A stretch of 64,000 nucleotides of DNA, taken from positions 62,001-126,000 of the forward strand of contig JAQUZB010000001.1 of the NCBI GenBank assembly GCA_028691535.1, written 5' to 3'. How positions within the stretch are numbered: position 1 is the first letter of the stretch; every line of letters begins with the position of its first letter. The DNA is from Candidatus Altimarinota bacterium. GTDB taxonomy: Bacteria; Patescibacteriota; Gracilibacteria; BD1-5; UBA6164. A program made the translations under genes and the position numbers. Of this stretch, positions 1-64,000 are shown one piece after another. The notes beneath the pieces were generated by a model that was not told the DNA's origin, made no database searches, and saw only the letters and a list, made by a program, of their open reading frames with translations.

Positions 1-353
1 ATAAAATAGTATTTAGAATTATCAGCGTTTTCTATTATTTTTTCTACTATTCAAGTAGTATCAACATGACCAGAAACAAAGTGTCAATCCATAGTATCAC
101 TAAGTTTTAGACTTCATTCAACATTGAAATAATCTCAAATATGCTTTGTTTTAAAGTTTGTTTTTTTAATAGATTCTTCCATTACAAAAAAACTATATTT
201 TTCATTATCACTTTCTATAATTGTCATACAGGCTCAATCATGAGCTATACTTATACCTTTTTTTAGAGATTTTTTAAATATATTTTCAACTGTATAAGTT
301 CAATTATTTATATTTAAAATACGAGCTTTATTTTCTATTATTCAAGAAAACAT
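1..353 (-). CDS. ribE: Riboflavin synthase alpha subunit, C-terminus cut by window edge
   Basis: Riboflavin synthase joins two 6,7-dimethyl-8-ribityllumazine molecules to make riboflavin. With UGA read as Gly the protein starts MFSGIIENKA, close to the family start MFTGIIE, and continues with a Cys-containing segment (AHDGACMTII), KKTNF, and GDYFNVEGSLKLSDTMDGH followed by FVSGHVDTTG, the family's lumazine-binding repeat signature. About 117 residues of the usual roughly 200 are present; the gene runs off base 1. It lies downstream of tgt on the same strand but behind a strong hairpin, so it is probably transcribed separately. Riboflavin synthesis is uncommon in CPR genomes. Identification is confident from motifs. 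Confidence 0.9.
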
Positions 354-391
354 ATTATTTTAATTACTATATAAATTATAGTTATTATAGA

Positions 392-430
392 AAAAAAATA
401 AATAAAAGCAAAGCTTTTATTTATTTTTTT
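392..430 (-). terminator. Hairpin terminator after tgt
   Basis: Perfect 18-bp inverted repeat (392-409 against 413-430, loop AAA) flanked by A and T runs, so it can act in either direction. The tgt stop codon (421-423) lies inside the arm. Confidence 0.8.
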
Positions 431-1617
431 AATACATCTTTAGGATATTTTTCCCAAAATTTATTTCTAAATTCTTCGTATCTATTTTCAAGTATTGCTA
501 CTCTTGCTTTTTTTGCTATGTGTATAAGAAAATGTAAGTTATGATAACTAAGTAATTGCATACCAAGCATTTCATCTTCTTGAATCAAATGTCTTAAGTA
601 TCATTTACTATAATTTTTACAAACTTTACATTCACATTCTGGATCTAGAGGTGTTTTATCAAGTCTAAATTTTAAGTTTGTAATTTTTAAGTTTCAAGTG
701 TAGGTAAAAGCTACTCAATGCCTACCAAGTCTTGTAGGTAAAACACAATCAAACATATCAATTCATCTATAAATTCATTCAACTAAATCTTCAGGAGTTC
801 AAACTCACATAAGATATCTTGGTTTATTTTTAGGTAATTTATCTTTGATTACATCAAGAGTTTTATACATATCAAGTTTTGGTTCTCAAACTGATAATCA
901 TCAAATTGCAACTCAAGGAGTATCTAAATTTCATATAAAAAGTGCACTTTCAGTTCTTAAATCTGCATAATTTACTCATTGAACAATAGGGAATAGTGCT
1001 TGTTCATAAGTTCATTCATTTCTTCTTTTTTCATTGTTTTCTTTCCATTTTTTTACACATCTTTCTGCCCATCTATGTGTTCTTTCCATAGCTTTTCTTG
1101 CATATTCTTTATTTGATTTTCAAGGTGCACATTCATCAAATGCCATTATTATATCTGCTCAAATATTACTTTGAATATCCATAACACTTTCAGCATCAAA
1201 ATAGTGTTTTGATCCATCAATAAAACTTCTAAAATGAACTCATTCTTCAGTTATTTTTACTAGAGATTCTTTTTTTTCTCAATGTTTTAATTCAGTAGTA
1301 GGTCTTAAATTTCAAAGCGAAAACACTTGAAATCAACCTGAATCAGTAAGTATTGGTTTATTATAATTTTGAAATTTATGAGCTCAACCAAATTCTTTTA
1401 GAGTTAAATCTCCTGGTCTTAGAAAAAGGTGATAAGTATTGTTTAAAATTATCTCAGCTCACATTTCATCAAGTTCTTCTCTATGGATTCATTTTACACT
1501 TGTTTTAGTTCAAACAGGCATAAAAACTGGAGTTTTAAAACTACCATGTTCTGTAAAAAATTCTCATGCTCTTGCAAAAGAGTCAGTATTTTCTAAATTA
1601 AACTTAAAATCAAACAT
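421..1617 (-). CDS. tgt: tRNA-guanine transglycosylase
   Basis: Tgt exchanges guanine-34 of GUN-anticodon tRNAs for a queuosine precursor. The 398-residue protein has the family signatures in order: [23 protein letters not shown] with the catalytic-site Asp, [10 protein letters not shown], and near the C-terminus a zinc site CECKVC followed by H in [11 protein letters not shown]. Length matches the family (about 375-400). The start at 1617 gives the normal N-terminus MFDFKFN. All the glycines of the TDSGG and related motifs include UGA codons. No queuosine synthesis gene is visible in this window, so preQ1 or queuine may be salvaged. The stop sits in a bidirectional hairpin. Confidence 0.96.
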
Positions 1618-1692
1618 TTTTTTGTATTATTTTTAAAAATTTGGCAAAATATTAGGTTTTTTTTGTAAAAAAGCAAATAAAAAGAAGAAGGA

Positions 1693-2292
1693 TTAAAATC
1701 CTTCTTCTTCCAATTCATGTAACATTTTTTTTAGATTTTCAACTTTCTTTTTATCTCTTTCATATTTTTGAGAATTTGTTTTATATTTAAACTCTTTTAA
1801 TAATTCAACAGATGCATGTTTCCATTCTGGATCATTTATCTTTATATTTTTTACAATTTCTATTTCTCTTTTTATATCATTATTCTTTTGTAAAAAATCA
1901 TCTCTTCAAAGATTATCCATATCAGCATCTTTTATTATTTCTTCATAATAATTTTGAGGATTTTTATATGCTGGATCAGTTGCTAAAATTATTTTTTCAA
2001 TTAAGTTTATTTTTTCTGTTGGATAAAAAACACTTTTTAAATAATTTTTTGCAATTCTTGCTCAAAAAATTTCATTATGATCATATTGTATTACAAATCA
2101 AGTATCATGAAATAATCATGCTAATGCTAATATTTCAATATCTGATTTATTTAATCATTCTTTTTCAGCTAAATAAATAGCTCTAGTCATTACATCAATA
2201 GCATGTCAATAACTATGATAATAATGATTTTCAAGAGGATAAAGTAGTTTATTTACATATTTTTTAGCATTCTGTATAATATTTTCATTCAT
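1693..2292 (-). CDS. HD-domain metal-dependent phosphohydrolase
   Basis: A 199-residue HD-superfamily protein. Candidate metal ligands are visible in order: His in NHYYHSYGHA (about 24-32), the HD pair in LAGLFHDTGF, His in YDHNEIFGA, and Asp in IIKDADMDNLG. This layout resembles small soluble HD hydrolases acting on nucleotides or phosphoesters; the substrate cannot be told from sequence. The C-terminal 60 residues are Lys/Glu-rich and helical. It starts 7 bases after the rseP stop, so the two genes are very likely co-transcribed. Confidence 0.8.
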
Positions 2293-2299
2293 TATTTTA

Positions 2300-3706
2300 C
2301 TAATTATTAAATATTTTATTTATATCATTATATGCTATTATTAAACTTAATGCAATTAATAGAACGAAAAAAGAAAAATGAATTATATTTTCTATTTTTT
2401 CGTTTATAGCTTTTTTTCAAAATATTTTTTTAATAGTTGAATTTATGAGTATAAATATAAATCTTCATCAATCAAGTGCTGGAATTGGAAGTAAATTAAA
2501 TACTCATAAATTTATTGAAATTATTGCTCAAATAATTATTAGAAAAATAAATCAGGCGCTAAGTGAATTATTTATAAAATCAACTATTCAAATTGGTCAG
2601 CTTAGGCTTTGTATTGCTTCTTGTCTTTCTACAGGAGTTTCAGGATTAAAGATTTTTTTAACAAGGATTCATATTCATTTAAATGTTAAAAGAATTTGAT
2701 TTTTTGTTTCCAAAAAAGCATATTTTCACGAATCAACTATGTTATATTTTAATATATAGTTATCATTTATTTTTATATTTTCTCAAATATAAGTTCATAT
2801 TTTTCACTCATTAGGAATACTTATTTTTATAAAACTTCATCATACATATCACTTTTCTCAATCCATTCCTATTTTTCAAGCATTTATATAAAATGCTATA
2901 TCTTTTCAGACATTTGCTATTATTATTTTAGTTAATTCTTGAGGAATATTTATATCTAAAATATTTGCTTTTTCTCATCATTCACAATCTGCATAATCAA
3001 TCATTTTTGAATTACAAGTATATACTTGATTTAATATATCTCATTCTTTTAATCAAGAATTTTCTGCAATACTTCAGGAAATCGGATATAAGATTACTCA
3101 AGTTTTTTTTATCAATAATCATGACTCAATTGCTTGCTCTTTTGTTGGAATTATTTTTAAATCAAGAGATATTTCTATCTTATCATTTATTCAAATTGGT
3201 TTTATTCAAACTAAAAAAAGTATAAAAAATATAAAAAATGCTAATACAAAGTTCATAAAAATTCAAGCAAGCATTATGATTGCTTGTTGCCAACTTGGCT
3301 TATTTGCAAGATTATATGATGAATTATTTTCTTCAAGTAATTTAAGTATTTCCTCTTTTTCTTGTTTTCAAATTTTTTCTCAAGATTTATAAAATATATC
3401 TTTATTTTTTTTAAGATCATTTTCTAAATCTAGATTATTGTAGAGTTTTTTATTTTTATCATATACTAAAAAAGTATTTGGAGTTTCTCAAGTAAGTTTT
3501 ACAAATCAACCTAAAGGAAGCCAATTTAAACTAAAAAGAGTTCATTTTTTATCTATGAAAAGCTTTTTGGCACGAGGAGGTATTCAAAGTCAAAATTCTT
3601 CAACTTTTACTCAAAATTTTCTAGCAGCAGTGAAATGTCACAATTCGTGAATTAATACTACAATTGAAAAAATTATTATGGATACAATTATTCAAATTAT
3701 TATCAT
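2300..3706 (-). CDS. rseP: Site-2 intramembrane metalloprotease RseP (M50B)
   Basis: Zinc protease cleaving membrane-anchored substrates within the bilayer, typically anti-sigma factors. The first membrane segment carries LIHELGHFTAARKFG, the HEXXH zinc motif, followed by GIPPRAKK and LPLGGFVKL. A middle PDZ-like portion (SGSIAENSGLKENDIL) and a C-terminal IPALDGGRFIF segment supplying the third zinc ligand complete the family order. Length 468 is slightly above the usual 350-450 because of a charged insert after the first PDZ strand region. No anti-sigma or sigma gene is adjacent, so its substrate is unknown. Followed after 7 bases by the HD hydrolase gene. Confidence 0.93.
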
Positions 3707-3784
3707 TTTTATGTTTATGAAAATCTAATGTAAAAATATTAGTTAATAAAATGGAAAAGTAAAATCTTTATTTGCTTATATTTT

Positions 3785-3812
3785 TTGCAAATATGAGCTT
3801 TTATGCTATAAT
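3785..3812 (+). promoter_or_regulatory. Promoter of the 1395-residue protein gene
   Basis: TTGCAA (3785-3790), 16-base spacer, TATAAT (3807-3812) preceded by TGC, an extended -10. It lies 27 bases before the start codon. Confidence 0.6.
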
Positions 3813-3839
3813 AAATAAAATATTTTTTAATAATTATTT

Positions 3840-6800
3840 ATGTCTGATTTAAATAATATATCAAATAATGATAAATCTGTAGAATTAAGTGGACAAAAAC
3901 AAGAAACTTTGTTTAATAAATTTATAACAGATTTTTCAAATTCATATTTTTCTTGAGATGAAAAAAACTCTAGATTAGATTCAATTTTTAAATCAAAAAA
4001 TTTAAGTTCAGATTTAAAAAAAGAATTAGAATTATTTTTAGCTTTGAAAAGTGATGAATTTTCTTCTTGAATAACTCGTTTAGATTTAAAAAAATTAAAT
4101 GTTTTTGATTTTAGAAAAAAATTACTATCAAAATATCTAGAATTACAAAATAAAAGACAAAATTTAAAAGATAAAATTTTGAGTGATTATGATATTCCTA
4201 AAAATCAAATTGTTACTATTGATACTAAAATATGATCTTTAAGTGATTTTAAAATTGATAATTTACTGAAAAAAGAAAATTTGAGATCAAATTTTCTAAA
4301 TACAATATTTACAACTTTAATAAAAAAACAAGATATTATTAAAGATTTCTTTTTAAAATTTGATATATTAACTTGATATACTGATTTTTCTCAAGAAAAA
4401 AAAGATGCTATAATGAAAATATTTAATAATGATGGTACTTTAAGAAAGATAGATATAAGAATTCTAGATGAATTATTTGAAGCATGAATTTTTAATTTAG
4501 AACAAAAAAAAGAAATAGTATCTTATTTTATACCTAGTATTTCTCTAGCTGATATTAGAAGATTAAAATTATATTGAGCTAATACAGATAAATCATTAAA
4601 TAATTTTAAAGAATCAATTATTGATTCATTTTTAAATGAAAATGATATAAACTTTGATACTGAAAATCAAGATTTTAAGGAATCTATTTTATCTTTAATA
4701 AATGAAGATAATATTAAAATACCTAGTTTAGAATTATTATATTCTGATAATCTTAGTATTGATAAATTGGATGAATTAATTGAAACCAATGATTTCAATG
4801 ATTTTGTGAATCTATATAATAAAAAATTAGAAGAAGCATATACTCATGAATCTAACTCTGAATTTAAAGAATGATTTGAGTCATTTAAAAAACAATTATT
4901 AGAATTAAATAATGTTAATTGATTAGATAATTTTAAAGAATGAAATTATATAGTATTAGATTTATACCTTGAAACTGATGAAAAACCAGATAAAGACATA
5001 TCTAAACAATTTTTTAAAATTAAAAAATTAGATAATTGAGAATTTTGATTATCATTAATCGACTCATGATTTTCAAGTATTGATTTTATGTCAAATGATT
5101 CTAAAGATATAAGTTATAAAAATTTTATAACTCTTTTATCTAAGTGATTAAAAATAAATTCTGAAAGATTTATAATATCAAAATGTAATTTTTTATCAAA
5201 AAAATCACTAGATGAAAATATAAATAAATGATTAATTGAATTAACTTTAGATGATAAAACTAAAATTGAATTAGATGATGAATATAATTTATCAAAATTA
5301 AAAGAAGAAAAAGAAATACTTGAGAGTGAAAAATATAAAAAAGTATCTGAATTAGATGAAATTAAAGAACTTGATAAAAAAATCTCTGAAATTAATTTAG
5401 AGATATCAAGTACTTTTATTAGTGAAGAAAAAAAATTAGAACTTTTATCTAAATTAGAAGAAGTTTTGACTAAAAAAGAAAAAATGATAAATGAATTATT
5501 TGAATCTGACGATTCAAATTTATCTCAAGATTTCTTAGATATAAAAGATAAATTAAATGAAGTTGAAGTAAATATATTTAATTTAGAAAATATTTATTCA
5601 TATGATAAATTACTTAAAAATTTAGATGAATTTGATATAGAAGGTAAAAAATATGGTTTATCGGAGTGATTATCATTTAATTCTACTAAGTGAATTTTTA
5701 CAATTACTAAAATAGATAGAAATAATAATACAATAGATGTTAATTGAATATGATGAATAAGCAATGAAATCCAATTTAAAGATTTTTTTCAAGAATTTAA
5801 AAAAATAAAATCAAAAAGATTATCTTCATCTTTGAAATTTAATGATTTAGTAAGTAACATTTGTACTGATACATCACTTAAATCTGATATGATTGATTCA
5901 TGGTCAGGATTTGAAGTAAAAAATAATTGAATTCATAAAAAATGATCAACTAAAAATGTAGAATATGATTATTTAAAATCAACAGAATCAAATGAATTAT
6001 TAAAAATCGAAAATATTTCTTGAGATAAGGCATTAGTTAGCTTTTGAGAGTATGATGATTATGAGAGAAATAATAAATGAGAAATAAAGAAAGATAAAAA
6101 ATGAGATAAAATTAGAAAACAAAGTATAACTATGTTTTCTTGATCAAATAGATTAGTATCAATTTCTTGGTTAGAGTCATGGATTAAATCTCAAACAGCA
6201 AATCCTTCATCTATTGACGAAAATAAAGATGTAGAAAAAACTGATATAAAATGAGAGAAAATAAAATGAAGTTTTCTATCTAGGTATTTAAATAGATTGT
6301 CAATTCATGATATAATTAGTTGATTTAAAATAGGTATTGATTCTATTGAATCATATTTAAAAGAATGAACTGATGAAAAAGCAGCAAGAGCTGCTCAATG
6401 AATGTTTGGTAAAATTTTACCTGAGGCACTTAGGGATGATTTAATGACAAGAGTTGAAGATAGTCAAAAGAAAAGATCAGAAGAATATATTAGTAAACTT
6501 TGAAATGTTGACTCATGGAAAGCAACAAGTATGATAATTGATTGGTTAAAAAATAAAGATGCACCACAATATTTAAAAGAAGCAGGAGCTTTATTTATGC
6601 TTCAAAAATATGGAGTATTATATGCAAAAGATTTATATGCATATAAATGAAAATTTTTATTTTATGAGTCATTTTGATGAAAAATATGAGATGAATTATT
6701 TGAAAAAGTTAAATCAAATGCAGCAAAAACACATCAAAATTTTACAGAAGAACAACTTGTTTATGAACTTTTAAAAGAGCAATGTAGAGAAAAATGATTT

Positions 6801-8027
6801 AATTGAATAAGAAGAAGATCTAGATTACATAAAGAATTTAAAAAACATAGAAATGTCTGAAAAGAAGATGAATTTCAAACATGACAAAATGATGCTAAAG
6901 ATGAAAGAACAATATGATCTAGAGTATGATGAGCAATGTGAGAATTAAAATGAGGTACATATGCAAATGCTAGATGATGGCTTGAAGAAGCTATAAATAA
7001 ATGATGAAGCATGGAAGAAATGAATAAAGTTCCATTTGTAATGGCTTTTTCATGAATTTCATATAATTTTGAACAAAATGAATTAGATAAACTTAAAAAT
7101 TTTCCTGCAAATAGTAGAATGGTACCTATTCTTAGATTTTTATCATATAGTAACGATATTGATTTAATTAATGAAACTATATTAGAAGTTTGTAAGAGAT
7201 ATAGTGAAATTAAGTGAGAAAAAGAAGTTTATAAAGATGCTTTAAAAATTTTTTCAAATCAAAAATCAAATTCTATAAGTGAAAGAGATAAAATTGAAAA
7301 AACAGAAATTTTTTATAAAAATCATTGAAAAGTAATAACTGATATACTTTATATGTTAAATACTTGAGAAGAGTCTAAAAATTCATATCTAAGCAAAATG
7401 ATACTTATAGAAAAAGATGATAGAGTAGATGCTGATGGTACTAGTAAATCGTGAAATGTTATATTTAAAAGATACTTTGATTCATTGCATGCATATACTT
7501 GAGAATTTGTATTTTGAAATGATGATTTATATTGAGATGCTTTTTCATGAAAATGAACTAGTTGAATAAATATACATAAAGCTACAAAAGAATTATTACA
7601 ACAAGTTCAATGATGAACATATAGATTGGCAAGTGCTTGACCTGCTATGTGGGATGAAATAAGTAATGAAATAGATTCAGTAATAAAAAGAGATTATGGA
7701 ATTTATTGACAATTTTGAAAAGAAAAAGATTTAAAAAATATAATTAGATGATTTATATGATGATTATTAGAAGCTCATGGTACAAACTCTATGGCTCTTA
7801 GATCTCTTGTTTCATCAAACTCTTCAACTGTTTATTCTAAATCAAAAGAATGGTGAATTGATTTAACAAAAATTATGAGATATTCATATTCTGATGTTTT
7901 AGATTTGAAGGCAGAATGATTAGTTAACGAATATGTAGATATTTTATTAAATTGAAAACAACAATCATGATCTAGTAAATTTGACGAAACTATTTTTGGT
8001 GTTAAAGATGCTATAAATAATATATAA
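3840..8027 (+). CDS. Giant 1395-residue protein of unknown function
   Basis: Not recognised. The frame is open for 1395 codons only if UGA is Gly. The protein is soluble-looking: no signal peptide or convincing membrane segment. Residues 1-450 are helical and Asp/Lys/Leu-rich. About 480-600 is a strong coiled coil (repeated KLDEIKELDKKISEIN-type heptads). From about 620 to 760 it is beta-rich. The C-terminal half, from about 850, is the best-ordered part, with AARAAQGMFGKILPEA, many Gly and aromatic residues and a basic patch GIRRRSRLHKEFKK. It is monocistronic, with its own extended -10 promoter and a perfect terminator. The size and isolation suggest a lineage-specific structural or scaffold protein; this is inference. 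Confidence 0.75.
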
Positions 8028-8059
8028 ATAAAAAAACCTTTTAAAAGGTTTTTTTATTT
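8026..8059. terminator. Shared bidirectional terminator
   Basis: Perfect 17-bp inverted repeat with no spacer, A-run on one side and T-run on the other. It contains the final bases of the stop of the giant gene (8025-8027) and the stop of the convergent prepilin-like gene (8054-8056). Confidence 0.85.
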
Positions 8060-8668
8060 ATAATTTGTAAGTATAGTTTTTAGTTCTACTTCATAATATC
8101 AAGTTCTTCAAGAATCTACCCATCTAACAATACTTCTTATTTCTAATCAATCATTTATAGATCAACCATTTGGTGTAAAATATGTTGTTTTTATTTGTCT
8201 AGTGAAATTATTATTTAAAACACTAACAACTCAACTTTGAGTATATAATCAATTTGTATCTAATCATATTCCATAAAAATTTCTATATGAAGAATTTGCA
8301 TAATTATCAGGGAATATTCATGCTTTTTCTAAAATCCATCTATTATCTACATCTCTATATATTTTATAATTTCAAAGATCTTCTATGTTGTTTGGTGCTG
8401 TATTTCAAATACATCCAGAATTATAATTAAATGTTTTCCAACAATTTTTTTTGTCAGAAGAAAAAAGCAACCAATTTGTATCTCTTATATTTGTTATTGC
8501 TTCAATTCATTCTTTTGCAATTTGAATAGCTTGTATCTTTGTTTCTAAACTATATATTACTTTTGTAGATGCAGAATATATACTATAAACTCAAGTTAAT
8601 CATATTACTATAACTAGTGTTACTATCATAGCTTCAGCAATTGTAGTTGCTATTTTTGATTTTTTCAT
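8054..8668 (-). CDS. Prepilin-like protein (type IV pilin/pseudopilin N-terminus)
   Basis: 204 residues. The N-terminus MKKSKIATTIAEAMIV then a 20-residue hydrophobic helix, with Glu five residues after Ala-6, has the form of a class III prepilin signal with Ala instead of the usual Gly before the cleavage site. The rest is a Trp/Tyr/Asn-rich globular domain with two Cys about 13 residues apart (KKNCWKTFNYNSGC) that could form a disulphide. This fits a minor pilin such as PilV/PulI type. No pilin peptidase or assembly ATPase is nearby. The start follows from the charged leader. Function as a pilin is inferred from the N-terminus only. Confidence 0.65.
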
Positions 8669-8736
8669 TTTACAAAAGAGAAAAATAAAGTAAATTATAA
8701 CTAAAATTACTTTAAATATAATAATTAAAAAAATAA

Positions 8737-9786
8737 ATGCAAAAATTTTCTATACATGATGAAAAAAAAGTAAAAGAACTACTTGAAGCAAACTGAGAAA
8801 AAGCTTTTAGATATAGTCAAATTGAAAATGCTATATATAAAAATTTTGTTACAAATTTCGATGAAATGAATACTCTTTCAATTAAAATAAGAGAATTATT
8901 AAAAGAAAATTGTTTTTTTAATTCTTTAGTTGTAGATGAACAAAAAACAAGTACAAATTGACAAACTACAAAGATTTTGTTTAAAACTGAGACTTGAGAA
9001 TTTATTGAAGCTGTAATAATGAGACATCTTACTTGAAGAGTAACTCTTTGTATCTCATGTCAAGCAGGTTGTCCTATGTGATGTACTTTTTGTGCAACTT
9101 GAAAATTATGACTTTTAAAAAATTTAACTACTTATGAAGTTATTGAGCAAATATATTATGCTGCAAAACTTTTAAATGATGAAGGTGATAAACTTAGAAA
9201 TATAGTTTATATGGGTATGTGAGAACCAATGCTTAATTATGAAGTAGTAAAAGAAACTATAAATATAGCAAACAACCAAAAAAAATTTGATCTAGCAAAT
9301 AGGAGAGTTACAGTTTCAACTTGCTGAATTGTACCTGGTATTAAAAAATTTACTAATGATTTTCCACAAACTAGTTTAGCTATAAGTCTTCATGCGCCAA
9401 ATGATGAAATCAGAAAACAAATAATGCCAGTTGATCATACTTATTCTCTAGATGAATTAATGAAAACACTAGATGAATATGTTGAAAAAACAAATAAAAG
9501 AATATTTTATGAATATATAATGATAAATTGAGTAAATGATAACATAAAACTTGCTCATGAATTATGAAAACTTCTAGAATGAAAATTAGCTCATGTAAAT
9601 TTTATTCCATATAATGCGTGAGAAGGAACTTGATGAACTTATACTGCCACTCCTAGATTTGTAATTGAAAAATTTCAAACTATATTACAACATTATGGTG
9701 TAGTATCTACTATTAGAGCTACAATGTGAGATGATATAAATGCCGCTTGCGGGCAATTAGCAAATAAAAAAGAAACTACTTCGTAG
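8737..9786 (+). CDS. rlmN: Dual-specificity 23S rRNA/tRNA adenine C2 methyltransferase RlmN
   Basis: Radical SAM enzyme that methylates C2 of A2503 in 23S rRNA and A37 of some tRNAs. Visible motifs: CISCQAGCPMGCTFCATG with the CxxxCxxC iron-sulfur ligands, YMGMGEPMLNY, VSTCGIVPGI, LAISLHAP, FIPYN and the C-terminal AACGQL with the catalytic methyl-accepting Cys. The 349-residue length is typical. It ends in UAG inside the right arm, next to the loop, of a long hairpin. Many of the motif glycines are UGA codons, which is direct support for the recoding. Confidence 0.96.
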
Positions 9787-9805
9787 TTTCTTTTTTATTT
9801 GCTAA
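9757..9805 (+). terminator. rlmN terminator
   Basis: Perfect 23-bp inverted repeat (9757-9779 against 9783-9805, loop TTC) ending in a T-rich arm; the rlmN stop codon (9784-9786) is inside the right arm next to the loop. Confidence 0.85.
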
Positions 9806-9917
9806 TAACATAAAAAAATATTTTGTCAAAGCAAAAATAATGGCTTTTGTTATTATTTTTTTACTTTTTTTCAAAAAACATATAATTAGTTGAACTTATT
9901 ATTATACTTACAATATT

Positions 9918-11525
9918 ATGAGACATTTAATTTTTAGAATTTTTTTAATTTCAATTTCAGGTATTTTATTATTGTCATATGTTTTTCCATGGCATAACTA
10001 CAATATAAATGTACCTTTTTCAGGAGGAGATTATAGATTATGACTTGATTTACAATGATGAATTGAATTGGATTACAAAATTGATTTATCAGAAGTTTCT
10101 AAAGCTTCAGATTATAATAGTAAAAAAGAAAAAGAAATTGTAGAATGATTAAAGTCAATAATTGATAAAAGAGTTGAAACATTAAATATAAATGATTCTG
10201 AAATAAATGATGCATCTTATGCATGAGAAAATCATATAATAGTTCAAATTCCTCTAAAATGAAATGATAGCTTAGAAAATAGTTTAAATATAGAAAAAGC
10301 TAAAGAAGCAATTTGAAAAGTAGTTAAAATTCAATTTAAAGAGAGAAAAACAAGTTTTACACAAGAAGATTTTGATGCTAGAACTAATATAGCACAATCT
10401 GCTTTAAATGAAGTTTCTGCATGAGAAAAATTTTCAGTTGTTGCTGCAAAAACATCTTTAAATCATGAAAATATTATTTCTTGAACTGTTTCTAGTTTAG
10501 AAGAGTTTATAAAAACTGATAAAGAAATAAAAAATAATCAATTAAATGAAGTTGAATTATTAGATTGAAATGTTTGATATTTATTAGTTGAAAATTATAT
10601 TAAAGATGCAAAAATAAATTATATATTTGTATCAAAAACTCCATCAGAATGGACTGCTGCGGTTGATTCTCAATGAAGAGTTTTAGATGATAAATATTTT
10701 TCACAATCATCAGTTCAATTTAATGATGCATTTCAACCAATGATTGAATTAGTTTTTAATAATGAATGAGCAGAAATTTTCTGAGAATTATCTAAAAGAT
10801 TAATTGGTCAACAAATGGCAATATTTGTTTGATGAGAGATGTTAACTGCACCTGTGATAAATGAAGCAATATATGGTTGAAAAGCTGTTATAACTTGAAA
10901 TTATACTCCTGATGAGGCAAAAAAATTATCAAACGATATAAATACATGAGTAGTACCAGCACCAATTTATTTAACTAGTGAAAAAACTATTGATTCAAAG
11001 ATTTGAGCAAGTTCACTTGAAAAGTTAGTTGTTGCTTGATATATGTGATTCTTATTAATATTTTTATTCTTAGTATTTACATATAGATTATCAGGTTTGA
11101 TGGCATCAGTATCTTTATTATTATATGTGCTTATTGTATTAGCAATAGTAAAAGTATTTTGAATAGTACTAACTCTAGCTTCAATCGCAGGTCTTATATT
11201 ATCTATATGAATCGCTATAGATTCAAATATTCTTATATTTGAAAGAATAAAAGAAGAATTAAGAAAATGAAATGATATTATGATATCAACTGATACATGA
11301 TTTAGAAAAACTTGGTCAGCTATATGGGATTCAAATTTTACATGACTTATTGTTTCATTTATATTATTTATATTTTGAGTTAATTTAATTAAATGATTTT
11401 GATTAATGTTATGACTTTGAATATTGGTTTCACTTTTTACTGTTATGTGGATTTCAAAAGTATTTTTACTTTTAAATTCAATTACTATAAAAAATAAAAA
11501 TACTTTTATCTGATTTAAAAAATAA
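9918..11525 (+). CDS. secD: Protein translocase subunit SecD
   Basis: SecD assists SecYEG-driven export using the proton gradient. The 535-residue protein has an N-terminal membrane helix, the family start of the periplasmic domain (FSGGDYRLGLDLQGG), a large extracytoplasmic P1 region with a GRVLDDKYF segment, GQQMAIFVGGEMLTAPVINE, and five C-terminal membrane helices containing LTLASIAGLILSIGIAIDSN and ILIFERIKEE. Length is normal for SecD alone; no SecF domain is fused and no secF follows, since the next gene is on the opposite strand. In many bacteria secD and secF are adjacent, so secF must be elsewhere or absent. Confidence 0.95.
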
Positions 11526-11552
11526 AAACCGCTTTAGCGGTTTTTATTTTTT
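11517..11552. terminator. Shared terminator between secD and the RnfD-like gene
   Basis: 16-bp inverted repeat (11517-11532 against 11537-11552, loop TTTA) with the GC core CCGC/GCGG and T-runs on both strands. The secD stop is in the left arm and the RnfD-like stop overlaps the right arm. Confidence 0.85.
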
Positions 11553-12522
11553 ATTTACATATTAAATTATTACATATATTATTTATTATAAAATCTGGTT
11601 TTCAATTTATGTAAAGTAAAGTTGATAATCATATAATTAATAAGATAGTAATTATATAAAAATATAAATTTAATAAATTATATTTATTTTTTATCTTTAT
11701 TATATTACTTTCTAAATACCATATAAGTGGAAGCTGCATAGTACTTATAAATAATGATCATAATAATGCATAAATATAATTTATAAAAAATGTTAATATA
11801 TAAAAAATTAGTACTAAGTTTATTGCATAAAAAAATCTAGATAATGATTTTCAAGGGACTGTTTTAGGATCACTTATCATATAAAACATAAATATAAAAA
11901 ACGTTACACTGAAGTATTCCATAGCAGTACTTACATTTACATAATTAGGTATAATTAAAAATAATATAAGATGTAAAAAGAAAAATGGTGCTAAATAGTC
12001 AATAAAATACTTAAATTTAAAAAATTCATAAACTCTATAATTTATGAAAACTCAAAGAAATCATATTATAGATATTATTAATATATATTTATAATTTAAT
12101 TCTCATATATAATTTCACCAGTGTAGTCACTCAGTCCATGTATAATTTTGAAATAAAATTAGAGTTACAAAAACTCACATATTCGATGGATTGAAAAAAT
12201 GTCTTCAATTTATTCTTATTAAATTCTTTCAGAGAATAGATATTAATCCTGCAAATAAATATATTATTAATAAATCACTTCTTAAAAATGTACTTATTCA
12301 AAATCATGAATTTAATCACGAAAATGGAAAGTGGAATTTTCAAGTTTTAATTCTTATAAATATGATATCTGTAATTATAGTCGTTGAAAATATAATAAGT
12401 AATTTTAAATAACTTAAATTTAATCAATAAAATTGAACTCAAATTATAATTATCATTACAAGTATTACAGTTTGATTTATTTGTATATTTGATAATATTA
12501 GTTTTTTTATTTTTTTATACAT
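11551..12522 (-). CDS. RnfD/NqrB-family membrane protein, orphan
   Basis: A 323-residue protein with about eight to ten hydrophobic helices. Two segments match the NQR2/RnfD/RnfE superfamily: GRHFFNPSNMGVF (the family's N-P-A-A-like loop) and MISDPKTVPGKSLSR (the family's D-P-K-T-S-P segment). In Rnf and Nqr complexes these loops bind flavin covalently or coordinate redox cofactors. No other rnf or nqr subunit is in the window, and the usual S/T-G-A-T flavinylation motif was not seen. It may be a redox subunit working with partners elsewhere, or a stand-alone relative. Family call is moderately sure; function is not. Confidence 0.65.
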
Positions 12523-12600
12523 TTTTATTAAAAATAATTTATACATATTTTATATTTATAATTTTACTAATTTTATATAATTTATCAATAATTTTTATTT

Positions 12601-12628
12601 TTGACAATTGTATTATTTTTTTTACTAT
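12601..12628 (+). promoter_or_regulatory. Promoter of lipoprotein gene at 12659
   Basis: TTGACA (12601-12606), 16-base spacer, TACTAT (12623-12628), 30 bases before the start codon. Confidence 0.5.
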
Positions 12629-12658
12629 TATTATAGTTTAATTTTAATTTATATATTT

Positions 12659-13132
12659 ATGAAATCTATTTTTACATTTATATTAATTTGTTTTTTTATA
12701 ATTACTGGTTGTTGAGTTAATTGAACTAAAACACTTGAGTCTACACAAGGTTTTTCTATAACTTATCCATCAAGTTTTTCTACAGGTGAAGATACATCAG
12801 ATTGAATCGCTCTTTTAGAAAAATGAACTAATGCAATAATTGTAATAAACAAGACATTTATTGCAGAAAATAAAACTGATGACGAAATTATAAAATTTTA
12901 TAGTGAGAATTCTACTCTAGATTGATCATGAGAATTTATTATAGATTGAAAAAAATGAGCATTTGTAGAATTTACTAATAAGTATTGAAAAATATGAAAG
13001 TATCATAAAGACATATGGTTAAATGATTGAACAAATATGTATGGTATTGCATGTACAGTTAAAGAAGAAGAAAAAGAAAGAATACAAAAAATATGTGATA
13101 ATATTGGTAAATCTCTTGTTATAAATCAATAA
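12659..13132 (+). CDS. Small lipoprotein, PsbP/DcrB-like candidate
   Basis: 157 residues. The N-terminus is a lipoprotein signal: Lys at position 2, a hydrophobic run and the lipobox ITGC. The mature part reads TLESTQGFSITYPSSFS followed by alternating beta strands and a Lys-rich C-terminal helix. The pattern of a short F-S-I-x-Y-P opening strand is seen in small secreted PsbP/DcrB-type folds, but the similarity is weak and no function is claimed. It has its own TTGACA promoter and a strong terminator, so it is a single-gene unit. Confidence 0.75.
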
Positions 13133-13136
13133 AAAT

Positions 13137-13175
13137 AAAAAAATACCTTATTTATTAAGATAAGGTATTTTTTTT
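13137..13175. terminator. Shared terminator
   Basis: Hairpin with arms 13141-13151 and 13160-13170 (AATACCTTAT pairing with its complement), A-run left and T-run right. Serves the lipoprotein gene and the convergent HELGH protein, whose stop (13148-13150) lies in the left arm. Confidence 0.8.
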
Positions 13176-13720
13176 GTATAAGCATTTTTATGTATATAAA
13201 ATCACCATAATATTGCAATTATCATTAGTAACATTCATATATAATGAATTATAATACCAAATAAAAAATCATAATCAAGAAGCCCCATCATTGTTAAAAG
13301 ATTTCACCAATCGTGTGCTTCTTTACCAAGTCATCAAATAAGTGGAAGTGAACGTTCAGAAGCATCAGAAATATAAAGTGCTATATCTGTTAAATTTTGT
13401 CATAACCACCATAGTCAAATACTTGCTCCAAATGGATTATATTCTTTGAATAAAAAATATAATATTATAATTATAGGAACTAAGCATTGTAATATACTTC
13501 AACCAAGAATTGTAATGAATTTACCAAATGGATAAAATAGTAAATGTCATAATTCATGAATTACAAGATTTGAAGAATGAATATAATGATTCATTACATC
13601 TTTATTTATTCCAAATGAAAAAAATCTTAATGAATAATATATAAGAAAAACCCAAAAAATGACTCTTATAAATGAATATTCATCTTTTCATTTAGGTGGA
13701 AATATTATTTCTTTAAACAT
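13148..13720 (-). CDS. HELGH-motif integral membrane protein (M50-like)
   Basis: A 190-residue membrane protein with five or six hydrophobic helices. Helix 2 contains SNLVIHELGHLLFYPFG, a perfect HEXXH zinc signature embedded in a membrane segment as in M50 site-2 proteases, and the next helices hold LGGSILQCLVPII. No NPDG or LDGGR segment is evident, so the third zinc ligand must come from elsewhere, perhaps the HDWGN segment near 145. There is no PDZ domain. It could be a minimal membrane metalloprotease or a catalytically altered relative. It is distinct from the rseP gene at the start of the window. It ends within a shared terminator. Confidence 0.65.
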
Positions 13721-13786
13721 ATTTAAATTTATAAAGTTTCTAAAAATAATCACAATTTTAAATTTATGGAAAATAACTAATTATAT

Positions 13787-15118
13787 TTAAGTAGTTTTTA
13801 TTTTATATCTAAGATTATCAACATCTCATGCTCACATAAGAATTATAATAGCATCTTTATTTTTACTATCAAATTCTTCTATAAGTTTTAAAGTATTATC
13901 AAATCATTTTCAATCGACTTTATTTTTGTGATTTATTTTTGAAACCAATACTTCAGAATTTATTTTTTTCTTATCTTCTTCACTATCTCTAGATTCATAT
14001 ATGTTTGGTATAACAAGATAATCTGTATTTGAAAAACTGTCTACAAATCAGTCCAATAATTCAAGAGTTCTATTATATTGATGTGGTTGAAAAACTGTCA
14101 TTACTTGTCTATTATAATACTTTGTCTTTATTGCCTCAAGTGTCAATTTTATCTCTGTTGGATGATGTCAATAATCACTTATTACAGTATTTCAATTAAT
14201 TGTCTTTCATAAATTTTCCATCCTTCTCCATACTCAATTATAATTTTTATAAGTGCCTATTATTATATTTTCGCTTATATTACATAATTTTCATAGTATA
14301 TATGTAAGTTTAGCATCATAGACAATATGTTGTCATGGTATTTTTAATTCTATTTCTGGGAAAAATATCTCTTGTCAATCTTGTGAATAATAATCTTTAT
14401 AGACAAGTATATATTTTATATCTTGTCTAAGTCAAACTAATGTCAAACTATTTTTTTCTTGTCAATCAATTATTACATAACCACCAGTTTTTACATTGTC
14501 TATTAACTGTCTATATGCTAAGATATAATCTTTTAAATCTTTATAATAATCAAGATGATCAATTTCTATATTTGTAATAATTGCAATATCTGGTTTATAT
14601 TTTAAAAAACTTCTTTTATATTCACAAGCTTCAATTATAAAATATTCATCACTATTTTTATTATTATTTCTATGAAAGAAATTTTTACCATCAAATTCTT
14701 TTAATAAAGTTCAAACTACACTAGTTATATTTTTATCACTATTTTTAAAAATTATAGAAGCAAGGGAAGTTGTTGTAGATTTTCAATGTGTTCAAGAAAT
14801 AGTAATTAATTTTTTACTATTTGCTATATTTGCCAGAGATTCTGGATAAGTTAAAATTTCTGCATTAGTAGTTTTTGCTTTTTTTAGTTCACTTTGATTT
14901 TCTGGAATTGCTTCTGTATATATTATTTTTTCAAAACTATTATCTATAAAATCTGGTCTTTCTCAGATAATTATATCAATTCATTCACTTATTAATTTAT
15001 GAATTAATTCACTATCGTATTTATCACTTCAAAAAACCTTGTATCAAAGTTCATTGTAATATCTAGCTATTGCTGATATTCATATTCATCATATTCAAAT
15101 TAAGTATATTTTTTTCAT
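13787..15118 (-). CDS. murC: UDP-N-acetylmuramate--L-alanine ligase
   Basis: MurC adds L-Ala to UDP-MurNAc, the first peptide step of peptidoglycan synthesis, in the cytoplasm. The N-terminus MKKIYLIGIGGIGISAIA is the Rossmann-like UDP-binding loop; GTHGKSTT at residues 109-116 is the ATP-binding loop; [10 protein letters not shown] and [11 protein letters not shown] are the Mg/ATP and substrate segments; GVWRRME and DYGHHPTE mark the C-terminal domain. Length 443 is normal. It begins 1 base after the pth stop (TAA then TATG), so pth-murC is an operon. It shows the organism makes its own wall precursors. Confidence 0.95.
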
Positions 15119-15119
15119 A

Positions 15120-15644
15120 TTAAAACCTTTCTATTAATAAATTATTTGTATTTTTAAAAACTTCATTTTCTAAATCAATTAATTCTTCTTCATTGAATTT
15201 AGATAAAACCCAATCACTTACTTCAAATCTACTATCAAAACCAATTCAAATTTTGATTCTTTTAAACTTATCTCAAAAATGAGATATTATACTTTTTATT
15301 CAATTATGTCATCAAGCACTTCAAGTTTCTCTAAATCTTATCTTAGAAAAATCCATACTTAAATCATCATATATAACTAAAAAATCATTTATATCTACTT
15401 TATAAAAATTGCAAATTAATACTAAACTTTCTCAACTTAGATTCATAAAAGTTTGTGGTTTTATAAGTAGAGTTTTTTCTCACTTATATAATCATGTACT
15501 TATTTCAGCTTTAAATTTAGATTCAAAACTAAAATCACTAAATTTGTTTATTTTTTTAAAGTAGTCTAAAAACATAAATCAAACGTTGTGTTTTGTAATA
15601 TTATATGCATTTCAAGGGTTTCAAAGTCAGATTATTAGTTTCAT
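15120..15644 (-). CDS. pth: Peptidyl-tRNA hydrolase
   Basis: Pth frees tRNA from peptidyl-tRNA that drops off the ribosome. The 174-residue protein starts MKLIIGLGNPGNAYNITKHN, with the family opening GLGNPG and catalytic His-19, and continues with KPQTFMNLSGES, YDDLSMDFSKIRF and GSAGGHNGIKSII, all signature segments of bacterial Pth. Length matches the family (about 180-190), slightly short at the C-terminus. Its stop is separated from the murC start by a single base, so translational coupling is likely. Confidence 0.95.
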
Positions 15645-15756
15645 ATGAATAATTATTTTCTAAATTTTTTAAATTATAATTAAAAAAAAATAAAAATAAA
15701 CTTTTAAAGTAGCTTTTATTTTTTATAATAAAATTGTTAGAATTAATTACATAGTT

Positions 15757-16686
15757 ATGAGACTAGAAAAAGTATTAGATTTATTAAAACAAAAAGATAA
15801 TAAAAAAGATATTTTAGAACATTTGTGAATTAAATTTAGAACAGATTATGATAATCAAGATTATTATAAGAATAAAATGCACTCTATGCATATATGAAAT
15901 TATTTTATTTCAGATTTAGATGGTACATTTTTTAGATGAGTTTTACAAAAGGAAGCATTTACAGTTTTTGTTAAGTTTGTTAAAAAACATAATTATTTAG
16001 ATCTAAATATAGATGATTATTATTCTTTTTTAAAAGATTTGGAATTCTTTAATAAATTAGAGAAAAAAGCATACAATAAAGAAATAGAATTTTTTGAATA
16101 TTTAAATGCATGAATTTATTTACTTTTAAAACATAAAAATTTAGTTGATTGGAATTGATACTTAAATTTCATGAGATATAGTTTTAAAGTTAAGGAAAAA
16201 ATAAATCCTTTTAGATTTAGTTTTTCAAAAATGAAAGAAGTTTTATTGTCTGGTTGAAATTTTTTATTTGTTTCTGGTGCTCCAAATTTCATTTTTGATA
16301 TATATTTAGATTTATTAAAAGAATATGTTTCTAAAAATATAGGTGATTCTTATGCAAACAATGTATTTTGATTTTGAAGTAATGTTTTTATGGATTGTAA
16401 TGATTATACTCCATTGTGGTGAAGAGATCATAAAAAAACATTTATAAACATACTTCGTGAAAAAAAGATTATAAATCAAACTATTTGATGAATGTGAGAT
16501 ACTTCTAGTGATTTTTGAATAAGTTATGCTTTAGATAATGGAAATAAATTTTATTTTGTTAATCCAGAAAAAAAAGTAGTTGATAATTTCGAAAATTTTA
16601 AAATAGATTCAATAGATTATATGTTATTAATAGAAAGAAAAGATTTGATTTTCAGTATAAAAAAAGAAGATATTAATTTTATTTAA
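15757..16686 (+). CDS. HAD-superfamily hydrolase
   Basis: 309 residues. HAD motif I is ISDLDGTFF (residues about 52-60), motif II is FVSGAP, and motif IV is GGMGDTSSDFGIS, giving the nucleophile Asp, the general Asp two residues later and the two acidic metal ligands. A helical cap of about 110 residues lies between motifs I and II, as in phosphoserine-phosphatase-like C1 HADs. The substrate is not evident; the remainder is Lys/Phe-rich. A hydrophobic signal is absent, so it is cytoplasmic. It is not close in sequence to the two paralogous HAD genes elsewhere in the window. Confidence 0.78.
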
Positions 16687-16700
16687 TATCTTCTTTTTTT
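16659..16700. terminator. Shared terminator
   Basis: 18-bp inverted repeat (16659-16676 against 16683-16700, loop of six) between the HAD gene and the convergent Xer gene, whose stop begins at 16702. Confidence 0.8.
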
Positions 16701-17620
16701 TATTTAAAAAATTTAGAATGAACATCTTTTAATTTTTTATTTGTAACATGAGTGTAAACTTGAGTTGTTGTTATACTTGCATGTCATAGCATTTCTTGAA
16801 TTGCTCTTAAATCAGCTCAATTACTAAGTAGAGTAGTTGCAAAACTATGTCTTAGAGTATGTGCTGATATATCTTTTAAAATATAAGCTTTTAGAGCATA
16901 TTTTTTAACCATATTTGTAATAAAAAACCTAGTTAATCTAACACTTTCATTATCTAAACTACTTATATCATCTTTTTTAGTATTGTGTCTTATAAAAAGA
17001 GGAGATAGTGAATCAGTTCTTTTTTCTAAATAATTTCAAATTAATTTTGCAGCATTTTTTGTAAGATAAACTACTCTTACTTTTCTTCATTTTCATCTTA
17101 CTGCAAATTCTCTTCTATTTAAATTTATGTCAGATATATTTAGATTCGTAAGTTCAGAAATTCTCAGCCCTGTTGAATAAATACACTCCATTATTGCTAA
17201 ATCTCTAGTTCAAATTATAGTACTTATGTTAGGTGAACTAAAAAGTCTTTCCAATTCTTCTGGATTTAAAAATTCTACATGTCTGTCTTCAGCTTTTATT
17301 AAATCAATTGCAGTTGCACTTAAACTTTTAAATCATTTTTTTTCTAGAAATTTCAAAAAACTTCTTATAGTTATCATATATGCATTAGCAGTTTTTATAG
17401 AAATAGTTCTTCTTTTTTCATATAAATAGCTTCTAAATCACTCTGTATTATCTAAGTTTATGTCTTCAATTTCAAAAGTATCTAAATTTTTAAATTTTTC
17501 ATCAATATATTCACTAAATTTTCTTAGATGTCTATCATATTGTTCTACTGTTTTAGGAGATTTATTTTTTATAACTTCTAAATAATTAAGAAATTTTAAA
17601 TGTGCTTCTTTTAATAACAT
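16700..17620 (-). CDS. xerD: Tyrosine recombinase, XerC/XerD type
   Basis: Site-specific recombinase resolving chromosome dimers. The 306-residue protein has an N-terminal SAM-like DNA-binding domain (LKFLNYLEVIKNKSPKTVEQY) and a catalytic domain with the full set: Arg in TGLRISELTNL, Lys in RGKGRKVRVV, His-x-x-Arg in AHTLRHSFAT, His in LGHASITTTQ and the nucleophile Tyr in TQVYTHV. Length is exactly that of XerC/D (about 300). Nothing mobile is beside it, which argues for the housekeeping chromosome-resolution role rather than an integrase. XerC versus XerD versus a single Xer cannot be decided here. Confidence 0.9.
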
Positions 17621-17745
17621 ATATGTATAAAATAATAAATATTATGTTAAGTATTATACATCTAAAATATTTTTTTTCAAATAAAGTTTGAATTATTATA
17701 TAAAATTAATAAGATATAATATTATTAATTTTTAATTATATATAA

Positions 17746-17928
17746 ATGAGTGAAAAACCTGGGTGATGATGACTATATAAAAGCTATATTCCTACTAATT
17801 TAGATGATAAACTAAAAGAAAATAGGCCAAATAATTGAGAAAAACAAACATGATGGAGATTATGACATACTGTGGCAGAAGTAGAAGCAATATTAAAAAA
17901 AGAAAGAGAACAAAAAAATAGATTTTAA
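17746..17928 (+). CDS. Small 60-residue protein, unknown
   Basis: A short frame with the sequence features of a real gene: it uses UGA for Gly (a run of four glycines at residues 6-9, three coded UGA), begins at ATG after an AT-rich leader, and its stop lies inside a perfect terminator. The protein is hydrophilic, with YIPTNLDDKLKENRP in the middle and a Lys/Glu-rich C-terminal helix. No signal peptide or membrane helix. It is not recognised; nothing nearby suggests a role. Confidence 0.6.
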
Positions 17929-17941
17929 AATCTATTTTTTT
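17912..17941. terminator. Terminator between 60-residue gene and map
   Basis: Perfect 15-bp inverted repeat with no loop, with A and T runs; includes the small gene's stop (17926-17928) and touches the map stop (17941-17943). Confidence 0.8.
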
Positions 17942-18684
17942 TAAATTATTATTTCAGGTTCTCATTCTGTAATAAGGATAGTGTGTTCATATTGACAACC
18001 TAAACTGCCATCTTTGATATATATTTCCCAATCACCATCATCTTCTATTTCTCAGCTAGTTTCTCAAACAATTGGTTCAATAGCAAGAGTCATACCAGCT
18101 TTTAATTTAACTCATGATCAAGGATTTCAATAATTATATATATATGGTTTTTCATGAAGTTTTTTTCAAATAGCATGACCAGTTAAATCTTTTACAACTT
18201 TAAATCCTGCTTTTTCTATTTCATTTTGTATTGCAAATCATATATCTCAAGTAGTATTTCATACTCTTGCAGCTTTTATTCAAGCATAAAGAGCTGCTTT
18301 ATTTGCTTCTATAAGTTTAGCTCAAATAGTATTTTTTTCATCTCAACCTATTATAACAGAAAATGCGGCATCAGTATTTATACCAAATTGCTTATCTTTT
18401 ATTCAAAAATCAAAAGTTACTAAATCTCCATCTTTGAAAACTACTCACTTTCTAGCTCTTCAATGAACAACTACATTATTTATACTTATACATATATTAT
18501 CTGGAAAATCATAAACTCATTTAAATCAACAAAGTACATTGTGGTCCTTTGCAATTTTTGAGCATAAGTCATTTATTTCTATAGCAGTAGTTCAATCTTT
18601 TACTATTTTTCTTATCTCATCAAAGACTTTTTTGTGCACTTTTGCATTTTGTCTCATTATATTTAATTCATCTTTATTTAACAT
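17941..18684 (-). CDS. map: Methionine aminopeptidase, type I
   Basis: Removes the N-terminal Met from new proteins using two metal ions. The 247-residue protein has VVHGRARKG with the substrate-binding His, DLVTFDFGIKDKQFG and NTDAAFS with the two metal Asps, DLTGHAIGKKLHEKP with the metal His, MTLAIEPIVGE with the metal Glu, and the last Glu in YEHTILITEGEPEII. Order and length are those of type Ia enzymes without an N-terminal extension. The gene is usually near secY/infA; here it stands alone, beside a terminator and upstream of no obvious partner. Confidence 0.95.
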
Positions 18685-18699
18685 TTTTTTTATTAGTTA

Positions 18700-19986
18700 T
18701 TAATTACATTTTCAACAATCTCATTTTCAAGAATCTTGTTGTTTACATACATTAACTGAATTAGGACATATTCACTCAAGTGTGTTTATAGAATTTGATA
18801 AGTCAAAATGTACATTTAAAATTCTACTTCTTAAATTAGCAGTATTTGTTTCAGAATCTGCACTTAAATTTAATAATTCTAAATATTGTTTATCTATATC
18901 TTCTTTTATTTTATTTGTATCTGTAGAATTTTTTTGAGCACTAATTGTAGATTCTATACTAATTGAATCTCATGTTTTTTTCTTAAAAAAATCTCATATA
19001 ACCTCATTTTTAAAGGCTCTTAATTTTTTTTCTAATTTTACTCTTGTATTATTAAATGTATTTTTAATAAAATTATTATCTTTAGAAAGTCATTCACTAT
19101 TGTATTTTTCAAGCGAATTAAGCATATTTGATTGAGAATCTCAACTTATTCATTGTTTAGAGAGTTCATTTTTTAATACTCTTTTTTCAGTATCACTATA
19201 TTTTTCATTTGTAGTATCATTTCATAACATTAAATCAATAGCATCTTTCCATTTTTGAATTCAATCTTTTCATTCTTTATTTAATTCTCATATTTCTTGT
19301 ATTTTTGTTGATATTGTATCAAAAAATCATCATTTTTCTTCACTACATTTACTATATGCTACTATACCATAATTTGTTTGTATTTCTGCTTCGAAATTAT
19401 TATTTATTAGAGTTAGTTTAGTTGGATTTTTATATATTTCTCAAATTACAGCATTTCTAAATAAATCCATAATAGCTTCATTGTTTGCTGTAAGTTTTCA
19501 TATAATTTCAGCAGCTGTCATTTCTTCAGTAAAGTCACAATTTACTGTTATATCTTTACAAATATTTTTTATAACTAGTTCAGATTTTCAATTTTTTACT
19601 ATTTGATCAAGATAATATTTTATTCATTTTCATTCACTTTCAATTAATTTATAATCTCTTTTAACTTCTTTTGGAACTTCATTTGATATAGGAAAAGTTG
19701 CAAAATAGCTAAAATATGAATAATAAGAATCAAAATTGAATATTTGATTGTATATTTTTAGTCAACTACTCTTAGTCTTATTGTATTCATCATCTATATT
19801 TTTTGATAAACTTTCTTTTGTAGTATCTTCACTTAATTGACTAGAAATAGTTTTAATTATTTTTCTATTATTTTCAATATACTCTAATAAAGCAGGAGAT
19901 GATTTATCTTTTATCACACAGCCTGCAGCATAGGTATTATTTATAATAGTTATAAATACAAAAAATGTAATTATGATTTTTTTCAT
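18700..19986 (-). CDS. Secreted 428-residue protein, unknown
   Basis: Not recognised. It starts with a clear signal peptide (MKKIIITFFVFITIINNTYA, cleavage after A-x-A-like NTYA, then AGC). The mature protein is helical and Lys/Glu/Asn-rich with several Trp and scattered Cys (VNCDFTEE, YSKCSEE, a C-terminal cluster with four Cys in about 17 residues ending CGKCN). The Cys cluster may bind metal or form disulphides. Its ATG immediately follows the stop of the upstream secreted gene (TAAATG), so the two are translated from one message. A paired surface or secreted function is inferred from this coupling. Confidence 0.7.
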
Positions 19987-21576
19987 TTAATTGTTAGTAC
20001 TGTTAGGAATCTTTAACATATTTTTAACTATTTTATCAAGATTTATAATATAATCTTTTATTCATCAATTAAATCATTCAATTTCCTTAAATTGAGTTTC
20101 AAAGTTATCCATTATTCAAACTTTTGTTTCATTTTCAATTAATTTGTTCATTACTCATTGTTGTTCTATTTTTTGAGAACTATATTGATTGTAATCAGGA
20201 ATTCTTTCTAAAAATAATTGAGTAGGCATTAATCCAGAGTTTAAAGCAATTTGTTTATCTATATCAACTTTTTTAAATAATGATAAATCATTTCTTCTTT
20301 TATATTCTAATCAATATGATTCATAATAAAATTTTAATTGATTTTCAGTAGCATAAATTCAATCATCTTTTTTATCTTTTTTTTCTATATTTAAGATAGG
20401 TACTGGTTTTTTTGTTACTTGTATTCAAATATGAAATATGTCAGCTAAATTTAAATCTTTTAATCATAATTCAAAATTATTTACTGTCATTTTAGATCAA
20501 ACAAGAGAAGTATTTGTAAACTTTTTCAGATGTTCATTTGATCTATTTATTAGATATTCTATAGTTATATCTTGGAATCATCATCAAAGTAGATTATGAT
20601 TATATGTTATAAATTGTATATCTATACAAAAAAAACTTTGGCAAGGAAGCACATTATTATCAGTTACTTTTTCATAATCACTTTTTGGGTCATTTATAGC
20701 ATTTGCTGCTAATATAGCTTTATTATTTGTTCATGAATTTGATAAAGACCCTGTGTTTGAAGGGGTAATATTTAAATTTGTATTATTTAATTTAACATCA
20801 GAATTCAAAAAATTTAAACTATTTTCATTTAATCATGAATTACTATTATCCACACTACAAAGGTATTCACTATAAACACTATTTGAATTTATACTTGTGT
20901 AAGTTTTTAAATTATTAAATTCATTATTTGAGTTATTTTTTAGATTTACTGTATTGTAGTAACTAATTTCTGTTTTATTATTTTTATCTGATTCTCAAAG
21001 TAGATTTAATACTTCTGCATCTAAATTCATATCAGTATTTCATTCATATACAGTTGAATCTTCCATAAAGATTATAGAATCTATATCTTTTAGGTCTTTT
21101 ATTAAATCAAATGGAGCATTTCACTCTACTCAATCAGAATAAATTCAAGTACTTCATAAATTAAAGATTTGACTTGTTTTTTCAGCTGCTTTATTTTTAT
21201 ATTCTTCATCTATTTTTCTAACTGCATCAATTATAGAAGTTAATGTATTATTATTTAATGATCAATTTTCCATGCATGACGAATCAATTTTTTTGATTAT
21301 TAATCATATATTTCAATTTTGAGTAATATAATTTATTTCTCAAACTGATAGGTTATCTTTTAAACAATTATTTCAGATTATTTTGTTTATCTTATCTCTT
21401 GTTCACTCTTTTCAAACTAAATCAATTTTATATAAATCTGTTTCCATCTTATCCATTGAATCGGCTATGCTACTATAAAAACCTTTTCAATTTAAATCAA
21501 CTCAAAAAGCAAAAATTGTTTTTGAGTTTAGAAGGAAACTTATAATCAAAAATAATATAAAAATTATTTTTTTCAT
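19987..21576 (-). CDS. Secreted 529-residue protein, unknown
   Basis: Not recognised. A signal peptide (MKKIIFILFLIISFLLNSKTIFA) precedes a mature Asn/Ser-rich protein. Cys residues occur singly (NNCLKDN, SSCMENG, YLCSVDN) with a closer pair in PCQSFFCIDIQF, a segment followed by a hydrophobic strand and YNHNLLGGGFQDITIEYL. A long Asn/Ser/Thr-rich low-complexity stretch sits around 220-290. The C-terminus is helical. It directly precedes, with no gap, the 428-residue secreted protein. The two may form a secreted or surface assembly; the sequence gives no enzyme motif. Confidence 0.7.
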
Positions 21577-21636
21577 CAAAATAGGTTGTAAATAGTTATT
21601 CAAAAAAATTATATATAAAAAATATTTTTTATCAAC

Positions 21637-21666
21637 AAAAAAGCTTGTTTTTAAGCAAGCTTTTTT
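21637..21666 (-). terminator. Hairpin between clpC and the secreted gene pair
   Basis: 11-bp arms (AAAAAAGCTTG, 21637-21647, against 21656-21666) with an 8-base loop. It follows the clpC stop on the minus strand and precedes the secreted operon, so it should end clpC transcription. Confidence 0.75.
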
Positions 21667-21672
21667 GGATTT

Positions 21673-24249
21673 TTATTTTATATTTAATTTATCTTTTTCT
21701 ATTACTAATTCAAAAATATTAGAATGATTAGAATTAATTATTTTTTCAGCAATCAAATCTTCTATATTATCAATTATATATCTTCTTACTTCTCTAGCTC
21801 AGAAGTCAGGATTATACACAGTTTTTGTTATAAAATTAACTACTTTTAAATCATATTTAATTGAAAAATTTTTCTTTGCTAATCTAGTTTCTAAATCTTT
21901 TAATCAAATAGTAACTATTTTTTTAATTTGATTTTTATCAAGAGGATTAAAAACAATTATTTTATCAATTCTATTTATAAATTCTGGAGAAAAATAATCA
22001 GTTAAATTAGCTTTTATATTTTCAGCAGCTTTCTTATAATCAGCTATAACTTTAACTTCGTCACTTTCTTTTATATCAAATCAAATAGTTGCGGCTTTTT
22101 TTGTAAATTCTTCTTGACCAATATTACTAGTCATAACTATAATTGTATTTTTAAAATTTACTTTTTTACCTCTATTATCTGTTAAAACTCATTCTTCTAA
22201 TATTTGTAAAAGTAAGTTGTAAACTTCAAAATCTCATTTTTCAATTTCATCAAAAAGTATAACACTATATGGTTTTTTTCTTACTTTTTCAGTTAGCATT
22301 CAACCTTCTTCATATCATACATATCAAGCGTTTGAACCTATAAGTTTATTTACAGAAGTTTTATCTGAAAATTCACTCATATCTATCTTGATAAGTGCAT
22401 CTTTATCATCATAATAATATTTTGCTAAAACTTTTACAAGTTCAGTTTTTCAAACTCAAGTTGGCCCTAGAAATAAGAAACTTCAAAGTGGTCTATTTGG
22501 ATTTCAAATTCCTGCCTTACTTCTCATAATTGATTTTATAACTGAAGTTACAGCATCTTCTTGTCAAACTATATCGTTTTTAATATTTTTACTTAAATCT
22601 TTTAATTTTTGAATTTCATTTTTACTCAAACTAGAAATAGGAATTCAAGTTGCAATACTAAGTATTTTTTGAACATCACTACTATCAACATTCATTCTTT
22701 TTTCTTTTGGAACTTGAAATTTTTGTTTAAGTTCTGAAATTTTTTGTTCTAATTCTAATTGAGTTTCTTTTAATTTATAGGCTTTTTTATATTGTTGAGA
22801 AACAACTGCATCTTCAATCATTTTGTTGTTTTTTGCTATTCTTTCTCTCAATTTTTTAGTTTCACTTTCGTCAAAATTGTATTTCATTGATTTTAAACTA
22901 CAAGCTTCATCAATCAAATCTATAGCTTTATCTGGCAAATATCTATCTGTTATATATCTAGTAGATAATTCAACAGCTTCTTCAATAGCTTCATCACTTA
23001 TGTTTAAATTATGATAATTTTCAAAAGATTCTTTTAATCAACTTAAAATCAATTTTGCAGTTTTTCTATCTGGTTCTCAAACTGTAATTGGTTGAAATCT
23101 TCTCTCTAAAGCAGAATCTTTTTCTATGTATTTTTTATATTCATTGTAAGTTGTAGCTCAAATAACTCTTATTTTTCATCTACCCATTGCTGGTTTTAAG
23201 ATATTTGAAGCATCAAGAGATCCTTCTCCAGATCAAGCTCAAATTATAGTATGGATTTCATCTATAAATAAAATAATTTCATTTTCAACTTTAGAAGCTT
23301 CATCAATTACTTGTTTTATTCTAGATTCAAATTCTCATCTATATTTAGTTCAAGCGACTAGGGAAGACATATCAAGTGATAATACTCTTTTATCTTTCAT
23401 AGAAAATGGTACTTCTCAAGCGGCAATTCTAAGTGCTAATCATTCTGCAATTGCAGTTTTACCAACTCAAGGTTCTCAAATTAAAACAGGATTATTTTTT
23501 GTTTTTCTATTAAGTATAGAAATAAGTCTTTCAACTTCAGTATCTCTACCTATAATCTTGTCTATTTTTCAATCAATAGCATCTTTTGTTAAATCATTTG
23601 AAAAGAAATCTAAAGCAGGAGTTGTTGACTCTATTGCTTTGTTATTTTTTTGTTCTTTATTCATATCAAAAGGTGTAGAATCTTGATTTTGATTCATTAA
23701 ATTTTGTGAAATTGCTCAAAGAATTTTATTTATTGATTCTTCGTCTTTTATTTCAAATTCAGAGAGATCTCATTCTAAATCTATACCAGTTTTTACTCAA
23801 TCAATAGTTCATAGATTACTTAAATCTATGATATTTTTTTCTATGTCTTTTGGAGTTATTCCTATATAATCCAAGAAACTATTTATCCATGAATCATTTC
23901 TAAGAATTGATAATAAAAAATCTTCTATACTTGCTTTTTGTTTAGAAAAAGAAGCTGCAATTTTTACACTTCATAAAATAGCATTTTTTAATCTTGGACT
24001 CATCCCAGAATAAACACCTCTTCTTTTTTCTAATTTTTCATTAAAAATTCATTTGTTTATTATTTCAATTGTTAATTTTTCATTTATTCAATATAAATTA
24101 AAAATTTCTTTAACTCAGCCATTTGCAGTTTTAACAATTTCAATAAAAATATCTTCTATTGTTAATTCCTTTATTCAAATTTCTTTTACATTATTTTCAG
24201 CATTTATAAGTGCTTTTTTGTATCAATCAGAAAAATTGTTATAAGACAT
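21673..24249 (-). CDS. clpC: ATP-dependent Clp protease ATPase, ClpC/ClpB class
   Basis: Hexameric AAA+ unfoldase. An N-terminal double Clp repeat domain (about 1-145) is followed by a linker, AAA-1 with Walker A GEPGVGKTA near 258-266 and Walker [12 protein letters not shown], a middle coiled region of moderate length (about 440-540), and AAA-2 with Walker A GPTGVGKTE near 590 and [20 protein letters not shown]. The short middle domain and 858-residue length fit ClpC (about 810-850) at least as well as ClpB; the long ClpB coiled coil is lacking. A ClpP-binding loop could not be checked with confidence. No clpP or mcsAB is adjacent. Confidence 0.88.
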
Positions 24250-24305
24250 TTTTTTGTTTTGTTAATAATTAATTTATTGCAAAAATATTTATATTTTATA
24301 TAATT

Positions 24306-24332
24306 ATTATATCATAAAAAAAGTTAGCACAA
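24306..24332 (-). promoter_or_regulatory. Candidate clpC promoter
   Basis: On the minus strand TTGTGC (24332-24327), 15-base spacer, TATAAT (24311-24306) with an extended -10 TGA. It lies about 57 bases before the clpC start. No full CIRCE inverted repeat is present. Confidence 0.45.
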
Positions 24333-24413
24333 AGTTTTGTAGTTTATTTTATGTTAAAAACTATTAGACTTTTTGTTATAACGTTTTTTAGTTAATTTTT
24401 AACCAAAACAATT

Positions 24414-24902
24414 ATGTCTAAAAAAAATATATTTTTACTAGCTGCTTGATATGTTGCAGGTTGAATTATAGCTTCAATTTACAATAAAAAGAAGCCAGAA
24501 GAATTAAAAAAAGAATTATCAAAAGCTAAAGAAGCATGAGAGGGAAGTTTTAAAATACTTCTAGATACTTTTATAAATACTCAAGCAAATTTGATTGAAG
24601 ATTTAAAAAAAGAAGTTTTAAGTGAAAAAAATATAAAACTTTTCAATGAACATAAAGATGAAGTTTTAAAAATAATTGATTCATATAAAGAAAAAGGTAA
24701 TCTTTTACTTAAAGAATTAAAAGAAAATGGTAAAGATTATTTGGTTGTAGTTTCTGAAAAATTAGAAAAACTTTATAATGAAAAAGTTTCTGAGATTGAA
24801 TCTTTGAAATGAATGGCTCCAGAAAAAGTGGAAGAATTAAAAAGTAAACTTCTTTCAACTTATGATGAATTAAAAAAAGAAATTAAAAAAATAAAAAAAT
24901 AG
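24414..24902 (+). CDS. YtxH-like membrane-anchored amphipathic protein
   Basis: 162 residues. An N-terminal membrane helix with many small residues (NIFLLAAGYVAGGIIASIYN) is followed by a long Lys/Glu-rich amphipathic helical region to the end (ELKKELSKAKEA, DLKKEVLSEKN, ELKKEIKKIKK). This is the layout of YtxH/gas-vesicle-like stress proteins, but the composition alone could produce the resemblance. It diverges from clpC with a 164-base gap, which could hold promoters for both, so a stress link is possible but unproven. It ends UAG within a strong bidirectional hairpin. Confidence 0.65.
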
Positions 24903-24929
24903 AGATTTATCTCTATTTTTTTATTTTTT
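24886..24929. terminator. Bidirectional terminator
   Basis: Perfect 21-bp arms (24886-24906 against 24909-24929, loop TT) between the YtxH-like gene and the convergent ahpC, whose stop starts at 24935. Confidence 0.85.
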
Positions 24930-24932
24930 TAA

Positions 24933-25544
24933 TTAACTATTTAATGCTTCTTCAACTTCTCAAGCAATTTTTATACTTGGAGTAAGAGTTTTACTTCAAA
25001 CTGCCCATTTAGCAGGACAAGCTGTACCTGGATGACTTCTCATAAATTGTAATGCTTCAATTTTTCTAATTAATTCATCACTATTTCTTCCAAGTGGACC
25101 ACTTGTAACTTCAATACCTCTAACTATTCCATCTGGATCAATTATAAAAGTACCTCTTCAAGCTATTCATGATTCTTCATCAAGTAAGTTATACATATAT
25201 GAAACTTCTGTTGAGTGATCAGCAAGCATTCTATATGGGAAATTTTTCATTAATCATTCGTGTTTTACCCATGCTCTATGTGAAAAAACTGTATCTGTTG
25301 ATGCTGATAAGATTTCAACTCATAACTCTTTAAATTTAGCTTCTTGATCTGCCATATCTTTTAATTCAGTAGGACAGACAAAAGTAAAATCTGCTGGATA
25401 ATAAAATAAAACTACCCATTTTCATTTTAAATCTGTTAGAGAAATTTTTTCTTCTTCGTCAGTTTTTGGATTGTAAGCAGGTAATTCAAAGCTAGGAGCT
25501 ATATTATCTATTTTTACAAAACTTGGTAAATCGCAATTTTCCAT
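24933..25544 (-). CDS. ahpC: Peroxiredoxin AhpC/Prx1 type
   Basis: Thiol peroxidase reducing H2O2 and organic peroxides. The 203-residue protein has the peroxidatic site [11 protein letters not shown] (Cys-57), the structural Arg in [15 protein letters not shown], and the resolving Cys in [10 protein letters not shown], so it is a typical 2-Cys enzyme of the AhpC class. Length is normal (about 187-200). No ahpF or thioredoxin reductase adjoins it, so the reductant is encoded elsewhere. It is a single-gene unit. Confidence 0.93.
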
Positions 25545-25615
25545 TTTTCTATATTGTTAGAAATTAATTTTGAGATTTTTTATCTCATAAATTAAGAATA
25601 TTCAAGTTAAAACAA

Positions 25616-25658
25616 AAGTCAAATTAAAATAAGAATTATTCTCATTTTAATTTGACTT
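25616..25658 (-). terminator. Terminator of the LCP-PBP1A operon
   Basis: Perfect 15-bp inverted repeat (25616-25630 against 25644-25658, 13-base loop), 5 bases after the PBP1A stop on the minus strand. Confidence 0.75.
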
Positions 25659-25662
25659 AATA

Positions 25663-28600
25663 TTATTTTTTAAGTATTTCTACATTTACATCATTTGAAA
25701 CTTTATTTCAAGAGGCATCTGTAGCTTCAATTTTTATTGTATGATTTCATAAAGATATACTTTTTTCTCAATTTATAGGAAGATCTATTTTTCTAATATC
25801 TCATAGGTTTTTATATTCTATTCAATCTATATATATTATTACAGTTAGTTTAGAATTATCGGATATATTAGCTTTTAGATTAAAAAAATCAGTATCATAT
25901 AGTTTTATTCTACTGTCAATTGGATTTTCCATTGATATAACAGGTAAAGCATCATCTTTATTTCATATATTTATACTATTTATTTCAGATTTAGAATAAT
26001 AACTTGAGTCAACAGCTCTTATTTCTAAACTTACTGTTTGATTTTTATACATTCAAGGTAAGAATATATTTCACGCATAAACTCATTCTTTTTTTCATTC
26101 AGTATCTATTGTTTGAACAACAATTCAATTTATAAGTATTTCTAGAGTTTTTATTATATTATCGCTTCTATAAGCAATTTCAACATAATTTTCTCATATA
26201 AAATAATTTCAATTATTTACAATATTTGATTTTACTATTGTATTTCAACTTGATCAATTTCTTTCACAAACTTCGTTATTTGTACTTGTAACTAAATTTT
26301 CAACTGATCAATATTTTTCTTTAGCAGCAGCTGACCTAGCCCATATTTGAACTGGTAATTCCCAACTTGAATTTTCAGGTTGAAGAGAATGAAACTCTAT
26401 AAGTGTAGCATTTTTTATAGCTGCTGGTGGAGTATTTTCAGTAACAGTTCAATTACATAAAATATCTATTTGAGTTGTATTGAAACTATTATCGTATTTT
26501 GTAGGTTTATTAATAAATAATGATTTTACAAGTAGATTTGCTTGAGCATTTTCAGGATTAGGTAATAATCCTGTTATTTCAGATATATTTATTTCATATA
26601 GTCATTTGGGCTTGGACCAGGATTTTACTGGTAAATTTCTATGAGCGTATTCCATAAAATCTCTCCATATAGGTGCCGCTCACTCTAGCCCATTTCAACT
26701 ATAATTTAATTTTGTTCCATCAGTATTTCATGCCCAAACTACAGTTGTAATTTGAGGAGTATATCATATAGTCCATAAGTTTGATGGATATATTTCTTTT
26801 TTACCATACTGTTTTGTAGAGGTTCAAGTTTTTGCAGCAACAGGTCTATTTTTTAAACTTAGGAAACTATTCCGGTTACTTGGACGAGTAGTTGTATCAC
26901 TAATAATTGATGTTATAAGATAACTTTGCTCAGCACTAATTACATTTACTTTTTTTGTATCCTTTTTTTCTTCTATTATATTTCATTTTGAATCAACTAT
27001 TTTCAATATTGGACTAACTTCAACTTTATCTCACAAATTAGCAAATACAGTATAAGCTGAAGCTAATTCTAAAGGTGTCATTTCTCATGTTCAAAGAGCT
27101 AATGGTGCTCAATAATTTCAATTTGAATTTAGAGAAGTTACTCATAATTTTTGCATAAAATTTACTATATTTGCTTCTCATCAAGCCATATAATACATCT
27201 TTATTGCTGGAATATTTCTAGAATAGTTTAGCGCAGTTGAAATATTCATTTTTCACATAAATTTTCAATCAAAGTTTTTTGGTGAATAATTTCCTGGAAA
27301 AGTTGTTTCAACATCATAAATAGGTGTTTTTGAACCTATTTCTTTATTAAACATTCATAATGCATAAACAAATGGCTTAAATGAAGAACCAGGTTGTAAT
27401 TTAGATGTAATAATATTTACATTTCATTTATTTTCTGTATCAAAATAATCAACTCATCAAACCATGGCAAGAATACCTCAATTTTCATTATCTATACTTA
27501 TAAGTGCTCAGTTCGTTGCAGCAAATTTAGTAGTATTTTTTTCTACTTGTTTTTCAACTATTTCTTCTGCTTTCTTTTGTAAATCTGAATCTATAGTTGT
27601 ATAAATTTGAAGTCAACCAGCAGAAACAATTTCTTTTCAATATTTTTCTTCTAAATATTCTTTTATATAAAATACAAAATGTGGAGCTGTAATATTTTCT
27701 TTATCTTGGTTAAATACATATCATAAAGAACCAGAAATAGCACTTTTATAATCGTCAAAATTTATATATCAATCTTCAAGCATTCTTCACAAAATAAAGT
27801 CTTTTCTTCAAGTTTGATATTCTATAAAAGTATCATCACTTTTTATTTTTATGTTATTTAATAAATTTAGTAAATCACTATATTTTAATACTAAACATCA
27901 TTCATTATCTATATCATAATTTACTTTAAATTGATCCTTAGATACTCAACATATCACTATTTTATCACTTTCAGCAATACCATTTCATTTTAAATTATCT
28001 ATGAAATTTTTAAAAACATCCACATATTCTTTGTTTGTTTCAACATCTTTTTGAGTTAAAATTTCAGTTATATCTTCTGTATTATCTTCTTTATAAACAT
28101 AAGGGTAACCAAGTAATCTATCAGGATGATTATATGGTGAATAGTAAGTTGGTCATTTAGGAATTGAAGCTAAAATTGAAGATTCAAGTACATTTAAATC
28201 TTTTGCAGATTTAGAAAAGTATGTTTTTGCAGCTTCTTCGATACCAAAAGCATTGTTACCAAAAGATATTTTATTTAAGTATAACTCAAGTATTTTTTCT
28301 TTTGATACTCAAGCAGTAAGTTTATATGCTAAGTAAATTTCTTTAACTTTTCTTTCTAAACTTCTTTCATTTGTAAGGATTGTATTTCTAATTAATTGTT
28401 GAGTCAGAGTTGAAGTTCATTTAACTCAACCATCACTTTTTCATAATATGAAATACACTCATGCTCTAGCCAATCATATAATATCTACTCAAGGATTTTC
28501 CCAGTATCTTTTATCTTCTCATGCAACAATTGCATTTACCATATTTTTAGATATTTCATCAAAACCTACATAAGTTCTTTTTTCTTTAAATATTTTATAT

Positions 28601-28854
28601 AATACATTTCAATCTTTATCATAAATAACAGATGATTCAGCAATTTCCATATTTTCAAGTTCTGAAATTTTTGGTAGATCTTTTATATATTTTGCATATA
28701 AAACTAATCAAATTAAAAATCCAAGTGCTATAAAAAATCAAATAATATATATAATTATTTTTCCTATACTTTTTTCACCTATTTTTTTAGAATAAGAAAA
28801 TTTCTTTGTATAATTTGTTTTAAGTTTTCTTCTTATTGGTTTATTTAAATTCAT
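25663..28854 (-). CDS. pbpA: Bifunctional penicillin-binding protein 1A with Ig-like C-terminal tail
   Basis: Polymerises and cross-links peptidoglycan at the outer face of the membrane. After a basic N-terminus and one membrane helix comes a GT51 glycosyltransferase domain ([53 protein letters not shown]). The transpeptidase domain has the SxxK motif in [15 protein letters not shown], SxN as NYSRNIPA and KTG in AAKTGTSTKQYG. Beyond it about 200 extra residues contain beta-rich repeats resembling Ig/Big folds ([20 protein letters not shown]). At 1063 residues it exceeds typical PBP1A (700-850). It starts 9 bases after the LCP gene, forming a wall operon. Confidence 0.93.
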
Positions 28855-28863
28855 TTTTTAATT

Positions 28864-30306
28864 TTAAAAATTAAAGACTTTTTCTTTTCAAGTGTAGTCT
28901 TTTCAAATAATTATTTCTATATTTGCATTTTCAGTTGAGTATTTTGGTACTTCTATTTTTATAAATTCTCAATTAAAAAATGTTTTTAATGCTCTTATAG
29001 TATCTGAATTTTCTGAAATATTATTGTAATAAATAACTGTTTTTTCATAAATATCTGTTGTATTTCAAATTGATTTTTGTTCTGGAATTATAAAACCGTA
29101 CTTTTTAATATTATTTCATAATTCAGAGGCTAAACTTCATACTTTTATAGAATTAAAAATATTTATTTTAGCATTTTCTTTTTCTATTCAAGAATAATTT
29201 AAAATAATATTAGAATATTTTACAGATTCTTCATAATTTGAAAGATTTCAAAGTCCAGTTCAATTCATAAGTAATACTGCCATTCATCCAAAAAGCTCTC
29301 TATCTGGAGTATATAATACTCATCATTTTTCACAATTAGCACTTCCATAAAAACAAGAATCATTCATATTTGAAGATGCTATTTTGTATTCTTCTTTTGT
29401 TCAGATAGAATAAGCAATTTTAATCATTTTAGTTAATGATAAATCAGTTTTTACATTATCAATAAATACTTGATATAATTCTTTTATTTTAAGAGGAGAA
29501 GTTAAAAAATAACTTCAAGTTAGTTTTTCTTTTATTGCACTTATTATTTGTTGTTGCCTTAAAGATCTATCAAAATCACTTGTAGAATGTCTACTTCTCG
29601 TATATTTTAAAGCATTTTCTCCATCAAATAACCATGTTCATTTTTTGAAAACTAAAGTTGTATATCATCAGTTTCAATCTGGGTATTGATAATCAACAAA
29701 ATTTTCTGGAACATCTATATTTATTCATCAAATTGTATCAATTATTTTTTTAAATCATGAAAAATCTACATTTACAAAATAATCTATTTTTGCTCAAGTA
29801 ATTTCAGCGATTTTAGTTTCAAGCATTTGCATTCAATATGTTGCATCATTTTTTTGATACATATATCTAGAGTATATTCAATTTATTCTACCATAATAGT
29901 TATCATCTCAAGGATATTTTACATATAAATCTCTAGGGACAGATAACATGCTTATTATCTTATTTTTTGAGTTTATTTTTATAACTATCATTGTATCAGT
30001 TAAGTCTGGAGCATCATGATTTCATCCTCATCTTCAAACAAGTAATATCGTTACATCATTGTTACTTTCAACTTCTGTAGGAATATCTTTGTTTAATCAC
30101 AATAATTTTTCTATCATAGATCTCTCATTTTCTTGTTTTGCAACATTTTCTTTTATGATATTTTGTTCATCAATTTTTATTTTTATAAAATTGATGTTTT
30201 TAACCATAACTAATGCAACTATAAATATGATTCAGATTGATACTATTCAAATTATATTTAATATGTTATTATTTTTTTTAATTATACTTGTTTTTTTAAA
30301 ATTCAT
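28864..30306 (-). CDS. LytR-CpsA-Psr family wall-polymer transferase
   Basis: LCP enzymes move glycan polymers from lipid carriers to peptidoglycan. The 480-residue protein has an N-terminal membrane helix (IGIVSIGIIFIVALVMV) and an LCP core: ILLVGRGGGNHDAPDLTDTM (Arg and Asp that bind the pyrophosphate), ISMLSVPRDLYV, FVNVDFSGFKKIIDTIGGI and the Arg-rich TRSRHSTSDFDRSLRQQQII. A C-terminal LytR_C-like domain follows (INIFNSIKVGSLASELG). It is first in an operon with PBP1A, coupling polymer attachment with peptidoglycan synthesis. This implies a secondary wall polymer in this organism. Confidence 0.9.
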
Positions 30307-30392
30307 TACTTACTTTTATATCTCTAAATATTTGTTATATTTTATTTAAAAAAATATTTATTTCAATACTTTTTATTATTATTTACATATAA

Positions 30393-30420
30393 TAAAAAAG
30401 GCTATAAATAGCCTTTTTTA
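30393..30420 (-). terminator. ebfC terminator
   Basis: 13-bp arms (30393-30405 and 30408-30420, loop AA) with GGCTAT core; the ebfC stop (30418-30420) is the outer end of the arm. Confidence 0.8.
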
Positions 30421-30750
30421 TTTTGCACCTGGTAATCATCCAAGCATATCTCACATTCACATTTTTCACATAACTCATTGCATTTTTTCAGCAGCAACTT
30501 CTTGTGATTTTTTTATTCATTTATTTACAGCATCGCTAATAGCTTTTTCAAGTGCTTTTTTTTGTTCTGGAGATAATCCTGGAATCAATTTATCACTTTC
30601 AAATTCAGTTTTTTCAACTTTCATTTCACCATTTACAGTTATAACTAATCCTTCAACTTCAGATTCAATATAAGTATTTTCTAATTCTTTTTTAATTTTC
30701 ATCGCTTCTTGTTGAAGTTTCATTAATTCTCATGCTTTTGAAAAGTCCAT
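30418..30750 (-). CDS. ebfC: YbaB/EbfC nucleoid-associated protein
   Basis: Small DNA-binding dimer often encoded near dnaX and recR. The 110-residue protein has the family form: helix (MKLQQEAMKIKKELENTYIE), three strands with a central VEGLVITVNGEMKV matching the family G-x-V-x-V-x-x-x-G-x-x-x-V, then a C-terminal helix with ISDAVNKGIKKSQEVAAEK and a Met/Gly-rich tail (MGKMGMGDMLG). Length is normal. Neither dnaX nor recR is beside it. Confidence 0.9.
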
Positions 30751-30873
30751 TTTTTTAATTTTAAGATTTAAATTTGCATCAGGATTATATAAATAAAAAT
30801 TAAATTATCAAATTTTTGCAATTATTTTTTATTTATGATATTATTTTTATATATTAAAATTAACAATTTAAAA

Positions 30874-31581
30874 ATGGCTTGAACAACAAATGATGATGAT
30901 TTATTAATTTTATCAGATGATACTGATTCTTGAACTGATTTTGTTTTAGATGATACTATTATTACTGATAATGAAAGCTCATCAAATTCAGAAGATTTAA
31001 TTTCATTTGATACTGATTTATCAAATTTTTGAAATAGTGAAATAAAAGTTGAAGAAGTTGAAAATATTAATTCTACAGATTGATTTTCTCTAGATTTATC
31101 TGATTCAAATGTTTCTGAAACAGTATTACCAATTATTGAAGAAGAAGTAGTTCAAGATTTACCTCTAAATAATTCAAATAATGATGATAATCTTTCGTTT
31201 TGAATTGATGAAGAATCTGAAACTAATAATGATATTGTATTGGAATCTGAAAAAAAAGAAGAAGTAGCAGAAGATACATTTGTATTTTGAACTACTAATT
31301 CTGAGGAGGTTAAAACAACTAGTATTTGAACTATGACAGATATACTTGATGATACAATTGCTAAATTTTCAAAAAGGGAAGAAATGATTTGAAATGATAT
31401 AAAATCAAGAGAAGAACATGTATTATCTTTAAAAGCTGAAATTGCTGAATTAGAATGAAAAGTTACTTCAGAAAATGAAGAAGTATCAAAATTGAATTCA
31501 GAAAAACAAGCAATTGTAAAAAATAGAAAATCTCTAGAAAAGATGAAAAGTGATATGACTACTGCTCCTACAGTAAAATAA
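30874..31581 (+). CDS. Acidic coiled-coil protein, unknown
   Basis: 235 residues, not recognised. Residues 1-145 are strongly acidic and low-complexity (DDDLLILSDDTDSGTDF, many Asp/Ser/Asn) and probably disordered. Residues about 150-235 form a charged helix or coiled coil (AKFSKREEMIGNDIKSREE, LKAEIAELEGKVTSENEE). No signal or membrane segment. It ends shortly before a strong terminator. The architecture suggests a cytoplasmic scaffold or adaptor, which is an inference from composition only. Confidence 0.65.
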
Positions 31582-31623
31582 TCGATTTTTCAAAAACCTT
31601 AATAAAAAGCCAAAACCCAAAAT

Positions 31624-31653
31624 AAAAAGATATAGCATTAACTATATCTTTTT
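31624..31653 (+). terminator. Terminator after acidic protein gene
   Basis: 12-bp arms (AAAAAGATATAG, 31624-31635, against 31642-31653, loop of six) followed by T-rich sequence. Confidence 0.75.
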
Positions 31654-31680
31654 GTTTTTGTATTTAATTTAAATTTAAGA

Positions 31681-31710
31681 TTGACAATATTAATTATTAT
31701 TTTATATTAT
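31681..31710 (+). promoter_or_regulatory. Promoter of beta-CASP nuclease gene
   Basis: TTGACA (31681-31686), 18-base spacer, TATTAT (31705-31710), 33 bases before the start codon. An alternative -10, TATATT, gives a 16-base spacer. Confidence 0.5.
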
Positions 31711-31743
31711 ATTTAATAATTTTATTATCTTTTTTATAAAAAT

Positions 31744-34053
31744 ATGGTAAATGCTTCTATTAAATATTTAGGATGAATTGAATCTGGAGATTTTTCTAGT
31801 CCAGAATATGTTACTTTAACTTGAAGTTCAACACTTGTTAAATTTGAATCAGATTTAAAAAATATATCTGTTTTGATTGATTATTGAATGTTTCAATGAT
31901 GAAAAGGTGATGAAAAATATAATGAAAAAATAGATGAAGAAGCTTTAAAAGCAGATTTTTTAGTTTTGACACATGCTCATTTAGATCATTGTGGTAGAAT
32001 ACCACTTTTGGTTAAAAATGGTTTTTCAAATCCTATTTATATGACTAAATTGACTTCATTACAAGCAGAACAAATTCTTCTAGATGCAGTTAAAGTTGCT
32101 AAAAGAAAAATAGAAGAAATAACTGACCAAAATGAAAAACAAGAAGTATTAATGAAATATAACTTATTTATAGTTGATGCTTATAATAGATTAAAATGAA
32201 AACTATCTAAAGAAGATAGGATTAAAATTAATTCAATTCTTGCTAAAAAAATCTGAAATGAAACTTCATTAGATGAGGCTTTTAAAAAGGCAAAAAAATT
32301 CTGTGATGATAATAAAATATCTTCTAATGAAGATATAAGCAAAAAATTAACAGAAGTTCCAGTACTTCTATATGATGATATGGATGTTTACAATATGTTA
32401 TCTCTTGTTCATTTAATTGATATTTGAGAGGAAGAAGTATTAAACGATTTTTTCTATATCGATACATATAATAAAAAAACACTAGATTATATTTTAGATA
32501 AAGTTTTAAAATGATATAATGAAGAAATATATATTGATAATAAAGTATTTAATAAAATAAAAGAAGAAATATCTGATAGAATATCAAAAACAAAAGAAAT
32601 ATTAAAAGAAAATCAAAGAATTAAGAATGAAAATGATGAATTAGCTGAAAGACTTGATGAATCATTAACTTTTATTACTCATGTTGATGAGGATCAATCA
32701 GAAGAATTATATAAAGAGCATTCTAAATTTTTGAAAAAACATAAAGTTGAAGTTTATTCTGATATAGATGATGCACTTGAAAAACCATATAAAGTAAAAT
32801 ATAATATAGAACTATTACAAAAAGTTTCAAAATTACTTAAGGTTAGAGTAAAAACAAATGATGAAAAAAATAAAAAAATAATTGATAGTATAAAATTAAA
32901 TTTTATTGATGCTGGTCATATAGAGTGAAGTGTACAAGCTCTTATTACGGTTGTTACTGAAAATGTAAATACTGCATTAAAAAATAAAAAGAAATCAAAT
33001 TGATTTGATAAAAAAACAAAAAAACATACAAATCTTCTTTTTTCATGAGATTTATGAAGAATAAATGATCCAAATTTATCATGAAAACCAGATATTTCAG
33101 AGCTAAAACTTGATTATGCTCAATATGAAACTACTTATGCATGAAGACTACATCCAGATAGAGCAGAGACAGAAAGAGAATTTCTAGATGAATTATCAAA
33201 AGCTGAAAGAAAAGTTTTGATTCCAACTTTTTCTATGCAAAGAACTCAAGAAGTGCTTATGTTACTACTTGAAGATATGTATAATCATAGATGAGATAAA
33301 GATGAATTAGAAAAATTAAAATTAGAATTAAAAGAATTTAGTGATGAATATGATCTAATTGAAAATAAAGATTCTGTAAAAGCTAAGCAATTATTTAGAA
33401 CTATTGAAATATTAAAATATGATATAAAATCAGTTAAAAAATCTAGTTTCTTTTTTAATATAGTTTTAGATTCTCCACTTAGTGAAAAAATTACAAATAT
33501 ATATTTAAATAATCTAGGTGATAAGTATGATTTACTTAATCCAGAAGTTCAAGAAAAATTATTTTGAAGAGAAGTTATAACTTATATTAGAAATAAGAAA
33601 GAACAAAATGAATTATATAAATGAAAAAGAGCTTATAGAAAAGAAATAATCATTTCTTCTTCAGGTATGTGTGAATGATGAGCTGTTGTTTCTCATTTAG
33701 AATATAATCTTGAAAATCCAAAGTCAACAGTTGTTTTTGTTTGATATACTCCACCAAATAGTAGATGATGAAAGATAAAAGCAAAAGAAGATGTAGTTAT
33801 AGAATTAGATACATATAAAGTTTTATGTAATGTAATTGATATAAAATGATTTTCATGACATATAGATGAAGCAGAATTATTACAATTAATATCTAAAACA
33901 AGTATAAATAGATGAGCTACAGTTTCTCTTACTCATTGAACTGAATCTCGTTTAGTATTATCTTGAAAAATAAAAAAAGAAATATTTAAGACAAGAAAAA
34001 GTATAGATATTTTAGTACCAAATTTATGAGATACTGTTGAAATTAAAATCTAA
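31744..34053 (+). CDS. Metallo-beta-lactamase/beta-CASP ribonuclease with large inserts
   Basis: 769 residues. MBL-fold motifs: THAHLDHCGRIP (about 75-86, HxHxDH zinc site), FIDAGHIEGS (third His), and SGDLGR with the bridging Asp. The beta-CASP domain has PTFSMQRTQEVL, a cap helix, SSGMCEGGAVVSH and finally FSGHIDEAE. This set defines CPSF/YSH1-like RNA endonucleases rather than RNase J. Unusually about 300 helical, Lys/Glu-rich residues separate the first and third His motifs, where relatives need under 100, and a further insert lies inside beta-CASP. It is monocistronic with a consensus promoter. Likely role: mRNA or rRNA processing. Confidence 0.88.
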
Positions 34054-34080
34054 AAAAAATCGCCTTAGGCGATTTTTTTT
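34052..34080. terminator. Shared terminator holding both stop codons
   Basis: 13-bp arms (34052-34064 against 34068-34080) with core ATCGCC. The beta-CASP stop ends at 34053 and the convergent HAD stop (34065-34067) forms the three-base loop. Confidence 0.9.
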
Positions 34081-34634
34081 AGATTTGGCTCAGTTTGATT
34101 ATCTATCATTTCTACTAATATAATTTCAAGTTCTGTTCATAAAAAATCTTCTATTAATTTTTTATTTTCTATAAAATATTCTGGTTTATCTTCATAAATC
34201 ACTATTTTTTTAGGTATAAATCAAATATTTTTAACTACATATCTAATTGTTTCATATATCTTTTTTTCAGCTTCATCAACTACTATATAGTTATAAATAT
34301 GAAGATTTATTGCTTTAAGTTTTGCATCTTGAAGCTCTTGTAGTCAAGCAGTTAAAATCAAATCTTTTCAAATTTTCATAGAGTTTATTATATTTTTTGG
34401 AATTTTTTTTCAAATATAATGCTCATTTATAAAATTTTCTAATCAAATAACATTCATAATAACTTCATTTCATTTTTTTCATCTATTTTCTCTAAGTAAA
34501 CTTGATATTTCCAATTGTTCTTTTCTACAAAATAGAGTATCATCAAAATCAGAAATAATCAATATCTCATCTCTTTTTTCTAAGTTATTTTTTAATTTTT
34601 CTAATTCTTTTAATTGTTTAGTTAAATCAAGCAT
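34065..34634 (-). CDS. HAD-like phosphatase, paralogue A
   Basis: 189 residues. HAD motif I is ISDFDDTLFCR, motif II region DLILTAGLQEL, and a late acidic motif KIVIYEDKPEYF in place of the usual GDxxxD. A conserved central block ENRGKKGNEVIMNVIGLENF lies between them. The same blocks occur in the gene at 60491-61192, so the two are paralogues of one family. The substrate is unknown; the Y-E-D-K-P-E ending resembles nucleic-acid-end or swivel-type HAD phosphatases only loosely. No cap of significant size. Its stop codon is the loop of the shared hairpin. Confidence 0.72.
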
Positions 34635-34694
34635 TTTGTTTATTTTAAAACCTAATATATTCTTAATATACTTTTAAAATCAGATTTTTCAAAT

Positions 34695-34724
34695 AAAAAA
34701 TCACCAAAATTTTTGGTGATTTTT
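34695..34724 (-). terminator. ileS terminator
   Basis: Hairpin with arms TCACCAAAA and its complement inside A and T runs (34695-34724), just after the ileS stop (34728-34730) on the minus strand. Confidence 0.75.
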
Positions 34725-34727
34725 ATT

Positions 34728-37700
34728 TTATTTTTTCAATCTTAGATTTATTTTTAAATCTTCTATTTCTAAATCTTTGTTTATTTCAAATGTTTCTAAG
34801 TTTTCAACCAAAGTAGAAAGTGTTTCATTTTGTATGTTTTCTTTCCATTCTGAGATAACTTCATCACATCATGAAAGTGATATTTTTATTCTATCATCTA
34901 CCTTGTAATCAGCTTCTTTTCTAGATTCTTGAATATGTCTAACTATATCTCTGTAATATCACTCTATTTTTAATTCTGGAGTTATATTAGAGTCCATAGA
35001 AATTACCATACCAAAACCTGCTTCAATTGCATTTGCATTATCTCAGGCTTCGTAAACAAGTTCAAAATCTCAAGTTTCAAGAACAAATTCTCAAACTTTA
35101 ACATTTCAATCTTCTAACTCTTCAAAATTACCAGATTTAGCCATTTCCATTATAGATTTTACATTGCTTCCAAATTTAGGACCAATAGTTCTACCATTTG
35201 GTTTACAGATTTTTTTAGCTAGAGTAGTTCATTCTACAACTAAAACTTCTTTTACATTTAATTCTTCTTTAATTATTTCTTTGTAATAATCATCAAGTTC
35301 AAATGTTATAGTTATAGATTTCAAAGGTTGTCTTACTCTTATCTTGTTATTTGCTCTCCAAGCAAGTCATAGAGTTATAACTTTTTGTACTTTCTCAGTG
35401 TCAGCATTTAATTCTAAATCTATTAATTTTGAATCATATTTAGGGAAGTCAGTTAGATGAACTGATAATTCTCAAGTTAAGTTTTTATAAATATGTTCAC
35501 TTACATAAGGCATAAATGGAGCAATTATCTTACTTACTTCGACAAGTGTATAATAAAGAGTTTCATATGCTTCTAGTTTATCTGTATCATTTTCAGTTTT
35601 CCAAAATCTTTTTCTACTTCTTCTGATATACCAATTTGTTAAGTTATCCATAAATTTAACTATTGGCTTTGCAGCTTCGTTAAGTTTGTATTCATCAAAA
35701 CCTTTTCCTACTTCTTTTGCTAATTCATTTAGTTCAGAAATAAGCCATTTATCTAGATTATTATTTAGTTTTGTAATTCATTTTGCTTCAAAATTATCTA
35801 TATTTGCATAAGTTGTAAAAAATGAATATGTATTCCATAAAGGCAAGATAACTTTTTTAACTACTTCTTCAACTCAAGCTTCTGCAAATCTGAAATCTTG
35901 TGCTTCTACTACTGGAGAATTCATAAGATAAAATCTCATTGCATCAGCACCATATTTATCAAAAATTAATTGTGGATCTGGATAGTTTTTCTTTGATTTA
36001 GACATCTTAAAACCATCTTCTGCTAGAACTGTACCATTTACGATTACATTTTTCATAGGAGCTTCATCAAAAAGTGCAGTTCCAAGAATAAGTAAAGTAT
36101 AAAACCAACCTCTAGTTTGATCTAAACCTTCAGCGATAAAATCAGCAGGAAATTTGAAACTATCAGTTCATAGGAAAGGGTAGTGTTTGCTTGCATAAGG
36201 CATAGAACCACTTTCAAACCAACAATCAAGTACTTCTGGAATTCTTTGTAGAGGAGTTCAAAATTTAACTATTCAAGTAATTAAATAATTAAGTTCATCT
36301 AATCAATGTCATCATTTTTCAATCTCAATAAAATCTGCTCAAAATTTCTTTGCAAATTCTTTTCAATTTTCAAGTCTTACAATTTCGTCATCTTTACTAT
36401 GAATTACAGTAAATTCATTTATTAATTCTGAAAATTCATATTTATTTTCATATAAATCATTATACATTTTAGATGAATTTTTCTTTTCTTCATTTCAATA
36501 ATTAATTGATTTTCAAGGTGCAACACATACAAGTCTTTTTATTTTTATATTTTTTTCTTTTATATAACTTAATGTCATTGCTCATCACATTGATCTTGTA
36601 TAAACTGTATCATATTTTGAAAAATCTATTTTTTCAAATGTTTCTTTCCATGATTCATAAGTAGGATCATCTGATTTATCAAATTGATATAAGTCTAAAT
36701 TTATTCAATCTTTTGAAAAAGTATTTTTAATATCCAGTATTCTTTTTTCTCATATATCGCTTCATCTTCAATGAATTAATAGTATATTCTTAGCTTCAAA
36801 TTTACTATTATCTTTCACAAATATCTTATCAACAAAATGTTTATGTATATCTACTTCACTATTTGTATCTGTATAAAAATATTTTCCATCTTTAAATTCT
36901 ATTTGACCGTATTCTTTGTTTAGTTCGTATAATTCTTTTATAGAACCAACACAAACTTCGCTTGATTTATCAGCATTTTGCCAAACGGGAATAGCTGACC
37001 CCCAATATCTATTTCTAGAAATATTCCAATCTTTTGCTCACTCAACCCATTTACCAAATCTACCAGTTTTAATTATTTCTGGGACCCAATTTATTTTCAT
37101 ATTGTTTGCAACCATTTTGTCTCTGATTTTTTCAACAGCTACATACCAAGCAGAAATTGCTCTATATATAAGTGGACTTTCACATCTCCAACAATGTGGA
37201 TAAGAGTGGTCTATTGTATTTATTTGAAAAACTTTTTTACTTTCTTTTAATCTTTCTAGTGCTAAAATATTGTATTCAAATACTTGAACTCAGTTATTTT
37301 CTAGCAAGTTTTCTGTATTACCATTATCAGCAATATGAGCTATATAACCTAGATTTTGTTCTTTGGCTATTAAATTATCATCTTCTCAATAAGCAGGTGC
37401 CATATGAACAATTCAAGTACCAGATTCAGTAGTTACATGATGACCAGAAACTACAGAAAATACGTTTTTACCAAATTCCATACCAAGAGGCAGAGAATTA
37501 GCTTCATTTAAAATCCAGAAATCATCAAGTATTGGTTCATATTTTATACCAATTAAACAAGATCATTTGTATTCTCTAACAATTGTATAATCTTCTTCGT
37601 TTTTATAATAAGAAGCAACTCTATCTTTTGCTAATACATAAGTATCACCATTTGTTTTATCAAGTAATTCTACATAATCTAAGTCAGTACCAACTGCTAA

Positions 37701-38411
37701 ACCTAGATTTGCAACAACTGTCCAAGGAGTAGTTGTCCAAGCAAGTAAATATTTATTTGAACTTCAAACTACTTTAAATTTTACAGTAACAGCTCTATCT
37801 TGTTTATCTTTATATCATTGATTTACTTCAAAATTTGAAAGGGGAGTAGAGCATCTTGGACAATAAGGAACAACTCTATTTCATTCATAGATTAAACCTT
37901 TATCATAGATAGTTTTATAAACCCACCAAACTGATTCCATAAAATCAGTATCCATAGTTTTATAATCATTTTCCATATCTACCCATCTTCACATTCTCTC
38001 AACAGTTTTTTTCCATTCATCAACATATCAGAAAACATTAGCTCTACATTCTTCATTGAAGTTATGAACTCAGATTTTTCATTCTATATCATCTTTTCCA
38101 GATATTCAAAGTTTTTTCTCAACGATATTTTCTATAGGTAATCCGTGACAATCCCAACCAAATTTTCTATCAACTCTAAACCCTTTCATAGTTTGGTATC
38201 TAGGAATCACATCTTTTATCGTACCCGCCAAGATATGACCATAATGCGGAGTTCAAGTTGCAAATGGAGGGCCATCATAGAAGTTAAATTCAGGAGAATT
38301 TTCTCTTATCTCTATACTTTTTTCAAAGATTTTTTGTTCTTTCCAAAATTTCATAAGGCTTTCTTCCATCTTTGGGAAAGATTGTTTTTGGTTTACGTTT
38401 TCGAAGTTCAT
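34728..38411 (-). CDS. ileS: Isoleucyl-tRNA synthetase with inserted RBBP9/YdeN-like hydrolase domain
   Basis: Charges tRNA-Ile. Class I motifs: HYGH at residues 56-59 and KMSKS at 802-806; the CP1 editing domain has [15 protein letters not shown] and [31 protein letters not shown] precedes the odd part. Between [12 protein letters not shown] and [15 protein letters not shown] (Trp-731), where relatives have a short Cys-rich loop, about 175 residues (541-715) form an alpha/beta hydrolase of the RBBP9/YdeN type: [24 protein letters not shown], nucleophile Ser-607 in YTRSMGG, RLVCVAPG, Asp-674/675 in IHSKDDEIV and His-702 in KGGHGLDEL. Total 1227 residues against about 1050 for relatives, which equals the insert. 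The frame is unbroken, so it is a true fusion. Confidence 0.95.
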
Positions 38412-38424
38412 AGTTTTTTATTTA

Positions 38425-39246
38425 TTAATTATTTTTTAAGTTGTTTTTCCATTTTAAATTATTTTTTATTATAATATCAAGCCATCCAACAATTTCTTTC
38501 TTTTCATTATATATATCATCATCGTATCACATATTTTTTTCTTTTATTTCTTTATCCCAATCATTTTTAATTTTAATTAATTTTTTATCTATAAAATCTA
38601 AAAAAGTTAATCATTCATTTTTTATATTTTTATTAGAATATTGTTGTAAATAATTTCAATATATATATCAAATAAATATATCATAATCTCATATTTTAAA
38701 TAATTTATTTATTGTTAAATCTATAAAATTATAAATATCTATTTCTATCCAGTTTTCCCACTCATTCCATAATTCTTCTGATATATATCATTTTGATTTT
38801 AAATAAAATTCTTCATAAAATAAATTAAATAAATCTTCATATTTTCTTTTTATTTTAAATTTATTATTTTCAATATCTTGTTTTAAATTATCTAATTCTA
38901 TATTAATTTCATTATATTTATTAGCATATTTTTCAATTATTTCTAATTCTTTATCTCTTTCATATTTTTTATATCAATACCAAAAAGCTATTATTCATCA
39001 AATTAGAGACAATAATGTAATATTTTCATTTATTTCATTTTTATATATAAATAAAAAATATATTAACAAAAAGATTAAAAGATTTAGATTATCCATAACT
39101 TTTTTTTCTATGAAATTTCAAAATCTATAAATTAAATATCATATTAAATATGTAATTGTTAATTTTAAATCTTTTGAAGCAATATATAATCAAATACTAA
39201 AGGCAATTATATATGTATCAATACGATATTTATATAATAAATTCAT
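38425..39246 (-). CDS. Membrane-anchored coiled-coil protein, unknown
   Basis: 273 residues. Three or four hydrophobic helices in the first 90 residues (IIAFSIGLYIAS, LTITYLIGYLIY, LLIFLLIYFLFIY, ITLLSLIGGIIAFWYG) are followed by a basic stop-transfer stretch (YGYKKYERDKE) and a cytoplasmic, Trp- and Lys-rich helical domain of about 170 residues. No catalytic motif is seen. It starts upstream of ileS on the same strand with a 13-base gap, so the two may be co-transcribed. Not recognised; likely lineage-specific. Confidence 0.65.
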
Positions 39247-39723
39247 AATTTTTTATTTATTAAAATAATTTTTAGGAGAGCTTTTTTCTTCATACTTTTG
39301 TCACCAAAAGTATCAAAAGTGCTTAAGAGTTCGAACTTTCGCACATAGTTTACTAAGTTTTATCTCCCGTATCACGGCGAAATCTCACCCTTAAGAATCC
39401 CATTGATACATATCGAAAAAGTTTTTATTTGTTTATTTTTTAAGTTTTATTTATTTATTTTTATTTTTAAAAACTCTAAGGTAATATTTTGCAATATAAC
39501 ACTCAATGCGAATTTACATCTGTTTTGTGCTCATTGCGGATTTTTAAGGCTGCATAAGCCTTAAAGACTTTTGCTACTTTTGGTCACAAAAGTAAGAAGA
39601 AGGTTAAAATCTTTTCAGCTAATTATTTTTACTACCTTTTGGTTACAAAAGTAGGAATGGTCTCTTTTGGTCACAAAAGTAAGAAAATTATTCTTTAGTT
39701 TATATGTCATTTCAGACACAAGA
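39247..39723. other. Gene-free stretch with palindromic repeats
   Basis: No frame in code 11 or 25 looks coding. It is less AT-rich than its surroundings in parts (39331-39405 and 39505-39600) and contains four copies of a short palindrome plus a separate hairpin (TTAAGGCT...AGCCTTAA, 39544-39564). It may be a relic of transferred DNA or a repeat-rich regulatory spacer. Confidence 0.6.
39293..39683. repeat. Four palindromic repeat units (TACTTTTG-GTCA-CAAAAGTA)
   Basis: Units at 39293-39312 (TACTTTTG TCAC CAAAAGTA), 39575-39594 (loop GTCA), 39632-39654 (CTACCTTTTGG... CAAAAGTAGG, degenerate) and 39662-39683 (CTCTTTTGGTCACAAAAGT). Arms of eight bases pair perfectly in the first two. They resemble REP-type dispersed palindromes in layout. 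Confidence 0.7.
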
Positions 39724-40020
39724 TTATTTATTCTCTTTCCCTCTTAAAATATCACTTATTATTTTTTCAGCTATTTTATATTCAGAAATACTATCTTCTT
39801 CATATTTTATACTTCTTTTTATCCTTTCTATTTCTTCAGATTTTATATTTGAATTTCATTTTGATAAAATATTAATTAGTACATTGTGATAATCTAATAA
39901 TATCTCGGATATTCTAATTATTTCTCTATGAACTTCATCTAAATTTTTTTCGCTAGGATTATTTAATAAATTTTGTAAATATGGAATCATTTTTCTTTTA
40001 TTAAATTTTAAGAATTTCAT
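39724..40020 (-). CDS. Small helical protein, unknown
   Basis: 98 residues, all-helical and charged (MKFLKFNKRKMIPYLQNLL, ERIKRSIKYEEDSISEYK), one internal Gly coded UGA. Its start overlaps the end of the CYTH gene by 20 bases in another frame, showing translational coupling. It is the third gene of a compact three-gene group behind the structured RNA element. Not recognised. Confidence 0.6.
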
Positions 40021-40567
40021 ATATTTCTAAATTTTGATTTCTAGCACAAACAGTTGCTTTTGCTGATTGCTCTCAGTCATAAAATGATTCTAATCATAAA
40101 ATTTTTCTAAATTCTTCTATAAGTACATCTACTTCTGTAGAAGTTTTACTTTCTGAAACTACTTCTATTTCATATCTTTTTCAGTATTGAAAACTATCGA
40201 AATCTATAATTATAGTTTCTCATCATAAAACATAAGAGTATTTTTCTCTAGAAGTATCTATAAAAAGCACTCATGAAGTTTCATCTATTGATATATCAAA
40301 TTCATTTTTTAATATATCATCTATTTCATCATCTCAAATTATTTCTTTTGAAGTGATTAAATTAGTTTCATCATTTATGGTTGTGATTTTAAGTTCATAA
40401 ATTCCATTTCTCATCCTCAAATAAAATTTATTTTTGAATAATCTATAATCAGGCATATCTAAATAATAGTCTTTTATATCTTTGATTCATTCAAATTTAC
40501 AATTTTTGACTATTTTTTCATAATCATCTTGATTATATGAATATTTTTTTTCCATTTCAATATACAT
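40001..40567 (-). CDS. CYTH-domain protein (triphosphate tunnel metalloenzyme)
   Basis: 188 residues. The N-terminal YIEMEKKYSY contains the ExExK signature of the CYTH superfamily, whose members hydrolyse inorganic or nucleoside triphosphates or thiamine triphosphate in a beta-tunnel. Later strands carry the expected charged alternation: FYLRMRNGIYELKIT, IIIDFDSF, RYEIEVVSES. A DYYLDMPDYRLF segment precedes the RMR strand, as in ThTPase/CthTTM-like members. Start at 40567 places the ExExK motif four residues in. Flanked by the 77-residue gene (10-base gap) and the 98-residue gene (overlap). Confidence 0.8.
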
Positions 40568-40577
40568 CTTACTTTTT

Positions 40578-40811
40578 TTAGTTTTTAAAATCACTAATTA
40601 ACTCTAGTGCAGTTTCCTTGTAATCATCTTCATTAAACTCTAAAAATAATGTAGCTTCATGTAATATATCATCAATTTTATCCATATCTGCATCACTTAT
40701 TCAACAAGTGTATAGAGTTTCAATTATGAAATCTATATTTTCCATATTTTCTTGAACTAAAGCTTCTTCAAGTTTAGATAAATAATTATCATATAATTCT
40801 TTTTCTTTCAT
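40578..40811 (-). CDS. Small acidic helical protein, unknown
   Basis: 77 residues, acidic and helical (MKEKELYDNYLSKLEEALVQ, DADMDKIDDILHEATLF), with a single Cys (TLYTCGIS). No membrane segment. First gene of the CYTH group; the CYTH start codon lies 10 bases after its stop. It follows the structured RNA element and its terminator-like hairpin. Not recognised. Confidence 0.6.
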
Positions 40812-40864
40812 AATATAATAGTAATTTATAAAATAATATTTAATATCATTAAAAAAGTATAAAA

Positions 40865-41063
40865 AATGTGTATTTCAATTTTATTGAAATGCATATTTTT
40901 TATACTTTCGGTTCTTCACTATGAAGAAAGTTACCACCTAAAGTTGTACTTAATTTTATTTTTTTTACGAGAGATTTCACTACTCGGGAGATTCTACTTA
41001 GTACTTGTACTTTTCTTTCTCCAGCTTGTGGTTGATAGCCACTCAAATGCCTTTATTACATAG
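40865..41063 (-). ncRNA. Candidate structured RNA ending in a hairpin terminator
   Basis: A gene-free, GC-elevated block with nested stems: GTGG/CCAC (41028-31 with 41039-42), GGAGA/TCTCC (40987-91 with 41018-22) enclosing GTACTTGTAC, CGAG/CTCG (40968-71 with 40983-86), and ACTTTcGG/CCtAAAGT (40904-11 with 40937-44) enclosing CTTCA/TGAAG (40914-18 with 40922-26). On the minus strand it ends with ATTTCAAT/ATTGAAAT (40872-40890) and six T. Strand is chosen by that terminator, but the hairpin could act on both strands. It matches no RNA family I recognise. Confidence 0.45.
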
Positions 41064-41094
41064 TAAATTTAATTATTTTTTAACTTTTGTAAAG

Positions 41095-41934
41095 TTATTT
41101 TATAAATTCGCTACAGTAATGTGTTGTTATATAAATTTTATAGTAATCATAATCTTTATAATCTAAATTATTTTCCTCTTTTTTTATAGCCAGTCCAAAT
41201 CCTATATAATTTAGATTTTTATGAACTATTGCTCTATAATGTGCATCAAGAGGATATTTTAATCATTTTTCAGACATAAACATTTCAAAGATTTCTTTTG
41301 CTGCTTTTATAGCTTCATCACTACAATCAGCTTGATTTTTTTTACAATAATATGAATGATATCAAAGACTTTCAGAACTAGTTATACCATTTATAGCCTT
41401 GCATTTTACTCATCTATCAAGAAGCCAATTTTCAATTTGAGAAGAATCATAAAAACTACTATTTTCAAATCTTTTATGATCCATAATTCATTTTTCTTTG
41501 TTGTTAATAGACCATTGAAAAGCAGTATTATCTAATCTTTCATCATAAGAATAATATGTTTTTAATTTAGAATTGTATCTTGCATCATTGTGCCAATTTA
41601 ACCAATTTTCTTTTAATTTTTCAAGATTTACTTTATTGTTAATTGCTTCTTTTTTTGCTAAATCAAAAAACTTAATTTGTTTTAATTTTATAATTAATTG
41701 CTTCATTATAAAATAACTATTACTATCATTTGCTAGTTTTCTTAGTGAAACTTCATATTCTGCTATAACTATATCTCTATAATAAATTCATAAAATATTA
41801 GCATTTTTTTCTATCTTGCTAACTATTTTATTTATTGTTACTATATCATTTCTACTTAAATCATAGGCGTAAGTATTTTGTATAGATAACAATAAAACTA
41901 AACTTGAAAATATTGATATAATTATTTTTTTCAT
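41095..41934 (-). CDS. Secreted CAP-superfamily (SCP/PR1) protein
   Basis: 279 residues. A signal peptide (MKKIIISIFSSLVLLLSI, cut after NTYA) leads a helical spacer, then a CAP-like domain: WLNWHNDARYNS (first helix with His), YYSYDERLDNTAFQWS, MDHKRFENS, AHYRAIVHKNLNYIGFGLA and a final strand YKIYITTHYC. This is the usual CAP order of helix, H-x-x-x-F/R segment and G-x-G strand. An in-frame ATG 63 bases upstream would lengthen it but would hide the signal peptide, so the later start is preferred. It follows yjjX by 10 bases. Function likely extracellular; not defined. Confidence 0.75.
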
Positions 41935-41944
41935 AATGCAAAAA

Positions 41945-42484
41945 TTACATTTTATAATAATCATTGAAAAAAGGGGAAATTGCTGCTTGAAATGCACTTG
42001 TAAACTCAGCTACTCTTGTAAGCATATCGTTACTCCATGCTCACATACTACCATTTTCACTTCTTATATCTGTTTTTCATGATAATTCTCACATAACTGG
42101 TCATAATTCTAATCAGTCAATATATAGTTTCTTTTCAACTATTTTTGGAACTTCCATCATAGGTGAAAATCAATAATGTCATTTTCCATTATTATCTTCT
42201 ATATAAACTATTCATCAGATATATTTTTTTTCTCAAATACTTGTTGTTCATCATTCAATTCAAATATAGAAATCTGCGATAATTCATGATTTTTTTAAAT
42301 TTCTAGCTCTATTTTTAGCTCAAAGCATAGTTTCATCAATACTTAAAGGCATATCTGAAATATCTGAAGATACTGATTCTAAAATATATTCAACTTCTAT
42401 TCAATTAAAAAATGGACATTCATTTACTCATTTTTTTATTCACTCAACTTTTGGAGTTCTAGTAGTTCAAATTGCTATTTTCAT
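41945..42484 (-). CDS. yjjX: Inosine/xanthosine triphosphatase YjjX (DUF84)
   Basis: Removes non-canonical ITP/XTP (house-cleaning). The 179-residue protein starts MKIAIGTTRTPKVEGIKKGV, the family opening in which T-x-N-x-x-K is here TTRTPKV, followed by MPLSIDETMLGAKNRA (the family S-x-x-E-T-x-x-G-A-x-x-R-A block), FYIGIEGG and MGELSGKTDIRSENGSMG. Length matches YjjX (about 170-180). The CAP gene starts 10 bases after its stop, probably one transcript. Confidence 0.88.
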
Positions 42485-42542
42485 AAAAAAAGTCTAATAG
42501 TATAATATTTATACTATAGACTTTTTTCTATATTTGTAAATA

Positions 42543-43193
42543 TTATTTTATTCATAATACTTCGTTATTGTAAAATTCCATAAATTTTCAAAATATAATA
42601 TTTTTTTCATTATCTCTTTCTTCTTTTGTTTTTCATTCTCTTAACTCAAAAATTGGAACTTTAAAATCAAAATCTTTAGTTATATTATAATAATTATCTC
42701 TATATTCTAATATCTTTTCTAGTGTCATTTTTCACATACCAACAATTCTGTTTCTTTTCATTTCTTTTAGCCTTGTCATAATAACCTCAAGCGGTGTATT
42801 TATATAAATTACTTTTCAATTTTTTCTAAGATTATCCATAGTATTTAAACTTAATGGTAAACTTCAAGAAGTTGATAAAACTGTTGGAGTTTCAAATTTA
42901 AGTTTTTTTCATAAAAATCCTTCTAATTCTAAAAATTTATCATCTCATAATAGTCAAAGTAGATATTCTACTTCTTGATTTGCCAATTTTTCTGGAGTAA
43001 TTCAATTATTTCTTAGATTTAATACTCATATAACTTCTTCAGCAGTTTCAAGTGTGATTTTTTCAAGTATATCATCATCGAAATCACAAAAATCATATCA
43101 TAATCTTTCTTTTAATCTTTTTCAAATAGTTGTTTTACCTGATCAAGGCATTCATGTCAATACTATATTTCAATCATATTTTGGGAAATTCAT
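42543..43193 (-). CDS. aroK: Shikimate-kinase-like P-loop kinase
   Basis: 216 residues. The N-terminus has VLTGMPGSGKTTIGKRL (Walker A) followed by GYDFCDFDDDILE, the shikimate kinase D-x-D segment, then a helical lid and FETPTVLSTSGSLPLS where shikimate kinases have G-G-G, and VIYINTPLEVIMTRLK. Shikimate kinases are about 170 residues, so this is longer by some 45 residues at the lid and C-terminus (RGGKTKEERDNEK). No other aromatic-pathway gene is visible, so a related small-molecule kinase is possible. Confidence 0.75.
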
Positions 43194-43283
43194 ATTTTTT
43201 AATAAAAAAAACAATAATATTCTCATATTATTGGTATTTTTTCCTAAAAGTCAATTAAAACTATATTAAATTTTTATAGTTTA

Positions 43284-43715
43284 TTATCTTTTTGCAATTA
43301 CTTCTATTTCAATTAATGCATTTTTTTGTAATTTTGAAACTTCTATAATTGTTCTTGCTGGTTTCAATACAAAATAATTTTTATACACATCATTTACTTT
43401 TTTTGAATCAGTTAAATCTCTTAAATAAATAGTAGTTTTTACTACATTTTTTAGACTTAATCCATATTCTTCTAATAAATATGATATATTTCTACAAACT
43501 TGTCTAGTTTGTAATTCAATATCTCATTTTATCAATTGCATAGTATTTACATCAAGTGCTACTTGCCCTGAACAAAATAATATATCTCATGCAAAAAATG
43601 CTTTATTATAAGGTCAAATTGCAGCAGGAGCTTTTGAAGTTGAAAAAAGTTGATTTATATCTGCTTTTTCAGTTTCTTCATATGCATTATTTTTATTTGA
43701 AAATATTAAAACCAT
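43284..43715 (-). CDS. ridA: RidA-family deaminase
   Basis: Reactive enamine/imine deaminase of the YjgF/UK114 family. The 143-residue protein has FSTSKAPAAIGPYNKAF (family motif A-P-x-x-x-G-P-Y-x-x-A), FCSGQVALD, a helix QTRQVCRNISYLLEEYG, VVKTTIYLRDL and the catalytic Arg in KPARTIIEVSKLQKNALIEIE. About 15 extra residues precede the usual start. It stands between the AroK-like and O-antigen-ligase-like genes on the same strand with short gaps. Confidence 0.92.
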
Positions 43716-43783
43716 ATACTTTTTATTATAAATATTAAGTATTATTTTATCATATAAAAATACATAAATCAAATAATCGGCTT

Positions 43784-45394
43784 TTATTTTACTTTTTCTA
43801 AAATAACTTTTAAATTACTAAATTTATTTGAAAAAAATCTATTTTCATTGTATAGTTTTTTTACAAAAATATTGTTATAATATTTAGAATTTTCATTCCG
43901 CATATCAGGTAATTTTTCTAATCAATTCTTATAATAATTGATTGATATTTTATTATCAATATTATAAAATAAATCTCAACAAAATAAGTTATTTTCAGCA
44001 GAATTTATAGTTTTTGTTAGATTTTTACATATTTCTTCATAACTTGAATCTGATTTCAAGATCTTATTTTCTATATTTTCATCTTTTAAATCTTGAAATA
44101 TTTGATTTTTTGACTTGTATTTTTGATTTATAAATGTTTTATTTTCTTCATTATAATAAATACTTGAACTAATTATTGAAAAAATTGATATGATTAGAAA
44201 AAATATTTTTAGTAAATAATTATTTTTAAAATTATCACTTTTTTTATAAATTATAGAAATTATTAAAATTATAAAAAGGTAATGAACTATTGATGAAAAA
44301 TTAAATAAATTAAATATTAAAAACAATAAGATTGAGTGAAAATAAATATTATTTTTATAAGATTTTCAAAAATAATATAACACATATCACATAACAAATA
44401 ATCAAAAAATTCAGTAATTTATAAGACTTAATATGATTATATTATGAGGTCTATCTGCGGTAAATCAGCTATTTTCAAATATGTATAAATATGGTGATTT
44501 AAAATTATCAAACAAATATTGTAAACTATCATTTCATATTCAGAAAAAAATATATTTTACATCTGAAAATAATAATTTTAAACTAGTTTCTATTATGAAA
44601 AATCTAGAAATAAAAGAATTTAGTTTTGTTATAATACCAAAATTATAAATCAAAATTATTAATCAAAAACTTATTAAAATCAAAAAAGTAATTGTGTATT
44701 TTTTTTCTAGTTTTAATTTTTTTACTAAAAACCATAAAACATAAGCTATATAAATAATTATTCATATAAATGATTTGCTTAAAAAAATAGCAAAACTTGA
44801 TATAACAAATATAAAAAAATAGCTATTATTTTTTATCTTATCAAGTAGAAATGGTAGTAAAATTAGTAAAAAAAGTGCCAATAAATTTGGGTGTCAAAAA
44901 GTTCAAAATGCTCTATTTTGTATTTCACTATATTCAAAAGTAGGCAAATAATACTCTTTTATAGCCAACAAAATTGGAAAAATACTTAAAAATATAATTG
45001 TTTTAAGTATATTTATTTTAACATTTTTTTCTTGATTAATGAGTATTATAAATAATCCTAATAAGTTTATAAATAGCAATAGTCAATGTCATTTTACTTC
45101 ATTTCAAAATATATTTGTAAGTAAAAAACTAGATGAAATAAGAGAAACAAAAAATAATCATAAAATATAATAAGCTATTTTAGGTATGATTATTTTTTGT
45201 TTATAGTTTATTATAAAATAAAATATGATAAAAATTGATGAAAATATATTGAAAAACATAGCTTTTGTGAACTCAAAATTTCATTTTACATATAATCATA
45301 AATCAACTCAAAAATTATTTAGAATTTTTGAATTGATTAAACTTAAAAAAAAGAAAAAAATTGTTATGTAAATTATTAATAATTTTGTTTTCAT
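43784..45394 (-). CDS. O-antigen-ligase/polymerase-like membrane protein
   Basis: 536 residues with about ten to twelve hydrophobic helices. Wzy_C-like segments: RAFWTFWHPN (helix-loop with His), IFFGIGNDSLQYLF and, in the large outer loop, TADRPHNIILSLINYGIFGLF, the family's R-x-H-N-x-x-L-x-x-x-x-x-x-G-x-x-G pattern. The C-terminal 170 residues are soluble and helical. The family ligates glycans to lipids or proteins, or polymerises them. In a wall-polymer-bearing CPR cell it could act with the LCP enzyme in this window, which is inference. Confidence 0.72.
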
Positions 45395-45456
45395 AAAATT
45401 GTTTTATATTGTGTCTATTTTAATATTTGTTTGTTTTATATCAAATTATTTAAAAA

Positions 45457-45493
45457 AATAAAAAAATTCTGTAATTTACAGAATTTTTTTATT
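45457..45493 (-). terminator. corA terminator
   Basis: Perfect 18-bp inverted repeat (45457-45474 against 45476-45493, one-base loop); the corA stop (45489-45491) is inside the arm. Confidence 0.85.
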
Positions 45494-46415
45494 CAAACCA
45501 TCATCTTTTTTTAAATGCAAATCATAGAGAAAATGATAAAAATATCATAAGTATTACTATTATATAAAATGCACTATTCCATTCTTGCATTGGTAGTTTT
45601 ACATTCATTCAATAAATTCAAACTATAAATGTAAGAGTTCAAATTATAAGAGTAAAAACAGTAAGTCTAGCTAATATAGAGTTTATTTTTATACTCATAA
45701 GTGAATTATAAACTTCAGTTAATGAAGTCACATTTTTTGATAATATAGTTATGTTGTTATCTATTTTATCAATCTTATAAATAATATCTTCAAAGTACAA
45801 ATCAAGTTGTCAATCATAAAATTTTTCAATAGTTTTTTGTAGCTCTGTCAATAATTCTCATTGAAAAATAAAGTTATGTTTTAAAAAAACTAAGTTTCTT
45901 TTTTTTACCATTATTTCTTCAAGAAGTTTTTTATTTACTCAATTTTGATCAAATATTCATTCTTCCAAAGCCATAATATCCTTATTTGATTTTGTTAGTA
46001 TATCAAGTGTTTTATCATACATTGCATCAATTATCTTATACAATATATAATAAGGAGAAATCTTATATTTTTCAGGATCTTCTAAATCTGTTGTTTCGTT
46101 CAAATATTCTTCTTTTATTTTTTCTATATTATTACTTGGAAGAGAAGTTATACTTATTATGAAATTTTTTCATAAAATAAACGAAAATTCATTAGATTTA
46201 TATCTTTTATTTGCATAATCATATTTTGGAAAATGAAGAACCATAAAAATATGATTATCATATGTATCTATTTTATCTTGAGTTGTAAAATCAACTATGT
46301 CATCAATAATTATTTCATGTAAATCGTATTCTTCACCTATATCAATAAGTTCTTCTTTAGTTGGATTTTGAAAGTGAACCCAATTAATTGTTCAAATTTT
46401 TAGTAAATGTTTCAT
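45489..46415 (-). CDS. corA: CorA-family divalent cation transporter
   Basis: Pentameric Mg/Co/Ni channel. The 308-residue protein has a cytoplasmic alpha/beta N-domain, a long helix pair (EEGIFDQNGVNKKLLEEIMVKKRN, split in two lines of helix) and two C-terminal membrane helices with the invariant YGMN motif between them (IVGIYGMNVKLPMQEW) and a short basic tail KKRGWFE. Length and order are those of CorA (about 310-370). Divergent from tesA with a 124-base gap. Confidence 0.93.
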
Positions 46416-46456
46416 TTTTATATTATTTTAGAATATAAATTTTAATTATTATATTT

Positions 46457-46483
46457 AAAAAATCTTTTTATAAAAAGATTTTT
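46457..46483. other. Hairpin in the corA-tesA divergent spacer
   Basis: Arms AAAAATCTTTTT and its complement (46457-46469, 46472-46483) between two divergent genes, so not an ordinary terminator; it may insulate the two transcripts or belong to an untranslated leader. Confidence 0.45.
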
Positions 46484-46539
46484 ATATTTTGATAAAGTTA
46501 GTATAATTTACTATACTTTTATATAGTAAAAATATTTTT

Positions 46540-47199
46540 ATGAAAAAAATTGTTTTAATTTTCTTTTACTTATTTTTTATTATATCTTGTACTAATAATC
46601 AAATTGTTTCTGATACCAAAATACCAGATGAAATAGTAAAAAAAGAGAAAATTATATTATCACTTTGAGATAGTTTAACAGCATGATATTGAGTAGATAT
46701 AGCTGATAATTATCCTAGTAAATTGGAAAAAAAACTAACAGATTTATGATATAATTATAAAGTTATAAATGCATGAGTTAGCTGAGACACTTCTAGTTCT
46801 TTGAAATCAAGAGTTTCTCTTTATTTAGATAAAAATCCTGAGATTGTTATACTTGTTATTTGATGAAATGATTGACTTAGATGATTATCTACCATAGATT
46901 TAAAAGAAAATATTAAAGATATTATTGATGCTTTTCCTAAAGATACAAAAATAGTATTATGATGAATTGATATCCCAATTAATTTAGGTTTAAAATATAG
47001 AAGTGATTTTAAAAAAGTTTATGAAGAGATTTCTAAAGAAAATAAAAATATATTTTTTTTAAAATCTTTTTTGGATTGAGTAATGTGAGATTATAAGTTA
47101 AATATTTCAGATAGAATTCATCCAAATTCACTTTGATATGATATAATTGTTTGAAATTTATATGATTTTTTAGAAAAAAATAAAATTTTAGAAAAGTAA
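46540..47199 (+). CDS. tesA: GDSL esterase/lysophospholipase, lipoprotein
   Basis: SGNH hydrolase. The 219-residue protein begins with a lipoprotein signal (lipobox IISC). Catalytic blocks: LGDSLTAGYG (nucleophile Ser), NAGVSGDTS (Gly oxyanion), VIGGNDGL (Asn) and the Asp-His pair in ISDRIHPNS. Length and blocks match TesA/arylesterase. Nine bases after its stop begins an ABC ATPase and then an FtsX-like permease, the same trio as tesA-ybbA-ybbP known in proteobacteria. This supports the name and suggests export or lipid-linked work at the membrane surface. Confidence 0.9.
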
Positions 47200-47208
47200 T
47201 AAAAAAAG

Positions 47209-47868
47209 ATGATAGAAATAAAAAAACTGAGTAAATTTTTTTGAAAATGAGATCAAAAAGTAGATATATTTGCTAATTTAAATTTAAAAATAAATGACTG
47301 AGATTTTATTTCAGTAGTTTGACCAAGTGGTAGCTGAAAGTCTACTTTTTTAAACATGATTTCTTGAATTGATAGAGATTATATTTGAGAAATACTTTTA
47401 TTTTGAAGTGATTATAAAAAAATGAGTGAAGATGATGTAACTTTATTTAGATGAAAAAATATTTCATATATATTTCAAAACTTTAAACTAATTGATAATT
47501 TAACAATCAGAGAAAATATAGATTTAGTTATAGAATTAAACAATCTTGAAAGAAATTTTACAACAGATGAAATACTTCAAATAGTTTGATTAAAAAATAA
47601 AAGTGAAAACTACGTTTTTAATTTAAGTTGATGAGAAAGCCAAAGAGTAGCAATCGCACGTGCATTTGTTTGAAAAACTAAACTTTTATTAGCAGATGAA
47701 CCAACATGATCTCTTGATCAAAAAAATAAAGAAAAAATTATAGATTTAATAAATCTATTGCATAAAAAAATAAAAAATACAGTTATTATGATAACACATG
47801 ATGATGAAGTAGCAAAAATTTCAGATTTTATATATAAAATGGATGATTTATCTTTGATAAAACAATAA
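47209..47868 (+). CDS. ybbA: ABC transporter ATPase, YbbA/LolD type
   Basis: 219 residues. Walker A VVGPSGSGKSTFLN, Q-loop YIFQNFKLIDNLTIRENI, signature LSGGESQRVAIARA, Walker B LLLADEPTGSLD and the His switch MITHDDEV. The GPSGSGKST and LADEPTGSLD forms are those of the LolD/MacB/YbbA class, which pair with FtsX-like permeases. Such a permease starts 6 bases downstream. All motif glycines are UGA or GGT codons. Confidence 0.93.
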
Positions 47869-47873
47869 AAAAT

Positions 47874-50225
47874 ATGTTTAATAAATTTGTAAAAATAATT
47901 TTTTTAAAAGAGAAAAAGTATTTTCTTTTTGTTTTTTTAGCTGTTTTTTTAAGTCTTTTTTCATATATTTTATGAAATAATGTCATTTTATGAGTTAAAG
48001 ATTATTTAAAAGAGGAAATAAAACCTTTAGTTTGAGGAGATATAGTTTTATCAAGTGATAAAATTGTGAAACCATCTTTTTTAGAGCCATATTCTCAATT
48101 ATTTAAAGAAACTGAAACTGTAGAAATTGATTCTACACTTTTTGATAAAAATAATAAACCTATTTTGTATCAATTTGTTTATCACAAAGATAATTATCCT
48201 TTTTACGACGCATATTCATACGATATTGTAAATCCTGATTGAGTTTTAGTTGTAGATAAATCAACTTATGATACTTTTTGAGATAATATAAAAATATTTG
48301 ATACAGAATTAAAGGTAAAATGAATAATAACTAAAAAACCATTAGGAGAAATATCGCTTTATACAAATGATAATAAAATTTATTTACCTTTAGAGTATTT
48401 AAATAAAGATATAAATGAAAATAACTCTAGGCTTAAATATAATATTTATTTAAATTTTTTATGAAACTATGATGAAAATATAGTTTCAAATATAAAAGAA
48501 CAAGCAAAAAATGAAAATATTAGTATTAAAACTATAAATGATAGACAAGATAGTATTTGAGAAATAACAGATAGATTTTATCTTTTTATAGATGCATTTA
48601 ATTTAGTTATTTTTATACTTACTTTCTTTATTATTATACTTTCGCTAGAGAGTTTTTTCAAGAAAAATAAGTCCAAATTTTGATTATTAAATATATTTTG
48701 ATTAACAAAAATAAAGATATTTTTTTATTCTTTTATATGAATATTTTTTATTTTTATAGCTTCATTTTTGTTAGCTATTTTATTAAATATTTTTGTTCTT
48801 AATCTATTACAATCACAATTTCCATTTTTCATTTTTTATATTGATTCATTTATTAAATGATTATTTATACTTTTTATACTTCTTATTGTTTGATTATTTT
48901 CTCCATTATATAAGATTAAAAAGAGTGAGATAAATAACTTACTTAAAGATACAAGTGATTTTTCAAATTTTTCTATTAAAGATTATATAGTTTATTTATC
49001 ACTTATATTTTTTTGATTTTTCTCTATAAATATAGTTTCAGGTATAGGTTTTTATTATAGTTTTTTATATACTATTATAGCACTATTATTAGTTATATTT
49101 TTTTACTTAATTATTAAATTTATTTTAATTTTATTATTTAATTATTTATCTAAGAAAATAAAAAATTTCTATATTTTTGATTCTATTCGTTCTACGATAA
49201 AACCTTGAAATATATCATTTTTGATTATATTTTCGAGCATCGTATCATTTTTGAGTATTTTTATATTTTTTGTATTTTCTTGAAGTTTTCTTTCATATTT
49301 AACTACTGTATCAAATGATAGTAATGATATGTTTGTTTTAAATTCACAAGAATCTGATATTAAAACTATAGAAAAATACTTTAATAAAGATGAAATTTTT
49401 GAAATTGTTTCTCTTAGAATAAATACAATTAACAATAAACCATTAAGCGAATATTTAAATACTCCAAAAGTTAGTAGGGAATTTTCTAGAGAATTTTTCT
49501 CAACTACAAATAAATTGGATAATAAAATAATAAATTGAAAAGAACTTATTAAATGATGAGTTTCAGTAGATATCGAGTTTGCAGGTAGATTATGATTAAA
49601 AATATGAGATAAGATTGGTTTTACTGTTGCATGATTAGATAAAGAATTGCAAGTTATAAATTTCAGGGAAGCTGTTAGAAATTGAACAAATCCATTTTTC
49701 TATTTTATGCTTAATAGTGATGATTTTATTAATTTTCCTAAAACTTATATTTTATCATATAAGCAATCAGAAAAACCAATTAATTTAGAAAAAACTCTAT
49801 CAAATGAGATAAAATCTAACTTAACATTTATAAATACAAAAGATATAATTGATATAGTTGTTAATATATCAAATAAAATCTTAAAAGTAGTTTATTTCTC
49901 ACTTATTTATATATTTATATTTTCATTTCTAAGCTTTTTAGTTTCTATTTTATTTTTAAAAAGTTTCAAAGATTATAAGATAAAATTGTTAAATTTACTT
50001 TGATGAAATATAAAAAAACTTTTTATTGGATTAAAAATAGAGTATTTTTATCTTATATTTATCTGACTAATATTTACAATTATATCTGGAAGTATTATAT
50101 TGTTTGTAATATTTTACTTTATAAGTTATTTTAGTATTTCGTATTTGTATTATTTTTCTTCTATTTTATTATTATTTTTTATATTATTACTTATAAATTT
50201 ATATATTTATTTTTTTACAAATTAA
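47874..50225 (+). CDS. ybbP: FtsX-like ABC permease, YbbP type
   Basis: 783 residues. One N-terminal membrane helix (FLFVFLAVFLSLFSYILG), a large outer domain (about 35-230), then two sets of FtsX helices (about 250-400 and 610-783) separated by another soluble segment (about 470-620). The layout of a duplicated FtsX core with around ten membrane helices is that of YbbP. Length is close to the usual 800. Together with YbbA it forms a mechanotransmission-type exporter whose substrate is not established. It ends in a strong hairpin. Confidence 0.9.
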
Positions 50226-50252
50226 AAGAGAGATTTTTAAATCTCTCTTTTA
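50224..50252. terminator. Shared terminator ybbP/nudix
   Basis: 13-bp arms (50224-50236 against 50239-50251) with core GAGAGATTT. The ybbP stop (50223-50225) and the Nudix stop (50250-50252) lie at its edges. Confidence 0.85.
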
Positions 50253-50681
50253 TATTTTTTTTAATATTTCTTTAATTTGTAAAAATGTATTTTCCAAATT
50301 TAAAATTTCATCTTTTGTAAAGAATCTGTATTCTTCTATTTCTTCGTCTTGAAGCATAATTTCTCCAGATTTTATTGTGCTCAAAAAAATATATTCTAAT
50401 TTACTTATTTTTTTTCATTCACAATTTATAAATTCTATCTTATAAGTACAAATTGGAGAAGGTTTTTCCTTTATATTTTCTATTTTTAAACCTAATTTAT
50501 TTCAAAGAATCTTTATTTCTAGATTGAGTTCTTCTTTTATTTCTCTTTTTATAGCTTTATAAATATTTTCTCATTCTTCAACATGTCATCATGGAAGAGT
50601 CCAATAATCTTTTTGATTATGTCTAACGAGTAAATATTTTCACTCATCATTTTTTAAAAATGTTCTTGTTACTTGTTTCAT
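50250..50681 (-). CDS. Nudix hydrolase
   Basis: 143 residues. The Nudix box GGHVEEGENIYKAIKREIKE then ELN fits GX5EX7REUXEEXGU except that the last Gly is Asn. WTLPGGHVEEGE gives a class typical of ADP-sugar or NTP pyrophosphohydrolases. Substrate not predictable. It starts after an elp3 stop with a 13-base gap on the same strand. Confidence 0.9.
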
Positions 50682-50694
50682 TTTTTAAAGTTAT

Positions 50695-52380
50695 TTATAA
50701 ATATTTAACCATATATTCTCACTCTAAAACATATCATCTTTTTTCATAATATCATCTTACTCAAACTCATGCAATAACAGCTATTTTTGTGTATCACGCT
50801 TCTTTTGAAAGTAATTCTGATCTTTCTATAAGTCTTTTACCAAAACCTATATGTTGTCCAAAAGTACTTCAAGCTTCTCAAATACTTAATTGATCTCAAA
50901 ATGTGTGAATTTCTCTGATTAATGCTGCATTTTTTAATTCAGGTAATACTTCTAAAATTTCATTATTTATACTTGGTAATCTAAGTCTTAAAAGTGAAAA
51001 AATAGTTCTATCTTCTGGATCTTCAAAAGTTAAAAAATGCTCAACTCAATCAGAAGCTTCGTATTTAAAATCATTTAATACTGCTTTCTTAGGATCATTC
51101 TTTGCAAATTTTATTTCTCTATGTCTTATATCTACCATTTTTATTCATTCTGCTTTTAGTTTTTCTTCTACGATTTGTCTCAGATTAGCTAGGTGACTTC
51201 ACTCAAGTATCTCACTTGCAGGTATATCTCTATATGTTCTATTAAGTCTTACATATTCTGGAATCATAGACTCAAGAGTTGCAGTAAGATTTATAAGAGT
51301 TTGATCATCATAAGCTTTAAATCATCCGGCTTTCCATATCTCAGTAAGCTCAGATTTATCAGTAACCATCATAGGATAGATTTTTAATTCATCAGGTTTA
51401 AAAGCTTGGTCATCAAAAATTCTAGCAAGAGATTGTATGTCCATTTCTGGATTAGAACCAAGTAGATTTGGCATCATATGAGCAACAACTTTGAATCAAG
51501 CATCTTTTAACATCTTAGTTGCTTTTATACTTTCAACATTTCCGTGTCATCTTTTATTTAGTTCATTTATTTCATCAAAAGTAGTTTGATATCAGATTTC
51601 TACTCTAGTTACTCAATAACTTCTAAGTCTTTTTATTTCTTCTGGATTTATCCAATCTGGTCTAGTTTCGATTGCAACTCATATAACTCTACATCTTGAA
51701 GTTTCATTTAATTTTTTTGCTTCCTCAATTGAAGAAGAAATCTTTGCTTTATAAGTTTCATTTATCTTAAAACTAGCAAATTTATCTCATGATAACTCAG
51801 TTTTTTCTATAAAAACTTTCATTTCATCATAAGTATTAAAAGCATCATAAACTCATTTTATAAAATCTTGTTGGTATTTTAATGGATAAACTGACCAAGT
51901 TCAACCTATGATTCTTATATCATTTTTTTCTATTTTATGACCAGTTATTTCAAGCGCTCTAAGTCTATTGTGTATTTGTTTAATTGGATCAAATTTATTT
52001 AATTCAGCTCTTTGTACTGCCGGTTCATTTGGTATATAACTTTTTGGAAGTCCTTCAAAACTAGGACAATAAACACATTGTCCAGGACATCACCAAAATT
52101 TTGTAAGTAGGGAAATTACAGTAACTCAAGATTGACTTCTAACTCATTTTTTTCTAAGTATCTTTTGAAAAAATAAGTTTTCCTCTATTTCAGAGCTTGC
52201 AATTAATTCATTATATCTTTCTATTAATTCTATACTTGAATAAGGTTTTTTAATCTTATATATAGAATAAATCTTATTTTTTATTTTATGAAAATCATCT
52301 TTTGTAAAGTCTCACAACTTTATTTTAGTTTCAGCTAATCCTGCTTTTAATATTTCATCTATAATTTCTATTATTACCAT
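50695..52380 (-). CDS. elp3: Elp3-like radical SAM tRNA uridine acetyltransferase
   Basis: Elp3 modifies U34 of tRNAs at C5. The 561-residue protein has an N-terminal helical region, the radical SAM cluster FWGCPGQCVYCPSFEGLP (CX4CX2C spacing in a CPGQCVYC core), RIIGGTWSVYP, GVAIETRPDW, RVEIGYQTTFDEI, MMPNLLGSNPEMD, a zinc/linker region, and a C-terminal GNAT domain ending GQHIGFGKRLIERSELL and YYEKRGYVLEGEYMVKYL. Length and domain order match archaeal and CPR-type Elp3. It is a single subunit, without other Elongator genes. Confidence 0.93.
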
Positions 52381-52436
52381 TATTTTTCATTAAATTTATA
52401 TATTTTTTTATTATATTAATAAACTTAAAATTAACA

Positions 52437-52465
52437 AAAAAAAGTACTTTTTTAGTACTTTTTTT
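52437..52465 (-). terminator. Terminator of the secreted pair at 52.4-53.4 kb
   Basis: 12-bp arms (AAAAAAAGTACT, 52437-52448, against 52454-52465), loop of five; the stop of the gene at 52464 is in the arm. Confidence 0.8.
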
Positions 52466-52940
52466 AAATCATTTTTAATCATAACATTTTTGAACAAGTA
52501 GCATCATCTATTTTTTTACTAAATCATTCTCAATTAATTATTGCTTGATTTCAGTTATAAATATAGCCGTTATCATTAACTTTTCAATAAGTTACTTCAG
52601 TATTTATACAAAAAGTTTTTTTATCTATTATGTATTTAGAATCATATTCTGAAATAGTTATTATATAATCTGATTTATTATTATTTCATTCCAAATCAGT
52701 ATTGCATCTATATCATATAACACTTACAACTCAATCACTTCTTTTTTCTTTATACTCAACTAATTCACATAATCATTTTTCTAGCATTCAGTCTAATTGT
52801 TTTTTACTTTCTAGTATTTTACTCATACTTACAATTACATTTTCTCTAGCTATAACTGTTTTTTCTGATAATAGATTTATTGCTCAAATACCAATTCAAA
52901 TACCTAATCAAATTCAAAGTATTTTTTTACTGAAAGACAT
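52464..52940 (-). CDS. Exported or membrane-anchored small protein, unknown
   Basis: 158 residues. A Gly-rich hydrophobic N-terminus (SKKILGIGLGIGIGIGAI, many UGA codons) acts as a signal or anchor. The mature part is strand-rich with four Cys (KWLCELVEY and GYRCNTD, FCINTE, ATCSKML), which could pair as disulphides. Starts 4 bases after the stop of the neighbouring secreted gene, so the two share a transcript. Not recognised. Confidence 0.62.
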
Positions 52941-52943
52941 ATT

Positions 52944-53426
52944 TTATTTATTATATGAAATAATATCACTACATGATTCAGACATCAATAAGCTTCATTT
53001 TGAATTTTCAAGAACTGCTCAATTTCAATCAATTATACTAATTTTATTTCATAATGTAATTAATTGATTAATTTTTAAACTTGTTTTCAAATCAGAACAA
53101 GTGTAATTAGCTCATCTTATATTTACTTTTCATCTTGAATTAGTTATTTCAGTTTTTATTACTCAATTATATTTATCACATTTAAAGATTTCATTATATT
53201 CTTTCCCTCATGTTTTTTTTGATTCAGTTTTTCAAGTTAAAATACATTCTTTTTTTATTTTTTCTAATTCATTTAATATTGTATCAATATTAGATTTAAC
53301 TAATGTAACTTGAACTCTTGTAGTTTCAGAGTTATTTGCAACAGCAGTTTTTTCTTGATCTATAGCTGCATTTGCTTGTCATAATAATAATGCACTACTT
53401 AGAAATAATGCGTTTCCTAATTTCAT
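52944..53426 (-). CDS. Secreted small protein, unknown
   Basis: 160 residues. A classical signal peptide (MKLGNALFLSSALLLGQANA, cleavage after ANA) precedes a Lys/Asn/Thr-rich domain with four Cys (ECILTGK, IFKCDKY, YTCSDLK, SESCSDI), again suggesting two disulphides. Upstream of and coupled to the gene at 52464. The shared layout of signal, four Cys and similar length makes a functional pair likely, though the sequences are not evidently homologous. Confidence 0.65.
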
Positions 53427-53514
53427 ATTTTTTATTAATTATTAATAATTTGTTTATTGATAATAACTAATAAATGAAAATAGTCAATATTTTAGTTAAT
53501 TATATAATAAAAAT

Positions 53515-53541
53515 TTGATTTCTAAAAATTATTCATATAAT
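53515..53541 (+). promoter_or_regulatory. Candidate promoter of the abrB-hlyD-RND operon
   Basis: TTGATT (53515-53520), 15-base spacer, TATAAT (53536-53541), 41 bases before the abrB start. The spacer is short, so this is a tentative call. Confidence 0.4.
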
Positions 53542-53581
53542 TTAAGTATAACTTTTCTTACTTTTCTTACAAAAATATAAA

Positions 53582-53809
53582 ATGAAAAAACATAGTTGTG
53601 ATATGAAACTCTATTGAACTACTAATATTTGACCAAAATGACAAATCGTAATTCCTAAAGAAATTAGGGATAGACTTGATCTAAAAACAGGTGATAGTTT
53701 AAGTGTTTTGTTAAAATGAGATAAATTTATAGGTTTAATCAGAAATAATGATTTGATGGAACTTATGGAATTTATAAAACAAATGGAAAATGAAAAAAAT
53801 AATATTTAA
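53582..53809 (+). CDS. AbrB/SpoVT-type transcription regulator
   Basis: 75 residues. The swapped-hairpin DNA-binding fold is visible: MKLYGTTNIGPKGQIVIPKE then IRDRLDLKTGDSLSVLLK, matching the AbrB/MazE pattern (G-Q-I-x-I-P-K-E-I-R-x-x-L-x-I-x-x-G-D). The C-terminal helix (LMELMEFIKQMENEKN) may dimerise. No toxin gene follows, so it is not a MazE antitoxin by context. It lies 14 bases before an hlyD-RND pair and probably controls that operon, including itself. Confidence 0.88.
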
Positions 53810-53823
53810 TTTAATTTTATAGT

Positions 53824-55722
53824 ATGAAAAAAATAATTAGTGTAGTTTTGTTATCAGCATATATTTTTACATCTTGCGGTAGTAATTGAGTTGATGTAGC
53901 TGTTAATGAAGGGAAAAAAGATTTTTTTATAGATGTTAAAAAAATCTGAGATTTTAATAATATTGCATATTTAAATAAGACTTGAAAACTTGATTCAACT
54001 CAAAATATTTCACTAAGTTCTAGTGCAAATGGTAGAGTTAAATCTATCTTGGTAAAAAGTTGAGACAATGTTTCAGAATGACAAGTTTTAGCTGTTTTAG
54101 ATGATAATTTATCAAATTATAATCTAACACTTGCATCTTCTGAAAATAATTTAGCTGCTGCTAAAAATAATTTAGAAGTAGTTAAAAATAGTTTAGAGTC
54201 TTCAAAAAATAATTTAGAAAAGGCTAAATTGAATTATGAATCTACTAAAATTAAATTGGATAAAGCAGTTTCTGATATACAAAGAAATCTTTGAAATTTA
54301 CAATTAAGTGATGACACAACAAGTACATCAATAGAAATTGATAAATTAAATAATTCTATAAATAAATTAGAAGCAGATTATAAAAATCTTCAATCATCAA
54401 ATAATGAAACTCTATCTTGATTTGTTAGATCTCTTGATAAAGAATCAATTGTTTTAAAAAATTTTGTTACTGATATTATTTATTTTTCTGATGATATCTT
54501 ATGAGTAACAGAGGCAAATAAAAATAAAAACAATGCATATGAAATATATCTATGAGCAAAAGATAATTCTCAAAAAATAGAATCTGAAAATCTTTTATGA
54601 GATTTAATTGAATACAAAAAATCAGTTTTAGATACTTTTGAAATTTGAGAATTATCAACTACTGAATAATATAAAGCAAAAATTGATATAATAAATAGTT
54701 CATATTCAAAAATAATTAAATTTTTAAATTCATTTGATACTACAATTTCAAATACAGTTTCAAGTTATTGAGTACTTAGTGATACACAAATTTCAGGTTA
54801 TAAAACTGTTATTGGTTGATTTAAAACAACTTATAATGCTTATAATTGAGGATTTATTTGATTATCAAATTCTATTTATTCATTTTTAGAAACATATAAA
54901 AATAGTCAAGCTTCAGTTTTAACACAAATTGAAAATCTTAAAAAAGATAAAGATATATATTTAAAATCTCTTGATTTAAATAAAGAAAGTTCACAAGCTA
55001 CTTTAGATGAAGCTATTTCAAATAGAGATTTAACGCTAAGAAACTTAGATTTAGTTATAAATGATGCAAATTCTGCAATTAGAGATACTGAAATCAGAAT
55101 TACTGATGCACAAATAAAAGTTAGAGATGCTGAAATAGGCTATAGTAAAGCAGCAAATGAAGTTGCAAAATTATCAATTAAATCACCAATTAAATGAATT
55201 ATTTGAGATATATTAATTGATAAATGACAAGAAATTTCTAATTGAACTCCTGTTTTTAATATATTAAGTGAATGACAAAAAGAAGTTACAATTTCGTTTA
55301 ATAAAGAAGAACTTGATTTAGTAACTGAAAATATGAATGCATATTATGTAGATTGAGCAAATACATTTACATGAAAAATTTATTCTATTTCTAAAAATGC
55401 AGATGCAAATTTGAAATATATAGCAAAAGTTACTATGCCTTCTGATACTTCTACTATCTGAAATATTTTAAATTTAAGTATTCCAGTAGAAGTAAATAAT
55501 AAATTATTACCAATAAATGCAGTAAAAATAAATAGTTTATGATTATGAACTATAAATTATTTTTCAACAGGTTCTACAATTGAACAAATGGATGTAGAAG
55601 TATGAAAAGTTTATTCTGATCAAATTGAAATTATTTCTAAATTAGATGATGATTTAAATGTTATTTTAAATTATGTTGATAATTATGATAGTGAAAAATT
55701 TACTTTAAAAATTAAAGAATAA
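53824..55722 (+). pseudogene. HlyD/RND periplasmic adaptor lipoprotein, interrupted by an in-frame UAA
   Basis: Adaptor (membrane fusion) subunit for the downstream RND pump. N-terminal lipoprotein signal with Cys in IFTSCGSN; first biotinyl-lipoyl half (SSSANGRVKSILVKSGDNVSEG split around Asn-Gly-Arg), a very long alpha hairpin (about 100-450), second lipoyl half (LSIKSPIKGIIGDILI), beta barrel and C-terminal part. The frame is continuous from 53824 to 55722 except for one TAA at 54667-54669 (codon 282), with coding continuing in the same frame. One C-to-T change from CAA would explain it (TTE-stop-YKAK). No nearby ATG could restart translation. Either a true nonsense mutation or a read error; both halves look under selection. 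Confidence 0.8.
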
Positions 55723-55723
55723 T

Positions 55724-58700
55724 ATGAATAGTGTTGTAAAAAAAATAAATGAAGATTTAGAAAAATGATTTTTTTGATTTTGGGTTAGAAGATTTAGAGT
55801 TTCATATCTAGTTATTTTCTTACTTATAGTTGCTTGAATTTTTTCTCTTTTTAGTATTCCTAAAGAATCTAGTCCAGATATAAAATTTGGTATTATTTGA
55901 GTGACTACAGTTTATCCATGAGTTAATCCATGAGATATGGATTCTCTTATAACTGATAAATTGGAGAAAAAAATTAAAAATGTTGATTGAATTAAAAAAA
56001 TCACTTCAACTTCATCTGTTTGAATTTCATCTATAACAATTGAATTAGATAATGGTGTAGATACTAGAAATGCTATGACAGATATCAAAGATCAAGTAGA
56101 TAAAACTATATTACCTGAAGATGCAAATACACCATCTGTAGTTGAAATATCGACTAGTAGTGATTTGATGTTTGAAGTATTACTATATTGAGATAGTGAA
56201 AAATTTAGTAAATTTGATCTAACTCAAAAATGACAATTAATTAAAAATAATCTTGAATCTCAAGTTTCTTGATTATCATCAATTGATTTAGTTTGAGCAA
56301 ATACTAAAATGTGAGTTTGAGATAATTCATCTGATTATGAAATAAATGTATTATTAGATAAATCAAAGATTGAGCAATTAAATCTTTCACTTATTCAAAT
56401 ATCAAATATATTAAAAAGTTATAATAAAAATACTCCGATAGGGAATTATTCTATTTGAGATTTAAATTATGATTTTAGATTTGACGGAGAATTAAAAGAT
56501 ATACAAGCATTAAAAAATGTAGTTATTAGATCTACAAAATGATCAAATATTTTACTTTCAGATATAGCAACTATTGAAACTAAATATAGAGATGATTCAA
56601 TAAAAAAATTGTGATTTAAAGATAATAAATGATTAAATTATATTTCTCTATCATTTAATAAAAATGCTTGATTAAATGTTTTTGATGTATCAGTTCTTGC
56701 AAAAGAAACATTGAATAATTTTGTAAAAGTAAATCCTGATTTAAAATGAGTAGGTATTTTTTATGTAAATGATATGTCAGAATTAATCTTAGAAGATTAT
56801 TCAACTCTATCATGAACTGCAATTCAAACATTTATTTTAGTTTTTTTAACTATATTAGTTTTTGTTTGACTTAGAGAATCACTTATTGCTTCTATACTGA
56901 TACCACTTTCATTTCTGATAACTTTTATAGTTTTAGATACTCTTGGTTATTCACTTAATTTTTTGACTAATTTTTCTCTTGTATTAACTCTTTGAATAGC
57001 TATAGATACTGTTATAGTTATTATTGAAGCTTCGAGTGAAAAAATGAAACTTTGATACAATAAGAAAAATGCAGTTTTACTTGCAGTTACTGAATATAAA
57101 GCTCCACTTATATCTTGAACTCTAACAACTTTAGTAGCTTTTTTGCCATTGATGTTTTTACCAGGAGTTATGTGAAAATTTTTAGCATATATTCCAATAA
57201 CTGTTTTTTCAACTTTAGTTGCTGCATTGATATTGGCGTTAACAGTTAGTTCTACATTGTTTGTAAAATTTGTAAAAGATAGTAAAACTTTTCATAAAGA
57301 TGAAAAACTTGAAGCAACTATGTCTCAAGATCAAAAAGATTTTTTGGAATATGAAAGAATTTGAAAAGTAGAAAAAAATGATGATAAAATATCATATAGA
57401 GATAGAATTTTAAATAAAATGTCTCTTGTGTATTATAATTTACTAAAAAAGGTTTTATTATCTAAATCATCTAGAAGAACATTTATTTTAAGTCCAATTT
57501 TAATACTGATTTTAACTTTTGTTTTTCTTGCTCCAAATATTTGATTTATACTTTTCCCAAAAACTGATAATTGAGTTATAAATATTTCAGTAGAAACAAA
57601 AGAATGAACAAACAAAGAACAACTTTTGAAATATGTAGATAAGATTGATGAATCAATATATAAATATGAAGAGTTAAAAGTTTATAATATGACTATTTCT
57701 AATAATAAAATAAGTATTTATATAGAACTTTTAAATAAAAACATAAGAAAAGAAAAATGACTTATGAATGTTTATGAAATGGAAGATAAGATTTCTAATA
57801 GTTTAAAAGATTTAGAATCAGAGTGACTTAATGTTTCAATAGAAACTCAAAGTAATTGACCTCCAACATGAAAGGCTGTATGAGTGAAATTGGTAGCAAA
57901 TAGTTCATCAAAAGTTGATGAATTAAAAAATACTGCAACTATATTTAAAGATCATTTAAAAACTATAGATTGATTAAAAAATGTAACTACAACTAGTAGT
58001 GATTCTCCATGACAATTTATTTTTAAATTTGATAGAGATAAACTTGCAAATGTAGGATTAATACCAAGTGATATATTAAATGAAGTGTATTTTTATACAA
58101 ATTGAATAAAAGCTTGAAGTATAAAATCTGCATATGAAGACAATGATATAGTTTTAAAAATAGCACAATTTGAGGATAATTTAAGTCCAGATGATATAGA
58201 TAATTTGATAGTAAATACTCCAATTTGAAAAATAAGAGTTTGAGATTTTATAACTACTGAATTTGCTAAATCTATTTCTTCTATTACTAGAGAAGATGGT
58301 AGAGTTTCTATAACAATTGAAGCTGATATAAATAGTGGTACTCTTCCTAGCGAAATTCAACCAAAAGTTGATGAATTTGCAGCAAATTATTTATACCCAG
58401 ATTGAGTATTTTATGAAAAATGATGAGAAAACCAAGCAAATTCTGATTTAATTATTTCTACATTTAAATCTCTATTTATTGCAATATTCTTAATTTTTTC
58501 AATACTTGTATTTCAATTTAATAGTTTTAGACAACCAATTATTATATTGTATTCTGTTGTACTTGCATTACTTTGAGTAAATATTTGATTATTTGTTACT
58601 TGAAATCCTTATAGTATGCCATTTATGATATGATTTATAGCTCTTACTTGAGTAGTAGTAAATGATGCAATTATCTTGATTGATAGGATAAATAGAAATC

Positions 58701-58951
58701 TTGAAATATGAATTGATTCTCTTCATAGCGTTGCTTCAGCAGGGAAGACAAGATTACAACCAATTATTGTAACTACATTAACTACAGTTTTTTGAGTTTT
58801 ACCACTTGCTCTACAAGATGAGTTTTGGGCATGATTATGATTTACTATTGTTTTTGGTTTAGCTGCAGGGTCTGCAATGACACTTTTTGTTATCCCATCA
58901 CTTTATTATAGTTGGTTTCTTGATTGAAAACAAACAAAAAAAGAAGATTAA
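55724..58951 (+). CDS. RND-family efflux transporter, AcrB/MMPL type
   Basis: 1075 residues, typical for a full-length RND pump. Twelve membrane helices in two sets of six, each following an outer domain (PGVNPGDMDSLITDKLEKKI porter start, a second around 600-820). Membrane helix 4 has LTLGIAIDTVIVIIEASSEK: the first Asp of the usual DD proton relay is kept and the second is Thr. FIALTGVVVNDAIILIDRI and MPFMIGF in the second half and RLQPIIVTTLTTVFGVLPLA match the family. It starts 1 base after the hlyD stop. Substrate unknown. It ends in a perfect 23-bp hairpin. Confidence 0.92.
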
Positions 58952-58972
58952 TCTTCTTTTTTTGTTTGTTTT
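58927..58972. terminator. Shared terminator RND/pyk
   Basis: Perfect 23-bp inverted repeat with no loop (58927-58949 against 58950-58972) holding the RND stop (58949-58951) and the first two bases of the pyk stop (58971-58973). Confidence 0.9.
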
Positions 58973-60395
58973 ATCTTATCTCAATAATTTGAATACTAGG
59001 TATATTTATATTATCTTTTTCTATATCATAAATAGTTACTATTTTATCTCAAATTTCTATTAATTTTTGTCTTTTTAATTCTGCAATCGCATTTTCTAAA
59101 TTTTCAGAATTTGATTTTTTTTCAAGTAAAAAAGTTTTTAATCAGAACAATATAGTAAGTTTTTTTCTTATAAAATCAGTATAGGTAAATGCAAATACAT
59201 GCATATTTGGTCTAAATGCGGCAATAGTTTTAGCCATAAATCAAGTATTTGTGAAAACTATTATATTTTTTGCATTTATATTTTCAGCAGTATAAACTAC
59301 ATTTTTTATTAATTGTTTTTTTTCTTCATCATTTCCAAGATTTCTTGAGAAATAATCATGTTTATATGTAATTTGACTTTCAGTATATTCTAAAATATCT
59401 GACATAGTTTTAACTGCTTCAATTGGATAATTTCAAGCCGCAGATTCTCAAGATAACATAGTACAATCAGCTTTTTGCATTGCAGCATTAAATATATCTG
59501 TAACTTCAGCTCTAGTTGGAATAGGATTTGTTATCATAGTTTCAAGCATTTGAGTTGCAACTATAAAAAATTTTCATTCATTTTTACATTTTGTTGCTAT
59601 CATTCTTTGAACAATAGGAAGTGTTTCATAAGGTATTTCTGCTCATAAATCTCATCTTGCAATCATTATACCATGACTTTCAGCTATAATTTCATCTATA
59701 TTATCTAACGATTCTTTATTTTCTATTTTTGAAATTATTTGAATATATTTAGGTGCATTTATTTCTTTTAAATAATTTTTTAATTCAAGTATATTTTCTC
59801 TATTTCTTACAAATGACATAGCTATAAAATCTGTTCATAATCAAACTGCAAATTTTATATCTTCTTTATCGCTATCTGTAATTCAAGGTAATTTTATTTT
59901 TATTCAAGGTAAATTAAGATGTCTTTTTGATCAAACTATATGACTATTTAATGCTTTACAAGTAAGAAAATTTGAATCTTTACTTATAACTTCTGCCTTT
60001 AATAATCAAGTATCTATATCAATTATATGTCATATATCTAAATCTGAAATTATATAATCATAATCACATGATATAATTTTTTTATTAGTATTTTTTATAT
60101 TTATTTCTTTTGATAAAGTTGATAATAAAAATATTTCATCTTTATCTAAAATTATTTTTTCATCTATTTTTTTTGTTCTAATTTCAGGACCTTTTGTATC
60201 AGTTAATATTCATAAATTAGTTTTTCATTCTTTATTTAATTCAATTACATTATTTATTATTCATGTAAAATAATTATAATCAGTGTGAGAATAATTTAAT
60301 CTAACAACATTTGCTCAAGCTTTGTATAATGCTTCTATTTTTTCTTTTGTAGCAGTTGCTGGTCATAGGGTAGTGATTATTTTAGTTTTTTTCAT
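58971..60395 (-). CDS. pyk: Pyruvate kinase
   Basis: Makes pyruvate and ATP from phosphoenolpyruvate. The 474-residue protein has [23 protein letters not shown] (substrate Arg), [29 protein letters not shown] with [23 protein letters not shown] (catalytic Lys and metal Glu), GIMIARGDLGAEI (metal Asp) and [15 protein letters not shown]. Length is normal (about 470). The C-terminal allosteric domain is present. The gene implies at least the lower part of glycolysis or use of imported PEP; other glycolytic genes are not in the window. Confidence 0.95.
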
Positions 60396-60452
60396 GTAGA
60401 AAAATTATATATTAAAACTGGTTAAATATAATAAAAATTATACTTTAGTCAA

Positions 60453-60497
60453 AAATTAAAAAAATGAAGATTTTTAAAATCTTCATTTTTTTAATTT
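60453..60497. terminator. Terminator after HAD paralogue B
   Basis: Perfect 22-bp inverted repeat with a one-base loop (60453-60474 against 60476-60497); the stop of the HAD gene (60491-60493) is inside the arm. It lies between that gene and pyk, which share a strand. Confidence 0.85.
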
Positions 60498-61192
60498 ATA
60501 GCAAATGTATTTTGTTTTATTTCTTTTATTTTATTTGTTTGTATTTCATCTAGAAATATATGATTAACTACGATTTCAATTCATAATAATTTTGCTAAAG
60601 AAACTCAATTATTTCATAAAAAATGTTCAGGTCTATCTTCATAAACTATTATTTTTCCAGGAATATATCATAGTTTAATTATTTCTCTAACTAGTTTCAT
60701 AGGTTTCGACTTTGCATTATCTACTACTATTACTCTAGATTTATCTCATCATATTCATACTTTTTCACATTTAGCAAGTTGTAAAATTTTTTCTCATGCA
60801 GTCAATATTATTGATTTATGTACAGCATTTTGATTTTCAATTATCTGTCTTAATTTTTCTACAACTTCAGTTTCACTATATTGAGTTTCTATAAAATTAT
60901 TAAGTCATATTTCATTATTAATTACTTCATTTCATCTTATTCATCTATTATCTTGTAATAATGGTAATTGTAATTGATTAATTCTTGAGTAAAGAGTGTC
61001 GTCAAAATCTAGTACATTTAGTACTACATTTGGTTTTCTTTTCATTTTTGATATTTTATCATTCAATCATACAATCTCTGAAACTGCTAATCAAGTTAAT
61101 CATACTAAATCTTCAATAATAATTATATTACTAGTTTCTGTATGTGTAGAAGATGATATATGACTTCTTAATGAATTACGTAAATATTTCAT
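60491..61192 (-). CDS. HAD-like phosphatase, paralogue B
   Basis: 233 residues. Shares its core with the gene at 34065-34634: LDFDDTLYSRINQLQ (motif I), DNRGIRGNEVINNEIGLNNF, IILTAGEKILQ, VIVVDNAKSKP and IIVYEDRPEHF. It carries about 45 extra N-terminal residues (HISSSSTHTETSNIIIIEDL, then a hydrophobic stretch) absent from paralogue A. Both keep every HAD acidic residue. The substrate remains unknown; duplication inside 26 kb suggests two specialised forms of one activity. It starts 33 bases after the nrnA-like stop. Confidence 0.72.
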
Positions 61193-61224
61193 TTATTTAA
61201 ATTAATAAATATACTTAGTATATA

Positions 61225-62205
61225 TTAAATATATAACAAAGAATTAAGTTTGTCAATTATTTCTTTTTCAATAGTTTTTAGTTTTTTATTTGTTCTAAAA
61301 CCTGCTGCAAGTTTATGTCCTCATCATCAAAAAGTAGCACATAAATCTCATACACTGTATTCTTTTGACCTAAAACTAGCTTTTACTTCATCTCATAATT
61401 CATGAAGTAAGAATGCTACTTCACATCATTCTATATTTATGAGTCTATTTATTATTCCAGAAGTATCTTCATCTCCAGTTCAAGTTTTCTCAAAATCTTT
61501 TTTAGTTATACTTGCCCAAATTATTTTTCAATCTTCATTTTTTTGAAGTTTATCAAATACTATTCAAACAAGTTTTGTTTTATTGTATGTAGCTTTTTGG
61601 AAGAAGTTATACATTGGAGCTCTGAAATCTGCTCATAAATCCATAAGTTTAGCTGCAGTTACCAGAGTTGAACTACTAGTATTTTGATTATAAAAAATAT
61701 TTGTATCAGTGTGAATTCAAGCTGTTAAAAGTGTAGCAATTTTTGGAGTTATATATTTAGTAAATCAGATTTTTTCAATTATATGAAATGTAAGTTCGCA
61801 AGTAGAAGAGTATTTATCATTTACTATGTTTATACTTCAAAATCAATGATTTGTCATATGATGATCTATAACTACGAAATCTTTTTCTTTAAAAATATCT
61901 TCATTTTTTATATAAGTTTCTCCTAGTTGTCATAAACTAGCTGCATCAAAACTTATAATTAAATCGGGATTATATTTTTTTATATCTAAATCAATTTCTA
62001 TTATTTCACTTGATTCTAAAAAATCAAAATTCTCAGGTGGTAACATATCATTTACTGCCTTTACATTTTTACCTATTTTTTTTAATATATAATAAAAACT
62101 AGCAAGTCATCAAAAAGCATCTGGATCCATTCTTATATGGTTTATAAGTAGTATCTTGTCAGCTTTTTTTATCAATTTTGCTAGTTTTTTTATGTTTTCT
62201 TTCAT
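61225..62205 (-). CDS. nrnA: DHH/DHHA1 phosphoesterase, NrnA-like
   Basis: Degrades nanoRNA or phosphorylated nucleotides such as pAp. The 326-residue protein has INHIRMDPDAFGGLAS (metal His and Asp), FDAASLGQL, VVIDHHMTNHG (the DHH motif), LTAGIHTDTNIFYN with a metal Asp, and the C-terminal DHHA1 block FGGGGHKLAAGF. Length is typical (about 310-340). This and the HAD gene downstream may be one transcript. NrnA is consistent with the beta-CASP RNase in this window as part of RNA turnover. Confidence 0.9.
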
Positions 62206-62275
62206 TGTTTTTTGTTATTTTTAAATCATTTTCATATTATATATTTTATATAAAAAGTAAAGTATAGAATTGTAT

Positions 62276-62303
62276 TTGACTTTTTTATAAAAATTATTAT
62301 AAA
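62276..62303 (+). promoter_or_regulatory. nhaD promoter
   Basis: TTGACT (62276-62281), 16-base spacer, TATAAA (62298-62303). Leader is about 35 bases, too short for a large riboswitch. Confidence 0.6.
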
Positions 62304-62332
62304 TATAGGCGCTAAAAAATTTTTGGCTTTAA

Positions 62333-62338
62333 AAGGAG
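62333..62338 (+). promoter_or_regulatory. Strong Shine-Dalgarno site of nhaD
   Basis: AAGGAG lies six bases before a GTG start. Native genes in the window start with ATG in A/T-rich sequence lacking such a site, so this supports a foreign origin. Confidence 0.7.
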
Positions 62339-62344
62339 AATACC

Positions 62345-63601
62345 GTGGAAAATATTTTGCAGTTCATAGTTCTAATCCTCTTCTTGGTAGCGTTTGCAGC
62401 TATCATCTTTGAGGAAAAGCTCGGGTTTGAGAAATACAAGACCAGTATGTTTTTTGGTCTTTCTGCCTGGATTTTGTTGCTCATTGATGGACACTTCAAT
62501 GGAAAAGAAGCATTTACAAAAATGGAACATGCTTTTCATGAGTATGTTCTTGAAATTGCGATGCTTTGGCTCTTCTTAATTTGTGCTATGACATTTGTTG
62601 CTTATCTCGATAAGCGCAAGTGGATTGAAAGGGCGGTAATGAAAACACTGCCTGCACAGATGACAGAAAAGAAGTTCTTGTTCATCATGGGTGTATTTAC
62701 ATTTATCTTTAGTGGGGTTGCTGATAATCTCACGGCAACTTTGGTTGCTTTGAGTATCGTTCTTGTGGTGATGAAAGGCGCCAATGTAGATACTCTGATT
62801 CGGTTCGCAGTGATGATCATCTTTGCAGCGAATGCAGGTGGTCTTCCGCTCATCACGGGTGATGTGACAACTCTCATGATTTTTGTTGCAGGGAAAATCC
62901 ATATGGTCGAGTTACTTCGTCTGTATATTCCTGCACTGATTACGAGTTTTGTGCTTTATGCATACCTTGCACGTGGTTTGTCCGGAAAAATCACAATCCA
63001 AAAGGAAGGAGCATCACTCAATTCTTTGGATACCAAAATTGCTGTAATTTTCATCATGACGATTGCTTCAATTTTGGCGGGTCATGTGGCTTTTCACCTC
63101 CCTCCGATGCTTGTCTTCTTGACTGGTTTGTCGGTGATGTTCTTGGTGATTGCTCATGACAAAATAAAAACAAAAAATGAGGTGAAAGTCCTTGAATATG
63201 TGCAACATGTTGAGTTTGATGCGCTTTTCTTCTTCCTTGGTGTCCTGCTTCTCGTGGGTGCACTCAAAGAGGTTGAGTTGCTTGGAAAACTTGCCATGTT
63301 GTATGAAGTAATGAACCCAATACTTGCAACATTCTTTATTGGTATCCTGTCAGCTGTGGTTGACAATATCCCAATTACTGCTGCTATGCTTAAGGCCGAT
63401 CTACCGCTCGATGAAGTGGGTTGGATGCTTATGACTTATGCAGTTGGAATCGGCGGATCAATACTCGTGATTGGTTCTGCCGCAGGTGTTGTGGCGATGA
63501 GCAAGGTGAAAGGACTCACTTTTGGTGCATATCTGAAATACACTCCTGTGGTTTTCACTGTGTATGCATTAGGAATGGGAATTACCTACATGATTGCTTA
63601 G
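62345..63601 (+). CDS. nhaD: Na+/H+ antiporter NhaD, probably horizontally acquired
   Basis: Exports Na+ in exchange for protons. The 418-residue protein (GTG start) has the ArsB/NhaD layout of about eleven to twelve helices, with FSGVADNLTATLVALSI and AVVDNIPITAAML, the paired D-N loops of the ion site, plus GGLPLITGDVTTLMIF. It contains no UGA codon, uses GGN for all glycines, ends in UAG and is visibly richer in G+C: two of its 60-base lines count 24 and 31 G+C against 11 in a line of the neighbouring nrnA gene. Because it lacks UGA it reads the same in either code, as a gene arriving from a standard-code donor would. A chimeric join cannot be excluded. Confidence 0.93.
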   Translation: MENILQFIVLILFLVAFAAIIFEEKLGFEKYKTSMFFGLSAWILLLIDGHFNGKEAFTKMEHAFHEYVLEIAMLWLFLICAMTFVAYLDKRKWIERAVMKTLPAQMTEKKFLFIMGVFTFIFSGVADNLTATLVALSIVLVVMKGANVDTLIRFAVMIIFAANAGGLPLITGDVTTLMIFVAGKIHMVELLRLYIPALITSFVLYAYLARGLSGKITIQKEGASLNSLDTKIAVIFIMTIASILAGHVAFHLPPMLVFLTGLSVMFLVIAHDKIKTKNEVKVLEYVQHVEFDALFFFLGVLLLVGALKEVELLGKLAMLYEVMNPILATFFIGILSAVVDNIPITAAMLKADLPLDEVGWMLMTYAVGIGGSILVIGSAAGVVAMSKVKGLTFGAYLKYTPVVFTVYALGMGITYMIA

Positions 63602-63612
63602 CTCTTCGGAGC
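63601..63612 (+). other. UUCG tetraloop hairpin after nhaD
   Basis: GCTC-TTCG-GAGC, a stable C(UUCG)G hairpin beginning at the last base of the nhaD stop codon; may protect the message end. Confidence 0.6.
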
Positions 63613-63618
63613 AATTTA

Positions 63619-63646
63619 AAAAACCCTAGCTTTGGCTAGGGTTTTT
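63619..63646 (+). terminator. nhaD terminator
   Basis: 12-bp arms (AAAAACCCTAGC, 63619-63630, against 63635-63646, loop TTTG) followed by T-rich sequence; GC-richer core than native terminators. Confidence 0.85.
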
Positions 63647-64000
63647 CTTTTTCTCTAAATTTTAGACATAAAAAAACTTAAGCATATTGGGTAATAGTGG
63701 CTCAAGTTATTAAGTGTCTAAATTCACTTCCTAGATGATAAAAAAAAATTTTTGTAGTCTAATCTAGGGGAATAAAGATCGGTTTTTGTAAAACTAATCC
63801 TTGTTTTATCTTGATGGTTCTAGCATCTAATTTAAACTCTGTTTGGGTAATTATTATAGAGATATTCACCATTCTCTTTGGTTTTTATTTTTGCAAATTA
63901 TTTTGCGGTTTTTTTGGTGTTAGTTATATTCATCCAGCAATTAAGATTTTCTTAATTTCTAAATGAATATAACTATCTACCGTTTTTGTTTTTATTTTTG
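63647..64000. other. Gene-free right end with inverted repeats
   Basis: No convincing coding frame in either code. Inverted repeats: TTTAGACA at 63661-63668 with TGTCTAAA at 63715-63722; CCTAGAT at 63730-63736 with ATCTAGG at 63762-63768; and AGTTATATTCAT with ATGAATATAACT near 63922-63973. These could be structured RNA or the edge of an acquired segment. A 37-codon minus-strand frame at 63759-63872 is too short to call. Confidence 0.5.

Follow-up and report, generated by a model that had tools for sequence, protein, structure and literature searches.

The nhaD gene of the analyzed DNA, a 64,000-nucleotide stretch (the window; C17:62001-126000) of a genome of 1.26 Mb in 20 contigs, is best explained, with a probability of about 0.8, as an intact and probably functional antiporter gene that came from a standard-code bacterium of moderate GC content and now occupies a multiply filled slot in code-25 Gracilibacteria. 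Its composition is foreign, its site is empty in other genera and holds different occupants in congeners, and its substitutions do not follow the host pattern. The gene and its translation signal are as follows.

62345 to 63601, plus strand: nhaD, Na+/H+ antiporter of 418 aa, with GTG start, TAG stop, 0 TGA and 30 GGN codons, and a GC content of 0.417
62333 to 62338, plus strand: Shine-Dalgarno (SD) motif AAGGAG, 6 nt 5' of the start codon and unique among 343 sampled open reading frames (ORFs)

The first-pass annotation had singled out nhaD as foreign in a UGA=Gly host by its lack of UGA, its GGN glycines, GTG start, AAGGAG motif, UUCG hairpin and UAG stop, and each of these features was recovered in the sequence. 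That reading is supported by codons, third-position GC content (GC3), SD motif, empty site, patchy distribution and presence in three assemblies. The gene differs from its host in both composition and translation signals. Of the sampled ORFs it alone bears an SD motif, and of those with at least 8 glycines it alone is UGA-free; within the window, no other ORF of at least 200 aa stays open under the standard code. At the host TGA rate, taken from the 58 other window genes in which TGA makes up 79% of glycine codons, the probability of finding no UGA among 30 glycines is 4e-21. Comparison was extended to a 431-kb genome sample holding 343 ORFs of at least 100 aa, 284 of which have at least 8 glycines. 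Among these 284 the TGA fraction of nhaD, 0, is the lowest and the next is 0.10; SD-like 5-mers precede 0 of the 342 native ORFs. The GC3 of 0.43, against a host value of ~0.09, is the second highest among the sampled ORFs, and the one higher ORF (L082 803-1420, G000 C3) was rejected as a gene, being a spurious GC-rich frame that overlies a tRNA-Met/Ser/Ser/Asn cluster.

What evidence identifies the host as a code-25 organism? The 59 window genes carry 1106 TGA versus 323 GGN glycine codons, and these genes are intact as members of their families under code 25 only, with LigA, for example, scoring 722 bits. A search of the window genome and seven relatives for prfB (RF2) gave no match above the cut-off; in seven of these eight genomes there is a single release-factor gene, which scores below the prfB cut-off and has UGA codons itself. 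Proteomic validation of UGA=Gly in Gracilibacteria is credited to Hanke et al. 2014, as cited in PMC6851277. At the 3' end, the 16S rRNAs of G023 and G001 (L098, L100; G000 sample) carry GGACTATCTCCTTA in place of GGATCACCTCCTTA, so that the anti-Shine-Dalgarno sequence is altered, in the same family as the sampled genome, whose native ORFs show no SD motif. Separately, UGA accounts for ~16-36% of glycines in ribosomal-protein-like genes (L087 1181-2568, L093 14489-15172) versus 79% overall, which suggests selection against UGA-glycine at high expression.

Assignment of the protein to the NhaD family rests on a match to NF038006 (NhaD_1) of 181 bits against a cut-off of 80, together with a match to the Pfam ion transporter superfamily family CitMHS of 94 bits against a cut-off of 31.9. 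The equivalog model TIGR00775 is covered almost entirely at 197.6 bits, short of its cut-off of 577.1; for this reason the protein lies outside the core of the canonical proteobacterial family and takes its name by NF038006 only. Ten polar residues (S123, D127, N128, N163, D173, T175, T176, S336, N341 and S378) are invariant in 12 aligned NhaD sequences, and we take these to match the residues of functional importance in V. cholerae NhaD (Habibian et al. 2005). Among the slot copies of nhaD, dN/dS ranges from 0.04 to 0.10 and hence the protein has been under purifying selection, much of which may date from the donors. The most likely role, predicted from these comparisons, is to maintain pH and sodium homeostasis by Na+/H+ exchange. 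With the NhaD antiporters of Vibrio and Halomonas (PMC1552076, PMC5942162) the protein shares a full-length profile match, and with proteobacterial NhaD the aligned motifs S..DN, N.GG, GD.TT, DN.P and GG.....GSAAG; it differs in being only 30-34% identical to proteobacterial NhaD and in lacking the N-terminal extension of Salinivibrio-type proteins. A sequence search of solved structures gave no match to NhaD.

The gene sits in a slot bounded by native elements:

61225 to 62205, minus strand: nrnA, of the DHH/DHHA1 oligoribonuclease/pAp phosphatase type; a native gene (17 TGA) that bounds the slot on the left
62276 to 62303, plus strand: sigma-70-like promoter TTGACT-16-TATAAA, host-type and AT-rich, predicted by consensus match
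~63601 to 63612, plus strand: small GCTC-UUCG-GAGC hairpin directly 3' of the nhaD stop
63619 to 63646, plus strand: intrinsic terminator AAAAACCCTAGC-UUUG-GCTAGGGTTTTT, aligned 3' of all slot occupants, with compensating stem changes
63654 to 64000, minus strand: 3' part of a structured noncoding RNA of ~480 nt in all that runs on to ~C17:126127, right border of the slot

The nrnA product matches Pfam DHH and DHHA1, scores 111 bits against NCBIfam NF053633 (below the cut-off of 350) and has orthologues in the congeners. In an alignment of upstream regions, TTGACT...TATAAA/T is clear in four of the genus's five species, irrespective of the gene downstream. The terminator, as CCAGGC-UUCG-GCCUGG or a compensated form, is found in all five. 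The GC-rich terminator had been read as a further mark of foreign origin, and this does not hold: in the congeners a near-identical hairpin occupies this position after genes of quite different kinds, which identifies it as resident and not imported, and the genome sample contains other hairpins with at least 5 G/C pairs. Sub-gathering Rfam matches across terminators were taken as chance. The small hairpin has a GAAA-loop version in the congener G004, is decayed in G005 and is missing from G001 and G003; it probably came in together with nhaD. The portion that looks imported would thus comprise the SD motif, the reading frame and this small UUCG hairpin. A search of the slot flanks for integration-marking repeats returned only AT-rich repeats, which are probably due to chance.

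All five nrnA-bearing species of the genus share one order: nrnA, slot, noncoding block, ligA. In other genera (G022, G019, G011 and G023) nrnA adjoins the noncoding RNA with 56-129 bp between them, and it follows that the intervening DNA is an insertion confined, among the genomes examined, to this genus. Copies of nhaD that are 90% identical, UGA-free and preceded by SD-like motifs lie between the same neighbors in G005 (JAQTWV010000001.1, a 971-kb contig) and G004 (CALMDL010000244.1). The slot of G003 instead holds an nhaA gene (L036 7807-9102, minus strand; 39 GGN, no internal TGA, GC 0.41), whose product matches Pfam Na_H_antiport_1 with 215 bits and is 54-57% identical to alphaproteobacterial plasmid NhaA. 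In G001 it holds a native-coded gene of 805 aa (L035 7479-9896, minus strand; 55 TGA) with a twin-arginine-like N-terminus (RRNFLK). The 805-aa protein gave no match in Pfam, NCBIfam, PHROGs or PADLOC and is present in G001 alone among 40 relatives, and an antiporter label is for that reason not given to it. In both G003 and G001 the gene after the occupant encodes a short-chain dehydrogenase and contains 14 TGA. Elsewhere near the slot, L019 2972-4396 and its orthologues show G005 to be 89-91% identical in amino acids to G001 and G003 and 78% identical to the window genome, unlike nrnA, which is a sign of apparent interspecies recombination within the genus.

Composition shifts sharply at both edges of nhaD, as would be expected if a contaminant gene had been joined into the contig during assembly or binning. 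The same gene with the same junctions is nevertheless present in three separate assemblies that differ by 10-15% in nucleotides, one of them on the 971-kb contig, which is a strong argument against the chimeric contig that had been named as a possible refutation and makes such an artefact exceedingly improbable.

How often has the slot received nhaD? Between the window genome and G005, the dS of nhaD is 0.62 and that of nrnA, ligA and other neighbors 0.63-0.73. This equality with the flanks, together with the site, promoter and terminator that the three nhaD species share, would fit one ancient gain by the common ancestor of the genus, passed on by vertical descent and later replaced in G001 and G003, with selection, for example for fast or accurate translation, keeping the gene GC-rich and UGA-free. 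Such gene-specific codon selection is the main rival to recent import, and well-expressed host genes do use fewer UGA (0.16-0.36). However, divergence inside code-25, AT-rich cells should give host-type changes. Because parsimony polarizing of the G004 and G005 changes was judged to be biased by base composition, conditional flip rates were used instead: across 20 native pairs of host orthologues, the probability of UGA facing GGN is 0.49 (~0.30 per half path) and that of A/T facing G/C at 4-fold sites is 0.82. In nhaD, 0 of 27 shared glycines are encoded by UGA in the window or G005 copy and, of the 4-fold sites with G/C, just 19-33% have A/T opposite, far too few for a resident gene. Among the 57 glycines of the two copies ~17 UGA would be expected at the half-path rate of 0.30, and finding none has a probability of ~1e-9. 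Moreover, low-UGA host genes, ribosomal proteins included, keep a GC3 near 0.1 and have no SD motif, and for this reason selection against UGA alone cannot account for nhaD. The tree of the gene is also at odds with its surroundings, in that nhaD groups G004 with G005 (dS 0.28, with flanks between the same genomes at 0.58-0.61) while the flanks group G004 with G001 and G003. A single entry followed by vertical descent thus appears unlikely, and the substitution pattern argues against a long stay of nhaD in a code-25 genome. The simplest reading is that related standard-code donors supplied nhaD on at least two likely occasions, perhaps three, each a separate and recent entry or replacement of an allele, a count which assumes that nhaD would otherwise evolve as host genes do.

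The source of the import was sought in a 24-row NhaD tree in which six plasmid-borne NhaD rows alone represent lineages outside the Candidate Phyla Radiation (CPR), a thin sampling. The nearest sampled relative of the slot nhaD is G023:C35 (47% identity, 100/100 support), a code-25 gene with 21 TGA and 8 GGN from another genus of the same family. The donor had been expected far from CPR, which this tree does not show. Placement beside a code-25 gene had also been named as grounds for rejecting foreign origin; the sister is indeed a code-25 gene, but codons and substitutions oppose long residence under code 25 and the non-CPR side of the tree is sparsely populated. Donor searches matched only the two congeners in GTDB r220 and nothing in IMG/VR; the best plasmid match was ~34% identical and matches in 380 genomes of the phylum were at most 36% identical. 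The well-supported G023:C35 sister would suit a native Gracilibacteria nhaD that is UGA-free by chance or local codon bias. Against this stand the empty site in other genera, the patchy occurrence of NhaD (at E<=1e-20, matches in 10 of the order's 77 genomes) and the non-host GC3, SD motif and substitution pattern, and G023:C35 can equally be read as an older, converted import from the same donor group, so that native origin is very improbable. G023 has a second NhaD on C28 (L040 ~10212-11630) with a GC of 0.44 versus ~0.27 for its neighbors, a UAG stop and an AGGAG motif; at 63-65% identity to Thiothrix and Sulfuricella NhaD it nests within Proteobacteria in the tree, and by these sequence characters counts as one more foreign NhaD, in a different code-25 genus. 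The tree likewise sets UGA-free G033:C13 beside UGA-rich kin (G013, G010 and G003:C7). Such pairing would arise if the same donor groups had contributed at different times and the older imports had since been converted.

What becomes of a standard-code stop in these cells? The first-pass annotation reasoned that a gene ending in UAG or UAA is safe to acquire while one ending in UGA would be read through. The stop of nhaD is UAG and the reasoning about read-through is right; as a filter on acquisition it fails, since two acquired antiporters end in UGA. One is the G003 nhaA, whose UGA lies near the end of the alphaproteobacterial relatives and whose code-25 frame runs on for 35 residues, in a tail reading GGLSQLK..., across its own terminator hairpin. 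The other is the foreign-looking nhaD of G033:C13 (L039 9093-10493; 32 GGN, GC 0.33), whose sole TGA is the former stop, which would become the first glycine of an 8-residue tail, GRIKNGWK, before a UAA inside a hairpin-like stretch. With no RF2, both should be read to the next UAA. Because the extended G003 frame crosses the terminator, transcripts ended there would be without a stop codon; a tmRNA gene is present in G003, and tmRNA could rescue these non-stop nhaA transcripts. In code-25 hosts, nearby backup stops keep standard-code phage genes viable (Liu et al., PMC10746230).

We propose the following sequence of events. A standard-code nhaD would land in the interval from nrnA to the noncoding RNA, downstream of a host-type promoter and upstream of a resident terminator, bringing its own ribosome-binding site, reading frame and small 3' hairpin, and would be expressed from there. 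Since UGA=Gly merely adds a sense codon, the standard-code frame would be correctly read and the stop alone would matter: UAG or UAA would end translation as usual, and UGA would be read as glycine and leave a short tail. Within the genus the slot would then have been refilled, with nhaD in three species through at least two entries or replacements, nhaA in a fourth and a native-coded gene in a fifth. Tentatively, and at somewhat less than even odds, the slot may be a landing or exchange site with resident promoter and terminator that has taken in fresh standard-code cation antiporters of neighboring bacteria at least three times (nhaD at least twice, nhaA once), tolerates UGA tails and in G003 gives a partly non-stop mRNA needing tmRNA. 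This history suggests that Na+/H+ exchange is a recurrent need of small, probably host-dependent cells.

Changes of genetic code are often proposed to be a wall against gene exchange, but the slot indicates that standard-code genes cross into a UGA=Gly genome. For incoming genes the barrier raised by a stop-to-sense change looks near zero; in the opposite direction code-25 genes would be cut at their UGA codons. One locus offers matched cases (empty, nhaD with UAG or UAA, nhaA with UGA and a native-coded gene) and so forms a natural test of gene transfer between genetic codes, in which the age of an import can be compared with native genes through the appearance of UGA glycines. The code-11-compatible phages of code-25 Gracilibacteria and Absconditabacteria (Liu et al. 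2023, PMC10746230) likewise place standard-code genes in a UGA=Gly host and likewise have UGA stops followed by backup stops. Those cases differ in being phages, the prophages all being code 25, whereas the slot genes are stable chromosomal ones with an empty site, other occupants and native flanks. Gene gain from non-CPR bacteria was also suspected in a closed Gracilibacterium genome (Sieber et al. 2019, PMC6851277); that region had host-type alternative coding, whereas the slot nhaD is still standard-coded and its empty site and other occupants are known.

The noncoding RNA at the right border is not part of the import and immediately precedes nrnA in six genera of Gracilibacteria, in tandem in two. 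Its ~480 nt appear, from sequence comparison, to be a new RNA; Rfam held no family match for it, and RNase P and tmRNA were rejected as its identity, both being located elsewhere. Copies of this conserved block are found at the following positions.

Window 63654 to 64000, continuing in L019 to 8128, minus strand: noncoding RNA of the window genome
L037 9105-9580; L032 2601-3130; L030 910-1445: further noncoding RNA copies
L029 2566-3050 and 3209-3718; L033 1619-2085 and 2205-2715: noncoding RNA copies in tandem

The A-rich linkers (AAAAAUAAAAACAAAAA) are invariant, and a CAUGGUGAAUAG loop and a terminator are further common features. In an alignment of 12 sequences 75 pairs are predicted; 45 of them show compensatory changes, against 6-14 such pairs in slid controls, and pairing holds in 96.3% of cells.
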